This document shows positions 1 through 64,000 of a DNA stretch of 64,000 nucleotides, one piece after another (the first letter of the stretch is position 1; every line of letters starts with the position of its first letter). A program made the translations under genes and the position numbers. The notes under the pieces were generated by a model, which ran no database searches, had not been told where the DNA came from, and saw nothing but the letters and a program-made list of their open reading frames with translations. Origin of the DNA: Enterococcus diestrammenae (lineage in GTDB: Bacteria; Bacillota; Bacilli; Lactobacillales; Enterococcaceae); the NCBI RefSeq assembly GCF_009933255.1, contig NZ_MAEI01000007.1, forward strand, positions 1 through 64,000. The letters are read 5' to 3'.

Positions 1-177
1 CGAAACGATGAGATACTAACCCGCTGGAATCTCGAAAAAATTCTCACAAATCGTGTCCGAGGTATTGACTCAAATCCACCCACAGATGCACAGAATAGTG
101 CACCTACAGATACGCAACCCGCCTTTTTGCTCTTTTTCGTTGAAAAGAATAGCATAACGAATTCCCCACTTTCTTAA
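1..177 (+). CDS. Possible C-terminal end of a gene cut by the window edge
   Basis: The plus-strand frame beginning at base 1 is open for 58 codons and ends with TAA at 175-177. It reads as a hydrophilic stretch rich in Asn, Thr, Pro and Gln followed by a short hydrophobic run. I do not recognise it. The opposite strand is also open here (ATG near 156 reading left to the edge, with GGGG about 8 bases upstream), so the coding strand is uncertain and neither may be real. Confidence 0.3.
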   Translation, partial: RNDEILTRWNLEKILTNRVRGIDSNPPTDAQNSAPTDTQPAFLLFFVEKNSITNSPLS

Positions 178-322
178 AGTATTTGTCCGAAGATTTAGAA
201 CTTAATTCCTCGTCGACACCCAAAGTATAGTACCTATATTCTTCTTTTTAGCTTTATCGTTGTAAACTGCTAGTTTTTATGTAGTAATCTGTAAAAAAAG
301 TATTATTGGATCCTTTTTTAGA
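178..322. other. AT-rich gene-free stretch
   Basis: No open frame with a ribosome binding site is seen between the possible partial gene at the left edge and the terminator of the sensor kinase operon. No small peptide gene with a recognisable AgrD or double-glycine leader was seen here. Confidence 0.4.
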
Positions 323-365
323 TGCAAAAAAACTCCATAAGAACCTTATATAGCTTCCTATGGAG
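323..365 (-). terminator. Intrinsic terminator after the sensor kinase
   Basis: CTCCATA plus GAA at 333-343 pairs with TTC plus TATGGAG at 355-365 around an 11-base loop. On the minus strand the stem is followed by a run of seven or more T. It closes the repressor-regulator-kinase transcript. Confidence 0.8.
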
Positions 366-407
366 GTTTACTATATTATTTTGTGAATTGGTTTAGGAAA
401 AAGTAGT

Positions 408-1673
408 TTATTGTGCAATACTCTGCCCTACTGGAATAATAATCAAAACTTTAAACTCATTTTCATTCCATGAAAAATCAGAGTATCCCTCTAATTTCTG
501 AACTCGTTCTCTAATACTATTTATTCCTAATCCGTATCTTCCCTTTCTTTTCGCTGACCGGATCAGCTTACTAGAAATATTCAGATTATTTATCCTAGCC
601 GGATTAGTTACTTTCATAATGATTTTATCATCACGATAATGAATAGAGATTTTTATCTCTTTTTTCGGGGAGTCTATTCTATTACATTCTTCTATCGCAT
701 TATCTAATATATTTCCAAGAATCGCACAGATATCGACAACATTATGCTTAAAATCAAGATCTGCCGGAATTTTTAGATCCAGTGAGTATAAAATGTTTTC
801 AGTATTCATTTCATTTATCTTACTACTTAGTACAGTATCAATGGGCCAACAGCCAGTATATGTTTGGAATGAAGACGTAGCAGTTAGAGTAATATTTTCT
901 AACAACTTCTGTGCTGTATCAACATTTCCTTGCGCTAACTGGAAATTTATACTTAATAATAGATTTTTTAAATCATGCTTTAAAATACGAAATTCTGATT
1001 GTTTTCTTAACATTTCGTCATAGTGCTGATTTTGCATTCCAGATAGTGTCTGTTGTTGTAATAGGTAAGTTTTTTCAGTTAGATAGTTGTATAAAAAAAT
1101 GTTCATAATATTTACTATCAATAATCCAATACTTACCCAGATACTCTCAAATTGTGAAAAATGAAACGGATACATCAGTGTACCTATCGATAACAGTGGG
1201 GTTATAGACAACATAATATATTCTTTAGTTGCCAAGCCAATTTCATTGGTACTCTTAAAATAGTGAAGAAAAAAGATTATTATTAATGACAAAACTGTAA
1301 TTGATATATAAGACAATATAAACTGTAAGAAAACAATATTAGAAGGATCACTCTGTGTAGCAACCAGTAAACTATTCTGAAATAAAAATAAAAAAATTAC
1401 ATAGAGGTAATGGTACATCTTTTTTGGGGCTGGTCCGTAGAAACAAAATATTACTAATCCAGCTACAACAATAAAAAAAATATAGGTTAAGTTTAACCTT
1501 AGATTTTGACTATTTATTGAAATCTTTGTAAAGAGAATCAATAGTATGCAAAGTGTATAAAAAGACACTTTTTTTATTTTTAGTTCTAAGAAGCTACTCA
1601 AATAAAACGCAACATACCATCCCTGTAATGCGCCTAAAAAAATGGCCAATATAAGTATAAATAATTCTTTCAT
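408..1673 (-). CDS. AgrC/FsrC-like GHKL sensor histidine kinase
   Basis: Membrane sensor kinase of the peptide-quorum-sensing type, 421 residues. The first 200 or so residues form about six hydrophobic segments. They are followed by a linker and a phosphoacceptor region with the motif ILKHDLKNLL near residue 232, an N box ILGNILDNAIEEC near 320 and a glycine box KGRYGLGINSIRERV near 385. This is the HPK10/GHKL layout of AgrC, FsrC and bacteriocin-pheromone kinases. The ATG overlaps the stop of the upstream response regulator by four bases (ATGA), so the two are translationally coupled. The likely role is to bind an extracellular peptide and phosphorylate the regulator. No peptide precursor or AgrB-type protease is next to it; these may lie left of the window. 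Family call is firm; ligand and target are unknown. Confidence 0.9.
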   Translation of the reverse strand: MKELFILILAIFLGALQGWYVAFYLSSFLELKIKKVSFYTLCILLILFTKISINSQNLRLNLTYIFFIVVAGLVIFCFYGPAPKKMYHYLYVIFLFLFQNSLLVATQSDPSNIVFLQFILSYISITVLSLIIIFFLHYFKSTNEIGLATKEYIMLSITPLLSIGTLMYPFHFSQFESIWVSIGLLIVNIMNIFLYNYLTEKTYLLQQQTLSGMQNQHYDEMLRKQSEFRILKHDLKNLLLSINFQLAQGNVDTAQKLLENITLTATSSFQTYTGCWPIDTVLSSKINEMNTENILYSLDLKIPADLDFKHNVVDICAILGNILDNAIEECNRIDSPKKEIKISIHYRDDKIIMKVTNPARINNLNISSKLIRSAKRKGRYGLGINSIRERVQKLEGYSDFSWNENEFKVLIIIPVGQSIAQ

Positions 1674-2401
1674 ATCCCTAATGACCTTTCAATGAAGTTT
1701 CTATAGCACTCTACAAATTTTTTCTTCTTCCCTCTACTAATTACCTCTTGATCTCCATTTGTCAAATGAACAATAGTATCCTCTATTCGCTCAATATAAT
1801 TTAGGTTTATTATCGTCCCGTAATTTACTTGTACAAAAATGGAACTACCCAGATTAGCTATAATGTCTTTTAAGCGAGCATAGTAAACAATATCTTCCTG
1901 ATTGTTACACATGGTGATTCGAAGTTTTCTCCCCTTCTCGGAGGTAATTCGAATTATTTGATCACATCGTACTTGATATTGCGTACGATTAACCTTTACG
2001 AAAAGGTATTGATTATCACTAGAAATTTTATCAACCGCTGCATCTAGGAGAATACGTATTTCATTTTCTTTAACGGGCTTTAGTAAATATCTAAATGGTG
2101 AAACTTCAAAGCTTTGAAGAGTATAGTCATCAAAGCTCGTAATATAATTTAATAATACTTGTTGATCACTTTCCCTGATAAACTTAGCAGTTTCAATGCC
2201 ATTAATTCCATCCATTTCAATGTCTAAAAAAATCATTTGATAAACTATTTCTTGATTCCGAATCCCTCTCAATAAGGATTCTCCACTGCTATAAATATCA
2301 ATATCTACTTCCAAGCCCTGATTTATCATATAGGTATCGATCATTTTTTCTAGGAGTGTGCTTTGGAGCTCTTCGTCATCACATATTGCAATTTTGTACA
2401 T
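1670..2401 (-). CDS. AgrA-like LytTR response regulator
   Basis: Cytoplasmic two-component response regulator, 243 residues. The receiver domain begins with the acidic pair in AICDDEE (residues 8-9) and has the phosphoacceptor Asp at about 60 in FLDIEMDG. The C-terminal 110 residues, with conserved patches around VNRTQYQV and VNYGTIINLNYI, match a LytTR DNA-binding domain. The ATG is preceded by GGGAGG. Only 23 bases separate its start from the stop of the upstream XRE repressor on the same strand, so repressor, regulator and kinase probably share one transcript. LytTR proteins usually bind two direct repeats about two helical turns apart. I found no convincing site of that spacing in the window. 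Its target may be the element itself or unseen cargo to the left. Confidence 0.9.
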   Translation of the reverse strand: MYKIAICDDEELQSTLLEKMIDTYMINQGLEVDIDIYSSGESLLRGIRNQEIVYQMIFLDIEMDGINGIETAKFIRESDQQVLLNYITSFDDYTLQSFEVSPFRYLLKPVKENEIRILLDAAVDKISSDNQYLFVKVNRTQYQVRCDQIIRITSEKGRKLRITMCNNQEDIVYYARLKDIIANLGSSIFVQVNYGTIINLNYIERIEDTIVHLTNGDQEVISRGKKKKFVECYRNFIERSLGI

Positions 2402-2424
2402 AGCCAGCCTCCCAGCAAGAGTTT

Positions 2425-3285
2425 TTATTTAAACCAGTCTTCCAATTCATCCGTCCTGACTTTACTATAAATTTGGATTAGTGCCGGACGTAACGTTTCA
2501 AATGCTTCTATCAATTCTTCCCCACCAAATCTTCCGGAAAAGGATTTCTTCGTCAGTTCTTCGGACAATCGATTGATAAGTTCGACAGTTTTTTGTTGAT
2601 CTGCCAAGATATTTATTAGTTTTCCTACTAAATACCGATCTTCAAAATTACTGTCTGCAAAAAAATCGTACTTATCGACTTCCTGCTTAACCAGATTAAT
2701 CATATCATATTTTTTTTCATAATTAAATTCACCGGCTACATCCATGTATTCGATGATTCCACTTGTAATAACGGCGACTGCCTCATCTTTCTTCTGTTTA
2801 GATAATTCGTCGGCAATCGATAAATTCTTTATCTGATCACGTACCATCCTTTGAATTTCTTCTTTAATGACTTCTTGTTGCAGTTCATAAAAATAATCAT
2901 CCATAAATTCCTCACATGGATAACCAACTTCATTTTCCCATGCAGGATTTTTAAATTCCCCAGTGTAAAACTCTTCTTTGATTGCTTTCACAACTTTTGG
3001 ATGTTCTTGTACAATCCTATTCTGACCTTTTAACTGCAAATAGTCCGAAATATATTCTTCAATGTCACCAAAGTAAAACCAGCCTACCGGTTTCCCACTA
3101 ATACTCGATAATTGGTTAATGACACTTTCAGGGGCTAACGCATAGCCTTGAACATACGAGCTGATTGTTGGTTTCTTTTTCCCCAAGCGGTTGCCTAACT
3201 CTGTAAAGGACAGATTCATACTCTCTTTGATTTCTTTGATTCGTTGTCCTACCTTCACTTTATCAGGTTGTAATAAGCCAAACAT
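2425..3285 (-). CDS. XRE-family repressor of the integrated element
   Basis: Protein of 286 residues with an N-terminal helix-turn-helix of the Cro/CI type (about residues 14-68, VGQRIKEIKESMNL followed by LSFTELGNRL and the recognition segment KKPTISSYVQG). The remaining 200 residues are helical and acidic with no Ser-Lys (LexA/CI) protease motif and no metallopeptidase HExxH. Derepression is therefore unlikely to be by self-cleavage; an antirepressor or another signal is needed, as for Stl of phage satellites. It is divergent from the rep-int operon. The ATG follows an AGGAGG site, and an extended -10 (TGATATAAT) lies about 30 bases upstream. It is the likely ligand of the CGTATAAA sites between the two operons. 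Confidence 0.85.
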   Translation of the reverse strand: MFGLLQPDKVKVGQRIKEIKESMNLSFTELGNRLGKKKPTISSYVQGYALAPESVINQLSSISGKPVGWFYFGDIEEYISDYLQLKGQNRIVQEHPKVVKAIKEEFYTGEFKNPAWENEVGYPCEEFMDDYFYELQQEVIKEEIQRMVRDQIKNLSIADELSKQKKDEAVAVITSGIIEYMDVAGEFNYEKKYDMINLVKQEVDKYDFFADSNFEDRYLVGKLINILADQQKTVELINRLSEELTKKSFSGRFGGEELIEAFETLRPALIQIYSKVRTDELEDWFK

Positions 3286-3313
3286 AGATTACTTCCTCCT
3301 TGTCATTTTCCCT

Positions 3314-3342
3314 ATTATATCACTCGTATAAAATTTCGTATA
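3314..3342 (-). promoter_or_regulatory. Leftward repressor-operon promoter with overlapping operator
   Basis: On the minus strand TATAAT (3319-3314) carries a TG one base upstream, giving an extended -10. The -35 region at 3337-3342 is poor (TATACG) and coincides with the second half of the first CGTATAAA direct-repeat site (3325-3342). A protein bound there would cover the -35/-10 region, consistent with autoregulation. Confidence 0.65.
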
Positions 3343-3446
3343 TATTTTTTCGCTAAATCTCTTGACTTCGTATAAATAAACGTATAAAATGCAAATCATA
3401 GATGGCCGTCTATATTTTTTAAACCAACCGTATAAATTATCGTATA
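3325..3446. promoter_or_regulatory. Three 18-nt operator sites CGTATAAAWWWWCGTATA
   Basis: CGTATA occurs six times in the divergent control region, at 3325, 3337, 3369, 3381, 3429 and 3441. The copies form three pairs, each exactly 12 bases start to start, so the sites are 3325-3342, 3369-3386 and 3429-3446. Site 1 overlaps the leftward promoter, site 2 lies across the -35/-10 spacer of the rightward promoter, and site 3 is in the leader just before the ribosome binding site. The arrangement is that of a lambda-like operator set. The XRE repressor is the likely ligand. Confidence 0.75.
3362..3390 (+). promoter_or_regulatory. Rightward promoter of the rep-xis-int module
   Basis: TTGACT at 3362-3367 and TAAAAT at 3385-3390 are separated by 17 bases. 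Operator site 2 occupies most of the spacer and the -10, so binding should block RNA polymerase. Confidence 0.75.
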
Positions 3447-3463
3447 CCAAAAGGAGGGCTATT

Positions 3464-3814
3464 ATGCCAATTAAAATCAATGATCTCACCTTACCAAAAG
3501 AAAAACTCGAAAAAGAATACCAAGTTGTCAATGTTACTCGCTGGCAAAAAGATGGAGAAATTCTAGGTTGGAGTTACGAATGTATCCTACCTAAACTCCG
3601 CTACGAGAAAATCAGTGTCAAAGTCAAATCTGAAAATCCTATAATCACTCCGGAAGAACTTACCCAACAAGGGTTGGCCATGGTTACATTTGCCAATTTA
3701 GTGATTGCACCTTGGGGCCGCTCAAACGGTCAATTCGTCAGTTATGGCTTATCGGCCACAGCAGATGCGGCAACTTTGATTCCGAAAAAACAAAGTTCCA
3801 CTGTACAAAACTAA
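3464..3814 (+). CDS. Small unknown protein upstream of the replication initiator
   Basis: First gene of the rightward operon, 116 residues. The ATG at 3464 is chosen over in-frame upstream codons because AAGGAGG at 3451-3457 sits 6 bases before it and because the promoter -10 lies at 3385-3390. The sequence alternates charged and beta-prone segments (YQVVNVTRWQKDGEILGWSY, then KISVKVKSENPIITPEEL, then a WGRSNGQF patch) with no signal peptide or membrane segment. I do not recognise the family. Its position next to a HUH initiator would suit a single-strand DNA-binding or replication-accessory protein, but that is inference from place only. Confidence 0.7.
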   Translation: MPIKINDLTLPKEKLEKEYQVVNVTRWQKDGEILGWSYECILPKLRYEKISVKVKSENPIITPEELTQQGLAMVTFANLVIAPWGRSNGQFVSYGLSATADAATLIPKKQSSTVQN

Positions 3815-3818
3815 TTTT

Positions 3819-4018
3819 CCTATGGGTTTGTTGGGTGGTTAGGACGAAACGGCGGGGCAGCGCCATAGAGCCGCTTCTGTCCGTTAAGACCGCCCAATAA
3901 ACACATAGGCTGGAAGGACTGCTTTGCAGGACTTCCCCTTAACTTGATTTATAGAACAACATCAGGAGAAAAATGATGGTTCTTTGACAACTGAATACAC
4001 ATCAAGGAGTGATGATTT
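3819..4018. promoter_or_regulatory. Highly structured segment before rep; candidate replication origin
   Basis: This 200-base gap holds three nested or consecutive inverted repeats. A long imperfect stem runs from CCTATGGGTTTGTTGGGTGGT (about 3819-3839) to its near complement ending in ACATAGG (about 3906), with an inner GC-rich stem around GGACGAAACGGCGG. A second hairpin pairs GGAAGGACTGC (3912-3922) with GCAGGACTTCC (3926-3936) and contains a tandem G-A mismatch. A third pairs AGAAC/CATCA with TGATG/GTTCT (about 3953-3982). Such structure beside a HUH initiator is expected for a double- or single-strand origin. No nick site was identified. An RNA element controlling rep expression is the alternative. 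Confidence 0.5.
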
Positions 4019-4864
4019 TTGAAAGCTTATAATCAGAAAATCATTGAAACTCCCACGTACCTTGAAATTTATGATTATGAAGCAATCATTACTCCTAAAC
4101 AAAAAGCAGAAAAAAATGAAACCAACCCAAAACGAAAGAAAGAATTAGCTTGGCTTTATGAAGAAGAAAATACGACTACTGATAAAAGAAAAAAATATGA
4201 TGAACTATCCGCTCAAGGGCAATACGACAGCTTAAAACGAAAACAAAAATACTATCAAAATATGCGCTTTGAAATTGCCCGACTCGTGGATACGAACTTT
4301 GACAATCGAACAAAATTTTTAACCCTCACTTTCAGAGAAAACATTCAAGACATTGCCTATGCGAATAATGAATTCAAAAAATTTATCAAACGACTAAACT
4401 ACGAACTCTATCACACAAAAAAAGCACATCTAAAATACCTAGCCACGTGGGAAAAACAAGAACGAGGTGCGATCCATTATCACATTATCCTGTTTGACTT
4501 CCCTTTTATCTCCATTAATCGTCTTACTACTATCTGGGGACATGGATTTGTCAAAATCAACAAGATTGATGTGGATAGTATCGAAAATCGTGGGCGCTAT
4601 ATCAGTAAATATTTCGATAAAGACTTGGATTTGAAAGAATATAAGAAGAAGGCGTTCTTCAAATCCCGTAACCTCAAAGTACCCAGCGTCACGAAGCAAC
4701 TCGTGGATCAACCTTTTGATACCACAGATCAAGACGTACTTTATACCAATGAGTATCTTGTAAGACGTCCAATATTTTACAGCGCGATAAATGAAGGTGG
4801 AAATCCTGAACAAGTGATGGATTTTCAAGAAAGCACTGTTCGCTATACAAAAATAAAAAAATGA
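4019..4864 (+). CDS. rep: HUH rolling-circle replication initiator
   Basis: Nicking-joining endonuclease that would start rolling-circle replication of the excised element, 281 residues. Motif 1 is FLTLTFREN (about residue 101), the metal-binding HUH-type motif is GAIHYHIILF (about 151), and the catalytic tyrosine motif is NRGRYISKYFDKD (about 195). Spacing and order fit single-tyrosine plasmid and filamentous-phage type Rep proteins. The start is taken as TTG at 4019, because AAGGAG at 4004-4009 is well placed and the nearby ATG at 4012 runs into a stop. The first 90 residues are very lysine- and glutamate-rich. There is no helicase domain, so it would depend on a host helicase such as PcrA. 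Confidence 0.85.
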   Translation: MKAYNQKIIETPTYLEIYDYEAIITPKQKAEKNETNPKRKKELAWLYEEENTTTDKRKKYDELSAQGQYDSLKRKQKYYQNMRFEIARLVDTNFDNRTKFLTLTFRENIQDIAYANNEFKKFIKRLNYELYHTKKAHLKYLATWEKQERGAIHYHIILFDFPFISINRLTTIWGHGFVKINKIDVDSIENRGRYISKYFDKDLDLKEYKKKAFFKSRNLKVPSVTKQLVDQPFDTTDQDVLYTNEYLVRRPIFYSAINEGGNPEQVMDFQESTVRYTKIKK

Positions 4865-4885
4865 ATCTCGAAAGTAGGTAAAAAT

Positions 4886-5158
4886 ATGACTGTTAATGTA
4901 CCGATTGAATTCAATCAAGAAATAATTGAAGAGCTTGTTCAATTAACGAAGCAAAGAATTGAGGAAGAAGCACAGCAGCAAAAAATGAAGGAGTTACCTC
5001 CCTACCCAACGCGAAAACAATTAAAACAACAACTAAAGATTGGCGATACACGCCTCAATAATTGGATTGATCATGGATTGAAAGTCATTCCTTTTGGTAA
5101 AGAAACTCGCTTTGATCGTGAGGATGTAAAACTATTTTTAGACAGTCTAAAAATCTAA
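4886..5158 (+). CDS. xis: Excisionase-like HTH protein
   Basis: Protein of 90 residues. The C-terminal half (from PTRKQLKQQL through FDREDVKLFLDSL) has the winged MerR-like helix-turn-helix of excisionases and HTH_17 proteins, ending in the typical EDVxxFL segment. The N-terminal 35 residues are a charged helix. It lies 21 bases after rep and just before the integrase, the usual place for Xis. It would bend attachment-site DNA and favour excision. Confidence 0.75.
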   Translation: MTVNVPIEFNQEIIEELVQLTKQRIEEEAQQQKMKELPPYPTRKQLKQQLKIGDTRLNNWIDHGLKVIPFGKETRFDREDVKLFLDSLKI

Positions 5159-5160
5159 CC

Positions 5161-5189
5161 TTGACTTACCTGTTGTTGCTGACTATGAT
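5161..5189 (+). promoter_or_regulatory. Separate promoter for the integrase gene
   Basis: TTGACT at 5161-5166 and TATGAT at 5184-5189 are 17 bases apart in the xis-int gap. No CGTATA site is nearby, so the integrase could be made while the main rightward promoter is repressed. Confidence 0.65.
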
Positions 5190-5252
5190 ACCGATAAGAA
5201 AGGAGCAAATCTTCTCTTTGATATACTGGCGAGTGAATCAAAGGAGACAATT

Positions 5253-6476
5253 ATGATCAAAAAATATAAAAAGAAAAATGGGACAATCGCCTATATGTTT
5301 AAAGCATATCTTGGCATTGATCCGGTTACAGGAAAAAAGAAATACACCACCAAACGTGGTTTTAAATCACTGCAAGAAGCTAAGAAGGCTTATAATCGCT
5401 TGATGGTACAAGTAGAAGAAAATGATGTGGTGACAAATTCACAACGTCTTTTTTCAGAACTGGCAGATGAATGGTTTGAGCAATATAAAAACACGGTTCG
5501 TGAAAGTACCTATGTCGCCCAAAAATTGGCTTATAAAAAGCACATCTTTCCTCTTTTTGGAAATTTGAAAATCTCGAGAATTTCAATTCCTTATTGTCAA
5601 AAACAGGTAAACCACTGGTATAGCTATTACAAAAAATATTCCAACTTGATTGGTTTGACTTCATCTGTTTTCAAGTATGCTCTGAGTTTACGGCTCATCA
5701 GAAGTAATCCCATGGATGCTGTGATTCGTCCTAAACGTAAGAAACGGATTGACGAAGAGCGCTATTCTGCACCCTACTATGAAAAGGAAGAACTATTGGA
5801 ATTCCTTGAAATTGCCAAAAACTATCCTGATCCAATTTATCCGATTTTTCGGATCTTAGCTTTTACCGGGTTACGAAAAGGTGAACTTTTAGCCTTACGT
5901 TGGAAAGACATTGATTTTGAGAAAAGCACACTCTCTGTTAAACAAACCTTAGCCACATGTGATAAATGGGAAATCAAATTCCAAGTTCCCAAAACAGAAA
6001 AGAGCCTTCGAACAATTTCGATAGACTCTGAAACCTTACAAGTGATTAAACGATGGCAGTTGAAACAAAAAGAATACTTCCTGAGAATGGGAATTAAACC
6101 TACAAAAGACGGTGAACAACTCCTATTTGTGTCAGAAGAAAATAAGCCACTTTATTTAGACTATGTAAATCATAACTTAAAAATCATTATAAAAGAGAAC
6201 AACTTAAAACGAATCACACCTCATGGCTTTCGTCACACCCATTGTAGTCTGCTATTTGAATCCGGGGCTTCTCTCAAAGAAGTTCAGGTTCGGCTAGGTC
6301 ACACAGATATTAAAACGACTATGGATATCTACACCCATGTCACGAAAAGACAGACAGAAGAAACGGCAAATCGTTTTGCGGATTTCATGAGTTCCACAGA
6401 GGAAAAACAAGGAGGTTTGCAGAAGGTCAAAAGTATGGTCAAAAGCGAAAAAAAGCAGACTATCCCTATCAGATAG
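5253..6476 (+). CDS. int: Tyrosine recombinase integrase
   Basis: Site-specific recombinase of 407 residues. The N-terminal arm-binding domain (GTIAYMFKAYLGIDPVTGKK) and SAM-like core-binding domain (about 65-165) precede the catalytic domain. Catalytic residues are Arg in FTGLRKGELLAL (about 210), HGFRHTHC (about 325), LGH (about 350) and the nucleophile Tyr in TMDIYTHVT (about 361). It resembles integrases of Tn916-like and phage-satellite elements of Firmicutes. The ATG at 5253 follows AAAGGAG. The last codons form one arm of a hairpin that serves as terminator for rpmE on the other strand. The attachment site is predicted between its stop and the rpmE stop. Confidence 0.93.
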   Translation: MIKKYKKKNGTIAYMFKAYLGIDPVTGKKKYTTKRGFKSLQEAKKAYNRLMVQVEENDVVTNSQRLFSELADEWFEQYKNTVRESTYVAQKLAYKKHIFPLFGNLKISRISIPYCQKQVNHWYSYYKKYSNLIGLTSSVFKYALSLRLIRSNPMDAVIRPKRKKRIDEERYSAPYYEKEELLEFLEIAKNYPDPIYPIFRILAFTGLRKGELLALRWKDIDFEKSTLSVKQTLATCDKWEIKFQVPKTEKSLRTISIDSETLQVIKRWQLKQKEYFLRMGIKPTKDGEQLLFVSEENKPLYLDYVNHNLKIIIKENNLKRITPHGFRHTHCSLLFESGASLKEVQVRLGHTDIKTTMDIYTHVTKRQTEETANRFADFMSSTEEKQGGLQKVKSMVKSEKKQTIPIR

Positions 6477-6481
6477 TCTGC
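6447..6481 (-). terminator. Terminator of rpmE lying inside the int 3' end
   Basis: GCAGACTATC (6455-6464) pairs perfectly with GATAGTCTGC (6472-6481) around a 7-base loop. On the minus strand it is followed by TTTTTTT, so it terminates rpmE. The left arm and the loop are integrase codons. Confidence 0.85.
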
Positions 6482-6507
6482 TAAACGTTGATTTAACAAT
6501 GTTTTGA

Positions 6508-6771
6508 TTATTCCGCAGCGTTTGCGTCTTTGAGACCGTATTTTTTGTTGAAACGGTCGACACGTCCGTCTGCTTGGGTGAATTTTTGACGGCCAGTGTA
6601 GAATGGATGAGAGTCAGATGTTACTTCGACACGGATCACTGGATACGTGTTGCCATCTTCCCATTCAACAGTTTCTTGAGAGTGTTTTGTAGAACCTGAC
6701 AAGAATTTAAAACCTGTTGTGGAGTCCATAAATACAACTGGATGGTAATCCGGATGGATATCTTGTTTCAT
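6508..6771 (-). CDS. rpmE2: 50S ribosomal protein L31 type B
   Basis: Ribosomal large-subunit protein, 87 residues from the ATG at 6771, which has GGAGCG 9 bases upstream. It begins [16 protein letters not shown] and lacks the CxxC zinc motif of type A L31, so it is the zinc-free paralogue. It follows rho, as in other Bacilli. Its 3' end is the insertion target of the element on the left. Confidence 0.95.
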
Positions 6772-6870
6772 AATCGTTTTCGCTCCTTTGCCCTGGTCCA
6801 TCTGCTGCACCAGAGTTATTTGTCTAATTTACAACAGTAACATATTACCATGATTCAATTTTAGATGCAA

Positions 6871-8163
6871 TTATCTTTTTTGATTTCGCGGATTCTTTCG
6901 ACCAAAGCTAACTTCTGAAAAGGCATCAAACAATTCTTGATTGTTTTTGGTCTTCGTCAGCAGTTGCCGAAATTGCTCTGTATACTCTAAAGCATCCCCG
7001 GTCATGTTGTTGCGAATCTTCCAGGTTTCCTCCAGTTGATCCGGAGTCATCAAGAGTTCTTCTTTCCGTGTGCCGGAGCGTTTGATATCGATTGCTGGGA
7101 AGATGCGGCGTTCGGCAAGCTCTCGAGACAGGTGAAGTTCCTGATTGCCGGTCCCTTTAAACTCTTCATAGATGACATCATCCATCCGACTGCCAGTATC
7201 CACTAAGGCGGTGGCAAGGATGGTCAAGCTGCCGCCTTCTTCGATATTACGAGCAGCGCCGAAAAATTTCTTAGGTTTGTAGAGTGCCGCCGGATCAATC
7301 CCCCCACTTAACGTACGCCCGCTAGGAGGAACCACCAAGTTATAAGCTCGTGCCAGCCGGGTGATGCTGTCCATCAAAATCACGACATCACGCTTATCTT
7401 CCACTAAGCGCATCGCTCGTTCCAAGACCAGCTCGGAAACACGAGTATGGTTTTGTGGTTGCAAGTCAAAAGTCGACGAAACAACGTCCCCTTTGACGCT
7501 TCGTTCCAGATCAGTGACTTCTTCGGGACGTTCGTCAATCAATAAGACAATCAGCTCGACTTCGGGATAGTTATCGGTAATCCCATTGGCAATTTCTTTC
7601 AAGATACTTGTCTTTCCAGCTTTTGGCGGGGCTACGATCAAGCCTCGTTGGCCAAAGCCAACCGGCGCAAAAATATCTATCATTCGCGTAGCCAAGCGGC
7701 CGCGAGTGGTTTCTAGTTTGATATGACGGGTGGGATACAAAGGGGTTAAGGCAGGAAAATGGGGCCGTTGTTTGGCTTCTTCGGGATCTTTGCCATTGAC
7801 CGACTCCACATGCATCAAGCCGTAATAGCGCTCTGATTCTTTAGGGGGACGGGCTTTGCCAGCGACTTTATCGCCATTGCGCAAGCCGAAACGGCGAATT
7901 TGTGAAGAAGAAATATAAATGTCTTCAGCACTGGGGCCGTAATTGATTGGTCGCAAAAAGCCATAGCCTTCTTGACCAATAATATCTAGGACCCCCTCCA
8001 TAAAATAAAAACCTTGTTTTTCTGCTTGAGCCCGGATGACCGCCAAGGAAAGCTCCTTTTTGTTCATCTGGCTATAGTAGGGAATTTTAAATTGTTTGGC
8101 ATAGTTGTAAATCTCTTTTAGTGTTTTATGTTCCAACTCTGCCATTGTTAAATAATCAGCCAT
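6871..8163 (-). CDS. rho: Transcription termination factor Rho
   Basis: Hexameric RNA-dependent ATPase that terminates untranslated transcripts, 430 residues. It has an N-terminal Rho-N helical domain (1-50), a cold-shock-like RNA-binding domain ([19 protein letters not shown], about 53-71), a Walker A motif APPKAGKTS and a Walker B stretch [16 protein letters not shown]. Length is usual for Firmicutes. ATG at 8163 follows GAGGTGG. It lies between murA and rpmE. Confidence 0.97.
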
Positions 8164-8244
8164 CTGGCCACCTCATCTTTTCTAAATACATAAGCAGGCT
8201 CTTTTTGGTAGCCAATCCACCAAAGAGAACCTGCTTGAATTTGC

Positions 8245-9516
8245 TTACTCTACCTCTGGAACTTCAACCATCTCGATATCCGCACCCAAAGCCGTCAGTT
8301 TCTCTACGATATGATCATAGCCGCGCAAAATAAACTCAACATTGCTGATGGTGGTTTCCCCTTCAGCCATCAAGCCGGCAATGACCAAACAAGCCCCGGC
8401 CCGTAAATCGCTGGCGACCACTTCAGCTCCATGGAGTTTACTTGGTCCGTTAATAATCATCATATTGCCTTCGATTTCAGCGGCTGCCCCCATCCGTTTC
8501 AACTCAGGAATATGGTTTACCCGCTTGGTATAGATAGTATCGATCACTTCTGAAGTACCTTGGGCTTTGATCAATAAAGGAGTGATTGGTTGTTGCAAAT
8601 CCGTTGCAAAACCAGGATAGGGATAGGTTTTCACAATGACTGGCTGAAGATGCGGTGCAGGATCGATTTCGATGGTATCTTCCGAAATCGCCATAGTCAC
8701 ACCGAGCTCTTCTAGTTTGGCAATGTAGCTTTCCAAATGTTCATAAATGACATTATGGACTTTGATTCCTTCACCGACTGCTGCTGCCAAAGCTAGATAC
8801 GTCCCTGCTTCAATCCGATCGGGAATAATCGAATGACGGCAACCATGCAATTCAGTCACGCCATCGATCCGGATTTCATTGGTTCCTGCCCCACGAATTT
8901 TTGCTCCCATATTGTTCAACAAGGTTGCCACATCGATGATTTCTGGTTCCCGCGCCGCATTTTCGATAATCGTGCGCCCTTTGGCTTTGACCGCTGCCAA
9001 CATGATGTTGATGGTGGCACCGATGGAAACCATATCCAAGAAGATGCGTTCGCCATGAAGGTCGTGATCATCTGTCCGCAGATACATCGCACCATGTTCG
9101 TTGGTCACTGTCGCACCAAGGCTTTCAAAACCTTTGACGTGGAGATCGATGGGCCGCGGTCCTAAATAACAACCACCAGGCAAACCGACCACCGCTTCGC
9201 CAAATTTCCCCAGCAAAGCGCCCATAAAATAATAAGACGCCCGCAAGCTATTGATTTTGCCACTAGGCATCGGGATGGAGACAATATCGGTGGGATCGAT
9301 GAATAACATGTTATTCGAAAAATTCGTCCGAACCCCCATGATTTCTAAAATTTCAATCAAAGAATGGACATCCTGAATATCAGGTACCCCTTCTAAGGTT
9401 ACCGGTGAATCAGCTAAAATAGCTGCTGGAATCAACGCTACCGCACTATTTTTGGCTCCGCTAATCGTGACTTCCCCTTTTAAAGGGCGGCCACCGCGGA
9501 TTTTTATTTTTTTCAT
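8245..9516 (-). CDS. murA: UDP-N-acetylglucosamine 1-carboxyvinyltransferase
   Basis: First committed step of peptidoglycan precursor synthesis, adding enolpyruvate to UDP-GlcNAc; target of fosfomycin. The protein is 423 residues from the ATG at 9516 (AGGTGA upstream). The active-site loop [16 protein letters not shown] carries the catalytic Cys at about 116, the residue fosfomycin alkylates. The N-terminal [16 protein letters not shown] segment is typical. Its place next to rho and fba matches the second Firmicutes paralogue (murZ/murAB), so another murA is likely elsewhere. Confidence 0.95.
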
Positions 9517-9744
9517 TTTCGTCACCTAAACTCTACTTTTAATTATAAAAAAATGAATCTCTCCTTCAATTTTAACACAGGGATCGACTTTTCAAAATAG
9601 CAAATCACTTGCCTTGGGTTCGTAGGGCTGTCCCAGAGGTGAAATGACAAGTTTGTTAGTTGGGATTCGGACCTCAGACGGATGGCTCCATCCCTGCCTT
9701 TCGTTAAACTAGCTTCATACCTAAAACAAACGGAGGAAATAACG

Positions 9745-10119
9745 ATGAAAAAATTATTTGGAACCTTACTAACTGGCGTCTTATTACTGGGAGCTGTCTG
9801 CGTCATCACGCTCCAGTTTACCAAAGATGCCCCAGGAGAAATCAGCGGTATCCTTGATCGCTTCAATCCCTTGGTGCCTACGAGCGAAGTCTATATCAAA
9901 ACAAAAGCACCAGATGCCGTCAACAGCTACGGCACCGCGACTTACCGCCAAACTGCTGTGGATCGTAACGGCAAGACGCGAAAAATCGAATTTAACGGCT
10001 TGAGCGAACTGAATGTGGATCGTTATTTAAAGCTAAAAAATAAAGGCGCCTATGTAGAAACTTATGAGGAAGTCTCGGCAAAAGACCTTCCAGAAAAAGC
10101 TTTGGCCTATTTAGGGTAA
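9745..10119 (+). CDS. YxeA-family secreted or membrane-anchored protein
   Basis: Protein of 124 residues with an N-terminal membrane/signal segment (KKLFGTLLTGVLLLGAVCVI) and a C-terminal domain typical of YxeA/DUF1093: YGTATYRQTAVDRNGK, then a YLKLKNKGAYVETYEEV segment. ATG at 9745 has CGGAGG 11 bases upstream. YxeA proteins are small extracytoplasmic OB-like proteins of unknown role in Firmicutes. It is transcribed alone towards a shared terminator. Confidence 0.8.
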   Translation: MKKLFGTLLTGVLLLGAVCVITLQFTKDAPGEISGILDRFNPLVPTSEVYIKTKAPDAVNSYGTATYRQTAVDRNGKTRKIEFNGLSELNVDRYLKLKNKGAYVETYEEVSAKDLPEKALAYLG

Positions 10120-10121
10120 GC

Positions 10122-10165
10122 AAAAACCCGAGAAATTGGTAGTATACCAAACTTCTCGGGTTTTT
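10122..10165. terminator. Bidirectional terminator
   Basis: CCCGAGAA (10127-10134) pairs with TTCTCGGG (10153-10160), flanked by A5 and T5, with an inner TTGGT/ACCAA extension. It serves yxeA and the convergent HTH gene. Confidence 0.9.
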
Positions 10166-10170
10166 ATTTG

Positions 10171-11136
10171 TTAACGGGAGGTCTCTCGTAATTTCAAAAG
10201 AGCCACCAGCACGGCGTACAATAGCCCGGCAATCGGCCAGAGCACCCAGCTAAATTGCCAGTTACCCGTAATCAAACTATAGCCAACATAAAGTGCCGTA
10301 GCAGTCAGCCAATATATCGTAGCAATGGAATCCACAAAAGCCGATTTCTCTTTGATTTCCCGAGCATAATCCCCTTCTTGCAACAGTTTCAACATACTTT
10401 CCCAACGAATTCCATTGAGAATGAACAGCCCCACCCCAATGGCTTCAATGACTAATAACATCACCAAGCCGCCAATCTGGTAGCTTTCATTTGCCGTCAT
10501 GCCACCGATTAGCAAAGGGACCACCCCTAACATACATAAACAAGTCGCGACGATATTATAAGTTACGTAACGTGGACGATAAGCTTTTTGACGCTGGGAA
10601 ACCATCCCCGTTACCCCATATTCTGTTTCAAAAGGCTGATCATTCAAAAATTTGAAAGGTTCCGTCTTGAAGCCACTATAAAGTAAAATGGCTACTGCTA
10701 ATGTAATCAATACCAGCAATAACGCCAACCCTGAAAGGCTGGTGAGCCCCCCACTGCTAACCTGACGGACTTCCGAGATACCTGTCAACCCCAGCCAACC
10801 CGCCACTGCGATTATAATGAAGCTTACCGCCACCGCAATCATCCGGCCGGTGGTTTCCTTAATCTGCAAAAACTCGTGAGCTTGTGCCAATGTCACCTGT
10901 GGCAAATTTTCTTTGGGTTCGATAAAATCTGGCTCATCAATCTCATCTTTAAATAAATAATCCGTACTCACACCAAATAATTCCGACAAGGCTATCACTT
11001 TTTTAATATCGGGAATCGCTTGTGCACTTTCCCATTTGGAGACAGATTGCCGGGTCACTCCCATCAATTCCGCCAACTCTTCTTGTGTCCAACCGTTCTT
11101 CTTTCGTTGCAAGATAATCTTATCTGCTAGTATCAT
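10171..11136 (-). CDS. Membrane-bound XRE transcriptional regulator
   Basis: Protein of 321 residues. Residues 1-60 are a Cro/CI helix-turn-helix (WTQEELAELMGVTRQSVSKWES). After a short linker come about six hydrophobic segments in two groups (about 100-160 and 195-315). Such HTH-plus-membrane proteins in Lactobacillales are thought to link envelope or membrane state to gene expression. The start is ATG 11136, because GAGGTG sits 6 bases upstream and overlaps an in-frame GTG. Target genes are not evident. Confidence 0.8.
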   Translation of the reverse strand: MILADKIILQRKKNGWTQEELAELMGVTRQSVSKWESAQAIPDIKKVIALSELFGVSTDYLFKDEIDEPDFIEPKENLPQVTLAQAHEFLQIKETTGRMIAVAVSFIIIAVAGWLGLTGISEVRQVSSGGLTSLSGLALLLVLITLAVAILLYSGFKTEPFKFLNDQPFETEYGVTGMVSQRQKAYRPRYVTYNIVATCLCMLGVVPLLIGGMTANESYQIGGLVMLLVIEAIGVGLFILNGIRWESMLKLLQEGDYAREIKEKSAFVDSIATIYWLTATALYVGYSLITGNWQFSWVLWPIAGLLYAVLVALLKLRETSR

Positions 11137-11410
11137 TTTTTCCACCTCATTTATTTCTGGCTAAGGGACTTCCTACTATTAAAATACAAGAAAATATGGT
11201 TACCTACTAGAAATTGGCGGTTGTTCTTTGGCAACTGCTGGTTGCATTCCCGTTGCAATCAGCAGTTTGACCTGGCAGCAACAGCAAACAGCGTCATCCT
11301 TACTACCAAAAGAATAACATGATTCCCTGGTAGAAAAAAGCTAAAGGGTGGCATTGTTTATGCCGACTTAAGAGAAAACCGGCAAGATTCACCGGGTAAA
11401 GGCTGTTAGA
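11137..11410. other. Gene-free stretch upstream of the HTH gene
   Basis: It contains several short inverted repeats built on GCAACTGC/GCAGTT (about 11230-11270) and a GGTAACC palindrome near 11200. It should hold the HTH gene promoter. No coding frame with a ribosome binding site was seen. Confidence 0.4.
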
Positions 11411-11414
11411 TTTT

Positions 11415-11475
11415 AGTCTCTACTAGCAAGGTGAAAGAAGCTCCTTCATAAAGCCAACTATCATTAGACTTAGTA
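11415..11475. repeat. Short dispersed repeat, family A (decayed copy)
   Basis: The stretch CTACTAGCAAGGTGAA, CTCCTTCA, AAAGCCAACTATCATTAGAC resembles the copies near 39815-39905 and 59175-59335, with the middle missing. CTACTAG and CTTAGTAG at its ends are roughly inverted. Confidence 0.5.
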
Positions 11476-11476
11476 G

Positions 11477-11668
11477 GGTGAAAACTTGTCCAGTAGAATT
11501 GATATGACAGTAGCTTTAAATACTGAAATGGCTATAAAATTATTACTCATACAGTTACATCTTGCAGAAAGATAAACGAGTAACGACAAATTGCTTTGTA
11601 TTTAGTATTTGCCAATCTAGCTATCCTTATATCAAAGTCTAGGTCGCTAAATTTTTACCTTTTTCCAG
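11477..11668. repeat. Large imperfect palindrome, family B (decayed copy)
   Basis: The left arm (GGTGAAAACTTGTCCAGTAG, GATATGACAGTAGC) is the near complement of the right arm (GCTATCCTTATATC, AGGTCGCTAAATTTTTACC). Both arms are clearly related to those of the better-preserved element at 53055-53267. Confidence 0.6.
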
Positions 11669-11752
11669 CATCAAAAAGATGGCCTGATCCGCTCTTAATT
11701 CCTAATACATCAGCCTTTTTGGCGCATAGTTTTTTGTAAGTTCTTCTTCCAC

Positions 11753-11796
11753 AAAAAAACTCCCACCACCGCAAAACTTGCAGTCGTGTGAGTTTT
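11753..11796 (-). terminator. Terminator of fba
   Basis: A stem pairs AACTCCCACCAC with GTGTGAGTT, with an inner GCAAAA/TTGC pairing. A T7 run follows on the minus strand. Confidence 0.8.
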
Positions 11797-11823
11797 ATAG
11801 TTAGTGATTTAACTAGTTTTGAT

Positions 11824-12693
11824 TTAGGCTTTGTTAGCTGAACCGAACCAGTCGATGTGTTCTTCTGCATCTTTAACGATGGCAGCTTTACCCGGAGCCA
11901 ACAATTTACGAGGGTCAAATCCTTTACCTTCGTGGTCTTTACCAGCTTCAATGTATTCGCGAGTTGCTTTTGCAAATGACAATTGGAATTCAGTATTAAC
12001 GTTGACTTTAGAAATCCCCATAGAGATTGCTTTTTCGATTTGTTCTTGAGGGATACCAGAACCGCCGTGCAATACCAATGGCACATCTTCGCCGACAGCT
12101 TTAGCAATTTCAGCTAAGTGGTCGAATGCCAAACCTTGCCAGTTTTCAGGGTAAACACCGTGGATATTACCGATACCACATGCCAATGAGTCGATACCTG
12201 TACCAACCATTTGGACACATTCATTAATGTCAGCTAATTCGCCAGCACCGATGATTCCGTCTTCTTCACCGCCAATTGAACCAACTTCACATTCAACTGC
12301 GATACCTTTAGCATGAGCCGCTTCAACAACTTCACGAGCTTTTTTCAAGTTTTCTTCAAATGGCAAGTGAGAGCCATCGAACATAACTGAAGTGTAGCCA
12401 GCGTCGATACAAGCCATTGCTGCATCGTAGTCACCATGGTCCAAGTGGATAGCAACTGGTACAGTAATGTTCATAGATTCAACTAAGTTATTGATCAAGT
12501 TTACGATCAATTTGTAGCCACCCATGTATTTTGCTGCGCCCATTGAAGTTTGGATCATGACTGGAGCTTTTTTAGCTTCTGCTGCTTCCAAGAGTGCTTG
12601 AGTCCATTCCAAGTTGTTTGTGTTGTAGCCGCCGATTGCGTAACCGCCTTTACGAGCTGCTTTCAGAAATTCTGCTGATGATACTACTGGCAT
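11824..12693 (-). CDS. fba: Class II fructose-1,6-bisphosphate aldolase
   Basis: Glycolytic and gluconeogenic zinc enzyme that cleaves fructose-1,6-bisphosphate to DHAP and glyceraldehyde-3-phosphate. It is 289 residues from the ATG at 12693, preceded by AGGAGGAATTTTATC. Zinc and substrate motifs are HLDHGDYD (about 82), VECEVGSIGGEEDG (about 132) and VLHGGSG (about 208). A further upstream in-frame extension has no ribosome binding site. It lies between murA and pyrG as in B. subtilis, with extra genes inserted on both sides. Confidence 0.96.
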   Translation of the reverse strand: MPVVSSAEFLKAARKGGYAIGGYNTNNLEWTQALLEAAEAKKAPVMIQTSMGAAKYMGGYKLIVNLINNLVESMNITVPVAIHLDHGDYDAAMACIDAGYTSVMFDGSHLPFEENLKKAREVVEAAHAKGIAVECEVGSIGGEEDGIIGAGELADINECVQMVGTGIDSLACGIGNIHGVYPENWQGLAFDHLAEIAKAVGEDVPLVLHGGSGIPQEQIEKAISMGISKVNVNTEFQLSFAKATREYIEAGKDHEGKGFDPRKLLAPGKAAIVKDAEEHIDWFGSANKA

Positions 12694-13062
12694 GATAAAA
12701 TTCCTCCTAAAATTGAGTACTTTATTTGTTAAGCCGTGACTTAACCAACGTCTATATTTTAGCAAAGTTATCCGATAAGCGCTAGTAATACCGCCTTATT
12801 CTTCTCGGATTTCCCTAAAAAAGGCGAAATTTTCCTATCTTTTTCAGAAAACTCATGATGGTTTAAGGAAAATAATCAAACCATGACAATTATCGCTACC
12901 GGCCTCGTTTCTGATACCCTACCTTTTTTGGAAATTTCTCCTTTCAAAGCAAAAAATCCCCTTCCCCTTGGTATAATGAAGCAAGTTAAAGCACAATCCT
13001 TTGCTTCTTAAAATGAACGTAAATATGAGAGGAAAAGGCTAGAAAGTAGGGAAAATAATCTG
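12694..13062. other. Divergent promoter region between fba and the FtsX-like gene
   Basis: On the plus strand TATAAT at 12972-12977 with TG one base upstream forms an extended -10 for the gene at 13063; its -35 is poor. The fba promoter was not fixed. Nothing else coding was seen. Confidence 0.45.
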
Positions 13063-13719
13063 ATGATGTTTTGGAAAACCAGCTATTTCGCTGAAAATGC
13101 TAGTAAAAATCTGATCCGCACACCGGGAATTTGGGGCACCGCGGTCCTCGTCTTCTTACTGAGCCTGATCACTTTTTGTGGCGTCAACGGCTTTTATTTA
13201 TTGAGCGATTGGTACCGAGAAGTCGCCACTGGTTTACGCGAAGCAGAAAATGGCACCGGTTCTCTGATTCAGCTGATCCAAGCTCCGTTGATCCCAATCC
13301 GCATCTTTCAAGGGCTTGCCCTTCTCGTCACACTCTGTGCCGGGGGAACGACGATTGCTTATTGTCATCGTAGTTTCCGTCTCTTCGCACAAACCCAGGA
13401 ACAAGACTTTAAAATCATGAGTTTAATCGGTGAAAGCGTCAGGGGAATCAGTGGCGAATTTGCCCTCCAAAGTCTGCTGTTTCTAGGGACAATCTTGGGG
13501 ATAGCCAGCATCGTTGCCAACCTCTTGTATTGGTTCAGCTTAGCCCCAGCTGTTTGTCATGATCGTTTCGGTAGCTTTGGCGCAATGCTGGTCGCTCTCG
13601 CTTCCGCTCATTTCCCGCTGATGGCCCTCGCTCTGAGCTATGTGGCTTTGCGCTTATTTGGCTATGTCCGCCGGCTACTGTGGTCCTGGCTAGACGGTCG
13701 GTGGGCTGTCACGGCATAA
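13063..13719 (+). CDS. Small FtsX-like membrane protein
   Basis: Integral membrane protein of 218 residues with four hydrophobic segments (about 24-48, 78-101, 133-158, 172-197). The segment QEQDFKIMSLIGESVRGIS followed by a hydrophobic helix resembles the conserved EIEIMRLVGA region of FtsX-type ABC permeases. The N-terminal NASKNLIRTPGIWGTA also resembles the first FtsX membrane segment. The extracellular loop between segments 1 and 2 is only about 30 residues, far shorter than in FtsX. No ATPase gene is adjacent, so a transport role is unproven. An upstream extended -10 supports expression as a single gene. ATG at 13066 is an equally possible start. Confidence 0.6.
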   Translation: MMFWKTSYFAENASKNLIRTPGIWGTAVLVFLLSLITFCGVNGFYLLSDWYREVATGLREAENGTGSLIQLIQAPLIPIRIFQGLALLVTLCAGGTTIAYCHRSFRLFAQTQEQDFKIMSLIGESVRGISGEFALQSLLFLGTILGIASIVANLLYWFSLAPAVCHDRFGSFGAMLVALASAHFPLMALALSYVALRLFGYVRRLLWSWLDGRWAVTA

Positions 13720-13910
13720 ATGGTTGTCAATTAAAGGGCCGATCACCTTCACACAAACGGTTGGGATCGTCGACTTGCACAACGAAGACGTCATACCATT
13801 GACTTTTTCGAGGTCGCCTTACTTTTTGCAGATGAAATCGCAGGCTAAGGGCTAGCATCCGCTGATGATTTGTTATAGAAGAAAATTGAGGAATGAAGCC
13901 AAATTTACGA

Positions 13911-13956
13911 AAAAATGCAGAATTGGCGGCGTAATCGCCGCTGGTTCTGCATTTTT
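13911..13956. terminator. Terminator of pyrG, bidirectional
   Basis: AAAAATGCAGAA (13911-13922) pairs with TTCTGCATTTTT (13945-13956), with an inner GGCGGCG/CGCCGC stem. It serves pyrG on the minus strand and possibly the convergent FtsX-like gene. Confidence 0.88.
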
Positions 13957-13999
13957 GATTAGACTTCGATTGAAGAAATGACACTTTTGTTACCGTCTC

Positions 14000-15610
<1,611 letters not shown>

Positions 15611-15683
15611 TCAAACTACTCCTTCTTGTATTTGTTGGTAAGCACTGTCGAACAATTTTTCAAGAAAGCTTCCTGAAAATAGA

Positions 15684-15788
15684 AAAGCTCCCTATCCAGA
15701 TGAATAGGGAGCTTTGAGATCACAGTTTGTGTACCCTCTTAAAAGGGTGCCCAAGTAGGATAATACAAGCTGAAGAATCAAAAGTCAA
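15684..15788 (-). promoter_or_regulatory. pyrG promoter and CTP-responsive attenuator
   Basis: On the minus strand, TTGACT (15788-15783) and TATTAT (15765-15760) are 17 bases apart, and the transcript should start at GGGC (from 15752). Downstream, AAAGCTCCCTAT pairs with ATAGGGAGCTTT (15684-15715), followed by a T-rich tract. In B. subtilis and relatives pyrG transcripts start GGGC. When CTP is low the polymerase adds extra G residues, which pair with the C-rich arm and prevent the terminator. All parts of that mechanism are visible here. Confidence 0.85.
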
Positions 15789-15905
15789 GGCGGATATTTT
15801 TTGAAAAGGCTTTTTCTAAAGAATCTCTTTTGCCAAGAAATACCTAATCCTCCATCCCCAGCCCTGTGATATGATGGCAATAATCAAAACACAAGGAGCA
15901 TACCG

Positions 15906-16514
15906 ATGACAAATGTTTTCAACCAATTAGCGAAAACTTACGATACCCCACAACGCCAAGCCCTCGCTGAAACTATCTTAACCGAGATTCGCCCAGATTT
16001 TGCGGAAGCCAGCGACAAAACACTGTTAGACTATGGTGGCGGCACTGGTTTGCTTAGTCTCCCCTTAGCTTCCTTAGTCAAAGAAGTGGAACTTTTGGAT
16101 CTCTCGGAGGAAATGAGTCACCTTGCCCAAGAAAAAGCCACGATTGCGGGACTGGAAAACTTCACTAGTTTCCAAGGGGATTTACTGGGAGAACAGCCAG
16201 CCCTGACCCCACCGGATATCGTCCTAATGTCCTTGGTCTTACTCCACATTCCTGATACGAAAGAGATATTAACAGCACTTTACCAACAGCTAACTCCCGG
16301 TGGGCAACTGATACTCGTGGATTTTGACACGAATCCTCTCGTCTCCCATCCAAAAGTCCACAGTGGCTTTGATCAAGGGCAACTACAGGAGCTGCTGCAA
16401 GCAATTGGCTTTACCCATATCAAAAGTCATACTTTCCACACAGCGGATCACCTTTTCATGAACCAACCCGCTAGTATGTTTCATTTACGAGCTACTAAGC
16501 CTGCTATAGTGTAA
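15906..16514 (+). CDS. Class I SAM-dependent methyltransferase
   Basis: Cytoplasmic methyltransferase of 202 residues. The SAM-binding glycine motif is LLDYGGGTGLLSLPLA (about 39-54), followed by acidic VELLDLSEEM and the motif IV region PPDIVLMSLVLLHIPD. Substrate is not evident; the family includes UbiE-like and small-molecule methyltransferases. ATG at 15906 follows AAGGAG. It is a single gene, divergent from pyrG and convergent with glnA. Confidence 0.85.
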   Translation: MTNVFNQLAKTYDTPQRQALAETILTEIRPDFAEASDKTLLDYGGGTGLLSLPLASLVKEVELLDLSEEMSHLAQEKATIAGLENFTSFQGDLLGEQPALTPPDIVLMSLVLLHIPDTKEILTALYQQLTPGGQLILVDFDTNPLVSHPKVHSGFDQGQLQELLQAIGFTHIKSHTFHTADHLFMNQPASMFHLRATKPAIV

Positions 16515-16534
16515 GTAGCTCCCGAGACCAAAAC

Positions 16535-16577
16535 AAACGCCTCGCCCCGAAGCAGTTTCCTTCGAGGCGAGGCGTTT
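16535..16577. terminator. Bidirectional terminator between methyltransferase and glnA
   Basis: AAACGCCTCGCC (16535-16546) pairs perfectly with GGCGAGGCGTTT (16566-16577). Confidence 0.85.
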
Positions 16578-16594
16578 CCTGTTTGTATTGCTGA

Positions 16595-17935
16595 TTAATA
16601 CAATTCCAAATACTGTTCCCGCTCCCATTCAGAGACGGTTTGTCTAAAGGAAGCCCACTCCATCCGTTTGGCTTCTTGGAAATTGGAGAAGATATGCTCT
16701 CCCAAAGCATCCACCATCACTTCGTTGACCCGTAACTCTTTGATCGCGTTGTGCAAGGTTGACGGTAGGTCTTGAATTTGAGCTTCTTTCCGTTCTTCTT
16801 CGGTCATGATGTAGATATTGCGATCGACTGCTGGTGGTGGTGTCAATTCATTTTTGATCCCATCCAAGCCGGCAGCCAAAAGTACCGCCATCGCCATGTA
16901 CGGATTGGCTGATGGATCGACAGAACGCAATTCCAACCGTGTGGACAAGCCCCGTGATTCTGGTACGCGGATCAAAGGGGAACGGTTGCAACCAGACCAA
17001 GCCACATAAACTGGTGCTTCATACCCTGGAACCAAACGTTTGTAGGAGTTAACAATCGGGTTACAAACAGCGGTATAGGCCCGGGCGTGTTTCATCAAGC
17101 CCCCTAAGAAATGATAAGCCGTAGTGGACAATTGCAATTCTCCCTCTGGATCAAAGAAGGCATTTTCATCTCCTTTGAACATGGACATGTTGCAGTGCAT
17201 CCCTGAACCATTGATCCCAAATAGTGGTTTTGGCATGAAGGTCGCATGCAAGCCATGTTTGCGAGCGATGGTTTTTACCACCAGTTTGAAGGTTTGGATA
17301 TTGTCGCAGGCATCGACAACATCTGCGTATTTAAAGTCGATTTCGTGCTGACCAGGAGCCACTTCATGGTGGGAAGCTTCCACTTCATAGCCCAAGTTTT
17401 CCAATTCCAACACGATATCCCGCCGGCAGTTTTCCCCAAGGTCAGTCGGAGCAAAATCGAAGTAGCCCCCCGCATCGTTTAAGTCAGTGGTAATATTGCC
17501 ATCTTCATCCAGTTTGAACAGGAAGAATTCTGGTTCAGGACCTAAATTGAAAGAAGTGAAGCCTAGTTCTTTCATTTTGCTTAGTTGCCGTTTTAAGTTT
17601 CCACGAGGATCCCCAGCAAAAGGAGTGCCATCTGGATTATAGATATCACAAATCAAGCGTGCGACTTTGCCATGATCGCTTTCCCAAGGGAAGATCATCC
17701 AAGTCGATAAGTCTGGGTACAAGAACATATCGGATTCTTCAATCCGGACGAACCCTTCAATGGAAGACCCATCAAACATCATTTTGTTGTCCAAGACTTT
17801 TTTCAATTGGCTAACAGGCACTTCCACATTTTTAATTGTTCCCATGATGTCGGTAAACATCAACCGCAAGAAGCGGACATTCTCTTCATTAGCAATACGT
17901 TGGATATCTTCGGTTGTGTAATTTCCTTTTGGCAT
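16595..17935 (-). CDS. glnA: Glutamine synthetase type I
   Basis: Assimilates ammonia into glutamine with ATP; 446 residues, the short GSI-alpha form of Firmicutes. Visible motifs are [10 protein letters not shown] (about 53), the metal-binding region [14 protein letters not shown], the ATP loop [15 protein letters not shown] and NRSPLIRVP. In Bacilli the feedback-inhibited enzyme also controls GlnR and TnrA activity. It lies directly after glnR in one operon with a 43-base gap. A putative AGGA site precedes the ATG. Confidence 0.97.
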
Positions 17936-17978
17936 ACGATCCCCATCCTTTTTGGCTTTTTTATTTCCTCAACACAGG

Positions 17979-18356
17979 CTACATCCGCGGCCCTTGCTGG
18001 TATGGATTTTTTTGATTTAGCCCACCTTGCGACAAAATTTCGTCATAAAAGATCCGTCTGACATCGTTGTCGGTGAGTGGCTTTTTAGCTTTGGCTTGTT
18101 TCTCTTGTTTTTGTTTCATTTCATAAGCATGCTTGATCCCCGCCATGTTCAGCCCATCGGAAAGATAGTCTTTGATTTCCAACAAAGTATCAATATCATT
18201 TAAGGAATACATGCGTCGATTCCCTTCGCTACGCTCTGGGTGAATCAAATCTTGTTCCTCGTAGTAACGAATCTGACGAGCGGTCAAATCGGTGAGCTTC
18301 ATCACTGTGCCAATCGGAAAGACCGATAACGTCCGACGCAATTCTTTTTCTCCCAT
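17979..18356 (-). CDS. glnR: Nitrogen regulator GlnR (MerR family)
   Basis: Repressor of nitrogen-assimilation genes when glutamine is plentiful, 125 residues. A MerR-type winged helix (MKLTDLTARQIRYYEEQDLI) is followed by the RRMYSLNDIDTLLEIKDYL segment and a lysine-rich C-terminal tail. ATG at 18356 is preceded by GGAGGTTCC. A consensus operator lies upstream of its own promoter, so the glnRA operon is autoregulated. Confidence 0.96.
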   Translation of the reverse strand: MGEKELRRTLSVFPIGTVMKLTDLTARQIRYYEEQDLIHPERSEGNRRMYSLNDIDTLLEIKDYLSDGLNMAGIKHAYEMKQKQEKQAKAKKPLTDNDVRRIFYDEILSQGGLNQKNPYQQGPRM

Positions 18357-18495
18357 AGGAACCTCCTCTCCTCACAAAACCAATTTAGCTAGACCAATTA
18401 GTTACTAACAACTAGCGTGAGTTTTCCTTAGTCAAAAGCTTGATGATATCAAGTTTCGCTAAGATAAGATTTTGTGGTGGTGTGAACTTGTGATA

Positions 18496-18548
18496 ACTAT
18501 ACCAACCAAATAAAAATTCGTCAACGGCATATGTCAGGTTTTCTAACA
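18496..18548 (-). promoter_or_regulatory. glnRA promoter with GlnR operator
   Basis: On the minus strand TGTTAGAAAACCTGACA (18548-18532) matches the TGTNA-N7-TNACA GlnR/TnrA box exactly. It is followed by a promoter TTGACG (18524-18519), a 17-base spacer and TATAGT (18501-18496). The leader to glnR is about 130 bases. Confidence 0.88.
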
Positions 18549-18683
18549 TCGGAATACAAAAAATTTTCCGACAATTTAGAATTCCCTTTAGAACGGAGAT
18601 TTCCCGGCCCGAAAAAGCCGAACATTATCAAATTTTTTTTGAAAAAAATTTACTTTGCCTCTTTACAGCACAAAATAGCCCAG
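18549..18683. other. AT-rich spacer between ynbB terminator and glnR operator
   Basis: No gene is seen. The stretch is very rich in A/T tracts (TTTTTTTTGAAAAAAATTT near 18632-18650). Confidence 0.4.
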
Positions 18684-18722
18684 AAAAAACCGAGTATCCC
18701 CAAAAAATGTAGGAATACTCGG
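18684..18722 (-). terminator. Terminator of ynbB
   Basis: CCGAGTAT (18690-18697) pairs with ATACTCGG (18715-18722); a T run follows on the minus strand. Confidence 0.85.
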
Positions 18723-18741
18723 TGGTTGAGTTATTCAAGAT

Positions 18742-20001
18742 TTAGTTTACTTGGTGGTACACGGCATTTACCGCATTTGCCACGGCAATTTTGACGTGTT
18801 CATAAGTCAAACCGCCTTGAACATACAAGGAATACGGTTCGCGAATCGGACCATCCGCCGACAGTTCAATGGAAGCTCCTTGGACAAAGGTCCCGGCTGC
18901 CATGATGATATCGTCCTCATAGCCCGGCATATAAGAAGGAATCGGTGCCACAAAGGCATCCACTGGCGAATAGGCTTGAATCGCTTGCGCAAATTTTACC
19001 ATAGCTGCTTTTTCTTTCAAATCCACCAATTGAATCAAATCTGTACGGGGATCATCCCAACGCGGTGTGGAGTCAATCCCATATTCTTCGAGTAAAGCCG
19101 CCGTGAAAACTGCACCACAAATCGCTTGGTTTACTACGTGAGGCGCCAAGAAAAAGCCCTGTAACATGTCAAACACCGTGTTCAACATCGCGCCCCCTTC
19201 AATCCCAATTCCTGGTGCCGACAATTGATAAGCACAGCGTTCCACCAACTCTTTGCGACCGGCAATATAGCCGCCAGTTTTGGCAATGCCACCACCAGGA
19301 TTTTTGATCAATGAGCCTGCCATCAAATCGGCTCCTACTTGGGTGGGCTCCAATAGTTCGGCAAATTCGCCATAGCAGTTATCCACAAAAATCGTCACAT
19401 CTGGTGCTACTGCTTTGACAAAGTCACACATTTCTTTGATTTGCGCCACTGTAAAGGAGGGGCGGCTAGCGTATCCACGAGAGCGTTGAATGCCCACAAC
19501 TTTGACTTCTGGGGTTAGCTTTTCTCGAATCCCGTCAAAATCAACACTACCATCAGCCTGCAAATCGACTTGATCGTAAGCAATCCCCCATTCTTTCAAG
19601 GTACCGATACCATTACCAGCTAAACCGATGACTTCCATCAAGGTATCATAAGGAGTACCCGTGATGTAAAGAAGTTTTTCCCCTGGGCGTAGGCTCCCAA
19701 ACAAAGCGGTAGCAATGGCGTGGGTCCCGGAAACAATCTGCGGGCGCACAATCGCAGCCTCTGCGCCAAAAACTTCTGCATAAACAGCTTCTAGCGCATC
19801 CCGTCCCATATCGTCATGCCCATAGCCAGTCGAAGGCATAAAATGGGTTTCCGAAATTTGTTGGTGGGTAAAGGCTTGCAAGACCTTCGCTTGATTTGAC
19901 AACGCAATCTGGCGTAATTCCTCCAAGCGACCGGCAATTTTTTTATCCACTGTTTCTATTTTTGTCACTAATTCTGGTGCAAAACCTGTTGTCCAACTCA
20001 T
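18742..20001 (-). CDS. ynbB: YnbB-like PLP-dependent lyase (methionine gamma-lyase family)
   Basis: PLP-dependent fold-type I enzyme of 419 residues, formerly called aluminium-resistance protein. Typical motifs are FMPSTGYGHDDMGRDAL, VRPQIVSGTHAI, IFVDNCYGEF and the PLP-lysine region GSLIKNPGGGIAKTGGYI (Lys about 238). The real substrate of this family is not established. ATG at 20001 has GGAG 11 bases upstream; the longer upstream frame has no such site. The order hflX-ynbB-glnR-glnA is conserved in Bacilli. Confidence 0.88.
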   Translation of the reverse strand: MSWTTGFAPELVTKIETVDKKIAGRLEELRQIALSNQAKVLQAFTHQQISETHFMPSTGYGHDDMGRDALEAVYAEVFGAEAAIVRPQIVSGTHAIATALFGSLRPGEKLLYITGTPYDTLMEVIGLAGNGIGTLKEWGIAYDQVDLQADGSVDFDGIREKLTPEVKVVGIQRSRGYASRPSFTVAQIKEMCDFVKAVAPDVTIFVDNCYGEFAELLEPTQVGADLMAGSLIKNPGGGIAKTGGYIAGRKELVERCAYQLSAPGIGIEGGAMLNTVFDMLQGFFLAPHVVNQAICGAVFTAALLEEYGIDSTPRWDDPRTDLIQLVDLKEKAAMVKFAQAIQAYSPVDAFVAPIPSYMPGYEDDIIMAAGTFVQGASIELSADGPIREPYSLYVQGGLTYEHVKIAVANAVNAVYHQVN

Positions 20002-20155
20002 GTTACTCGCTCCTCGTTTTGAAAAGGCTAAGTAAGTAAAACGACACCTACTTGCGCCTCCTGATTGTATGTTCAAAAGGTCCCGGGTTTACCAAACCCC
20101 TCACCTCATGTGCTAAAACAAACCGCCCCGAGTTTATCAGAGACAGTTTTGCCAG

Positions 20156-21382
20156 TTACCGTAAAACCCAACTATTAGCTGGCGCAAAGCCTTTGACCCG
20201 ATAAGCTTCTTGCTCTTCCAAATAGTCTTCCCGCAATAGCAAGGTTTCTCGTTTGAGACGACTGAGCTCTTGACCGGCTGTTTGGGGAACGGTGACCGAA
20301 TAAGGGGTCAAAATCTCCATTAAGCGCAGTTTGATTGCCTCCGTCAGTTCTTGTTTCCCCCGGCTGCTCTTGGCGGAAATCAAGACATTGGGAAACATCG
20401 TCGGTACAAACTGATTGGCCACAATGCGATCGGCTTTGTTATAAACTGTCAATAAAGGAATTTGGTCAAACGCCAACTCTTTCATCAAGGCAACTACCGT
20501 TTGTTCCTGCTGGGGCCGATCTTCAGAGCTGACATCCACCACATGCAATAGCAAATCCATGTTGCGACTTTCTTCCAGCGTCGAATGAAACGCATCGATC
20601 AGCTGTGTCGGCAAGTCTTGAATAAAACCAACCGTATCCGTCACCGTCACCTCGAAACCTTCCGTCAAGCGCCACCGTTTTGTCAAGGGATCCAAAGTTG
20701 CGAACAGTTCATCTTTTTCATAGGTATTGGCGCTGGTGAGAATGTTTAAAATAGTTGATTTGCCGGCATTGGTGTAGCCAATCAAGCCAATTTGAAAGAC
20801 CCCTTGGCGCTTTTGCCGCGTGCGCTCCCGATGTGCGGCAACTTCTTTGAGTTCTCGCTTGATATTGGTGATGCGCGTACGGATATGCCGCCGATCCGTT
20901 TCTAGCTTCGTTTCCCCAGGGCCTCGGGTTCCGATTCCGCCTCCTAGTCGAGAGAGATTTTTCCCTTGACCTGTCAAGCGCGGTAGCAAATAGTCCAACT
21001 GCGCCAATTCGACTTGTAGTTTTCCTTCTTTGGAGCGGGCCCGCATGGCAAAGATATCCAAAATCAGCTGCACCCGGTCAATGACTGGCACCCCCACCTC
21101 TTCTTGGATGAGAGACCCTTGCCGTGGAGTCAATTCATGGTTAAAAATCACCAAATCCGCTTCATGAGCTTCTACCAATTGCCGTAATTCTTGCAATTTT
21201 CCTTTACCGATGATGGTTTGTCGATCCACCTGGGGTCGTTTTTGTAATAAGGAAAAGCAAACTTCTCCCCGCGCCGTTTTGGTCAAACCCTTCAATTCCA
21301 ACATGGATTCCCCAAAATTGCGGCGGGTTTCTTCTGTTTCCACCCCGACTAAAATCACTCGTTCCTGTTGTTCCACAGTCAC
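20156..21382 (-). CDS. hflX: Ribosome-associated GTPase HflX
   Basis: GTPase that splits or rescues stalled 70S ribosomes, 408 residues. The N-terminal HflX domain is followed by a glycine-rich linker (GRLGGGIGTRGPGETKLE type, here from LSRLGGGIG) and the G domain with GYTNAGKST (G1), DTVGFI (G3) and NKAD (G4). The start is GTG at 21382; no good ribosome binding site is visible, and an in-frame TAG lies 18 bases upstream. The adjacent IS607 element has replaced the sequence that would normally connect it to miaA. Confidence 0.92.
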   Translation of the reverse strand: MTVEQQERVILVGVETEETRRNFGESMLELKGLTKTARGEVCFSLLQKRPQVDRQTIIGKGKLQELRQLVEAHEADLVIFNHELTPRQGSLIQEEVGVPVIDRVQLILDIFAMRARSKEGKLQVELAQLDYLLPRLTGQGKNLSRLGGGIGTRGPGETKLETDRRHIRTRITNIKRELKEVAAHRERTRQKRQGVFQIGLIGYTNAGKSTILNILTSANTYEKDELFATLDPLTKRWRLTEGFEVTVTDTVGFIQDLPTQLIDAFHSTLEESRNMDLLLHVVDVSSEDRPQQEQTVVALMKELAFDQIPLLTVYNKADRIVANQFVPTMFPNVLISAKSSRGKQELTEAIKLRLMEILTPYSVTVPQTAGQELSRLKRETLLLREDYLEEQEAYRVKGFAPANSWVLR

Positions 21383-21397
21383 CCCGTTGCCAAAAAT

Positions 21398-21600
21398 CTA
21401 TAAATAATTCTAACCAACTATAAACGTTGTCAGATTTATGTTTAGTTCCTGTTTCTACGTGTCCGATTTTGCCATTTGCTCGCTACTCTCGTTTGCTATA
21501 ACACTCCGCAGGCGTTAATTCGGATACAACGAATCCTACATATCTACGTTTCTGTCTCAGTAGAAGCTCGTAGATTACGCACTATAACTAGCTAAATTCA
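21398..21600 (-). ncRNA. Candidate TnpB guide RNA (omega/reRNA) region
   Basis: In IS200/IS605 and IS607 elements the guide RNA overlaps the 3' end of tnpB and runs through the right end, with its guide from flanking DNA. Here that region is the tnpB stop to the hflX start. It has several short stems (for example CTACGAG/CTCGTAG-like and ACGTAG/CTACGT elements) consistent with a scaffold. The guide would be taken from the hflX 5' side. This is inference from the family. Confidence 0.4.
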
Positions 21601-22711
21601 GACTTGCATTATAATCTCTATCCGCTGTATAGCCGCATTTATCACAATGATACGTGCGGTCTGACAATTTTAAGTCCACTTTTTTATGTCCACATTCATG
21701 GCATAATTTTGAACTTGGATAAAACTTACCTGCTTCTACTAATTCAATACTATAATTTTCACATTTATAGTGAAGCTGTCGCTTGAATTCATAGAATTTT
21801 TGTTGTGCAACTGATTTTGCTAAGTATTTATTTTTCATCATTCCTTTTACATTCAATGTTTCTACAACGATTCTTGATGGTTTGGTTTTCACTATCTCCG
21901 TTGTTGTTTGATGTAAATGGTTCTGACGAATATTCGCTAGTCTTCGATGTATATGCCGAATTTTATTTTCTAATTTATAGATGTTACACGTTTTGACAAA
22001 TCGGTTTCCCTCCTTATTCATCTCATATTTCCGAGAAACGTTACGCTGTAACCGACGCAAGCGTTTCTCAAGTTTTTTAACTTTGCTTGATTTGTTAATA
22101 TTTTTGTAAACTTTACCATTGGAAACAATGGCTAAGTCTTTGATACCTAGATCAATTCCAAGTCTTTCGCCTGTTAAGTTCTGCACGGGGTATTCTTCCT
22201 CAATCCCCACTGAAACATACCAGTACTTTCCATCAAAACTAATTCGTGGATTAGAATACTTTGTATTCATTGGGATTTGTTCGCTAGTTTTTACCCAACC
22301 AATTTTTTCAAGTAAAATTGATTTTGACTTTACTTTCAGCTTGATGTTGTCATTATAAAAAGCTGGTTTCGACTTCTTTTTTGACTTGAGTCGTGGTTTT
22401 TCGGACTTTAAACGACTTTTGCCTGTCATCCCATCAAACCATTTTTTGTAGGCATCACACGCGTCTTTCACTGCCTGTTTGGCAATATTATTTGATACTT
22501 TATTCAACCACTTATACTTTGGACGCTTTTTCATTTTTGTGATGTGCTTGCGTAAGTCGTTATTACTAATAAACTTCCCGCCGAACCGATGATTCATTTC
22601 TTGCAATTTCAACGTCCAGTTAAAAATCCATCGAGCAGTACCAGCCGATTGCCATAGTTGTTTTTCTTGTTCTTTAGTCGGGCGTAGTCTTACTTTCTTG
22701 GCTCGTATCAT
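21575..22711 (-). CDS. tnpB: RNA-guided endonuclease TnpB
   Basis: TnpB (IS607 OrfB) of 378 residues, the ancestor-type of Cas12 nucleases. The N-terminal helix-turn-helix segment is RLRPTKEQEKQLWQSAGTARWIFNW. RuvC catalytic residues are Asp at about 187 (GIDLGIKDLA), Glu at about 284 (IVVETLNVKG) and Asp in DRDYNASLNL (364-366). A zinc finger is formed by Cys 337, 340, 356 and 359. All key residues are present, so the protein looks active. Its start overlaps the transposase end by 38 bases. It would cut DNA matching the element's guide and so favour retention of the insertion. Confidence 0.93.
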   Translation of the reverse strand: MIRAKKVRLRPTKEQEKQLWQSAGTARWIFNWTLKLQEMNHRFGGKFISNNDLRKHITKMKKRPKYKWLNKVSNNIAKQAVKDACDAYKKWFDGMTGKSRLKSEKPRLKSKKKSKPAFYNDNIKLKVKSKSILLEKIGWVKTSEQIPMNTKYSNPRISFDGKYWYVSVGIEEEYPVQNLTGERLGIDLGIKDLAIVSNGKVYKNINKSSKVKKLEKRLRRLQRNVSRKYEMNKEGNRFVKTCNIYKLENKIRHIHRRLANIRQNHLHQTTTEIVKTKPSRIVVETLNVKGMMKNKYLAKSVAQQKFYEFKRQLHYKCENYSIELVEAGKFYPSSKLCHECGHKKVDLKLSDRTYHCDKCGYTADRDYNASLNLASYSA

Positions 22712-23312
22712 CTTCCATCAACTCCTTAATCATCTCCTTAGCTTTATTCCCTCGTTTTCCTTGTAACCGGCAACTAAAAGTAACAATTTGAATTAAGTCC
22801 TCGACTAATTCCTGTTCTTCCGTCTTTTCTGTATTGTCAATAATTTCTATTTCTGTGCCATATTTATTACAAAGATTTTCAATAAGTTCATAACCAAAAC
22901 GGATTAAGCGGTCTTTGTACAGAATCACTACCTTGTCTATTTCTCCATTGGTAATTCTGTCAATTAATTGGGTTAATCCTTTTTTGTTGTAGTTGATTCC
23001 ACTACCGATATCTTGAATAATGTCAAATTGATACCCTCGTGCAATCATGTAAGTTTTAACATTCTCTATCTGTTATTCCAAGTCATCTTTTTGTTTATTT
23101 GAACTTACTCTGCAATAACCGATGCTTATTCTCTTTGGTTTCTTTCTTCCAGCGATTCCTAGGAATTGATTTCGTTGCTCTTCAGAATAATAACGAGTCC
23201 CACCCTGTGAGACATGAGCAGGCTTTAACTCACCTTTTTTATCCCAATTTCTCAATGTTTGTGGCGTTACGCCTATTTGTTTTCCAAATTCTCCTATCGA
23301 ATACATAGTCAT
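22674..23312 (-). pseudogene. tnpA: IS607 serine transposase interrupted by an in-frame stop
   Basis: The frame reads an N-terminal MerR-like helix-turn-helix (MYSIGEFGKQIGVTPQTLRNW), then the serine recombinase motif ISIGYCRVSSNKQKDDLE with the catalytic Ser. A TAA at 23075-23073 follows, and the same frame continues through QIENVKTYMIARGYQFDII and LYKDRLIRFGYELIENL to the end. No frameshift is needed; one base change explains the break. Full-length IS607 TnpA has a Lys, Arg or Gln at this spot. The 375-base second part has an internal ATG but would lack the active-site serine. The start is ATG 23312, with GAGGTG upstream. Confidence 0.9.
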
Positions 23313-23387
23313 AATCTTCACCTCAATATGACTGCACCACATATTGATATTATGAATAATATATTTATAGGTATTTACATATTTTGA

Positions 23388-24326
23388 TTAACTATTGTTA
23401 GCCTCCAACCATTCTCTGATTGCCATCTCTAGCTTAGTGACAGTTTCTGGCTCTTGGACCAAATCCACCCAATAAGGAGTCATTCGGTTACGAAACCAAG
23501 TCAACTGTCGCTTGGCATAGCGTCGTGAATCTTGTTTAATTTGCTCTTTGACCTCTTCAAGGGATTGCTCGCCTTTAAAGTAAGGGAAAAATTCCCGGTA
23601 CCCAATACCTTTGGCCGCCTGGCTATCTTCTTGCTCTCGCAAAAGTTCTGCTTCAGCCAAAAGTCCGGCTTGCCACATCAGCTCGACTCGTTGGTTGATA
23701 CGTTGATACAACAGGCTGCGGTCGGTATTTAAGCCCACTAAAAAGGTATCATACAATGGTTTAGGGGGCACTTGTGGCTGGAGAATACTGCTGCCGGTGC
23801 CCTCCCAAACTTCCAAAGCTCGGATCACTTTCCGACGATTATTGAAATGAATGTGGGCTGCCGCCAGGGCATCTTTTTGCTTCAAGATGTCCCAAAGTGC
23901 TTGGTTGCCGTTGGTGTCGGCATAGGTTTCATAGCGTTGGCGGATATTTTCAGCTGCCAAATCTACGCCCAGCTCTTGCTTGCCACCGAGAGTAAAATCT
24001 TGCAACAGGGCCTGGATATATAAGCCGGTCCCTCCGACAACTAGAGGTAGTTTACCCTTAGCCGTGATTTCGCTAATCAGCTGCCGCCCCATCTTTTGAA
24101 ACTCAGCCACTGAATACCCCTCGTCAAGTTCCCGAATGTCAATCAAATGATGGGGAACCCCTTGAGCTTCTTCAGGCGTTACTTTAGCCGTACCGATGTC
24201 TAATTTGCGATAGACTTGCAGGGAGTCGCCACTGATGATCTCTCCATTGAAACGCTGAGCCAGTTCAATACTCAAGGCCGTCTTTCCCACAGCAGTCGGC
24301 CCGACAATTGCCAATACTTTTTCCAT
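23388..24326 (-). CDS. miaA: tRNA dimethylallyltransferase
   Basis: Adds the dimethylallyl group to A37 of tRNAs that read UNN codons; 312 residues. The P loop is IVGPTAVGKTALS (about 7-19), followed by ISGDSLQVYRKLDIGTAK and LPLVVGGTGLYIQAL; the C-terminal half has the RRYAKRQLTWFRN motif. The ATG directly follows the stop of the GDPD gene (TAG-ATG), so the two are cotranscribed. The IS607 insertion begins just after its stop. Confidence 0.96.
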   Translation of the reverse strand: MEKVLAIVGPTAVGKTALSIELAQRFNGEIISGDSLQVYRKLDIGTAKVTPEEAQGVPHHLIDIRELDEGYSVAEFQKMGRQLISEITAKGKLPLVVGGTGLYIQALLQDFTLGGKQELGVDLAAENIRQRYETYADTNGNQALWDILKQKDALAAAHIHFNNRRKVIRALEVWEGTGSSILQPQVPPKPLYDTFLVGLNTDRSLLYQRINQRVELMWQAGLLAEAELLREQEDSQAAKGIGYREFFPYFKGEQSLEEVKEQIKQDSRRYAKRQLTWFRNRMTPYWVDLVQEPETVTKLEMAIREWLEANNS

Positions 24327-25067
24327 CTATTTCCCCCGTCGATACTCCATGATGACTTGGCGGCAACGTTCTGGGTAGTTCGTAATGATTCCCGTTACCC
24401 CCAAGACTAAACAGCGCCGCATCCCTTCAACTGAATCTACCGTCCAAGGGCGCACCGCAATTGGATAATCCGCCATTTGCGCCGCATGGGTTTCCACCCA
24501 GTCGATCTTCGGATGAATCCCTTCGATAAACGGTCGACTCAAGGCTAGCGGCGGTTTGGATTCTGCCGTTCCCATGATAAAATCCAACTGGGCATCTGGC
24601 TCTATTTCATGGATGATTTCCAATGATTTCATATTGAAACTACAGTACCAGTGAGCAAACGGCCAGGGCTGACTGGTCATCAAGTTGCTAAGTTTTTCTT
24701 CAATCCCGGGATAGTGGTATTTATCCGTCTTGATTTCAATAGTCAAGACCCCACGATAATTCCGCATCAAAAGTAAGTTTAGGACTTCTTTTAAAGTAGG
24801 TATCTTGGTGGACTGATATTCTGAAGAAAACCAGCCCCCGGCATTCAGACGTTTGAGTTCAGTTAGCGTCTTCTCCCGCAAAAGCCCTTTGCCATCGGTG
24901 GTGCGATCGACTTCTTCATCATGCATCACCATCAAATGGCCATCCTTTGACAGGTGCACGTCCAATTCAATCACGTCGGCCTCCACCCGCACCGCTTCCG
25001 CAAATGCAGGCAACGTGTTTTCTGGGCGGGTCCCACTAGCGCCACGGTGGGCAACTACTTGTGTCAT
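24327..25067 (-). CDS. Glycerophosphodiester phosphodiesterase
   Basis: Hydrolyses glycerophosphodiesters to glycerol-3-phosphate and an alcohol; 246 residues from ATG 25067, with GGAGTG 6 bases upstream. Catalytic and metal residues are in VVAHRGASGTRPENTLPAF (His, Arg, Glu), the DVHLSKDGHLMVMHDEEVDRTTDGKG region and IEIKTD. There is no signal peptide, so it acts in the cytoplasm, unlike GlpQ. It is translationally adjacent to miaA. Confidence 0.93.
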   Translation of the reverse strand: MTQVVAHRGASGTRPENTLPAFAEAVRVEADVIELDVHLSKDGHLMVMHDEEVDRTTDGKGLLREKTLTELKRLNAGGWFSSEYQSTKIPTLKEVLNLLLMRNYRGVLTIEIKTDKYHYPGIEEKLSNLMTSQPWPFAHWYCSFNMKSLEIIHEIEPDAQLDFIMGTAESKPPLALSRPFIEGIHPKIDWVETHAAQMADYPIAVRPWTVDSVEGMRRCLVLGVTGIITNYPERCRQVIMEYRRGK

Positions 25068-25195
25068 CTGTTTCACTCCAATCGCATCCATTGTACCACT
25101 TCGAGACCTTTTGAAACAACGTTGGGGATATTCCTTGATCCCAAAGCATTGATACTGGCTAAAACCTAGGCGCCTGTCTCCTGGTCTATAAAAAA

Positions 25196-25226
25196 GATCA
25201 TCATCTTCTCTTTGAAAATGATGATC
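25196..25226 (-). terminator. Terminator after the small membrane protein gene
   Basis: GATCATCAT (25196-25204) pairs with ATGATGATC (25218-25226); on the minus strand a T run follows. Confidence 0.8.
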
Positions 25227-25232
25227 CCTAGC

Positions 25233-25757
25233 TTAATTGGATAAGTAAGTCAGTTCCTCTTGAGAATACTGCTTCAATTGCGTTTTCCGCTCATTGATCA
25301 GTTCCACCAAGGAGTCAGAAAAATGCTCCAGCAATACGCGGCCACCTTTGTAAGCATACCCACCGATATTCACCGTCTCCTCGGGGGTCAAAATCACCTT
25401 CCGTTGCCCAATCTTGGTAAAGAATTCTTCCACAATAAAATTAGGCAAGTAAAAATTGTTTTGCGAGACAAATGATTGCAGATAGACATAATCGTCAATG
25501 GTGATATAGGCATCATCAAAGGCATCAAAGCTGATGTAAGCCTCCAAAGTCGCTGAACGTTTTTGTAAGATTTCTTGGACTTTTTTATTCAATAATAAGA
25601 GGGTTTCGATTTCTCGTACCTTGTGTTCCAACACCCGCCGGCGATGTTCTTTTCGTTGCTCGAAGCGAATTCGTAAATTAAAGGTGATCGTGACGATAAT
25701 TGCCCCGATTAACACCCCCACCAAGGCGGCTACTGCTGTTAGGATATTGGCTGACAT
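25233..25757 (-). CDS. Single-pass membrane protein of unknown function
   Basis: Protein of 174 residues with one N-terminal membrane helix (about 5-27, VAALVGVLIGAIIVTITF), then a strongly basic stretch (RIRFEQRKEHRRRVLEHK) and a helical cytoplasmic domain, probably with a coiled coil at 30-70. I do not recognise the family. It has its own terminator and is probably monocistronic. A structural or signalling role at the membrane is only a guess. Confidence 0.75.
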   Translation of the reverse strand: MSANILTAVAALVGVLIGAIIVTITFNLRIRFEQRKEHRRRVLEHKVREIETLLLLNKKVQEILQKRSATLEAYISFDAFDDAYITIDDYVYLQSFVSQNNFYLPNFIVEEFFTKIGQRKVILTPEETVNIGGYAYKGGRVLLEHFSDSLVELINERKTQLKQYSQEELTYLSN

Positions 25758-25865
25758 AAAATCTCCTCACTTTTCAAAATTGTTCCATGACTCGTTATTT
25801 TTATTGTAGCATAAAAGCCCCCAAGACTCGCAATAGAAAGGGAAGCTCAGACCTGAGTTTTTTCG

Positions 25866-25895
25866 TTTGACCAACTTTGACCATCAGTGTATACT
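25866..25895 (+). promoter_or_regulatory. clpP promoter with CtsR operator
   Basis: TTTGACCAACTTTGACC (25866-25882) is the exact complement of the CtsR heptad repeat GGTCAAA-N3-GGTCAAA. It overlaps the -35 TTGACC (25867-25872); TATACT (25890-25895) follows after 17 bases. clpP should therefore be induced by heat and protein-folding stress. Confidence 0.92.
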
Positions 25896-25994
25896 TCTTT
25901 TTAGAAGTCGTGGCACATTTGTGCTACACTTATGATGAAAAGACTTGAGCCACCCTAAACATCGGTGGCACAATTTAAAGGAGGAAACTTTCTT

Positions 25995-26591
25995 ATGAAT
26001 TTAATCCCTACAGTAATCGAACAATCATCTCGTGGTGAAAGAGCCTATGACATCTACTCTCGCTTACTTAAAGACCGCATCATCATGTTAAGCGGCCAAG
26101 TAACCGACGATTTGGCAAACTCCATCATCGCCCAATTGTTGTTCTTGGATGCCCAAGATTCAGAAAAAGATATCTACTTGTACATCAACTCACCAGGTGG
26201 TAGCGTGACTGCCGGCATGGCAATTTACGATACCATGAACTTCGTCAAAGCTGACGTCGTAACCATCGTTATGGGGATGGCGGCTTCAATGGGGTCATTC
26301 TTATTGACAGCTGGTACGAAAGGCAAACGCTTTGCTTTACCAAATGCTGAAATCATGATTCACCAACCTCTTGGCGGTGCCCAAGGTCAAGCTACAGAAA
26401 TCGAGATTGCCGCTCGTCATATTTTGCAAACCCGCGAACGCTTGAACGAAATCTTAGCAGAACGTACGGGTCAACCATTGGAAGTCATCGAAAAAGATAC
26501 CGATCGAGACAACTACATGACCGCCCAACAAGCCAAAGATTACGGCTTGATCGACGAAATCATGGAATCTTCCAATAGCTTGAATAAATAA
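25995..26591 (+). CDS. clpP: ATP-dependent Clp protease proteolytic subunit
   Basis: Tetradecameric serine protease that works with ClpX, ClpC and ClpE; 198 residues from ATG 25995, which follows AAGGAGGAAAC. The catalytic triad is Ser98 (MAASMGS), His123 (MIHQPLGG) and Asp172 (TDRDNYM). Length is standard with a very short propeptide. It stands alone behind a CtsR-controlled promoter. Confidence 0.98.
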
Positions 26592-26598
26592 TGGAACA

Positions 26599-26637
26599 AA
26601 AAGGAAGGCACTGATATTCAGCGGCTTCCTTTTTTTG
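26599..26637. terminator. Terminator of clpP, possibly bidirectional
   Basis: AAAGGAAG (26601-26608) pairs with CTTCCTTT (26626-26633), followed by T7. Confidence 0.85.
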
Positions 26638-26639
26638 GA

Positions 26640-27125
26640 CTAGTTAATTAATTGAAAATGCCCTTCTCGATGGGCTGCTCCCATCGCAATATAATGCTGA
26701 ATATTTTGCCGATTGTTTTCCAGTTCTGCTGGGGTTAGTGGTCGAATCACTCTTGCCGGTCGCCCAAACGCTAAAACATTGGGGGGAATCACCGTTCCTT
26801 GGGTCACCAAAGAGCCCGCCCCAATCAAACTATTTTCACCAATCACCGCATGATTTAAGACGATGCTACTCATCCCAATCAAAGCTCCTTTTTCTATGCG
26901 ACAGCCATGAAGCATACACTGGTGGCCCACCGTGACATTTTCGGCAATATTTGTTGGTGCATCATGATCCACATGGATAATCGTACCATCTTGGATATTC
27001 GTACCTGCACCAATCGTAATCGAGTTAGCATCTCCGCGAATCACACTATTGTACCAAACGGTAACATCTGCCCCCAGCTGGACATCTCCTACCACCACCG
27101 CATTTTTTGCGATAAAAGGTTTCAT
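26640..27125 (-). CDS. Gamma-carbonic-anhydrase-like hexapeptide protein
   Basis: Trimeric left-handed beta-helix protein of 161 residues with repeated hexapeptides (VVVGDVQLGADVTVWYNSVIRGD, then ITIGAGTNIQDGTIIHVDHD). Possible metal-binding His residues are in IIHVD (about 51) and VTVGHQCMLHGC (about 67 and 72), spaced as in the YrdA/PaaY/Cam branch. Enzyme activity in this branch is variable; many members have no confirmed substrate. It is a single gene, convergent with clpP. Confidence 0.85.
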   Translation of the reverse strand: MKPFIAKNAVVVGDVQLGADVTVWYNSVIRGDANSITIGAGTNIQDGTIIHVDHDAPTNIAENVTVGHQCMLHGCRIEKGALIGMSSIVLNHAVIGENSLIGAGSLVTQGTVIPPNVLAFGRPARVIRPLTPAELENNRQNIQHYIAMGAAHREGHFQLIN

Positions 27126-27215
27126 CCTAAACCACCCGCCTTTCTTTAAGAATTCCCTTTTTCTCAGAATCTAACCTTATTATCTAACGTTTCCCCCTGT
27201 AACACAAATCGTTTC

Positions 27216-27271
27216 AAAAAAATCAGCTATCCACGAAGCCATAGAACACTTCCGAGATAGCTGATGTTTTT
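27216..27271. terminator. Terminator of the efrAB operon
   Basis: ATCAGCTATC (27222-27231) pairs perfectly with GATAGCTGAT (27256-27265), flanked by A-rich and T-rich runs. Confidence 0.85.
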
Positions 27272-27273
27272 AG

Positions 27274-29037
27274 TTAGTCGTAATCGCCGTCTTCGGCAAA
27301 CTGACTTTGATAGAGCTTGCTATAAAAGCCGCCTTGCGCTAAGAGGGTTTCATGGTTGCCTTTTTCGATGATATTACCGTGGTTCATCACCAAAATTAAA
27401 TCAGCATCGCGAATGGTAGACAAACGGTGAGCAATCACAAAACTAGTGCGCCCTTCCATTACTTTGTCCATCGCTTTTTGGATCAAAGCTTCCAATCGAG
27501 TATCCACCGAACTAGTGGCTTCATCCAAAATCAAAATTTTCGGATTTGAAATGACGGCGCGGGCAATGGTTAACAATTGTTTTTGCCCAAGGGAGACGTT
27601 GTTTCCTTCGGCGTTGATCGTCATCTCGTAACCATCAGGCATGGTGCGGATGAAATGATCCACGTTGGCTGTTTTGGCTGCATCCACCACTTCATAATCC
27701 GTCGCCTCCAGATGGCCAAAACGGATATTGTCAGCAATGGTTCCTTCATAGAGCCACGCATCTTGTAAGACCATCCCAAAAACCGAACGAACTTCGCTGC
27801 GATCCATCGACTTGGTGTCCACGCCATCGATTTTGATAGCGCCAGAATCCACGTCATAAAAACGCATCAACAAATTGATTAAGGTGGTTTTACCAGCTCC
27901 AGTCGGTCCCACGACTGCGACAGTTTGCCCCGCCTTGACTTCAAAGCTGAGGTCAGTAATTAGCGGGTTTTTCGGATCATAGCTAAAGGCTACGTGATCA
28001 AACGTCACATTGCCTTGAACCGGTGTTGGCAGAGGTACGTTTTCTTCATTCAAACTTTCTTCTGGTTCATCCAAAATCTCGAAGACCCGGCGTGAAGCCG
28101 CAGAAGCTGCCTGCAACACGGTGGAAAGCTGGGTGATATTTCCCAAAGGTTGACTAACCTGCCAGATATACTGGATAAAAGCTTGCAACTGCCCCACCAC
28201 GATAACACCGGCAATCACATAATGCCCCCCCATCACTGCGATGGCAATATAAGCCAGATAAGCCGTCAGGGACACGAGCGGATTCATCAGTCCCGAAATA
28301 AAGGACGCCTTGAAGCCATTATTTCGGACGTTGTAGTTTACTTTTTTGAAATTTTCCAAGGTTTGTTTTTCCCGTCCGTAAACCTTCAAGACGGCAAACC
28401 CAGTCATGTTTTCTTGAACAAACCCATTCAAGTCCCCCAACGCATTTTGCATATTTTGGAAATACTTTTGGGAGATCCCGATAATGATTCGCGAAATGAT
28501 GAAAGATAGCGGAATCATGATCATCGCTACCAAAGCCATCTTCCAATTGATATAAAACATCATGGAAACTGCCATGATGATTCCTAGGACCGCAGTGACA
28601 ATCCCTGTCAAGGTTTGTTGCATGGCTCCGGAAACAGCATCCACATCATTGGTTACCCGGGATAAGATATTTCCTTGCTGGTTGCGGTCAAAATAAGCTA
28701 CCGGCAAGCGATTGATTTTGGTATCAATGTCTTCCCGCAAATCGTACATGGCACTTTGGACAACTTCCGCCATCAAAATCCCTGCCACCAGTTGAGCCAA
28801 ACAATACGCCAGGCCTACCACGATGATGGCAATCAGACATTTGATGATGTAATCAAAGTTCAGCGCTTCGCCATTGGCCACATTTTTGGTAATTTCGGTG
28901 GTAGGCAGGCCCACGACATAAGGTAGAGCTGCATTGGTCGCGACTGTCGAAACGGTGAAAAACATCACCAAAGCAAATTTATGACGATAAGGCTTGATAT
29001 AGTGAAACAAGCGAGTTAAGGAAGAAAATGCGTTCAT
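27274..29037 (-). CDS. efrB: Heterodimeric ABC multidrug exporter, subunit B
   Basis: Half-transporter of 587 residues: six membrane helices (about 15-310) then an ATPase domain with Walker A VGPTGAGKTT and Walker B ILILDEATSSVD with the catalytic Glu. The signature is NVSLGQ, not LSGGQ. This degenerate signature pairs with the Asp-containing Walker B of subunit A, giving one inactive and one active ATP site, as in EfrAB, BmrCD and LmrCD. The start overlaps the efrA stop by four bases. EfrAB of enterococci exports dyes and fluoroquinolone-type drugs; the symbol is given by similarity of architecture and context. Confidence 0.85.
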   Translation of the reverse strand: MNAFSSLTRLFHYIKPYRHKFALVMFFTVSTVATNAALPYVVGLPTTEITKNVANGEALNFDYIIKCLIAIIVVGLAYCLAQLVAGILMAEVVQSAMYDLREDIDTKINRLPVAYFDRNQQGNILSRVTNDVDAVSGAMQQTLTGIVTAVLGIIMAVSMMFYINWKMALVAMIMIPLSFIISRIIIGISQKYFQNMQNALGDLNGFVQENMTGFAVLKVYGREKQTLENFKKVNYNVRNNGFKASFISGLMNPLVSLTAYLAYIAIAVMGGHYVIAGVIVVGQLQAFIQYIWQVSQPLGNITQLSTVLQAASAASRRVFEILDEPEESLNEENVPLPTPVQGNVTFDHVAFSYDPKNPLITDLSFEVKAGQTVAVVGPTGAGKTTLINLLMRFYDVDSGAIKIDGVDTKSMDRSEVRSVFGMVLQDAWLYEGTIADNIRFGHLEATDYEVVDAAKTANVDHFIRTMPDGYEMTINAEGNNVSLGQKQLLTIARAVISNPKILILDEATSSVDTRLEALIQKAMDKVMEGRTSFVIAHRLSTIRDADLILVMNHGNIIEKGNHETLLAQGGFYSKLYQSQFAEDGDYD

Positions 29038-30767
29038 TGGACTAATTCCTCCTCTGATAATTGAGATGAAGCAATGTCATAGTACACCTGACAGTCCCGC
29101 AAGAGTTCTTGGTGGGTACCCATTCCCACGACATTGCCTTCATTCAATACGATAATTTTGTCTGCATGCATGATTGTTCCTACCCGCTGAGCCACGATTA
29201 AGACGGTGGATTCAGTGGTTTCTTTTTTCAAACGAGCCCGGAGTTTGGCATCCGTTTGGTAATCTAAAGCCGAGAAACTATCATCAAAAATATAGATTTC
29301 CGGTCGCCGAATCACCGCGCGGGCAATGGCTAACCGTTGTTTTTGACCACCAGAAAAGTTACTACCGCCTTCTGAAAGATGGGCATCGAAGCGTTCCGGT
29401 TGTTCTGCGATAAACTCCGCCGCTTGGGCGATATCCGCCGCCCGTTGCATCTCCTCTAAAGTAGCGTCTTCTTTACCGTAACGCAGATTTTCAGCAATCG
29501 TTCCCGAAAACAGCAAGGCTTTCTGGGGAATATAGCCGATTTTTTCCCGGAGAGCAGCTAAGCTATAATCTCGTACATCCACATCGTCCACCAAGACGCG
29601 TCCGGCACTGACGTCATAAAAACGAGGAATCAACTGAATCAAGGTAGATTTACCCGAGCCTGTCGAACCGATAAACGCCACGGTCTCTCCTGGTTTAGCG
29701 GTAAAACTGACATCTCTGATCACGGGGCTCTCGGCATGTCCCGGATAAGCAAAGGTCACATTTTCAAACGTGACATACCCTTTTTTGGCAGTCTCAGTCA
29801 CTGGGCTTTCTTTTTCCGCAATCTCAGAGGTCGCATCCAACGCTTCTTGAATCCGGCGAGCGGAAACGGCCGCCCGCGGGTACATCATAAAGACAGAAGC
29901 GAACAGCATAAAACTAAACAAGGCATGGAAAATGTATTCGATAAACGCGATCAAGTCCCCAATTTGCAACTGCCCCGCATCGATCTGCTTGCTGCCGTTC
30001 CAGATGATCAACACCATCACGATATTGAATAAGAAGGTAAAACCCGGCTGAGCCACGGCCATCAATTTAAACAGACTCTTGGAACTTTCGGTATACGCCC
30101 CATTGACTTTGCGGAAGCGGCTTTCTTCAAACTTTTCATTGACGAAGGCCCGTATCACTCGCAAACCAGAAAGATTTTCTCGCAAAATACCATTGATTTT
30201 GTCGAGATTTTTTTGTTGCCGGGTGGATAACGGATCAGAAATCTTGGCTATCGCGACGACCGCGACTAATAACGCTGGCAAGGCTAACAACACGTACCAG
30301 CTCAACGAAGGACTGGTCCGGAAAATCATGTACAAACTCACCGCAAACATCATCGGCGTCATAAAGCCCATCCGCAAAATGTTTTGCAAAAACAACATGA
30401 TTTGATACGCATCATTGGTAATCCGGGTAATCAAGGAGGAGACCCCAATGGCTTCGTATTCTTGATGAGAATAACTCTGGGTCTTAGCAAACAAATCATC
30501 TCGAATATCGGCGGTGATATTGGTGGTAATCCGAGTCGTAAAATACCCCAGTAAAATATTCATGATAACCCCAATTACCACCACTACGAGCATCAATAAA
30601 CCCAATTGGTTCACCTGATTGCCACTGGCGTTGGGGATGGCTTGGTCGATCATCCGAGCCAAAATGGTAGGTAACCCCAACTCAATTAAAATAAAACCGA
30701 AGACGCAAATAAAATCAAAAAGTAATAACTTTTTGTAGCGCATCGTGTAGTGCCACATTAGTTTCAA
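29034..30767 (-). CDS. efrA: Heterodimeric ABC multidrug exporter, subunit A
   Basis: Half-transporter of 577 residues with six N-terminal membrane helices (to about 305) and an ATPase domain: Walker A IGSTGSGKST, canonical signature NFSGGQ, Walker B IYIFDDSFSALD. The usual catalytic Glu after Walker B is Asp, the mark of the degenerate-site subunit (EfrA, BmrC, LmrC type). The likely start is TTG 30767, with GGGGG 7 bases upstream; ATG 30758 is the alternative. A leader of about 350 bases with strong structure precedes it. TTG start plus long leader suggest post-transcriptional control. Confidence 0.85.
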   Translation of the reverse strand: MKLMWHYTMRYKKLLLFDFICVFGFILIELGLPTILARMIDQAIPNASGNQVNQLGLLMLVVVVIGVIMNILLGYFTTRITTNITADIRDDLFAKTQSYSHQEYEAIGVSSLITRITNDAYQIMLFLQNILRMGFMTPMMFAVSLYMIFRTSPSLSWYVLLALPALLVAVVAIAKISDPLSTRQQKNLDKINGILRENLSGLRVIRAFVNEKFEESRFRKVNGAYTESSKSLFKLMAVAQPGFTFLFNIVMVLIIWNGSKQIDAGQLQIGDLIAFIEYIFHALFSFMLFASVFMMYPRAAVSARRIQEALDATSEIAEKESPVTETAKKGYVTFENVTFAYPGHAESPVIRDVSFTAKPGETVAFIGSTGSGKSTLIQLIPRFYDVSAGRVLVDDVDVRDYSLAALREKIGYIPQKALLFSGTIAENLRYGKEDATLEEMQRAADIAQAAEFIAEQPERFDAHLSEGGSNFSGGQKQRLAIARAVIRRPEIYIFDDSFSALDYQTDAKLRARLKKETTESTVLIVAQRVGTIMHADKIIVLNEGNVVGMGTHQELLRDCQVYYDIASSQLSEEELVQ

Positions 30768-31124
30768 ACAAAAACCCCCGATTCTCTTGTATTCTGGCCA
30801 ACGTTTACCGTTGACCGCCCCTGTCTGGTTTCCTTAAGCCCCAGTCACGGCAAACATCTATCATCAAATGGTGGCTTAGCCCTTCACAATCAGCTTTACT
30901 ACTAAGAAAAACTATTGTGGAAGTAGCCCAGAGCACAACCATCAAATGCTGCATATCGGTGCAGCTCCGGTAGAATTTGACCGGCTCAGTCAGTCTTTAG
31001 CAATCAGCACTTGCAAGCCTATCTGACAAAAGCCTTTCGGGCGACAGAAAGCCGGCTACCAACCCTCGTGAAAAGCTTGGCAGCCTGGCTCGAAAAAGGA
31101 CAAATTCTATTGACCGTCGCAATT
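30768..31124 (-). promoter_or_regulatory. Long structured leader of efrAB
   Basis: From the promoter TSS near 31124 to the efrA start there is no gene but much base pairing. TAGAATTTG (30971-30979) is the exact complement of CAAATTCTA (31101-31109), closing a domain of about 140 bases with inner hairpins. A second stem pairs CTTCACAAT (30882-30890) with ATTGTGGAAG (30914-30923), extended by GGCT/AGCC, and is flanked by two direct copies of CATCAAATG (30862-30870 and 30940-30948). No leader peptide or terminator was identified with confidence. Confidence 0.5.
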
Positions 31125-31130
31125 ACTTCT

Positions 31131-31138
31131 ACTATATC
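31131..31138 (-). promoter_or_regulatory. efrAB promoter (extended -10)
   Basis: On the minus strand TATAGT (31136-31131) is preceded by TG with one base between, an extended -10. No good -35 is present. Confidence 0.5.
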
Positions 31139-31232
31139 ACAGCAAATTTTTTAAGAGAACCCAAAATTCCGCCTTTTTTTGACTAGGAAACCCTTACACG
31201 ACTTCAGGTTTCTATACTTATTAAATTATCTG

Positions 31233-31241
31233 TGATAAAAT
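31233..31241 (+). promoter_or_regulatory. rpoY-rnjA promoter (extended -10)
   Basis: TAAAAT at 31236-31241 with TG at 31233-31234 forms an extended -10. The -35 region is weak. A leader of about 190 bases follows. Confidence 0.5.
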
Positions 31242-31300
31242 AATAGCAATTGCGGTATGCTCACATACCATGGACGGTTGAAGATTCACAAAGAACATGC

Positions 31301-31388
31301 AGAAAGCAAAGACGAGGCTTTCTCTTTTTACTCACGCTTGTTTGTAAAAAGCATACTCATCAACGAAGGCTGCCCTTCGTGTTTTTTC
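31301..31388 (+). promoter_or_regulatory. Two terminator-like hairpins in the rpoY-rnjA leader
   Basis: AGAAAGC (31301-31307) pairs with GCTTTCT (31317-31323), followed by CTTTTTA. CGAAGG (31364-31369) pairs with CCTTCG (31374-31379) around CTGC, followed by TGTTTTTTCC. Both lie between the promoter and the rpoY ribosome binding site and could attenuate the operon. Confidence 0.6.
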
Positions 31389-31441
31389 CTGTACCGTTTC
31401 ACGCATAAAAGGACACATTTACTTATAAAGGAGACTGAATT

Positions 31442-31654
31442 ATGATTTTCAAAATTTATTACCAAGAAACAAAAATTCGCAACCCAAAACGGGAACAAAC
31501 CCATTCCCTCTACCTCGAAGCAGCCGATGAAGTCGTTGCTCGCGAGTTGGTGGAAAAAAATACCCCATACAATATCGAATACATCCAAGTCTTGGAAGGC
31601 AACCACTTGGAATATGAAAAAGAAAATGCCGATTTCAAATTGACGGAGTTTTAA
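31442..31654 (+). CDS. rpoY: RNA polymerase epsilon subunit
   Basis: Small RNA polymerase subunit of Firmicutes (formerly YkzG/DUF1447), 70 residues. It matches the family throughout: [32 protein letters not shown](V)[22 protein letters not shown] follows AAGGAGACTGAATT. It lies 3 bases before rnjA, the standard arrangement. Confidence 0.95.
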
Positions 31655-31657
31655 GCT

Positions 31658-33331
31658 ATGAAAGTCAATTTAAAAAATAACGAGACTGGCGTTTTTGGTG
31701 TCGGTGGTTTAGGTGAAATCGGGAAGAACTGTTATGGGGTTCAATTCCAAGATGAAATCATCATTATCGATGCCGGCATCATGTTTCCGGAAGATGATTT
31801 GCTAGGGATTGACTATGTCATTCCTGATTACAGCTACATCGTCCAAAATGTCAATAAAGTCAAAGCCCTGGTCATCACCCACGGCCACGAAGACCATATC
31901 GGTGGTGTCCCTTACCTATTGAAGCAAGTCAACGTACCGATTTATGCCGGACCTTTGGCAATGGCTTTGATTCGTAACAAACTCGATGAACATGGTCTGT
32001 TGCGGGATGCGGAACTCCACGAAATCAATGAAGACACGGTCTTGCGTTTCCGCAAAACCTCCGTCAGCTTTTTCCGGACGACCCACTCGATTCCCGACGC
32101 CCTAGGGATTGTCGTGAAAACACCATCTGGTAGCATCGTCCACACTGGCGATTTCAAGTTTGACTTCACTCCCGTCGGCGAACCAGCCAACCTCCACCGG
32201 ATGGCGAAGATTGGTGAAGAAGGGGTATTGTGTCTCCTTTCCGACAGTACCAACGCGGAAATTCCGACATTTACCCAATCGGAAAAAGTCATCGGTCAAT
32301 CGATTCAACGGATTTTTGAGAAGATCAACGGCCGGATCATCTTTGCTAGTTTTGCTTCCAATATCTCTCGTCTGCAACAAGCCGCTGAAGCAGCCGTTGC
32401 TTGCGGCCGTAAGATTGCTGTCTTCGGGCGCAGTATGGAAAACGCCATCATCAACGGGCAAAACTTGGGCTATATCAATGTTCCCGATGGTACCTTTGTG
32501 GATGCCAGCGAACTCAAACGCCTTCCTTCCAACGAAGTCATGATTTTATGTACTGGCTCACAAGGAGAACCCATGGCTGCTTTGAGTCGGATTGCTAACG
32601 GCACCCACCGTCAGATCAGTATTCAACCTGAAGATACCGTGATTTTTTCTAGTTCCCCAATTCCTGGGAACACGACTAGCGTCAATCACTTGATCAACTT
32701 ACTGATGGAAGCCGGCGCCGAAGTCATTCATGGCAAGCTCAACAACGTCCATACTTCTGGTCACGGTGGCCAACAAGAACAAAAGTTAATGCTTCGCCTA
32801 ATCAAGCCAAAATTCTTCGTACCTATTCACGGGGAATACCGGATGTTGAAAATTCACGCTGGCCTGGCTCAAGATACCGGTGTGCCAAAAGAAAACTGCT
32901 TTATTATGGAAAACGGCGATATGTTAGCCTTGACGGCAGACAGTGCCCGCTTGGCAGGTCACTTTAATGGTGGCGATGTCTACATTGATGGCAGTGGCAT
33001 CGGTGACATTGGTAACGTGGTCTTGCGGGACCGGCGTATCCTTTCAGAAGAAGGTTTAGTCTTAGCCGTTGCAACCGTGGACTTAGAGAAAAAAGAAGTC
33101 TTGGCTGGCCCAGATATCTTATCCCGTGGTTTCGTCTACATGCGGGAATCCGGCGATATGATTTATGAAGCTCAAACGCTGCTCTTCCGCGCCTTGCGAG
33201 AAGCCTTGAAACAGCCTGATGTCAATGAGCACAAATTAAAAGAAGCCATGACCAATGCCCTCCAGCCTTTCCTATTTGAAAAGACCGAGCGTCATCCGAT
33301 GATTTTAGCCATGATCATGGCACCAGAATAA
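31658..33331 (+). CDS. rnjA: Ribonuclease J1
   Basis: Metallo-beta-lactamase/beta-CASP ribonuclease with 5'-3' exo and endo activity, central to mRNA decay and rRNA maturation; 557 residues. The zinc motif is [16 protein letters not shown] (about 70-85); His in HTGDFKFD and the beta-CASP motif [11 protein letters not shown] (about 368) are present, with a conserved HGEYRML segment. It is coupled to rpoY, and its end has a strong terminator. Confidence 0.96.
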
Positions 33332-33343
33332 GTTCCAAAATGC

Positions 33344-33386
33344 AAAAGAGGAGCGAACCCTTGATTGGGCCGCTCCTCTTTTTTAT
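33344..33386. terminator. Bidirectional terminator between rnjA and fetB
   Basis: AAAAGAGGAGCG (33344-33355) pairs with CGCTCCTCTTTT (33371-33382). Confidence 0.9.
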
Positions 33387-33403
33387 TCGCACCGATACGT
33401 TTT

Positions 33404-34171
33404 TTATTCTTCCCGTATCAACTGCAACTGTTCATTGTAATAATTGTGATAAGCCGTATACCCGGCGATAATCGAACCCAGGCTCGTGGTGGACAGCAAC
33501 ATGAAAGTCACCATGATTTGGTACTTTATCGCATGTACCGGATCTACCCCGGCAAAAATCAAACCAGACATCATCCCCGGCAAACTCACCAATCCTACCG
33601 TTTTCGCGGAATCAATAGTAGGCTGCATGGCCGTGCGGATGCTTTCTCTCAAGATGGGTAGTGAAGCCGTCTTGGCATCGGCTCCCAAGGCTAATTTTTC
33701 TAAGACTTGCTGCCGTTGATCGCGAAACTGACTAGCTAGGTTGCGGTAACACAAGCCAATCGCCACCATCGAATTTGAAGCAATCATCCCGCTGATGGGA
33801 ATAATTTGCGATGGGATAAAGCGAATCGCTCCTGAGGCAATCAAGACCCCCATCGTCACATAGGTGCTGACAAAGATAGCCAAAAGCGAACTCCAATACT
33901 GCTTGCGGTGGTTCGGGTTGCGTTTATGAGCATTCCAAGCGGCATTCAAAACGATAAACAAGCTCATGGCCGTCGTCAGCCAAACATTGTCCAATTGGAA
34001 GATATACTTCAAAACATACCCTACGATAACCAATTGAATCACTGCACGAAAAATACTATAAAAAATGTCTTTCGATAGCTTGAGTTTTTCTTTGTAACTA
34101 ATTCCGACTGCAATCAGTACCAAGCCAAAAGCAAAGACTAAAGACAGATCATTGACGGCTAATTGGTCCAT
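33404..34171 (-). CDS. fetB: FetB-like ABC transporter permease (UPF0014)
   Basis: Membrane protein of 255 residues with about seven hydrophobic segments. Family signatures are LRESIRTAMQPTIDSAKTVGLVSLPGMMSGLIFAGVDP, seen at about 180-210 (given in part: TIDSAKTVGLVSLPGMM). In E. coli FetAB exports iron and gives peroxide resistance; this family member is assigned by similarity. Its start overlaps the end of the ATPase gene by 13 bases. Confidence 0.85.
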   Translation of the reverse strand: MDQLAVNDLSLVFAFGLVLIAVGISYKEKLKLSKDIFYSIFRAVIQLVIVGYVLKYIFQLDNVWLTTAMSLFIVLNAAWNAHKRNPNHRKQYWSSLLAIFVSTYVTMGVLIASGAIRFIPSQIIPISGMIASNSMVAIGLCYRNLASQFRDQRQQVLEKLALGADAKTASLPILRESIRTAMQPTIDSAKTVGLVSLPGMMSGLIFAGVDPVHAIKYQIMVTFMLLSTTSLGSIIAGYTAYHNYYNEQLQLIREE

Positions 34172-34806
34172 GAAACAAGCCTCCCTTTTTCGATAATCAG
34201 CTCTGATTCAGCCTGTTGCAAATCTTCGTCATCATGACTGACTTGCAAAATGGTGACGCCCTCTTGGTGGACTGAGCGAATCAAGCGTTGGACGATCTGC
34301 TTACTCACTTCATCCAAGCCTACCGTCACCTCATCTAACAATAAGACTTTTGGTAAAAACATCAGATTGCGAATCAAAGCCACCCGCTGCCTTTGACCAC
34401 CGGATAACTCCAATATCGGTTTGTCCAAAAAGCTAGCAGGCAAATCCACCTGTTGCAATAAGGCCTCCACCCGTTCTTCAGAAAAAGGCTGTTTGCGAAT
34501 CTCAAAAGGAAACCCAACATTTTCCGCAACTGTTTTTCCAAACAGAGTCGGCTGTTGGAAACAATAAGAGACCTGTCGCCGATATTCCGTCACTGGATAA
34601 GACTGCTGGCTTTTGCCATTGACTAAAATTTCCCCAGCAGTAGGTGTCAACAAAGTAGCAATCAACTTGAGCAACGTACTCTTCCCGCCCCCCGATGGTC
34701 CTGAGATTGCCAAAAAAGCGCCTTTTGAAACACTAAAAGTTAAGTCTTGAAGGATTGTTTCTTGATGAGGAGCAAAAGAAACCTGATTTAATTCCAATAA
34801 TACCAT
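34159..34806 (-). CDS. fetA: FetA-like ABC transporter ATP-binding protein
   Basis: ATPase of 215 residues with Walker A ISGPSGGGKST (about 33-43), Q loop YCFQQPTLF, signature ELSGGQRQRVAL and Walker B VLLLDEVTVGLDE. The partner permease is the overlapping downstream gene, an UPF0014 protein. Probable iron or metal export. The ATG at 34806 follows GGAAGGGA. Confidence 0.85.
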   Translation of the reverse strand: MVLLELNQVSFAPHQETILQDLTFSVSKGAFLAISGPSGGGKSTLLKLIATLLTPTAGEILVNGKSQQSYPVTEYRRQVSYCFQQPTLFGKTVAENVGFPFEIRKQPFSEERVEALLQQVDLPASFLDKPILELSGGQRQRVALIRNLMFLPKVLLLDEVTVGLDEVSKQIVQRLIRSVHQEGVTILQVSHDDEDLQQAESELIIEKGRLVSWTN

Positions 34807-34992
34807 CTAATCCCTTCCTTTCCCCTTCATTCTAGCATATAACACTTAGAGAAAGCGCTACCTGCTGCACTGGGATTCGTTCTCGATTAGGAGGAGCTTA
34901 GGGAGTGTTTCAACTATCAGTAGTCAGCTTACAGTCACACCTATATTCTTTTGAAAGAGTAGCTAGCCAAACTTGACTTTTATTTTCTGCAC

Positions 34993-35023
34993 AAAAAAAC
35001 CGACCACCTAAAAGATGATCGGT
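34993..35023 (-). terminator. Terminator of the cold-shock gene
   Basis: ACCGA-CCA (34999-35006) pairs with TGATCGGT (35016-35023); T7 follows on the minus strand. Confidence 0.8.
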
Positions 35024-35037
35024 ACGTTTCTTAGATA

Positions 35038-35238
35038 TTAGTCTTTAGTAACGTTTGCTGCTTGAGGGCCGCGGTCTGAATCTTCAACGTCGAAAGTTAC
35101 TGCTTGGCCTTCTTCCAAAGTTTTGAAACCGTCGCCTTGGATAGCTGAGAAGTGAACGAATACGTCGCTGCCATCTTCGCGGGAGATAAATCCGAAGCCT
35201 TTTTCTGCGTTAAACCATTTAACTGTTCCGTGTTCCAT
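35038..35238 (-). CDS. csp: Cold-shock protein (CspA family)
   Basis: RNA chaperone of 66 residues with both RNP motifs ([11 protein letters not shown] and DVFVHFSAI) and the usual [14 protein letters not shown] start. ATG at 35238 is preceded by GAGAGGATG. The leader is about 120 bases, typical of cold-shock mRNAs, whose 5' ends are structured. Confidence 0.96.
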
Positions 35239-35365
35239 GTTAAATACATCCTCTCTCGTGCGTGTGCACAATTCAAATTTAGTGTAACATTGCCTTGCAT
35301 ACGATAGAGGTATAACATTAACGGGTGTTAAGCACTTCTATGGAGCAAACAAAATTACAATGTTC

Positions 35366-35394
35366 ATTCTACACGTCAATCTTGATAAATGCAA
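35366..35394 (-). promoter_or_regulatory. csp promoter
   Basis: On the minus strand TTGCAT (35394-35389), a 17-base spacer ending in TG, and TAGAAT (35371-35366). This puts the transcript start about 120 bases before the csp start codon. Confidence 0.7.
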
Positions 35395-35493
35395 GCCCAT
35401 CGTTTTCTTCCCAGAGTTTTTACGAGCTTTTTGTTCGCTTTTTGCTGGGATTCAAAGGAAATTAAATCACAACCTTTCGATTATTTCCACCAG

Positions 35494-36180
35494 TTACGAA
35501 TTCCAAAGACCTTCTTCTCGCAAACTGACGTAACTTTGGTGGCCGATAATCAAATGGTCCAAGACTTCAATACCCATCAGTTCCCCGCATTCCTTCATCC
35601 GGCGGGTAAATAAAAGATCATTCTCGCTAGGTGTCGGATTGCCTGATGGATGATTATGACAAATGATCAACCGAGCCGCTGCTACCCGCACAGCCCCGCG
35701 AAAAATCTCCCGGGGATGAGCGACACTTTGATTGAGGGAGCCAATAAACAGCGTTTCCTTTTTGACGATTTCATTTTTGGTGTTCAAATACAAGCAGACC
35801 AAATGCTCTTGTTGGTAATCTTTCATGTCTTCCATCAAAGTAAAGGCCAGGTCCACACTCGTCCGCACCTTGCCAATTTTTGGCTGTAAAGCTTTTTGAA
35901 TCCGTCCTCCTAACTCAATCATCGCCACCAGCTCCAAGGCTTTCACCTGGCCCACACCAGAAATCTGTTGGAGTTCGTCGCGGCTGGCCAATTTCAAGTC
36001 AAACAAGGAGGGAAAGACCGACAACACCCTGCCGGCTAACTCCATCACATTCATCTGCGCAGTCCCGGTACGCAATAAAATTGCTAAAAGTTCTTGATCC
36101 GACAACGCCTGAGGGCCATATTCTAACAAGCGCTCCCGGGGTTGACTGCTTTGGGGAATTCGCTGAAACCCATTTCTCAT
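35494..36180 (-). CDS. radC: RadC-family JAB-domain protein
   Basis: Protein of 228 residues. An N-terminal helix-hairpin-helix region (LASRDELQQISGVGQVKAL, about 65-85) precedes a JAB1/MPN metalloprotease-like domain with HPREIFRGAV and the zinc motif HNHPSGNPTPSENDLLFT (about 175-195). The name DNA-repair protein is historical; function is unclear. The true start is ATG 36180. Its ribosome binding site GGGAG (36193-36189) is part of the 3' arm of a large stem (see 36185-36303), so translation or transcription may be conditional. Confidence 0.9.
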   Translation of the reverse strand: MRNGFQRIPQSSQPRERLLEYGPQALSDQELLAILLRTGTAQMNVMELAGRVLSVFPSLFDLKLASRDELQQISGVGQVKALELVAMIELGGRIQKALQPKIGKVRTSVDLAFTLMEDMKDYQQEHLVCLYLNTKNEIVKKETLFIGSLNQSVAHPREIFRGAVRVAAARLIICHNHPSGNPTPSENDLLFTRRMKECGELMGIEVLDHLIIGHQSYVSLREEGLWNS

Positions 36181-36184
36181 CAAA

Positions 36185-36303
36185 AAAACTCCCTTCCGTC
36201 GATTTCCTGATCAAGGTCATCTCGCAGCCAACCTTTTATCAGGAAATCCGTCTTTTGGTAAAGGCCAATCACCTTATCAAAAGAACATACGCAAGGGAGT
36301 TTT
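36185..36303 (-). promoter_or_regulatory. Three-way-junction RNA structure and terminator before radC
   Basis: An 11-bp outer stem pairs AAAACTCCCTT (36185-36195) with AAGGGAGTTTT (36293-36303). Inside it are two hairpins: GATTTCCTGAT (36201-36211) with ATCAGGAAATC (36238-36248), and CTTTTG...GG (36252-36264) with CC...CAAAAG (36272-36283). On the minus strand the outer stem ends in TTTTTTT, making an intrinsic terminator, and its 3' arm contains the radC ribosome binding site. It starts right after the HAD gene stop. Confidence 0.75.
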
Positions 36304-36306
36304 CAC

Positions 36307-36966
36307 TTAACTTTGTAACCAGCGTAAGACTTGGTGTAAATCCGGCAGGACAGCTAGCGTCTTTTGGGCCAAAGCCTCATCTGGTCCTAGCAAATCCGGC
36401 ACCATGATTACGGGTATGCCAGCTGCCACGGCGGCATTGACGCCGTGTTGGGAATCTTCTAGTACCAATAGCGTTTCTTTGGGCAACTGAAGTTTCTCAG
36501 CGGCTAATAAAAAAATATCCGGATTGGGTTTTGCGCGAGGCACATCTTCAGCTGAGACGATTAATGGGAAGGCATCCGTGAGTCCGGCCTGAGCTAGCAA
36601 CCATTCAATCGCTGGCCGATTATTGCTGGAGGCCAAAATTTTAGGTACCTGTTGGGCATCGAGATAGGCCAACAGCTCTTTTACCCCTGGTTTGAGTTGG
36701 ACTAATCCGGCCGCAAATAGTTTTTCTGAATTGGCATAAGACAAGCGCACAAACTCAGTGATTGTCTCCACCCCATAGTCTTCGTCGTAATCTTCGTGGA
36801 CTTTGACTACAAATTCTTCATCACTGATGCCCAAGTAGCGTAAGTAATCCGACATGTCATACGTGATGCCCAGGGTATCTGCGGCTTGTTGGTTGCCTTG
36901 GTAGACAAGGGCTTCCGTATCGAAAATCAAGCCATCCATATCAAAAATAAGTCCTTTAGTCGTCAT
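36307..36966 (-). CDS. HAD-superfamily phosphatase (subfamily IA)
   Basis: Hydrolase of 219 residues from ATG 36966 (GGAGG 7 bases upstream). Motif I is LIFDMDGLIFDTE (about 5-17) with the nucleophile Asp, motif II is ILASSNNRPA, and motif III/IV is KPNPDIFLLAAEKL with VLEDSQHGVNAA. The pattern fits beta-phosphoglucomutase-like and small sugar-phosphate phosphatases. It overlaps the end of folC by 11 bases and is cotranscribed with it. Substrate is not evident. Confidence 0.88.
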   Translation of the reverse strand: MTTKGLIFDMDGLIFDTEALVYQGNQQAADTLGITYDMSDYLRYLGISDEEFVVKVHEDYDEDYGVETITEFVRLSYANSEKLFAAGLVQLKPGVKELLAYLDAQQVPKILASSNNRPAIEWLLAQAGLTDAFPLIVSAEDVPRAKPNPDIFLLAAEKLQLPKETLLVLEDSQHGVNAAVAAGIPVIMVPDLLGPDEALAQKTLAVLPDLHQVLRWLQS

Positions 36967-38281
36967 ACGCCAATCCTCCCATCTCCAATAACAAGCTTCG
37001 TACATCGGAAACAAAATACAACGAACCGGTTATTAATAATAAGTCTTCATTGGTCATTTTTTCCAAAATTTCCCCTAGCCCAAACTGCCACATGGAAACG
37101 ATTGTCACCCGTTTGTCACTGGTGTTTTCGTAATTGTCATCCAGCTTGATGGCTTTTGGATAATCAAAGGTCGTCACATAGAGGCGGGCATTGGGAATTT
37201 CCAATAGTTGAGCCAGCATGCCATCAACATTTTTAGTGGATAAGGCGGAAAATAAGACATGAATCCGGTATTCTTTGAACTCGTTTTTCATGGTTTCCAC
37301 CAAGCGCCCCATCGCATGGGGATTATGGGCCCCGTCCAAGATGATCAGTGGCTCTTGGCTCACTCGTTCCATCCGGGCTGGCCAACGAACATTTCGCAGA
37401 CCATTGCGAATCGACATCAGACTGATGGGCAGGCCTTTGATTTGACAGTAACAATGGTACATTTGAATCGCCAGACCGGCATTTTCAGGTTGATGGCGCC
37501 CCAACAGCGAAGTTTTTAAATTCACCAGCTTTCCCTGATCATTGAGAAATTCAAACACTTCCCCCCATTGTGGGTCCGGATGTTTGTAAAGCACGCGATA
37601 ATCTTGATTGAAACGATACATTGGGGCGCCTTTTTTATCCGCCTCTTGTTGGATAATCGCGATGGCATTGCTTGGGATATTCCCAGTCACCACCGGAACC
37701 CCTGGTTTGATGATGCCAGCTTTTTGGAAAGCAATCTCCTCCAAGGTATCTCCCAAAATATCCATGTGATCCATGCCAATCGTAGTAATCCCACATAATA
37801 AAGGTTTCACTACGTTGGTAGAATCCAATAAGCCCCCTAGCCCGACTTCAATAATCGCTACATCGACCTTTTTCTCTAAAAAATAATCCAGCGCCATGGC
37901 AGTCAAGGTTTCAAACTCAGTGATGCCAGCCACATCAGGCTTTTCATCCAACTGGTCGACCAAGGGCTGATATTTGTTCACCAAAGTCACTAGGTCTTCA
38001 TCGGCAATATGCTGGCCGTCGATGGCAATGCGTTCATTGAAAGATTCGATGAAAGGGGAGGTAAACGTTCCGACAGTCAGGCCAGCGTCCTCCAAAATAG
38101 CTGCCAAATAGCTAACGGTGGAGCCTTTGCCATTGGTACCAGCAATATGAATCGTCGGGACCTGCTCTTCTGGATGATCGACTAGCGCTAATAATGCCTC
38201 TACGCGGTCCAACCCTGGCCGTGAACCAAAAGGTAAGCGACTATGAATCCATGCAATTGCTTCTTTTCCTGTTTTTACCAT
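36956..38281 (-). CDS. folC: Folylpolyglutamate synthase / dihydrofolate synthase
   Basis: Adds glutamate to dihydropteroate or folates; 441 residues from ATG 38281, which has GAGGTG 6 bases upstream. The P loop is IAGTNGKGSTVSYLAAIL (about 48-65), followed by TSPFIESFNERI and the Mur-ligase core ITTIGMDHMDILGDTLEEIAFQKAGI (cited in part: IGMDHMDILG) and ILDGAHNPHAMG. It is the first gene of the folC-HAD unit. In relatives it follows valS; here the two are about 5.6 kb apart. Confidence 0.94.
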   Translation of the reverse strand: MVKTGKEAIAWIHSRLPFGSRPGLDRVEALLALVDHPEEQVPTIHIAGTNGKGSTVSYLAAILEDAGLTVGTFTSPFIESFNERIAIDGQHIADEDLVTLVNKYQPLVDQLDEKPDVAGITEFETLTAMALDYFLEKKVDVAIIEVGLGGLLDSTNVVKPLLCGITTIGMDHMDILGDTLEEIAFQKAGIIKPGVPVVTGNIPSNAIAIIQQEADKKGAPMYRFNQDYRVLYKHPDPQWGEVFEFLNDQGKLVNLKTSLLGRHQPENAGLAIQMYHCYCQIKGLPISLMSIRNGLRNVRWPARMERVSQEPLIILDGAHNPHAMGRLVETMKNEFKEYRIHVLFSALSTKNVDGMLAQLLEIPNARLYVTTFDYPKAIKLDDNYENTSDKRVTIVSMWQFGLGEILEKMTNEDLLLITGSLYFVSDVRSLLLEMGGLAYDD

Positions 38282-38530
38282 TTTATGCACCTCGTTTTAG
38301 TCCGTCTTCTCAAAACAAGACAGCCATTTCCCTAAAGCATCCTCATTATATCAAAAAGCCTTTCCCCTTGCCCGCCTTGGTAGCGGAAATATCAGAAATT
38401 CCGACTTTGTCATTATTTTTAATAATCTAGTCCTGGCTTTCTTAAGCAAATGCAAGCCGGCAGCCCCACTCCTTTAGTTGTCAAGAGTTCGAGTGGCGTC
38501 CCAGTGATCTTTTAGTCTAAAAGGCAAGGA
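38282..38530. other. folC upstream region without genes
   Basis: It should contain the folC promoter, which I could not fix. No coding frame with a ribosome binding site was seen. Confidence 0.35.
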
Positions 38531-38580
38531 AAAACCCCAGCCACTAGGAAAGAAGACAATTCCTGACAGCTGAGGTTTTT
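38531..38580 (-). terminator. Terminator of the PadR-DUF1700 operon
   Basis: AAAACCCCAGC (38531-38541) pairs with GCTGAGGTTTTT (38569-38580). Confidence 0.8.
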
Positions 38581-38587
38581 CGTTGAT

Positions 38588-38734
38588 TTAAAAATGAAAG
38601 GTCCGGTACCAATGGGTTTCTCCAAAACGCAGTTGGGATACATCGCCTCTGACTAAGAGGAACGCCAGCAATAACAACAGGATCCCGCAAACCACGAGTC
38701 CACCCGTGATTTGCCAAAATTTCTTAGAAGCCAT
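38588..38734 (-). CDS. 48-residue membrane peptide, stub of a DUF4097-type protein
   Basis: A short frame overlaps the DUF1700 stop by 11 bases (the ATG is inside GGCTATGGCTTCTAA). It encodes one membrane helix (ITGGLVVCGILLLLLAFLLV) followed by RGDVSQLRFGETHWY and a stop, then the operon terminator. The sequence looks like the N-terminus of the DUF4097 proteins that normally follow PadR and DUF1700 genes, without the large beta domain. Either the gene has been cut short by deletion or this is a natural short form. Confidence rests on the coupling and operon position. Confidence 0.6.
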   Translation of the reverse strand: MASKKFWQITGGLVVCGILLLLLAFLLVRGDVSQLRFGETHWYRTFHF

Positions 38735-39326
38735 AGCCTGCCACACTCCTTTTCAGTAAATTGGCAAAGAAACTCAACGTGTTTTTCGTAATCACAATAC
38801 TCCACGTTAAACATCTGCGAGTCAAATAACAACAGACTAAGCCTAAACCTAACAGTAGCATGCCACTACCTAGTTGGGCCATTCCAATAGCCAAGCCATC
38901 AAAAAAGGCTAGTAGACTCAACAACATCGCCCCACCACCCCCGAGAGTAAATCCAAAAGCTAAACTGGCGATAACCAATAATGGCGTCCATAATAACAAA
39001 TAAGCTGAAAATAGCAAACAAACTGCGGCCAGCAACAAACTGCCCCACAAAGGAAAACCTAAAATCAATAAGAGCAAAACGCCAACATTCAGCCGCTGTT
39101 TTTCACGATAGCGGGGAAAAGCCGTCCTTACTTGGGTAAATTCTGCCTGAGCGACGACTTCTCTTGGGTCCCCAATCATGGCCACCGCTTCTTCTTCGGT
39201 ATAGCCATCCGCGACAAAATCCCGGATCAATGTATCATAGTATTCTAGAAACTCCGATTTCTCCATTTCCTCAATGTCTTGAGGCAAATAACCAATTAAA
39301 GCCGCCAAAAATTGCTTCCTATCCAT
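38724..39326 (-). CDS. DUF1700 membrane protein
   Basis: Protein of 200 residues. The N-terminal helical domain (MDRKQFLAALIGYLPQDIEEMEKSEFLEYY, in part; with YTEEEAVAMIGDPREV near 50) is the DUF1700/HAAS signature. Four to five hydrophobic segments follow. Such proteins are encoded behind PadR regulators and take part in envelope stress responses. ATG 39326 lies inside the PadR stop region and is preceded by GGAGGGAG. Longer upstream reading has no ribosome binding site. Confidence 0.85.
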   Translation of the reverse strand: MDRKQFLAALIGYLPQDIEEMEKSEFLEYYDTLIRDFVADGYTEEEAVAMIGDPREVVAQAEFTQVRTAFPRYREKQRLNVGVLLLLILGFPLWGSLLLAAVCLLFSAYLLLWTPLLVIASLAFGFTLGGGGAMLLSLLAFFDGLAIGMAQLGSGMLLLGLGLVCCYLTRRCLTWSIVITKNTLSFFANLLKRSVAGYGF

Positions 39327-39636
39327 TTTCCAGTCTCCCTCCAATATATTCATAGATACCCACGACACTATCTTTGCCTTTATAAAAAATCCGTAATTTC
39401 TCTTCACCTTTTGCCGTGATTCGATAATACTTTCGCAAGCGTCCACTGTATTCTTCCTTATAGGTAGTCACCAGTTGCTGATTTTCAAGACGCTTCAAAA
39501 TCGGATATAAGGTGGATTCACTAATATGGATAATCGGAGAAATATGTTTAATGATTTCATAGCCATAAGACGGTTCTGGTAACAAAAAGGCCAACACACA
39601 GTACTCCAACAACCCCCGCTTTAATTGACTATCCAC
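39319..39636 (-). CDS. PadR-family transcriptional regulator
   Basis: Winged-helix repressor of 105 residues. It starts at GTG 39636 (DSQLKRGLLEYCVLAFL), with GAGGTGAGG immediately upstream. The body has YGYEIIKHIS, the recognition helix ESTLYPILKRLENQQLV and the wing SGRLRKYYRITAKGEEKL. It controls the DUF1700 operon, probably through the palindrome at 39687-39707. Confidence 0.9.
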   Translation of the reverse strand: MDSQLKRGLLEYCVLAFLLPEPSYGYEIIKHISPIIHISESTLYPILKRLENQQLVTTYKEEYSGRLRKYYRITAKGEEKLRIFYKGKDSVVGIYEYIGGRLENG

Positions 39637-39686
39637 ATCCTCACCTCGTTTGATCAAACTAGGGAGTTCTACGCTCCCGGTTATCA

Positions 39687-39707
39687 ATACTATACAATAC
39701 ATAGTAT
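39687..39707. promoter_or_regulatory. PadR operator palindrome
   Basis: ATACTAT-N7-ATAGTAT is a perfect inverted repeat about 50 bases before the padR start and overlaps TATAGT, a possible -10 on the minus strand. PadR proteins commonly bind such ATAC/GTAT palindromes. Confidence 0.65.
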
Positions 39708-39814
39708 CATAAAAAATCAGTCTTTGGTCTTATTTGAGAGCAAATGATAGCATGAGACACCTCTTAATTTCTGTGACATCAGCCTTTATGAAGTTTGAAT
39801 TTTATAAGTTTCTT

Positions 39815-39905
39815 ATCTATTAGAAAGGCTGAAGGACCTCCTTCAGCTCTCGAGAATTAAGGCCGCTAGTTCGTGAAGCCAGACATTGCTAGACTTGGTA
39901 TTATA
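39815..39905. repeat. Short dispersed repeat, family A
   Basis: CTATTAGAAAGGCTGAAGG, CTCCTTCAGCTCTCGAG and TTCGTGAAGCCAGACATTG, CTAGACTTGGTATTATAAA match the copy near 59175-59335 block by block. An internal perfect hairpin pairs GCTGAAGG with CCTTCAGC. Confidence 0.6.
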
Positions 39906-39955
39906 AAACGGCATCACCAACTACTAATCCATAATTAGCAGTTAATGATGCCGTT
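39905..39955 (-). terminator. Terminator of the betaine transporter operon
   Basis: AACGGCATCA (39907-39916) pairs perfectly with TGATGCCGTT (39946-39955); TTTTAT follows on the minus strand. Confidence 0.75.
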
Positions 39956-39986
39956 ACTCTTTAATTACTAAGAGCGTAACTGAGGG

Positions 39987-41699
39987 TTATTTTAACCATT
40001 GGTCAACTTTGTCCTGATTGTTTGTTACCCATTCTTTAGCAGCTTCTTGTGGCGTAGCACCAGAATTAATTGCTAACATCACACTCTCCATGTCTGCTTG
40101 GTCCCAATGAAAGTTGTCTAAGATTTGATAAGCTTCTGGTTGATCTTGTTCCAAACCAATACGCGCCATCGTATGGATACTTTCCGCATCCCCCATTGTC
40201 CCTTTTGGATCTGCTAAATATTTCAAATCATATTTAGCAAACATCCAGTGGGGAGACCAACCAGTAATTACAATCGGCTCTTGATTTTTGATAGCCTTAC
40301 CCAAGGCGACGGTCATTGCTCCTGATGAGGCAGAAGATACTTCCCAATCGGCTAAATTCGGATAGGCTTGTTGAGTAGCTTCGGCGGCTTTCATCACTCC
40401 TGCACCAGGTTCGATACCGGTGATGGTCTGATTCGCTTCACTTGTTAAGTCTTCAATACTATCAGCTGACATATAGCTTGGGACGACTAAGCCTAGCTTT
40501 GCACCAGCTAAATTTTCCCCTAAATCCTCTAACTGATCTTGATACTTTTCATATTGAGCTTGATGGGTAGTTGGTAACCAAGCCGCTACCATCCCATCTG
40601 TTTCCCCATTAGCCACAGACTGCCACATTACTGTCATATCTAGGGGGGTCATTTCTACCTCATAGCCTTCTTGTTTTAGCACCTCAGCAATGACATGAGT
40701 CGAGGCAATTTCAGTATCCCATTCTACATAGGACAAGTGAATTTTTTTTGAATTTGAGGTACCTCCAGAAAATGCGACTGCAGCGATGATGGCTACAATT
40801 GCTGCGAGGGCACCTAGACGAAACCATTTTTTACTTGTAGTTACTTTTTTGTTGCGCTCTTGTTTAGGTTTATTTAGCCCTTGTGTAAAGCGATCGATGA
40901 TGATTGCTAAAATCACCAGTGCCAACCCATTGACAAAACCATTACCGACTTGAGCTTGTTGTAATGCCGACAAAACGCCACGCCCCAAGCCAGGAGCACC
41001 AATCATAGAAGCTGTTACGACCATGGATAAAGCCAACATCATCGTTTGATTTACCCCAGCCATAATCGTTCCTTTAGCTAATGGCAATTCTAATTTAAAC
41101 AGCTTTTGCTTTCCGGTACTCCCAAAGGAATCCGTCGCTTCTACTAATTCTGTAGGGATTTGCCGAATGCCTAAGTTTGTCATACGGACGGTAGGAGGTA
41201 AAGCAAAGATAACTGAGGCAAAGACCCCAGGTACCATTCCAATTCCGAAAAAAGCTACCGCTGGAATCAAATAAACAAAAGCTGGCATTGTTTGCATAAA
41301 ATCAAGTAGTGGTGAAATAATCACATTGGCCTTTTGGTTCTTAGCCATCAAAACCCCTAGTGGAATCCCAATAATAATGGATAATAAACTAGCAATAAGG
41401 ACCAACGTAACAGTATTCATCAAATCGTTCCATAATCCTTGATTATAGATGAATAGCAGCCCAATAAACGTCAAGATAGTCAAGCCTACTTTTTTGAAAA
41501 CCAGTAATGCACATCCAGTTAGTAGTAGGATAAAGAGAATCGGCGGAATGACTAATAAAGTATTGGTGACTGTATCCATCACTGCTTGTCCAACTGTTTG
41601 AATCACCGAGAAAACACCCGCAAAAGTAGCCGTCAGCCAATCAGTAAATTGTTCTACCCAATCTGCCACTGGTATGCTTTGTTGTAAGAAACTATTCAT
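39987..41699 (-). CDS. busAB: Glycine betaine ABC transporter permease/substrate-binding fusion
   Basis: Osmoprotectant importer subunit of 570 residues. Residues about 1-285 form the permease: about six helices with the EAA-type loop [23 protein letters not shown] (cited in part: [12 protein letters not shown]). A further helix near 300 leads into a fused OpuAC substrate-binding domain (about 325-570; [34 protein letters not shown] with the Trp residues that cage betaine). The fusion is the BusA/OpuA type of lactococci and enterococci. ATG 41699 follows AAGGAG; it overlaps the ATPase gene by 8 bases. Confidence 0.93.
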
Positions 41700-42894
41700 T
41701 CGTATCACACTCCTTTTCAGTTGACTCCGTTAACGCTTCAATCACGCTACCTCTAATCACGACACCTTTTAATTTATCATTTTTGTCCACTACAGCAAGT
41801 GGTGCTTCGGCATCCTTGATGACATTAAAGATATCTGTAACAAGCATATCTTCTTTAATTTTACGAACATTTTTATCAATGACATCATGGACATCCAGTT
41901 GGTCTCGTCTAGCTTCTAAAGCTTTCAAAGCCGTTAAGCTACCTTTTAATTGGCGCTTTTTATCCACTACCAACAGTATACTAACGCCTTCTTTACGCAT
42001 TCGATTCAAGGCGACATTTGGTCCATCACTTTCGATATTCATAGTGATGGCAGGTTCCATTATATTTTTTGCTGTCAACACTTTGGAGCGATCGACATCT
42101 TCAACAAAGTCTCGTACATATTGGTTGGCAGGATTTGTCAATATTTCTTCCCCTGTACCGATTTGAATAATTTGCCCATCTTTCATCAACGCAATTCGAT
42201 CACCAATCCGCAGTGCTTCATTTAAATCATGGGTAATAAAGATAATCGTTTTCCGAACATTTTCTTGTAAATCCAACAGTTCATCTTGCATCTCACGCCT
42301 AATCAACGGATCTAAAGCTGAAAAAGCTTCGTCCATCAGTAAAATTTCAGGATCATTCGCCAAAGCTCGCGCCAAACCGACTCGCTGTTGCATCCCACCA
42401 GATAATTGATCGGGATATTGATCTTTAAATGATAATAAACTTGAATTTGCCAAAGCTTGTTCTGCCCGTTGTTGGCGTTCTTCTTTTGAAACTCCACGAA
42501 GCTCTAAACCCAACTCAGTATTTTCGAGAATCGTTCGATGAGGGTAGAGGGCAAAACTTTGAAATACCATATTTAATTTATGGCGACGTACTTCTTGCAG
42601 CTCTTCTTTATTCATCTTAGCGATATTTTCATCATCAATGTAGATTTCACCACTCGTAGGATCAATTAGCCGGTTTAACAAACGAATCATCGTTGACTTT
42701 CCGGAACCAGAAAGTCCCATAATAACGAAGATTTCCCCTTCTTCAACCTCAAAATTTGCATCGTAAACCCCAACTGTGGCACCTGTTTCTTCTAGTATTT
42801 CAGTTTTTGACTTTCCCTGTGAAACCAGATTTAAGGCTTGTTGTTTTCTTTTGCCAAAAACTTTTGTTAAATGTTCAACTTTGACTTTTGCCAA
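41692..42894 (-). CDS. busAA: Glycine betaine ABC transporter ATP-binding protein
   Basis: ATPase of 400 residues with Walker [18 protein letters not shown], signature [13 protein letters not shown] and Walker [15 protein letters not shown]. Tandem CBS domains at the C-terminus (about 275-395) sense ionic strength or c-di-AMP in OpuA-type transporters. It is the first gene of the two-gene operon, 271 bases after the busR stop. Together with the permease/binding fusion it imports glycine betaine under osmotic stress. Confidence 0.93.
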
Positions 42895-43033
42895 TTGATT
42901 GACACTCCTCTCAAATTATTCTCTGTACCGCAGAATACTTCTTTTTTTCAGATACTTTTCAACTATTTTTTCATTTCTTTACAAAAAAAGGCGGCCTCTT
43001 CCAGCAATTTAATCTCATAGTTGGAAATGACCT
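42895..43033. promoter_or_regulatory. Upstream region of the betaine transporter operon
   Basis: This should hold the busAA promoter and BusR sites. It is rich in T tracts on the plus strand. I could not define a BusR operator by eye. Confidence 0.35.
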
Positions 43034-43076
43034 CAAAAAAACTGACCACACCAGATTAACATCGTGTGGTCAGTTT
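43034..43076 (-). terminator. Terminator of busR
   Basis: AAACTGACCACAC (43039-43051) pairs perfectly with GTGTGGTCAGTTT (43064-43076); T run on the minus strand. Confidence 0.9.
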
Positions 43077-43165
43077 GTCAAAGAAGGTGCTCTATCTTTT
43101 TTAAAGGGCGGATCTTACTGATTAACACAACAATATATACGTCCTAATCAGCCGTCGCTATACTA

Positions 43166-43792
43166 TTACTCGAGATAAAAGAACCGATGTACCCGTTGTA
43201 CGGAGAGTTCATCACCAACAAAAAATACTGTTTCCCCTTCTTCAAATTTGGCATATGGACCTGGTGATAATAACAAACGCTCGTCATGCTGCAGCGCAAC
43301 GATAGTAGCCCCAGTTTGTTGCCAAATATTCAACTCACCAATTGAAGCATTCAGATGCAAGGCTTTATCTGTCAACAGAATCTGGTAGGGAATAAATGGC
43401 GCTGTATGTTGAATGCGTTTTGTTTGGTTTACTAAGCTATCTAAGAGGGTGGAAAAGTTTTCTAATTCCTGCTGTTGACGTTTTACGCTAGCTAAAATCT
43501 CTCCTTTTGTTTCTTGGATTGAACGCACTTCATGATACTGGGTAAGAAAGTTTTCTGCTTTAGCACGGGAAGCAACATAGGCACCACTACCATGCCGTAC
43601 TTCCATAATATCCAAATCCACTAGTACATTGATTGCTTTACGAGCAGTTTCTGGTGAGACGTTAAAATTTGAAGCCAACGTGGAACGAGCGTGAATTTTT
43701 TCACCTTCATGGTAACGATTTTGGACGATCCGTTCAGCTAGTGCTATGGCGATTTGTTGATAGCGGGGCATACTAATTTTTTTGCTAGTCAT
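43166..43792 (-). CDS. busR: BusR-like GntR regulator with RCK_C domain
   Basis: Repressor of 208 residues. A GntR winged helix (about 8-75; RYHEGEKIHARSTLASNFNVSPETARKA, in part) is followed by a coiled-coil linker and a C-terminal TrkA-C/RCK domain (about 125-208; LHLNASIGELNIWQQTGATIVAL, in part). In lactococci and streptococci BusR binds c-di-AMP through that domain and represses busAB. The gene lies next to and upstream of the transporter operon here, which supports the same role. ATG 43792 follows GAGGGAG. Confidence 0.9.
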   Translation of the reverse strand: MTSKKISMPRYQQIAIALAERIVQNRYHEGEKIHARSTLASNFNVSPETARKAINVLVDLDIMEVRHGSGAYVASRAKAENFLTQYHEVRSIQETKGEILASVKRQQQELENFSTLLDSLVNQTKRIQHTAPFIPYQILLTDKALHLNASIGELNIWQQTGATIVALQHDERLLLSPGPYAKFEEGETVFFVGDELSVQRVHRFFYLE

Positions 43793-43874
43793 TTTTTTCT
43801 CCCTCTAACTCGTAATTTTAGCCGAGTTTGGTTTCAAAGCCTAAATTAACATAAATAAAAAATGATTTCGATGG

Positions 43875-43910
43875 AAAAAAACTGCTTCGGTCAAACCGAA
43901 AGCAGTCTTT
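43875..43910 (-). terminator. Terminator of valS
   Basis: ACTGCTTCGG (43881-43890) pairs with CCGAAAGCAGT (43896-43906) with one bulge; T7 on the minus strand. Confidence 0.85.
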
Positions 43911-43918
43911 TCACTATG

Positions 43919-46558
43919 TTAACCCATCATTTTCAATTGGGCAATTCGTTGAGTAACTGCTTGTTGTTTGTCCAAGTAGTCTTTTTCTTTGTTGCGTTCT
44001 TCGGCTACGACAGCTTCCGGGGCATTGGCGACGAAACGTTCGTTGGCCAATTTTCCTTGAACCCGTTTGACTTCTTTGTTCCATTTGTCCAATTCTTTTT
44101 CCAGACGAGCAATTTCTTCCTGGATATCGATCAAACCAGCCAGTGGCAAGTAAATCGTCGCGCCGGTCAAAACAGCGGACATCGCTAGCTCTGGTGCTTC
44201 CAAAACGCTAGTAATCGTCAAGGTTTCTGGGTTACAGAAACGTTGCAAGTAGTTTTGGTTATTGCGCAAGAATTGGTCGATTTCTGGATCGCTGGTTTGA
44301 ATCAGTAAGGTAATCGGTTTGGACAACGGTGTATTGACTTCTGCACGAATGTTTCGGACAGAGCGAATCAATTCGATCAACGTAGCCATCCCTTTCACGG
44401 CAGCTTCATCATCAAACTCCGGATGCACTACTGGATACTCAGCGACCACTAAGGATTCACCAACATGTGGCAACTTGCTCCAGATTTCTTCTGTCACAAA
44501 TGGCATGATTGGATGCAACAAACGTAAGATTTGATCCAAAGTATAAACCAAGACGCTCTTGTTCGTAGCTTTGGCTGTCTCGTTTTCACCGTACAAAACT
44601 TCTTTACTCATTTCGATATACCAGTCACAGAAGTCATCCCAGATAAAGTTATACAGCTGACGCCCGGCTTCACCAAATTCGAAGCGGTCAAAGAGTTCCG
44701 TCACTTTGGCGACTGTTTCATTGAGACGCGTCAAAATCCAGCGGTCAGCCACTGTTTTCTCTCCCGTCAAATCTAGGTCTGCATAATCCATGCCTGCAAC
44801 GTTCATCAACACAAAACGAGAAGCGTTCCAGATTTTATTGATAAAGTTCCAAGCAGCATCCATTTTTTCATAGCTAAAACGGACGTCTTGGCCAGGTGCC
44901 GAACCGTTAGACAAGAACCAACGCAAAGCATCGGCGCCATATTGGTCGATGACTTCCATCGGATCGATCCCATTGCCAAGGGATTTACTCATCTTGCGGC
45001 CTTGTTCGTCACGGATTAACCCATGCATCAATACGTTTTTGAAAGGTGCTTGTCCGGTAAATTCCAAGCTTTGGAAGATCATGCGACTCACCCAGAAGAA
45101 GATGATATCGTAACCAGTCACTAGCGTATTCGTTGGGAAATACCGTTGATAATCGGCCGCTTCTTCGTCTGGCCAACCCATGGTAGAAAATGGCCACAAA
45201 GCGGAACTAAACCAAGTATCCAAGACATCTGGATCTTGTTCCCAGTTTTCGGAATCTTTAGGATCTTCCATCCCCACGTACATTTCCCCAGTGGTTTTGT
45301 TGTACCAAGCCGGGATACGGTGTCCCCACCACAACTGCCGTGAGATTACCCAGTCATGGACGTTTTCCATCCATTGCAAGAAGGTTTGGTTGAAACGTGG
45401 AGGATAAAAATCCACCCGGTCTGCTGTCTCTTGGTTAGCAATCGCTTCTTGGGCGAGAGGGGCCATGCGGACAAACCATTGCGTCGACAAGCGGGGTTCT
45501 ACCACGACACCAGTTCGTTCGGAATGGCCGACACTATGCACCATTTTTTCGATTTTGACTAAGCGACCGATTTCTTCCAAGTCTTTCACGACTTGTTTAC
45601 GAGCGGCGAACCGATCCAGCCCGGCATATTTACCGGCTAAATCATTCATGGAGCCATCATCGTTCATGACGTTGACCCGTGGCAAATCATGACGATTGCC
45701 CACTTCAAAGTCATTTGGATCATGAGCCGGGGTAATTTTTACAACACCTGTCCCAAATTCCATATCTACGTATTCATCTGCAATAATCGGAATCTCTTTG
45801 TCCACTAAAGGCAAGATAACGGTTTTGCCGATCAAGGCTTGGTAGCGTTCATCATCTGGATGGACGGCCACCGCGGTATCCCCTAACATCGTTTCTGGAC
45901 GGGTGGTGGCGATTTCCACCACGCCAGTGCCATCAGCCAGCGGATAAGTCATATGGTAAAAAGCACCTTCCACATCTTTGTGGATGACTTCGATATCCGA
46001 CAAAGCGGTCCGAGCTTGGGGATCCCAGTTGATGATGTATTCGCCGCGGTAGATCAAGTCTTTTTCATACAAACCAACAAAGACTTTGCGCACCGCTTGT
46101 GATAAGCCCTCATCCAAGGTAAAGCGTTCCCGACTATAATCCAACGACAGGCCCATTTTTGCCCATTGTTCTCGGATATGGCCAGCGTATTCCTCTTTCC
46201 ATTCCCATACTTGGTCGACAAATTTTTCCCGGCCAAGATCATAGCGAGAAACTCCTTGTTCCCGTAATTTTTCTTCAACTTTTGCTTGGGTCGCAATCCC
46301 CGCATGGTCCATCCCTGGTAGCCATAAGGTATCAAAGCCTTGCATCCGTTTTTGGCGGATAATCATATCTTGTAACGTCGTATCCCACGCATGGCCCAAA
46401 TGCAGTTTCCCCGTTACATTTGGTGGGGGAATCACGATGGAATAAGGTTTGGCCTCCGGATTGCCATTGGGTTTAAAAAGATCATGATCCAACCAGTTTT
46501 GGTAGCGACCAGCTTCGACTTCTTGGGGATTGTACTTAGTAGATAGATTGTCAGTCAT
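43919..46558 (-). CDS. valS: Valyl-tRNA synthetase
   Basis: Charges tRNA-Val; 879 residues. The HIGH motif is [15 protein letters not shown] (about 40-54), the KMSKS motif is [14 protein letters not shown] (about 525), the editing (CP1) domain lies between, and a C-terminal coiled coil (about 815-879, rich in Glu/Lys) is typical. ATG 46558 follows CGGAGG. Expression is controlled by a T-box leader upstream, separated from the gene by about 170 bases that look like an inserted repeat. Confidence 0.97.
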
Positions 46559-46599
46559 CAGGTTTCCTCCGTTTTTTCATTTATTGAACATCTTGTGGG

Positions 46600-46727
46600 T
46601 GCTTGGGAAAAGTGTTTTTGCTAGATTCGCTAGGTGAGAACCTATGCCTTTAGCTCGCGAGACTTAAGGCTGATGGGCTGTGTCGCTTGCTTCCCCAAAT
46701 CTCTGGTTTAAGCTTATGAAGCCAAGG
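46600..46727. repeat. Repeat-like insert between the T-box and valS
   Basis: The stretch contains AGCTCGCGAGACTTAAGGC and TTATGAAGCCAAGG, which resemble blocks of family A (AGCTCTCGAGAATTAAGGC at about 39845 and GTGAAGCCA near 39873). It separates the T-box terminator from the valS ribosome binding site. Confidence 0.45.
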
Positions 46728-46731
46728 TAAA

Positions 46732-46982
46732 TAAAAAAGCCCTAGCATGATTTCTCACACTAGGGCGCAATTTACGCGGTACCACCTAATTTGCAACCAA
46801 CATCTCTGGCTGCCTCTTTGACGTGCAATAACGGGCACGACTCGTCTCAGCCTACCAATCGACTTGCGATCTTCAGTGAGAAACTCCCAAGCTACCTTCA
46901 CCCTGCCACTGGAGAAATCTTACAGCCAAGGATCTCTTCTCTAGGCCAGTGTTTGTCGGGTTACTCCTCTTGTTCTATGTCT
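46732..46982 (-). promoter_or_regulatory. T-box riboswitch of valS
   Basis: On the minus strand the conserved T-box AGGTGGTACCGCG (46787-46775) precedes a terminator stem GCCCTAG/CTAGGGC (46739-46766) with a T6 tail. Upstream lie the AG-rich stem I elements. Uncharged tRNA-Val should stabilise the antiterminator. The specifier codon could not be fixed by eye. Confidence 0.93.
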
Positions 46983-46988
46983 TAAGTC

Positions 46989-47017
46989 ATTCTACAATGG
47001 AAATTTCTGAAAGTCAA
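46989..47017 (-). promoter_or_regulatory. Promoter of the valS T-box transcript
   Basis: On the minus strand TTGACT (47017-47012), a 17-base spacer and TAGAAT (46994-46989), just after the rex stop. Confidence 0.85.
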
Positions 47018-47025
47018 ACAAGGGA

Positions 47026-47685
47026 TTAGACTTTTGCTGCCACCTTCTTCTGGTAGTTTTGATCAAAGAAGATTAAGGTTTGGAGCTCAGTCGTCAAGTC
47101 GATGTACTGCACATGCACATCATTGGGCACATCCACCCGGTCTGGGGCAAAATTCAAGATGGCAGTAATCCCCGCCGCCACGATCTGATCCACAGCTGTT
47201 TGTGAAAACTGACTGGGCACAGTCGAGATCGCCACGGTGATACCCATTTCTGTCACCTTCTCTTGGAAATCACTCATGGGATAGACCAGATGTCCATCGA
47301 TTTCCTTACCCACTAAGTCGGGATTATTGTCAAAAATGGCGATGATATTCAGGTTGGAATTGCGCCGAAAATTATTATTGGCTAAGGCTTTTCCTAGGTT
47401 CCCAAAGCCCACCAAGGCAATGCGTTTTTCCTCATTTGTATCCAAAATTTGATTAAAAACTTCGATTAAATAAGCGACATCATACCCATAGCCGCTACGT
47501 CCCAATTCTCCCAAATGTGAGAAATCTCGCCGAATCGTCGCTGAAGGAACTTGCGTAACCTCACTGAATTCTTTGGATTTGATGCGAGTCACCCCTGCAT
47601 CTTGAAGCATATTCAAATAACGTAAATATAATGGCAAACGCTTGGCTGTGGCTTTTGGTACATTTTTTAAATTGAGTTCATCCAT
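47026..47685 (-). CDS. rex: Redox-sensing repressor Rex
   Basis: NADH/NAD+-responsive repressor of fermentation and respiration genes, 219 residues from ATG 47685, which has AAAGGAG 11 bases upstream. An N-terminal winged helix (LPLYLRYLNMLQDAGVTRI; VPSATIRRDFSHLGE) precedes a Rossmann domain with VGFGNLGKAL (about 88-97) and AIFDNNP. Enterococci have it near valS/thiI or sugar operons; no target operator was searched for outside this window. Confidence 0.94.
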   Translation of the reverse strand: MDELNLKNVPKATAKRLPLYLRYLNMLQDAGVTRIKSKEFSEVTQVPSATIRRDFSHLGELGRSGYGYDVAYLIEVFNQILDTNEEKRIALVGFGNLGKALANNNFRRNSNLNIIAIFDNNPDLVGKEIDGHLVYPMSDFQEKVTEMGITVAISTVPSQFSQTAVDQIVAAGITAILNFAPDRVDVPNDVHVQYIDLTTELQTLIFFDQNYQKKVAAKV

Positions 47686-47933
47686 TCTTGGAAGCTCCTT
47701 TGTTCGTTTTTTCACATAGTTAGTGTAGCACGGCCTCTAACGATACGCAAGATTTTTATCCCCCGATTCACAAAGATTCATACCACCTATTAACTCTACC
47801 AATCGAATCCAGACCGACTCGTCACTTTTGGGCCGAGTATGTGTGAAAATCTGACCACTTATGAAGACTTTTTTCTAGCAGCCAAAAGGCCCCCCTGACT
47901 CTGGTGCCTGCCGCGCTTTTAGAAACTGCACCA
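47686..47933. other. Gene-free stretch between thiI terminator and rex
   Basis: Contains the rex promoter region; no coding frame with a ribosome binding site was seen. Confidence 0.35.
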
Positions 47934-47985
47934 TAAAAAAGCCAGCAAACCTTGATGGCCTTCCATGACAAGGTTCACTAGCTTA
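47934..47985 (-). terminator. Terminator of the desulfurase-thiI operon
   Basis: An AACCTTG/CAAGGTT core with flanking AGC/GCT pairing; on the minus strand a T6 run follows. Confidence 0.7.
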
Positions 47986-48010
47986 TTTAGTAAATTGCCC
48001 GACTATTTGA

Positions 48011-49231
48011 CTAAAGCAAATCAGCAAATTCGGCAGCCGTGTCTGCATTTTCAGAGACTGGGCTGATGGCTTCGATTTTGATGCCGGCAACCGCTCGGGC
48101 AATCATGCCTTCGACGTCTAACCGCGCTTCGTAATAATGCACTTTTTCCAAATTTGGCCGGGTTTTTGGTTGTGGTGGTGCAAAAATCGTACAGCAATCT
48201 TCAAAAGGTTGAATCGCCAATTGGAAAGTATCGATTGCTTGCGCGATATCGATAATTTCCAATTTATCCATCGTTACCACTGGCCGAATAATCGGCGTCG
48301 CTGTCACTTCATTGATTGCCACCATGGATTGCAAGGTTTGGGAAGCCACTTGTCCCAAAGACTCGCCATTGATAATGACTAGGCCACGACGCAGTTGGCG
48401 GATTTCATCAGTGATTCGCAGCATAAACCGACGAGTCAAGGTCATCCAATAGCCCTGAGGCACACTGCGCTTGATTTCTTCTTGGATTTCGGTAAAAGGC
48501 ACTTCGATAAACTGAATTTGCCCGACATAAGGCGTCAGCTTAGTCGTTAGATCTTTGGCTTTTTGCAAGGCTTGTTCACTGGTGTAAGGTGGCGAAGCAA
48601 AATGTACCGCCTCAATCTCTACCCCACGTTTCATCGCCAGATAACCGGCGACTGGCGAGTCGATCCCCCCTGACAACATCAGCATGCCGCGGCCACTAGT
48701 TCCCACTGGCAAGCCCCCGGCACCTTGAATCGTTTCATAGGATAAATAGGCCCCGTTTGCACGGATTTCCACCCGTAAATTGATATCTGGCTTTTTCATT
48801 TGGGCTTTGATTCCTGGAATTGCTCGGAAAACTGCTGCTCCCAATGTTTGATTCAATTCATCGGAGTTTTGGATAAAATCGTGGTCACTACGTTTGGCGG
48901 TGATTTTAAAGGTTTCAGAGCCGGTATAAATCTTTTTCATAACATCTTGGACCGCTGCGATGATGACGTCCAAGTCCTTTTCCACGCGGATACTTGGGGA
49001 AAAATTTTGAATCCCAAAGACTTTCGGTAGTTTTTCAATAATTGGTGCTGCCTCAGCGCCATTAAGGTAGAGGTGCATCCGGTCACGATCAGCTTTCACA
49101 GTGATCTCAGGATGTGCCGACAAGGCCCCCTTGACGTTTTCCGCCAGACGCATAATAAAACTGCGGCGATTTTTGCCCTTCGTGGATAGCTCGCCATAGC
49201 GCACCATAATTTCGGTATAGTTCAAATTCAC
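48011..49231 (-). CDS. thiI: tRNA 4-thiouridine synthase ThiI
   Basis: Transfers sulfur to U8 of tRNA; 406 residues starting at GTG 49231 (AAAGGGGAAAC upstream). An N-terminal ferredoxin-like domain and THUMP domain (about 1-165) precede a PP-loop ATPase with [19 protein letters not shown] (about 180). The rhodanese domain of the enterobacterial enzyme is absent, as in Bacilli. It is cotranscribed with the upstream cysteine desulfurase that supplies the persulfide. Confidence 0.94.
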
Positions 49232-49277
49232 GTTCGTTTCCCCTTTAGTTGGAAGCAAGGATTGCCTCGCTAATTTC

Positions 49278-50420
49278 TTAATTGATTTTTGAAAATTTTT
49301 GGTAAAGTTGTTTGAAGATGATCAAAAATTGTTCCACTTCGGCCATCGTATTGCTTTCATCAAGGCTCACCCGCACTGCCGTAGTGGCATAGGCTTCGGG
49401 GATTTTCATGGCATGGAGGGTACTGCTTTCCGTCTTACTGCGGGAAGAACAAGCACTAGTGGTGGAGATGAAAATCTGCTTTTCTTCCAAGGCATGGACC
49501 ATAACCTCGCCACGAATCACTTTTAGACCAAAGCATAAGATATGAGGGGCAAAGTTTGCTACTCCTGAATAAATTGTTACTTTGTCAAATTTGACTAATT
49601 CTTCCATGAGATAGGCTTTCAAAGTCGCGACATGTTCCGGACGTTGGGCTTTTTTCTCGATGGATAGCCGCAGCGCTTTTGCCATCGCGACAATCGCGGG
49701 CACATTTTCCGTGCCACTACGATGGTTTTCTTCCTGACCACCACCCGTCAGTAAAGGTGCCAGTTTTCGCCCTTCCCGCCAAAAAATAAAGCCGGTGCCC
49801 CGGGGACCATGAAATTTATGGGCAGAAAAAGTCGCAAAATCCACTCGGTCAGTCAGCCACAAGTCTTGTGGAACTTTGGTAATGGCTTGCACGGCATCCA
49901 CATGGAAATGGATTTTCGGATAAGCTTGCAGTAAGTCGCTGATTGCCGCAATCGGTTGAATCATCCCGACTTCATTGTTCACCGCCATCACCGAAACTAA
50001 AATCGTCTCTTTGCGGATCAGTTTAGCCAAAGCAGATACATCGACAAATCCTTGGTGATCCACCGGTGCGATATCGACATCAAAGCCGAGAGTGGCCAAT
50101 TGGGCAGCAGTTTCAGAAACTGCGGGGTGTTCTACAGCAGAGATAATGATATGGTTGCCATAAGCTTTTTTGGCAAGCGCCGTTCCCTTCAGCACCCAGT
50201 TGTCCCCTTCTGTCCCCCCTGAGGTAAACCAGATTTCGTGAGGCGCAACAGCTAGCAACTCCGCGATTTGCTTGCGGGCTTGAAGCAGCAAACGGCTGGC
50301 CTGTGAGCCTAAATCGTGAAGGCTAGAGGGATTGCCGATTATTTTTTGGCTAGTTTTCACATACGCATCCAACGCCAAGGGATAGATCGCAGTGGTGGCA
50401 CTATTATCGAAGTAAATCAT
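49278..50420 (-). CDS. Cysteine desulfurase (NifZ/IscS type)
   Basis: PLP enzyme of 380 residues from ATG 50420. It starts [19 protein letters not shown]; the PLP lysine is in [14 protein letters not shown] (about 202) and the active Cys is in [12 protein letters not shown] (about 325). It supplies sulfur for tRNA thiolation to ThiI 46 bases downstream. The pair is conserved in Firmicutes, where the enzyme is called NifZ in B. subtilis. Confidence 0.93.
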
Positions 50421-50912
50421 CTGAAAAATCCTTTCTCCTTTGCCAAGCCGAAGCACTTCCAGTCTGGCAACAGTCTTCTCAACCAATCATCATTCAACTT
50501 TTGGCGAGAAAAATTCTTATTCATTATATACGTTGTTTTCCCGGCTTTCAAGGGAGCAAGCTTTGTCTTAAGAGTTTACCAATGGTCTGTTAAGAATCCG
50601 ACAGTCCATCTGGTGGCTGTCTCTCAGCTGTAGCAAAGAGTGGCAAGAGGACGTTGGGTTAGCTGGGGAAGTCAGTCGGTGATATCTAAATTAGTCACGC
50701 CTCCCTTTGTGGCAATAAGACAATTTACCGCTGTATACAATCAAAGACAGACCATTTATCAGCCTGTCTTTGGTATATATTTTATAATTTGACTATAGAG
50801 CTTCAAGATTTAACAAACTTCTCTATTATTTTCCCCTAATCGAATCTGTTCCCCGATCCACCACTTATCCATCTCTCAATATGGCTAGCCCAGTTTTTTT
50901 GAAGTCGATAAC
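50421..50912. other. Gene-free stretch between the desulfurase and the MFS gene
   Basis: It holds a hairpin CAAAGACAG (50742-50750) / CTGTCTTTG (50764-50772) that may terminate the MFS transcript, though no strong T run follows. The rest is AT-rich and without coding frames. The desulfurase promoter was not fixed. Confidence 0.4.
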
Positions 50913-52178
50913 CTACTGTCTAATCTCTCTAATACGGACATAAAGCAAAGAAAAAAGCGAGATAAAAAGGCCGCAAAAAGCAAAAATTAGGAAGTTCTGT
51001 AATTTTGGGAAACCTGTCTCGATACTGTAAAATAATCCAAATACCATTATACCAATAGGTTCCAAAATCTGAGAAGTGACGCTAATAAACGAGAAAACTC
51101 TTCCTTGCATTTTGACCGGTACCGTCTCAGAAAGCCAAACAGAATACGGAATATTGATCCCTGACAAGACAAATCCCAATGTAGCGTTTAGTACAACCAT
51201 CCCAATCCAGACGACAGTATTTATCTGGAAAAGCATTGGGACCAGCCCTAAAGCCACCAATAAAATCCCAACAAAGATGTTACCCTTCCATACAAATTTA
51301 AGGGGCTGCTGAATTCTTTTCTTTGCATAAACCAAGCCCGCCACAATTGCTCCCCACACAAAAGCCGATTGAACAAGGGAATATTGGGAGTTAGAAAATT
51401 CTAGAAACCTTAATTGAACAAACGGAAGGCCCACATTAACTACACACAAAAAACCGTTAATCATTGCAAAGAAGATGATAAATGCTTTCAAAAGCCTATT
51501 TTGAGATACATATTTTAGTCCATCTTTAAATTCTGAAAAAAATGAAGCAATGATACTACGTTTTTCAAAATCGTTTTTCTTAGTTTGAATACCAGTAGCC
51601 TTAGAAAGGTATTTATTAAAGTCTAACTTCAAGTAACAAACTAAAGCTCCAGTTTCAAACAACACTTCAATAATTATTATTTCAAAAATAGTTAGATTTG
51701 AGAAGAGTACAACACCTATCATTGGAGAAATAAGACTGATAGCTGATTTTATTGTCTGATCAAGTCCCCTAAATGTTGCTAATTCATCCTCACTAACTAA
51801 TGTAATAGTTGCAGCAAACATTGTATTCCCAGTAAAATCGTCAGTAATTGTAAGAATAGCATTTAGTACAAAAATCGAAAATAGACTTAATCCAGCACCT
51901 GAAAATACTGTCGTTAGACCGATCAAAACCAATGATAAAATGCAAAATAACTGAGAAAGAAAAATAATTTTTCTTTTATCAAAACGATCAATTATTGGTC
52001 CGACAAATGGCAAAAAAAGCAAGGACATAATCGGACTAGCTACAAGAGAAATCGAAAAATAGATAGCGGAATGCGAACTGTTTAGTATAAGTAAACTCAA
52101 TACATATACCAGGACCTCGCTTCCTAATACACTTAAACCAGATCCTAGAAGCATGGTTTTGAGCTGAGATCTTTTCAT
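50913..52178 (-). CDS. MFS-type exporter
   Basis: Membrane protein of 421 residues with about 11-12 hydrophobic segments in two halves and a loop near 190-215. The A-type motif after segment 2 is GPIIDRFDKRKII (about 60-72). The layout and the second-half segment GINIPYSVWLSETVPVKMQGRVFS (in part) resemble macrolide-efflux and EntS-like MFS_3 proteins. Base composition is markedly more AT-rich than its neighbours, and the flanks are repeat-rich gene-free DNA, so recent acquisition is likely. Substrate unknown. Confidence 0.85.
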   Translation of the reverse strand: MKRSQLKTMLLGSGLSVLGSEVLVYVLSLLILNSSHSAIYFSISLVASPIMSLLFLPFVGPIIDRFDKRKIIFLSQLFCILSLVLIGLTTVFSGAGLSLFSIFVLNAILTITDDFTGNTMFAATITLVSEDELATFRGLDQTIKSAISLISPMIGVVLFSNLTIFEIIIIEVLFETGALVCYLKLDFNKYLSKATGIQTKKNDFEKRSIIASFFSEFKDGLKYVSQNRLLKAFIIFFAMINGFLCVVNVGLPFVQLRFLEFSNSQYSLVQSAFVWGAIVAGLVYAKKRIQQPLKFVWKGNIFVGILLVALGLVPMLFQINTVVWIGMVVLNATLGFVLSGINIPYSVWLSETVPVKMQGRVFSFISVTSQILEPIGIMVFGLFYSIETGFPKLQNFLIFAFCGLFISLFSLLYVRIREIRQ

Positions 52179-52787
52179 TGACTCCCTCCCACAAAGTGAA
52201 AATGTTCCTATTGGCTAAAGATAAAATCAAATAAGAAACTCAAAGTCATTTGTTTCAACGAAAATCTGACTAATTCTTTTTCCAAAAAATTTGATAAGTT
52301 ATACTTTATTCGGACAAGCACTCCAAATCAAAACAGAATAACTTTATAAACTATTGCATACATTTAGGTACTTATCTTAACAACAATAGAATTTTTCAGA
52401 ATATGTAGAATCACGCTTAGCAAGGTATACTAAGCGTGATTTTATTACTATTGATTATTGGAATTTACTTTTAAAGTTTTTCAGATAATTTTCAAAAAAA
52501 GATACAGACCAATGAGTTATCTATCTAAATATTAGCAATAAAAAAAAATCAGGTCAACGAGAATCTATGCGCTATCACTTCCAAATATCTTTCCCCATTT
52601 TGGTACCGGTAGCTATTTTTCAAGAGTAAAGATAAACAGCTAATGTGAAAGCATCTGATTTCCACACGCCTCTTCCCCTTTTCTTGCTATCTTCACCTTT
52701 TTCATAATCTCAGAATAAGCCCATGATCTCCTTCCAAAATCCCAATATATTATACTTAGCTTTAAGTCACTAAGTTATAAGAAAGCT
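52179..52787. other. AT-rich gene-free stretch upstream of the MFS gene
   Basis: Contains ATCACGCTTAG...CTAAGCGTGAT (about 52409-52441), a perfect 11-bp inverted repeat followed by TTTTATT, a terminator-like hairpin on the plus strand with no gene before it. No coding frames were supported. The MFS promoter should lie near 52200-52330. Confidence 0.5.
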
Positions 52788-52980
52788 GACCGGTCTTGCT
52801 TCCGGAGAATGCCTCGGGTGGTAGTGGGACCGGTAAATGCCAACCAAAGAACCGTTGTCATTTTGCTAGCTCACCTTAGCGATTTTTGCTTAGGTGAACT
52901 GTATGCGATACGTTTCTTTAGCCCTCGGACATCCTTAACACTACAACTCGAGGGATTCTCCTCCGGCAAGTCCGACCTGT
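52788..52980. repeat. Large imperfect palindrome, family C
   Basis: The left arm GACCGGTCTTGCTTCCGGAG, AATGCCTCGGGTGGTAG (52788-52824) is the near complement of the right arm CTACAACTCGAGGGATTCTC, CTCCGGCAAGTCCGACCTG (52941-52979). Inner segments also pair: CAAAGAACCG with CGTTTCTTTAG, and at the tip TCACCTTAGC with GCTTAGGTGA. The whole 193 bases can fold into one long hairpin. Confidence 0.75.
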
Positions 52981-53054
52981 TTTATCGATAAGCGATTTAT
53001 TCCCTTTGCTTCGTAAATCAGCAAATTATTTTCTTGTAGGGTAGCAAATATACC

Positions 53055-53267
53055 GTGAAAAAGGTGAGATTTAGCAGAGTAGAATTGGATTGACAGTAGC
53101 TCTAAAGATGCGTAATGAATTACTTAGAGTTGTGGTGCTTGCACCACTTACTCTAAGTTTGAATGCGCAAGGCAAAAGACAAACAGATTTTCCGTTTGGC
53201 TTTTGCCGGTCTAGCTACCGTCAACCCAATTACTAAGTCGCTAAATTTTACCTTTTTCGGGCTTCAC
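53055..53267. repeat. Large three-stem palindromic element, family B
   Basis: Arms of about 50 bases (GTGAAAAAGGTGAGATTTAG, TTGGATTGACAGTAGCTC and the near complement ending CTAAATTTTACCTTTTTCGG) close the element. Inside are two strong hairpins: ACTTAGAGT..GTGGTGC / GCACCAC..ACTCTAAGT (about 53121-53158) and GGCAAAAG.CAAAC / GTTTG.CTTTTGCC (about 53171-53208). A decayed relative lies at 11477-11668. Confidence 0.75.
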
Positions 53268-53350
53268 AATGTCGGCATGATACGCCACTTAATTACTGAT
53301 GCTTCAAGCTTTTTGGAACTTAATTTTTTACATAAGTTCTTTATCTATGA

Positions 53351-53386
53351 AAAAAGGATTGAGCCACGTTTTGAGGCTCAATCCTT
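53351..53386 (-). terminator. Terminator of ezrA
   Basis: AAGGATTGAGCC (53354-53365) pairs perfectly with GGCTCAATCCTT (53375-53386); T5 on the minus strand. Confidence 0.9.
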
Positions 53387-53396
53387 ATCTTTTCGA

Positions 53397-55118
53397 TTAA
53401 ACTAAATCACGATTGTTGAAGTAGAACGATTCAATCCGTTTAAATGCGCCGGGTTCCACGCGTTCCAATGCTTGGCCTATTTCATCCAGAGCCGCTTGGT
53501 ATTTGTAGTCTTTGCTAAACAAGCTCAAGCTCCGGTCGATAGCCGCTTTGATTTCTGGATGGGAATGACGGTAACGGTTGGCATATTGCATCATTTGTTC
53601 CGTCAATGCCGCCGCATCTACCAAATCATTGGTTTTTGTTTCCAACCCTTTGATATCCGTTTCGCATTCTTTAACTAGTTGGTTGACTTCCAACATGTTG
53701 ACCCGGATTTTATTCAAGGATTTGCTTAAATCTTCTACTCGGTCGGTCGCCATGAAGAAGGATTCCAAGTAATCTCCTGGCAAGCCTGGCAAGCGTTGTT
53801 TTTCCACAAAGCGTTTTAGGTTCCGAAGACGGAATTCATATTGTTCCACTTTTTGCTGGGCTTCTTGTTCCCCTTGACGCAGTTCCCGCAGACTATTGTC
53901 GATTTCCACTTGTTGGCTTTCCACGTCATCTAAAATCTTGTAGGCATCTTTATAGAAGGTTTGGGCTTCTGAATAAGCCACCTCGTGATTATCCAATTTT
54001 GGATGAAGGACATTTTTTTGACGATCCAATTCATCGATTTCTTGTTGGAAACCACGAACTTTGCCAAGTTCGTTGTGATTCAACGTATAGCTTTGAGAGG
54101 TATGATCGATTTCAATCAGTAACTGGTGATTGTTTTTATTGGCATGTTGGATGTATTCCTCCACCACGGGACGGTTTTTGAAGACATAGCCACGGGAGTT
54201 GATTTCCCGTTCCATTACCGTATACAAGGCATCGATGGCACTGGCAGTGTCGCGGTTAGCCACTTCCACCGTGTGCACTTCGGTTTTTTCCAAATCGCCT
54301 AAAGACGTTTGAACCCGTTTTTTCACGCGGTCGATTTCACCTTGGAAGTTTTCTACAGGAAAGACATAATGATCCGCCAATAATTTTTGGTAACCTTCTT
54401 GGATTTCTTTCAATTGATCAGGGAAGGTTTTATTTAATTCTTCATAGACAGCAGGAATTTTTGCCATGGTGTCTTCTAATTCGTAGGTGTGTTGTTCAGC
54501 TTGTTCTAGGACTTCCCGAGCTTCCACCGGATCACCAGACGTGTTCAACGTGACAAACTGGGTAAATTCAATTTCGATGTTTTTCAGTTGTTTTTGTAAT
54601 TCTGAATAAGCCGGTCCGTATTCTTCCCCTTGGTCACGAAGCTTTTGTTTTAACTCTTCGTAGACATCGAGCGCTTTTTGGACTTTCAGGGAATTGCGTT
54701 CTTCTGACTCCCGCAATTCTTTCAATCCGTTGCGGACTTCTTCCACTTCGGTTTCCATTTGATTCATGGTGTCTTCTGCATCGACAATCGCTGCTTTGGC
54801 TTTCATAAAACGGAAAGTTTCATTTAAACTTTCCACTTCAAAAATTTGACTTTCCAATTCAGCAAAGGAAGAGGTTGAAATGTCAGTCCATTTTTGGTTC
54901 CAATCACGGAAGGTATTTTGACTTTGCCCCACCAAATGCATTTTTTTCACATCGTCGACTTCTTCTAACACAGGTAAGTCAAACAAGGCTTCCCGCCGTT
55001 TTTCCAGTTCGTGGAGCTTGTCTTGATTTTTCTTTCTCATGACAAAGCCGATACCATATAAAATGGCCGCCACTAAAATGATGGCGATGATGATTCCGAT
55101 GATAACTTGTGTAGACAT
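53397..55118 (-). CDS. ezrA: Septation ring formation regulator EzrA
   Basis: Membrane-anchored FtsZ-ring regulator of 573 residues from ATG 55118 (GGAGGAG upstream). One N-terminal membrane helix (VIIGIIIAIILVAAILYGIGF) is followed by four to five spectrin-like coiled-coil repeats over the rest of the protein, typical of EzrA. The C-terminal QNR-like patch region is near YANRYRHSHPEIKAAIDRS. In cocci it links peptidoglycan synthesis with division. It is monocistronic with its own terminator. Confidence 0.95.
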   Translation of the reverse strand: MSTQVIIGIIIAIILVAAILYGIGFVMRKKNQDKLHELEKRREALFDLPVLEEVDDVKKMHLVGQSQNTFRDWNQKWTDISTSSFAELESQIFEVESLNETFRFMKAKAAIVDAEDTMNQMETEVEEVRNGLKELRESEERNSLKVQKALDVYEELKQKLRDQGEEYGPAYSELQKQLKNIEIEFTQFVTLNTSGDPVEAREVLEQAEQHTYELEDTMAKIPAVYEELNKTFPDQLKEIQEGYQKLLADHYVFPVENFQGEIDRVKKRVQTSLGDLEKTEVHTVEVANRDTASAIDALYTVMEREINSRGYVFKNRPVVEEYIQHANKNNHQLLIEIDHTSQSYTLNHNELGKVRGFQQEIDELDRQKNVLHPKLDNHEVAYSEAQTFYKDAYKILDDVESQQVEIDNSLRELRQGEQEAQQKVEQYEFRLRNLKRFVEKQRLPGLPGDYLESFFMATDRVEDLSKSLNKIRVNMLEVNQLVKECETDIKGLETKTNDLVDAAALTEQMMQYANRYRHSHPEIKAAIDRSLSLFSKDYKYQAALDEIGQALERVEPGAFKRIESFYFNNRDLV

Positions 55119-55559
55119 TGATGGTCTCCTCCGCATTCAAATACTTGATTCAATCTAGGTGTAGGGTTATGCCTGAAAAATAGGCGATTTTATGTACATT
55201 AATTTAAGGAAATTCAGCTGAAAAAGCCTGATTACCCTAAAAGGCACCTACGCTAGATTATAGCACAAAGCCTATCGACTAGCACTAGCAATCATAAAAA
55301 ACTTTCAGGCATTTTGCAACCATTGCTTTTTAACTACCTCCGTTTTTCGCAATTATTGCCCGTCATTTCGCCAAAAGCTTCTTCCCTTTTCCTTGCTTTT
55401 TTAGCCAGCCCCTCTTTAAGTTTTTCATTTTTCTGACAATTTATGGGAAATCATCTTGCTTTTTCCATCAGTTTTTTGTACTCTAAAAATAATACGTAAT
55501 TTTGCTTGCTGGCGTCGGTGGGTTGGCGCTTGAGACAAACGTAAAAGGGGTAGATAAGT
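55119..55559. other. Divergent control region of ezrA and aspartokinase
   Basis: About 440 bases without genes, AT-rich. I looked for a lysine riboswitch before the aspartokinase gene and did not see its conserved core. Confidence 0.4.
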
Positions 55560-56909
55560 ATGAAAGTTATCAAATTTGGGGGTAGTTCGCTGGCTTCTAG
55601 TGGCCAGGTTCGCAAGGTCGTGGACATTGTCAAAACGGATGACGCACGGCGATTTGTCGTCGTCTCCGCACCGGGGAAGCGGGATAGCGCTGATATCAAA
55701 GTCACAGATTTATTGATCCAACTTTACGAACGAAAATTAGCTCATAAAAGTCTCACACCGTTGATTGAAGAAATTTTCTCTCGCTTTCGTGAAATTGGTG
55801 AGGCCTTTGGGATTGGCGAAGAGCATTTAGCTACGATTCATTTGGATTTGGAAGCAGTCAATCAGCTTCCCATCGAGAACAATCCCCATCTCTATGACCA
55901 TATCCTCAGTCGCGGGGAAGACAACAATGCCAAGCTGGTTGCCGGTATTTTACAGGCAGAAGGCGTCAATGCCCGCTATATCAATCCCAAAGATTTAGGG
56001 ATCTTAGTGACCGATGAACCTGGTAATGCCCGAGTCTTATATAAAGCTTATCGCAAAATCAAGAAGTGGGCGGATAGCGAGGCGGTCTTAGTCATTCCTG
56101 GTTTCTTTGGCTACACTGAAGAAGGCAATATCTGCACCTTTTCCCGGGGGGGCTCAGACATCAGCGGCTCCATCGTGGCAGCAGGTGTCAAAGCCGATTT
56201 GTACGAAAACTTCACTGATGTGGACGGGATTTATGCCGCGCATCCCGGCTATATCCACCATCCAGAAATCATCAAAGAACTGACTTACCGAGAAATGCGG
56301 GAACTGGCTTATGCCGGATTTAGCGTCTTCCATGACGAAGCCTTGATGCCATCGTTTCGCGCAAAAATTCCCGTAGTGATCAAAAATACCAACAATCCCA
56401 ACTGCCAGGGGACAAAAATCATCCCCAATCGCGACCAACACGAAAAACCCGTCATCGGCATTGCCAGCGATGAAGGCTTCAGCATGATTTACATCAGCAA
56501 ATATTTGATGAATAGAGAAGTCGGCTTCACTCGGAAAGTCCTGACGATTTTGGAAGAATTTGGGATTGGTTATGAACACATGCCTTCTGGAATCGATGAT
56601 ATCTCCATCGTTATCCGTAGCAATCAACTGGACGATGAATTGCAGGAGCAGTTGATGCGGAAAATTGCTTATGAAATCGATCCTGATGAACTGCGCATCA
56701 CCCATGACCTTTCCATGATCATGGTGGTCGGAGAAGGTATGCGCCAACGAGTGGGGGTTACTGCCGAAAGCACCGCTGCCCTAGCCCGCAAACGGATCAA
56801 CTTGGAAATGATCAACCAAGGCTCCTCAGAGGTCAGCATCATGTTTGGGATCCACAAAGAACAAGAAAAATTAGCCATCCGGACCCTCTACTACACTTTC
56901 TTTGATTAG
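55560..56909 (+). CDS. Aspartokinase
   Basis: Phosphorylates aspartate, the first step to lysine, threonine, methionine and diaminopimelate; 449 residues. The kinase domain starts VIKFGGSSLASSGQV and has FSRGGSDISGSIVAAG (about 198) and YENFTDVDGIYAAHP. Two ACT domains follow (about 300-449; EVGFTRKVLTILEEFGIGYE, in part) for feedback control. It is monofunctional. In enterococci one such enzyme is encoded alone; the regulating amino acid is not evident. ATG 55560 follows AAAAGGGG. Confidence 0.95.
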   Translation: MKVIKFGGSSLASSGQVRKVVDIVKTDDARRFVVVSAPGKRDSADIKVTDLLIQLYERKLAHKSLTPLIEEIFSRFREIGEAFGIGEEHLATIHLDLEAVNQLPIENNPHLYDHILSRGEDNNAKLVAGILQAEGVNARYINPKDLGILVTDEPGNARVLYKAYRKIKKWADSEAVLVIPGFFGYTEEGNICTFSRGGSDISGSIVAAGVKADLYENFTDVDGIYAAHPGYIHHPEIIKELTYREMRELAYAGFSVFHDEALMPSFRAKIPVVIKNTNNPNCQGTKIIPNRDQHEKPVIGIASDEGFSMIYISKYLMNREVGFTRKVLTILEEFGIGYEHMPSGIDDISIVIRSNQLDDELQEQLMRKIAYEIDPDELRITHDLSMIMVVGEGMRQRVGVTAESTAALARKRINLEMINQGSSEVSIMFGIHKEQEKLAIRTLYYTFFD

Positions 56910-57012
56910 CCTTGTCCCCTTTGAGTTTTACCGACGATGCGTTGTGAGTCCATTAGACAGAGGATCCTGTTTTATCAAAAATTGATGCTTAGTTTCTCAG
57001 CCGTTTTATGAC

Positions 57013-57063
57013 AAAAAAACGATTCCCACGGGAGCAATTGCACTCCTTGGGAATCGTTTTTTT
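57013..57063. terminator. Terminator of aspartokinase, bidirectional
   Basis: AAACGATTCCCA pairs with TGGGAATCGTTT around GGAGCAATTGCACTCC, which pairs further; T7 follows. Confidence 0.9.
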
Positions 57064-57143
57064 CTTAAGACTCTTGCTACTGGATCAATGAGTAAGCCTC
57101 ATCCATGACTTTTTCATCGGGAAAAGTTGGGGAAGATTCCAGT

Positions 57144-57542
57144 CTATTGGGCCATCCAAGTCGGTTCTAAGATATTGCCATCCAAATCCACCACTTCAAA
57201 GCCCACCATCACCTCATCAGGAATTTCGGTATCGACTCGGTAAAAGCTGCCACCGTTGTCCGCTGCTGCTTTGGCAAAGGCCCTCACCGCGTCTGGCGTA
57301 TCCAGGCTAAAAGCCACCAAGGCGCCACTGACCGTTTTCGGATCTGCCACCTTTTTATCTAAAAGAAATTCTTGGTAATAATCTCGTGTCAATAACATCA
57401 CCCAAAAATGTTCATCCCACACCATACCACTGGCACGTTCATCGGAGTATTCATGGTTTTGCTTGAAGCCCAGCGCAGTATAAAACGCGGTAGCTCGTGC
57501 CAAATCCGTCACTGGAAAATTGGCAAAGACCATTGTTACCAT
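57144..57542 (-). CDS. VOC-superfamily protein (glyoxalase/bleomycin-resistance fold)
   Basis: Protein of 132 residues with the paired beta-alpha-beta-beta-beta pattern. It starts MVFANFPVTDLARATAFYTALGF and ends YRVDTEIPDEVMVGFEVVDLDGNILE. Members near this sequence (PhnB/YkcA-like) include dioxygenases, lactoylglutathione-lyase-like and drug-binding proteins; no specific function can be given. ATG 57542 follows AAGGAGG. Confidence 0.85.
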   Translation of the reverse strand: MVTMVFANFPVTDLARATAFYTALGFKQNHEYSDERASGMVWDEHFWVMLLTRDYYQEFLLDKKVADPKTVSGALVAFSLDTPDAVRAFAKAAADNGGSFYRVDTEIPDEVMVGFEVVDLDGNILEPTWMAQ

Positions 57543-57647
57543 TGAAAAAACCTCCTTTTTTTCACAAACTCATCATGCCACGAAAACGATTTCTTTGTCA
57601 AAAAGGAAGGATTCCAGCCGCGGGATTTAGGAAAAACATAAGGTTAT

Positions 57648-58193
57648 TTAAGAGGGTGTTTGGTGCGTCACCTGCTGGGCAAGCCGAGTTTGTCGCTGCA
57701 ATTCAGCGGCGATTTTCCCTTCTGGCGCATAGTTTTTCTGCCAATCTTCAGGCTTCAGTACTTTATTCGTCACCGGATCGTAATGCGGCTGGCCATCGGG
57801 AAACAGTTTACCCATATTGGCTTGATGGACAATCGCAAAAATCGGGTCAGGATCGACGCCCATCAAAGCAAAGCTGCCGTATGTCAAATACAGCAAGTCG
57901 GTCAAGGCATCGACTTGCTCAACCAACTCGTCTTTTTTCTGCTTTGCTGGCGCTTTTTTCAAAACTTTGGCTTGGGCTTGACGGATTGCCTCCTGCAAGC
58001 CAGCCACCGACTGGGCAAAATCCTCGTGGTCGCTAGCGGCCGCAAATAACAGCTCCACCAATTCTTCTACTTGAAAGCCGGCGCGATGGCAAACTTCTGC
58101 TTTGGGTAGCGCAGTGGGTCGGTCTGGTTTCCGCGGGTCAAAGGTCTCGTGAAAAGCGGCGACCATCTGGTAAGGCGTCAATGATTGGGTCAC
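57648..58193 (-). CDS. MazG/HisE-like all-alpha nucleotide pyrophosphohydrolase
   Basis: Protein of 181 residues. The helical metal-binding core has EVCHRAGFQVEELVELLFAA (ExxE, about 33-52) and DALTDLLYLTYGSFALMGVD (DxxxD, about 112-131), then MGKLFPDGQPHYDP, which marks the phosphoribosyl-ATP pyrophosphatase-like branch. It probably hydrolyses non-canonical NTPs as a housekeeping enzyme. It is not next to his genes. The start is GTG 58193 with AGGAAA upstream. It is followed by the VOC gene. Confidence 0.8.
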   Translation of the reverse strand: MTQSLTPYQMVAAFHETFDPRKPDRPTALPKAEVCHRAGFQVEELVELLFAAASDHEDFAQSVAGLQEAIRQAQAKVLKKAPAKQKKDELVEQVDALTDLLYLTYGSFALMGVDPDPIFAIVHQANMGKLFPDGQPHYDPVTNKVLKPEDWQKNYAPEGKIAAELQRQTRLAQQVTHQTPS

Positions 58194-58208
58194 GTAATTT
58201 CCTACTTT

Positions 58209-59048
58209 CTATGAAATAATCTGGTAATGTTTCAAGGCTTGGGCGATGCCGTCAAAATTGTTGGAGCTAGTAACATAATCGGCGTAAGCTTTTACTTGAG
58301 GCTGGCCATTGCCCATCGCCACACCAATTCCGACTCCTTTTAGCATGGCGATATCATTTAGATGATCGCCAAACGCCATCACATCATTGGGAGAAATACC
58401 TTTTTCATATAAAAATGTATGGATCCCCCGTAGCTTAGAGCCTCCCTTAGGTACGATATCCACAGTCAATGAATTGGAACGCAATAAATCGCACTGGGGC
58501 AACGCTTGAGCTAATTTCTCATCATCGGCTACCGGGCTAAACATCATGCATTGATAGATCGGCTCCTTTAAGATTGGCAGCTGGCTATAATGATCCTCTC
58601 GTCGCAAAAAATGACTTTTTTTAAGGAGCTTTTTGGTGATATTCACGGGAAAACGCCGCGGTACAAAACGAAAAAGCCGCTGGGCCATAACCGACTGCCC
58701 CAACTTCATAAAGCGGCTCCCTTCGACACAACCCCGGGCGCCAAAATTGATGGAACATTGGTGTTCGATGGCATAGGCCACGATGTTGTCTAAGACCGCT
58801 TTTTCAAAAGCTCGGGCGTACAAAACTTGTTGATCGGTATAAACCAGTTGCCCATTGTACGTAACATAAACATCCAAGGGCAACTCTTGCAAAAGTTTGC
58901 TGACTTTTGCTGGGTCTCGACCGGTCGCCACCCCCACGAGAATCCCTTGGCGACGGACTTCTTGGAGGGCTTGCTTGGTGCTATGAAGGAGGTGGCCGCC
59001 AGTAGACAGCAAGGTGCCATCAATATCAAAAAATAATGCTCGTACCAT
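58209..59048 (-). CDS. Cof-type HAD phosphatase (subfamily IIB)
   Basis: Hydrolase of 279 residues. Motif I is RALFFDIDGTLLSTGG (about 3-18), motif II is VGVATGRDPAKV, and motif III/IV is KGGSKLRGIHTFLYEKG with MAFGDHLNDIAMLKGVGIGVAMGN (in part: FGDHLNDIAML). A C2 cap lies between motifs II and III. Likely substrates are sugar phosphates, flavin or PLP phosphates; none is certain. It is 15 bases upstream of the MazG-like gene in the same operon. Confidence 0.9.
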   Translation of the reverse strand: MVRALFFDIDGTLLSTGGHLLHSTKQALQEVRRQGILVGVATGRDPAKVSKLLQELPLDVYVTYNGQLVYTDQQVLYARAFEKAVLDNIVAYAIEHQCSINFGARGCVEGSRFMKLGQSVMAQRLFRFVPRRFPVNITKKLLKKSHFLRREDHYSQLPILKEPIYQCMMFSPVADDEKLAQALPQCDLLRSNSLTVDIVPKGGSKLRGIHTFLYEKGISPNDVMAFGDHLNDIAMLKGVGIGVAMGNGQPQVKAYADYVTSSNNFDGIAQALKHYQIIS

Positions 59049-59169
59049 CGCTACTCCCCTCCTTAGCCCAATTTTGAATTACCTTTATCATATCAAAAGT
59101 CCCGCAATCTGATAAGCAATCCGTCACGATGGCCTACTGATTTTTCTCTTGTTGCAAAACATGATACAA

Positions 59170-59335
59170 TTGCTACTAGAATGGCTGAATAAACTCCTTC
59201 AGCGCTCAAGAATGACGACGGAATCGACACGTGCGGTTTGTTATCGTGAGACGGTTTCGCCTTCATTTTCGCAGATGCTAGCTGGACTCGCTCGTTCATG
59301 AAGCCAAATATCGTTAGGCGAAGGTATGATAAACT
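59170..59335. repeat. Short dispersed repeat, family A (longer copy)
   Basis: CTACTAGAATGGCTGAA, CTCCTTCAGCGCTC and, after an extra inserted stretch of about 75 bases, CGTTCATGAAGCCAAATATC, GTTAGGCGAAGGTATGATAAA match the blocks of the copy at 39815-39905. It lies directly upstream of the asparaginase gene. Confidence 0.6.
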
Positions 59336-59430
59336 TTTCACTGGGAAAAATTACGAATCCCTTCGTCTCCAAAAACAGCACCGGACATTGTTGTTTTGCC
59401 GATGCCGAAACTGATAAAGCAGGTGTTCTC

Positions 59431-60399
59431 GTGAAAAAAATTCTCGTTTTGCATACCGGTGGCACGATTGCCATGAAAGCTGATGCCTTAACAGGTGGTG
59501 TCTTGCCGGATGTGGCCAATCCGCTATTGGATGCCCAAGTGTTATTACCCACTGATGTCGAACTGGTGGTGGAAGATATTTTCAACCTTCCTAGTCCGCA
59601 AATTACGCCGGAGCATATGTTGCAATTGAAAGAACGGATTCAACTAGCGAAGATGGCGGGCTTTGATAGTGTGGTGATCACCCATGGGACCGATACGCTG
59701 GAGGAAACCGCCTTTTTCCTAGACACTACCATTGGCAATCTGCTCCCCATCGTCATCACCGGTGCCATGCGTTCCTCCAACGAGCTAGGAAGCGATGGCC
59801 TCTACAACTTCGAAAGCGCCATTCGCGTCGCGGCCTGTGAAGAAGCGGTAGGTAAAGGCGTGATGGTGGTGATGAACGACGAGATTCATTCCGCTTGCTA
59901 TGTCACCAAAACTCATACGACCAATGTGGCCACCTTCCGCACACCAACTTTGGGGCCCATCGGTTTTGTCACTAAAAGCCGTATCCTATTTATGCAAGAA
60001 TTGCGCCCAACGCAACACTGGGACGTTTCTTCCGTGGCAGGCTTGATTCCCATCGTCAAAGCCTACGCGGGGATGCACGCAGAGCTTTTTGAGGCATTAG
60101 CCGAAAGTGCCATCGATGGTTTGGTGATTGAAGCCTTAGGTGCTGGTAATCTCCCCCCTGATACCCTGCCACCTTTGCAGCACATGTTGGATCGTGGCCT
60201 ACCAATAGCCTTAGTTTCTCGATGTTTCAATGGAGTAGCCGAGCCGGTATACGGCTACACCGGTGGCGGCCGCCAATTGCAAGAAATGGGCATCATCTTT
60301 GCCAATAGTCTCAATTCTCAAAAAGCCCGCATCAAACTACTAATTGCCCACAACCGTGGCTTAAGTCGCGCAGAATTGATCCGTTTTATGGAGGCGTAA
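59431..60399 (+). CDS. ansA: L-asparaginase
   Basis: Hydrolyses asparagine to aspartate and ammonia; 322 residues from GTG 59431. The catalytic Thr motif is VLHTGGTIAMK (about 6-16), and the second is VVITHGTDTLEETAFFLD (about 80-97). No signal peptide is present, so it is the cytoplasmic type. The GTG is chosen because homologues start at KKILVLHTGGT and AGGTG lies just upstream; a longer frame back to 59326 runs into the repeat. Confidence 0.92.
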   Translation: MKKILVLHTGGTIAMKADALTGGVLPDVANPLLDAQVLLPTDVELVVEDIFNLPSPQITPEHMLQLKERIQLAKMAGFDSVVITHGTDTLEETAFFLDTTIGNLLPIVITGAMRSSNELGSDGLYNFESAIRVAACEEAVGKGVMVVMNDEIHSACYVTKTHTTNVATFRTPTLGPIGFVTKSRILFMQELRPTQHWDVSSVAGLIPIVKAYAGMHAELFEALAESAIDGLVIEALGAGNLPPDTLPPLQHMLDRGLPIALVSRCFNGVAEPVYGYTGGGRQLQEMGIIFANSLNSQKARIKLLIAHNRGLSRAELIRFMEA

Positions 60400-60427
60400 A
60401 AGGTTACAAAGCTTTAGTCTCCAAACT

Positions 60428-60474
60428 AAATAAGCTGTTCTTCCAATGTCAGGTATTGGAAGAGCAGCTTATTT
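60428..60474. terminator. Bidirectional terminator after asparaginase
   Basis: AAATAAGCTG (60428-60437) pairs with CAGCTTATTT (60465-60474), with inner CTTCCAAT/ATTGGAAG. Confidence 0.88.
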
Positions 60475-60564
60475 GCTTATGATTTACCTATAGACAGCTA
60501 CAGTTGGGATGATTAAACGAAACCTTTTGCCTGATTCCCTGTTATCTATATGGATTTCTAAAGG

Positions 60565-61317
60565 TTACTTTTTACGCCAGGTGATATTCGCTTCGCAGCA
60601 GACTGCTGCCCCCACGCGAATCTCGTGGCGTGTAGTGATCAAGGCCTCGCCGTTTTCATTTGTGATAGGCACTTGGTCATAGCGGCTCTCGACTTGGACG
60701 CCATACTCGATTTCCTTGTCGTAACGGATCAAGGCCGACACGGGTTCGTGACTCGTCAGAAAATCCATCCCCAACACATCGAGCAACCAATTGAAATACA
60801 CGGCATTGTTGACGTGATGATTGCTGTCGATATCATAAACTCGCACTTGATAAAACTGGCTCTGACCTGCCACCACTTTTTCGATTTTCGGATAGCGGCG
60901 AATCCGTGTGACTTTTTCACTTTCGTAAGGGGCGATCACTGCTTCCGGCACACTGGCCATTTTACGGTTTTCAATATTCATCAAGGCAAAGACAGATTCA
61001 ATCAAGACTAGCTGATTTCCTTGAGCATCGGCTATCCAAAAATGGCGGTAACAAAAGTATTTATTATACTCCATCGCCATGGTGGAAATCGTAAGCTTCT
61101 CGCCAACACGAGGCATGCGGGTGATTTGTAGCTGGTAATTGGTTAAAATCCATGTTAAGCCTAGCTTATTGACAAAATCTGTCCCCCGATTTAGAGCCTC
61201 GCTTTGATCCTCGGAAGTTTTGATAGCGGCGGCAATCATCGCCGGAAAGGTCATCCTTCCGTTAAAATCACATTCATAATAAACCACTTCATGTTGTGTT
61301 GAAAATTTCACTGCCAC
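60565..61317 (-). CDS. Acyl-ACP thioesterase
   Basis: Releases fatty acids from acyl carrier protein; 250 residues with two hot-dog domains. The N-terminal domain has YYECDFNGRMTFPAMIAAAI and LNRGTDFVNKLGLTWILTNY; the catalytic Asn-His region is VYDIDSNHHVNNAVYFNWL (about 172-190). The start is taken as GTG 61317 with GGGGGAAG upstream; GTG 61311 is possible. It lies after the fructosamine-kinase-like gene with a short overlap of longer frames. Confidence 0.9.
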   Translation of the reverse strand: MAVKFSTQHEVVYYECDFNGRMTFPAMIAAAIKTSEDQSEALNRGTDFVNKLGLTWILTNYQLQITRMPRVGEKLTISTMAMEYNKYFCYRHFWIADAQGNQLVLIESVFALMNIENRKMASVPEAVIAPYESEKVTRIRRYPKIEKVVAGQSQFYQVRVYDIDSNHHVNNAVYFNWLLDVLGMDFLTSHEPVSALIRYDKEIEYGVQVESRYDQVPITNENGEALITTRHEIRVGAAVCCEANITWRKK

Positions 61318-61369
61318 GTTTCTTCCCCCAAAAAAGCGGTAGTCTCCAGTTGAAGACCCCGCAGGATTT

Positions 61370-62203
61370 TTAATAAGCACTTAACAACTGGTCCACTTGC
61401 TCACCGTAGCTTTCGCCAAATTGATTTAGGTGGACGAATAAGTAATAGAGTTGGTAAATCGGTTGCCGCTCTTGCCAACCAGCAGGCAGCGGCGCCAATT
61501 CCAGATAGGTCTCCAAAAATTCGGCTTTAAAGCCACCGAAAAGCTGACTCATGGCGATATCCATCTCCCGATCACCATAAGAAACGGCAGGATCGATAAA
61601 AACTGGCTGGCCTTGTTGGTCAAAGAAGACATTGCCCCGCCAACAATCCCCATGCAATAAACTAGGTACAAACTCTCGGTCCCGCCAATTTTCCCAAATA
61701 AATTCCTTCAAGCGCAAATACTGTTGCTCGCGTTGTGGATTCCAAACATTGTTGATTTTAGCCAATTCCACTTGTACGTCCAAGCGACAGGTCAAAAAGA
61801 AATCCACCCAACTGCCAGTTTGCGCATTCACTTGAGGCAAGATACCGATGTAGTTGTCTTCTGGGAAACCAAAGTCATCAGCGCTTTGCCGGTGCAATTC
61901 GGCTAAGGTCGCCGCCAACTGGCGATGATCTCCTTCCCCCGGCTCCACCCATTCCATCAATAAATAGGCCCCCGTCGCTACTTCGCCAAAATCGTAGACC
62001 TTAGGGACCCGCACAAAATCAAACAGCTCCTTTAAGCCATGGATTTCAGCATGAAAAAAGTCCCCTTTCACGTTGGGATGGTACTTTAAGAAAAAACTAC
62101 CATCCTGGGTATTGATACGATAATTCTGGTTCACATCCCCACCAGCAATCGGTAAAACCTGGCCTGTCAGCCCGAGCTTTTTCATAACGGCTGTAACACT
62201 CAT
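61370..62203 (-). CDS. Fructosamine-kinase family protein
   Basis: Protein-kinase-fold phosphotransferase of 277 residues. It has the N-terminal GGDVNQNYRI(N) motif (about 21), YLLMEWVEPGEG as hinge, and the catalytic loop LLHGDCWRGNVFFD (about 200) with VFIDPAVSYGDREMDIAMSQLFGGF (in part: FIDPAVSYGDRE). The family phosphorylates glycated amines (ribulosamines, erythrulosamines), a protein-deglycation step. It is cotranscribed with the thioesterase and possibly the tyrosine phosphatase. Confidence 0.88.
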   Translation of the reverse strand: MSVTAVMKKLGLTGQVLPIAGGDVNQNYRINTQDGSFFLKYHPNVKGDFFHAEIHGLKELFDFVRVPKVYDFGEVATGAYLLMEWVEPGEGDHRQLAATLAELHRQSADDFGFPEDNYIGILPQVNAQTGSWVDFFLTCRLDVQVELAKINNVWNPQREQQYLRLKEFIWENWRDREFVPSLLHGDCWRGNVFFDQQGQPVFIDPAVSYGDREMDIAMSQLFGGFKAEFLETYLELAPLPAGWQERQPIYQLYYLFVHLNQFGESYGEQVDQLLSAY

Positions 62204-62246
62204 CGCCTGCCCCCCTTTCCCATTACTACTTGTCAGTCAACTCTGG

Positions 62247-63035
62247 TTAATCCACCATGGTATAGAGTTTACGGAAATCAGTCAGGTCCCTTTTTGAAAG
62301 ACCTAGACCCTTTTGCAAATACCCTGAGACATCCCCGTACTCCTTGCCAATGGTAGCAAAACTTTCAGCAAGGTAACTTTGATCGGCTTGCATCACTTCC
62401 TGAATCCCCTTCAGCATGGCTTCTGAGGCACCAGCTTGTTGGGCTTGTTGCAACATTTCCGCTCGCTTGGTCACCATTTGTTGATTGGTTTCGAGATAAT
62501 TTTGCAAAATAGTCTCCTGGTCCACATCCAGCATCGCCAAAATCAGCGCCGCCCCAAACCCGGTGCGATCTTTACCAGCAGTACAATGGAAGAGCACCCC
62601 TTGGTCCGGTTGTTCATTTTCCAATAAAATATCAACAAACTGACGATAAGCTTGGCGGGAGTAGGCTGCTTGGACAAACTGACGGTACACTTCCCGCATC
62701 TGCTGGGCCGCGTCTAACCCCGCTTCGACTTGTTCCATCAAGGTCTTTGGTGCCGCCGAGACCTTTTGATTCTCCTGAAAAATCGGCAAAAAGATGTTTT
62801 CCGCTTGAGGAATCAAGGCGTCTGGTGCTTTTTCTTGTTCTTTGGAGGAACGAAAGTCCACCACTTTGACAATGCCGTACGCCTCTAAATGATTCGCATC
62901 TTCAGCGGTTAGATCCGAAATCGCTGCTCCTCGGACGACTTTTTTGAAACGGACAAACTGCCCAGCTTTATTTTGATAACCACCGAGGTCCCGCACATTG
63001 GCTGCCCCTGTCAGTGGAATGATTCTTTCTGCCAT
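62247..63035 (-). CDS. Tyrosine-protein phosphatase (MptpB/LipA-like)
   Basis: Phosphatase of 262 residues. The start IIPLTGAANVRDLGGYQNKAG is typical of the Y_phosphatase3 family, and the signature CxxGKDRTG is LFHCTAGKDRTGFGAAL (catalytic Cys about 149). It has a helical lid near 165-215. Family members act on phosphotyrosine and sometimes phosphoinositides. No tyrosine kinase gene is adjacent, so the substrate is unknown. The protein is cytoplasmic. Confidence 0.9.
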   Translation of the reverse strand: MAERIIPLTGAANVRDLGGYQNKAGQFVRFKKVVRGAAISDLTAEDANHLEAYGIVKVVDFRSSKEQEKAPDALIPQAENIFLPIFQENQKVSAAPKTLMEQVEAGLDAAQQMREVYRQFVQAAYSRQAYRQFVDILLENEQPDQGVLFHCTAGKDRTGFGAALILAMLDVDQETILQNYLETNQQMVTKRAEMLQQAQQAGASEAMLKGIQEVMQADQSYLAESFATIGKEYGDVSGYLQKGLGLSKRDLTDFRKLYTMVD

Positions 63036-63185
63036 CTTTCTTTCCCCCTACTGCTGCCAAAACTTAGCAAAAATGCTGTGATTTGCAACTACTTGTTACT
63101 ATTGAGTATAGCAGAAACTTTCAAAACCGTCTTAGCAACAGGTATTATTTTCTTGATTTTGACCAAAAAGTGGCTAAAATGCGCA

Positions 63186-63225
63186 ATAAAAAACGAAGCC
63201 ACTCACACGTCCAGCAGCTTCGTTT
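63186..63225 (-). terminator. Terminator of the symporter gene
   Basis: AAACGAAGC (63191-63199) pairs with GCTTCGTTT (63217-63225); T run on the minus strand. Confidence 0.85.
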
Positions 63226-63239
63226 CTACAGCGATTCAA

Positions 63240-64000
63240 TTATTGGGCATCGATGACCGCATTGGGATCTTCCAATACGCTCCGATCCAGCTCTTTAATC
63301 CGGGCACTGGTGAAAATCCCAGCCACCATACTATCCGAAACGTTGATAGCGGTCCGAGCCATATCAATCAGCGGTTCCACAGAAATAACCAAGCCGACGA
63401 TGGCGATGGGATAATTCATCGCACCTAAGACGATTAAAGAAGCAAACGTTGCTCCCCCACCGACACCGGCAACCCCAAAGGAACTGATGGTGACGATGGC
63501 CATCAACATCAAAATGTATTCCAAACTGAAGACATCCACTCCCACAGTCGGAGCGACAATTGTTGCGAGCATCGCAGGATAGACACCGGCACAACCGTTT
63601 TGCCCGATGGAAATCCCGAAACTAGCCGCAAAGTTGGCCGTCGCATCGTCTACTCCGAAAGCTTTGGTCTGAGTTTCGATGTTCAAAGGCATCGTCCCCG
63701 CTGATGAACGGGAAGTAAAGGCAAAACTCAAGGCTGGCAAGGCTTTTTTCAGGTAGGTGATGGGATTGACTGTGACCAATGACAAAACCAATAAGTGCAC
63801 AAGCATCACGACGATCAAAGCCGTATACGAAGCCAAGATAAATTTCCCTAAGTTGACGATGGCATTGAAATCACTAGAAGCCAAAACATTGGTCATCAAG
63901 GCGAAGACACCATATGGAGTCAAACGCAACACCAAGGTCACGATGCGCATCACGATTTTATACAAACTATCCATCAAATCTGAAAAAGTCTGGGCTTCTT
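63240..64000 (-). CDS. Dicarboxylate/cystine symporter (TcyP-like), 5' end outside window
   Basis: C-terminal part of a DAACS (SDF) secondary transporter; the frame is open to the window edge, with at least 253 residues. Motifs are the HP1 serine-rich loop AFTSRSSAGTMPLNIETQTK, SIGQNGCAGVYPAM and the HP2 region SSFGVAGVGGGATFASLIV. The SRSSAGT and GQNGC forms fit the L-cystine/TcyP branch rather than glutamate carriers. It imports its substrate with Na+ or H+. Name given with moderate confidence. Confidence 0.85.
   Translation of the reverse strand, partial: EAQTFSDLMDSLYKIVMRIVTLVLRLTPYGVFALMTNVLASSDFNAIVNLGKFILASYTALIVVMLVHLLVLSLVTVNPITYLKKALPALSFAFTSRSSAGTMPLNIETQTKAFGVDDATANFAASFGISIGQNGCAGVYPAMLATIVAPTVGVDVFSLEYILMLMAIVTISSFGVAGVGGGATFASLIVLGAMNYPIAIVGLVISVEPLIDMARTAINVSDSMVAGIFTSARIKELDRSVLEDPNAVIDAQ

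Follow-up and report, generated by a model that had tools for sequence, protein, structure and literature searches.

Bacteriocin clusters of the plantaricin pln type have a LytTR/HPK10 pair beside the genes for the peptide, its exporter and immunity, and direct repeats with a spacing of about two turns. RaS-RiPP/sactipeptide clusters are described for streptococci and Enterococcus cecorum in the excerpted text of PMC13361665, with streptosactin and the enteropeptins as products. The phage phiCDHM1 carries agrBDC, with no regulator gene in the excerpted account (PMC3901668), and integrative and mobilizable elements inserting at rpmE are known (PMC5357655, in extract).

The window analysed here (64,000 nucleotides of an Enterococcus diestrammenae contig) contains a kinase/regulator pair behind the repressor gene of an integrative element. 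We conclude that this pair very probably serves a radical-SAM RiPP cluster as its regulatory arm, and that this cluster is cargo of the element, placed in the slot behind the repressor.

Gene layout of the element and the regulatory pair

The first-pass annotation had placed the repressor, the LytTR regulator and the GHKL kinase on one strand, and the ORF coordinates agree, with the kinase and regulator ORFs overlapping by 4 bases and 23 bases between regulator and repressor (Table 1). A promoter and a terminator between the two genes had been named as evidence against the proposal; a consensus scan found no terminator-like site in the gap, and the fold z was +0.67. From this layout, a single transcript for the repressor and the pair is plausible. 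The one closing terminator was confirmed in part: a hairpin with a T run lies 3' of the kinase gene, but the consensus terminator scan does not list it. On the - strand, a consensus promoter scan, a weak kind of evidence, listed no promoter-like site in the ~640 bases that precede the start of the regulator gene.

The repressor had no Pfam and no NCBIfam match in the profile search, and its proposed label 'XRE' is based on its appearance, its position and the operator-like CGTATA repeats of the divergent intergenic region. In the rep-xis-int operon described on the opposite strand, Rep and the tyrosine integrase were recognized by family, but the Xis-like protein had no family match. With a GHKL kinase whose N-terminal half is hydrophobic (segments inside residues 1-198) and a LytTR regulator, the pair has the domains of the AgrC/AgrA type to which it had been assigned; however, the regulator reached only 34.3 bits with the curated AgrA model (cut-off 400) and, unlike in Agr systems, the element has no AgrB or AgrD gene beside the pair. 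The AgrB family (PF04647) matched only on contig C50 of the window's genome (G000), its single match there, and on C23 of G002, and nowhere in the element; the AgrD/AgrB-like pair suggested for the DNA left of the window was not found in the element, and an Agr reading was rejected. Two weak kinase matches were seen on another contig of the same genome (G000:C10). Kinase matches occurred in 29 plasmid records, and the context was viewed for 2 of these.

Table 1 Features at the left end of the window
Position	Strand	Feature	Evidence or remarks
1..78		End of IS-like repeat, interrupting the precursor gene; contig edge	Repeat copies; homology break with L004
79..155	-	5' remnant of the gene for the peptide precursor	Homologue intact in L004 (13131-13241)
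253..291	-	Putative binding site of the response regulator; direct repeat, 22-base period	28.4 bits; 39 bases
325..365	-	Terminator-like hairpin and T run, 3' of kinase gene	Fold z -3.07
408..1673	-	GHKL-type membrane histidine kinase	421 aa; PF14501; hydrophobic segments and H box
1670..2401	-	LytTR response regulator	243 aa; PF00072 (Response_reg) and PF04397 (LytTR)
2425..3285	-	Element repressor (XRE-like)	286 aa; no family match; homologues found
3325..3446		CGTATA repeats, likely operators of the repressor	6 copies; 0 elsewhere in 1-7000
3464..3814	+	116-aa element protein, no family match	Profile search and comparison with related loci
4019..4864	+	Rep protein, REP_ORF2-G2P	PF23343
4886..5158	+	Xis-like small protein, 90 aa	Place and conservation beside integrase; no family match
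5253..6476	+	Tyrosine integrase	PF00589, PF14659, PF14657
6507..6542		Attachment core, rpmE 3' end	36-base copy at far element end in L007 and L040

The tyrosine integrase and the direct repeat at the 3' end of rpmE mark the element as integrative. At the far end, the core copies of L006 and L009 are longer but imperfect, and a far copy is missing in the window's genome. Over 6.4 kb, the element is 99.6% identical to that of E. canintestini, whereas identity just outside the element is 79.6%; since the two values differ in this way, we infer that the element moved horizontally between these Enterococcus species. A phage reading was rejected: Rep matches 8 phage records, the best with 55% identity in an unannotated 4,090-base record, the radical-SAM protein matched nothing in the phage collection (E threshold 1e-40), and the DNA pattern of the precursor gave 0 matches in viral contigs.

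The peptide cluster and a putative regulator binding site

Position 1 of the window is a contig edge. The 78-79 bases of the repeat at positions 1-78 recur at 8 other places of the genome, and homology to the E. canintestini locus L004 begins at position 78. In L004, the kinase gene is followed by a precursor gene (36 residues) and by genes for a CAAX-type protease, a radical-SAM/SPASM enzyme, an exporter-type ABC protein and an ABC pair, whose best match is a lantibiotic-protection family. In the window's genome, contig C44 has the same continuation with 99.9% identity and retains all genes from the protease through the ABC pair. Because the precursor is interrupted, the circuit may have lost its function there or may serve for listening only, and the repeat insertion may vary from cell to cell.

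The precursor is conserved in L041, L045, L054 and L055, and L042 has a shortened precursor-like ORF. The cluster was assigned to the radical-SAM RiPP type, as its radical-SAM/SPASM gene adjoins an exporter gene and that of a short, conserved precursor. The best curated match of the maturase was StsB, with 128.2 bits against a cut-off of 625, and among the best 25 of 81 matches none passed the cut-off of its model, so that the enzyme was not assigned to a curated sactipeptide maturase family. In the literature searched, we found no paper on the motif GCVSVG and no functional name for the cluster. Judged from its genes, the cluster appears to make a modified bacteriocin-like peptide, and probably senses its own product.

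A scan with the classical AgrA consensus gave no convincing site, and a motif with a 22-base period was found afterwards. The matrix for this site was trained on six other clusters with the E. canintestini site excluded, although visual inspection had first revealed the motif in a set containing that site. The 17.9-kb element has a single match, which precedes the precursor gene and scores 28.4 bits against 11.1 for the next best, and the maxima of null scans (n = 30) were 12.1 ± 1.6 on average and 15.4 at the highest. In leave-one-out tests, the expected place was the top match in 5 of the 6 clusters (the failure being G095), and the same was true for all three untrained loci (L043, L044 and L102), the L044 score of 16.0 lying barely above the highest null value. 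None of the 20 elements without the pair had a match above 14.5 bits. In L044, L046 and L102, the ABC genes are preceded by the putative site; none was found in L047, where the scanned sequence contained no upstream DNA. Bases conserved upstream of homologous operons could also represent a promoter instead of a regulator site.

Distribution of the pair and of the repressor

The repressor survey gave 25 matches at 24 loci in 19 of 105 genomes. We examined 23 repressor loci, i.e., 21 from the survey together with L013 and L014, leaving out the partial matches in G019, G034 and G092. The pair was present in three of them, which are nearly identical to each other (one is decayed), and absent from the other 20, with coverage past the repressor limited to ~2.1 kb in L011 and ~4.2 kb in L013. 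Five elements at rpmE have no pair (L006, L007, L009, L087 and L089), which thus does not always travel with the repressor/rep/int set. L014 keeps the repressor gene only as a 3' fragment ahead of the pair, and in L094 a regulator match of 26% identity lies ~11 kb from the repressor. The cargo behind the repressor is diverse across related elements, with defence-type genes in 6 of 7 other loci tested. Other radical-SAM clusters adjoin the repressor in the related elements of G082 and G094, where a small HTH gene in the former and a full agr-like set in the latter may be the signalling arms.

Outside the element, we examined ten Lactobacillales loci with clear homologues of the pair, all with an ABC pair (an ABC ATPase and a 250-aa permease) nearby and without element genes. 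A radical-SAM gene is present in five of these and no match was found in the others (L042, L043, L044, L046 and L102). The weak kinase matches in G019 (28% identity) and G027 (24%) were excluded; their surroundings contained no peptide cluster, except that G027 has a single ABC ATPase match, at 28%. Judged by this gene neighbourhood, the pair regularly belongs to the radical-SAM peptide cluster and to reduced relatives that have only the ABC pair.

In G091, the pair's cluster adjoins rpmE with no match to repressor, rep or int, which, together with the five rpmE elements that lack the pair, is the arrangement that the first-pass annotation had named as refuting its proposal. Direct repeats marking an element were sought around this cluster and not found; the locus may be a decayed element. 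Since the cluster occupies the same chromosomal place, a long shared history with the element family is possible. The sequence upstream of the G091 regulator looks promoter-like by eye.

Role of the pair and comparison with known systems

The target had been proposed to be the repressor, replication or cargo. The association with the ABC pair in all ten outside loci and the single site upstream of the precursor support cargo; for repressor and replication the proposal found no support, as the same matrix gave no match in the repressor/rep region and 20 of the 23 repressor loci have no pair. The pair thus appears not to control the repressor. It is very improbable that it senses an external peptide and controls repressor, replication or excision, the peptide cluster being a further target: the common strand, the short gap without a terminator and the repressor piece kept with the pair in L014 fit this idea, but the absent site, the 20 loci and the ten element-free associations with ABC genes speak against it.

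The cluster may instead have landed behind the repressor incidentally, with no regulatory tie to the element and with transcription of the pair from a promoter that lies within the repressor gene. We regard this as a serious possibility, somewhat short of even; the diverse cargo of the slot, the truncated repressor gene of L014 and the promoter-like sequence in G091 are consistent with it, although the weak promoter scan upstream of the regulator was negative. We rather doubt, but consider possible, that in the window's genome the pair is solely an eavesdropping immunity switch, which on sensing a foreign peptide would induce the protective ABC genes. The interrupted precursor, the five outside loci with pair and ABC pair alone and the putative site upstream of ABC genes in three of them point in this direction; against it, all genes from the protease onwards are kept on C44, the insertion may differ between cells, L042 keeps a precursor-like ORF, and the regulatory logic is itself deduced.

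As regulatory arm of the radical-SAM cluster, the pair would work as follows. The CAAX-type protease and the radical-SAM enzyme would cleave and modify the peptide, and the ABC exporter would secrete it; the kinase would sense the mature form, and the regulator, by binding the direct repeat ahead of the precursor gene, would turn on the genes for precursor, maturation and export as well as the protective ABC pair. The peptide's roles as ligand and as antibacterial agent, like the binding of the regulator, are predicted from sequence. Transcription of the pair probably starts at the repressor promoter, so that the element in its quiescent state would supply the receptor and would gate the sensor, and not the reverse. 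More broadly, and unlikely as a whole, the stretch behind the repressor might be an exchangeable site for weapons and defences, where recombination within the 3' part of the repressor gene would swap the cargo and radical-SAM clusters would have been taken up several times with differing signalling arms; the kinase/regulator pairs accompanied only by the ABC genes in other genomes would serve as listening-in immunity. As repressor-operon transcription would here supply the receptor of a self-sensing radical-SAM peptide, the integrated state would arm both peptide warfare and immunity.

What looked like a membrane-receptor arbitrium thus becomes a mobile, apparently self-regulated radical-SAM peptide cluster that moved between Enterococcus species in a slot where relatives carry anti-phage systems, and it warns that synteny with a repressor can mislead on what a sensor controls. 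The locus offers testable handles (a defined peptide, a receptor and a putative DNA site) and a candidate for immunity driven by a receptor without peptide production. In control of the arbitrium or RapI-PhrI type, a peptide receptor would act on the repressor or on genes for excision; the matrix scan gave no regulator-site match in the repressor/rep region. The present cluster resembles the plantaricin pln-type clusters in its repeat spacing and in having a GHKL kinase and a LytTR regulator next to genes for a peptide, its exporter and putative immunity, and differs in its radical-SAM-type peptide and in that no separate pheromone gene was seen. With the RaS-RiPP/sactipeptide clusters, as far as the excerpted text of PMC13361665 describes them, it shares the short Cys precursor, the radical-SAM/SPASM maturase, the ABC exporter and control by cell-cell signalling; those clusters use Rgg/SHP with a cytoplasmic receptor, whereas this one has a LytTR/GHKL membrane-kinase pair, and its precursor motif is unlike the motifs named there, so far as compared. 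An Agr-type kinase on a mobile element is common to it and phiCDHM1, which lacks the regulator gene present here (PMC3901668, excerpt). Like the rpmE elements in the extract of PMC5357655, the present element has a tyrosine integrase and is inserted at the 3' end of rpmE, and it is set apart from them by a Rep of the REP_ORF2-G2P family.

Element layout and the interrupted peptide cluster

The repressor, LytTR regulator and GHKL kinase genes (the last two hereafter the pair) lie on the minus strand with the spacing given in the first-pass annotation, as confirmed by ORF positions. The opposite strand carries the genes for a 116-aa protein, Rep (PF23343), a small Xis-like protein and a tyrosine integrase. 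The integrase gene extends to the 3' end of rpmE (L31); the 36-base core located there has a second copy at the distal end in related elements. The divergent intergenic region contains CGTATA six times; these repeats are likely repressor operators.

Coordinates of features in the window and in the compared loci
Feature	Sequence	Position	Strand	Basis
IS-like repeat	Window	1-78
Putative regulator site	Window	253-291
GHKL kinase	Window	408-1673	-	ORF, family match
LytTR regulator	Window	1670-2401	-	ORF, family match
Repressor-like gene	Window	2425-3285	-	ORF
36-base core	Window	6507-6542
Peptide precursor (36 residues), after kinase	L004	13131-13241
TrlF-family ATPase gene, downstream of peptide cluster	L027 (G000:C44)	6011-8595
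Repressor tail, then start of another radical-SAM gene	L027, C44 right end	11290-12750
Second agr-like radical-SAM cluster of this genome	L029 (G000:C50)	66-4273
Radical-SAM peptide cluster behind repressor	L056 (G082:C49)	2223-9815
Convergent agr-like radical-SAM cluster beside related repressor	L091 (G094:C11)	6653-12924
Interrupted radical-SAM gene of the cluster	L047 (NZ_CP018188.1)	922-3883

Since the window (C7:1-64000; genome of 3.16 Mb in 54 contigs) begins at the contig start, C7 contains no DNA to its left. The repeat at this edge has eight further copies in the genome and is IS-like, its extent being partly defined, because copies of both its end sequences flank a 408-aa transposase-type ORF (rve, Mu-transpos_C_2) on C51. 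It interrupts the precursor gene behind codon 26, and the rest of the peptide cluster is on C44, with 99.9% identity to L004 from 13205 onward.

L004, from E. canintestini DSM 21207, was the closest of 11 loci found by a repressor search of genome contigs. Window 78-6510 is 99.6% identical to it, whereas identity falls to 79.6% just beyond rpmE; this difference points to recent interspecies transfer. The L004 precursor is followed by genes for a protease of CAAX type (PF02517), a membrane protein of 145 aa, a radical-SAM/SPASM enzyme, an ABC protein of exporter type, an ABC ATPase and a 250-aa permease. The best NCBIfam match of the ATPase was lantibiotic protection (168.8 bits, below the cut-off of 309.75).

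The TrlF-family ATPase gene on C44 (395.6 bits against a cut-off of 350) is apparently separated from its N-terminal part. At the right end of C44 the second radical-SAM gene is cut by the same repeat, and the far attachment core is absent from the genome; the C44 right end suggests a tandem element remnant. The L029 cluster comprises AgrB, an AgrD-like ORF, a LytTR regulator, ABC genes and a radical-SAM part, its kinase gene being cut by this repeat as well.

Association of the pair with the element and with the peptide cluster

The pair does not always accompany the repressor, rep and int genes. Among 23 repressor loci (window, L004-L014, L056, L086-L095), the pair (at least 95% identity) was present in three: the window, L004 and L014, a decayed Agrilactobacillus locus in which the repressor gene before the pair is reduced to its 3' part and the precursor and protease are missing. 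L091 has a distant regulator (29%) and kinase (26%) on the opposite strand. The pattern named beforehand as contrary was found: five rpmE elements (L006, L007, L009, L087 and L089) lack the pair, and in G091 its cluster adjoins rpmE with no element genes matched. The G091 cluster could conceivably be the remnant of a decayed element. Judged from these comparisons, the element does not need the pair.

The first ORF of at least 80 aa beyond the repressor gene shares its strand in 17 of 21 loci. PADLOC models matched the cargo in six of seven loci: type IIG restriction (L005, L009), PDC-S73 with Old/Gabija-like (L007), PDC-M68B with argonaute-associated (L008), BREX (L010) and type III restriction (L013); L012 cargo had no PADLOC match.

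Kinase matches occurred in 2/10 genus genomes, in 9/105 family genomes (E 1e-20), in 8/395 order genomes (E 1e-40) and in 29 plasmid records; the peptide cluster is absent around the weak matches in G019 and G027. In all ten outside loci examined (G091, G095, G083, G053, G088, G228, G148, G310 and two streptococcal plasmid records), the pair lies close to the ABC ATPase and permease genes, and the repressor, 116-aa protein, Rep and integrase had no match at E 1e-6 within 10.7-18 kb each. The kinase frame is broken in G095, G083 and G310. Five carry the radical-SAM gene (G091, G088, G228, G148 and, interrupted, one S. salivarius plasmid), and the enzyme was found in six of 395 order genomes (E 1e-80), five with the pair, the sixth being G082. 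The precursor is conserved as GCVSVG...SVG.YIKEIK in G091, G088, G228, G148 and, shortened, G095, with the second Cys missing in the last two; a search of 5.8 billion proteins gave three homologues, one a 'hypothetical protein' and two without name. Judged from these distributions, the pair is part of the peptide cluster.

L042, L043, L044, L046 and L102 have the pair together with ABC ATPase and permease but gave no radical-SAM match, and are possible listening-in immunity loci. The insertion that interrupts the radical-SAM gene in the S. salivarius plasmid L047 carries a transposase of ISSag10 type and a predicted lnu(C). The L042 and L044 clusters lie near rplM-rpsI, and no flanking repeats were found around them beside rpsI, an integration target according to the accessible part of PMC5357655.

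G082 (L056) has an element of this type (repressor 48%, 116-aa protein 70%, Rep 65%), and its slot behind the repressor holds a different radical-SAM cluster (35%) with three candidate precursors and a small HTH gene, but no pair. The G094 repressor (L091) is 55% identical, with no Rep or 116-aa match beside it; its cluster contains ABC ATPase, permease, radical-SAM gene, LytTR regulator, GHKL kinase, AgrD-like ORF and AgrB (PF04647, 105 bits). In L005-L010 (rpmE and unlinked elements), the first 144 alignment columns of the repressor are 81-97% identical to the window and the last 96 columns 56-89%, a difference compatible with exchange at the 3' end of the gene, but equally with faster drift there.

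Direction of control

LytTR regulators prefer direct repeats with a 22-base period, and such a repeat is common to the regions upstream of the precursor gene or of the first ABC gene. With a matrix built from the sites of six other clusters, the site upstream of the window's precursor, which was not in the training set but was in view (as the E. canintestini site) when the motif was first spotted by eye, scored 28.4 bits. The next best score in the 17.9-kb element was 11.1, the mean best score for 30 random sequences was 12.1 (sd 1.6, top value 15.4), and the maximum among 20 pair-lacking repressor loci was 14.5. On leave-one-out, the expected site ranked first in five of six loci, G095 failing. 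In untrained loci the best site immediately preceded the next cluster gene (L043, 21.9; L044, 16.0; L102, 17.7); L047, scanned without its upstream DNA, had none in the part covered. The conserved bases could also reflect promoter conservation.

Control of the element by the kinase, one of the options first proposed, gained no support: the repressor/rep region had no outstanding match to the matrix, and few repressor loci carry the pair. The other option, that the kinase controls cargo, is favored by the clustering in every outside locus examined and by the single putative site upstream of the precursor. Scanning and folding revealed neither a terminator-like site nor a strong fold between repressor and regulator, and the scan listed no promoter-like site on the minus strand from 2402 to about 3040. 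If one transcript covers both the repressor and the pair, the pair is driven by the repressor promoter, and the slot would therefore be read as cargo expressed while the element is quiescent. Genes beside phage repressors are often expressed in this state. We infer a mobile radical-SAM peptide cluster that regulates itself and occupies the cargo slot beside the repressor.

A literature search limited to open-licence papers gave nothing on the precursor or the pair. As far as the accessible parts of these sources go, rpmE-targeting IME integrases (PMC5357655) and a phage with agrBDC (PMC3901668) are known, lanthipeptide clusters reportedly co-locate with defence systems (PMC12715929), and streptococcal radical-SAM peptides under Rgg/SHP control have been reviewed (PMC13361665).
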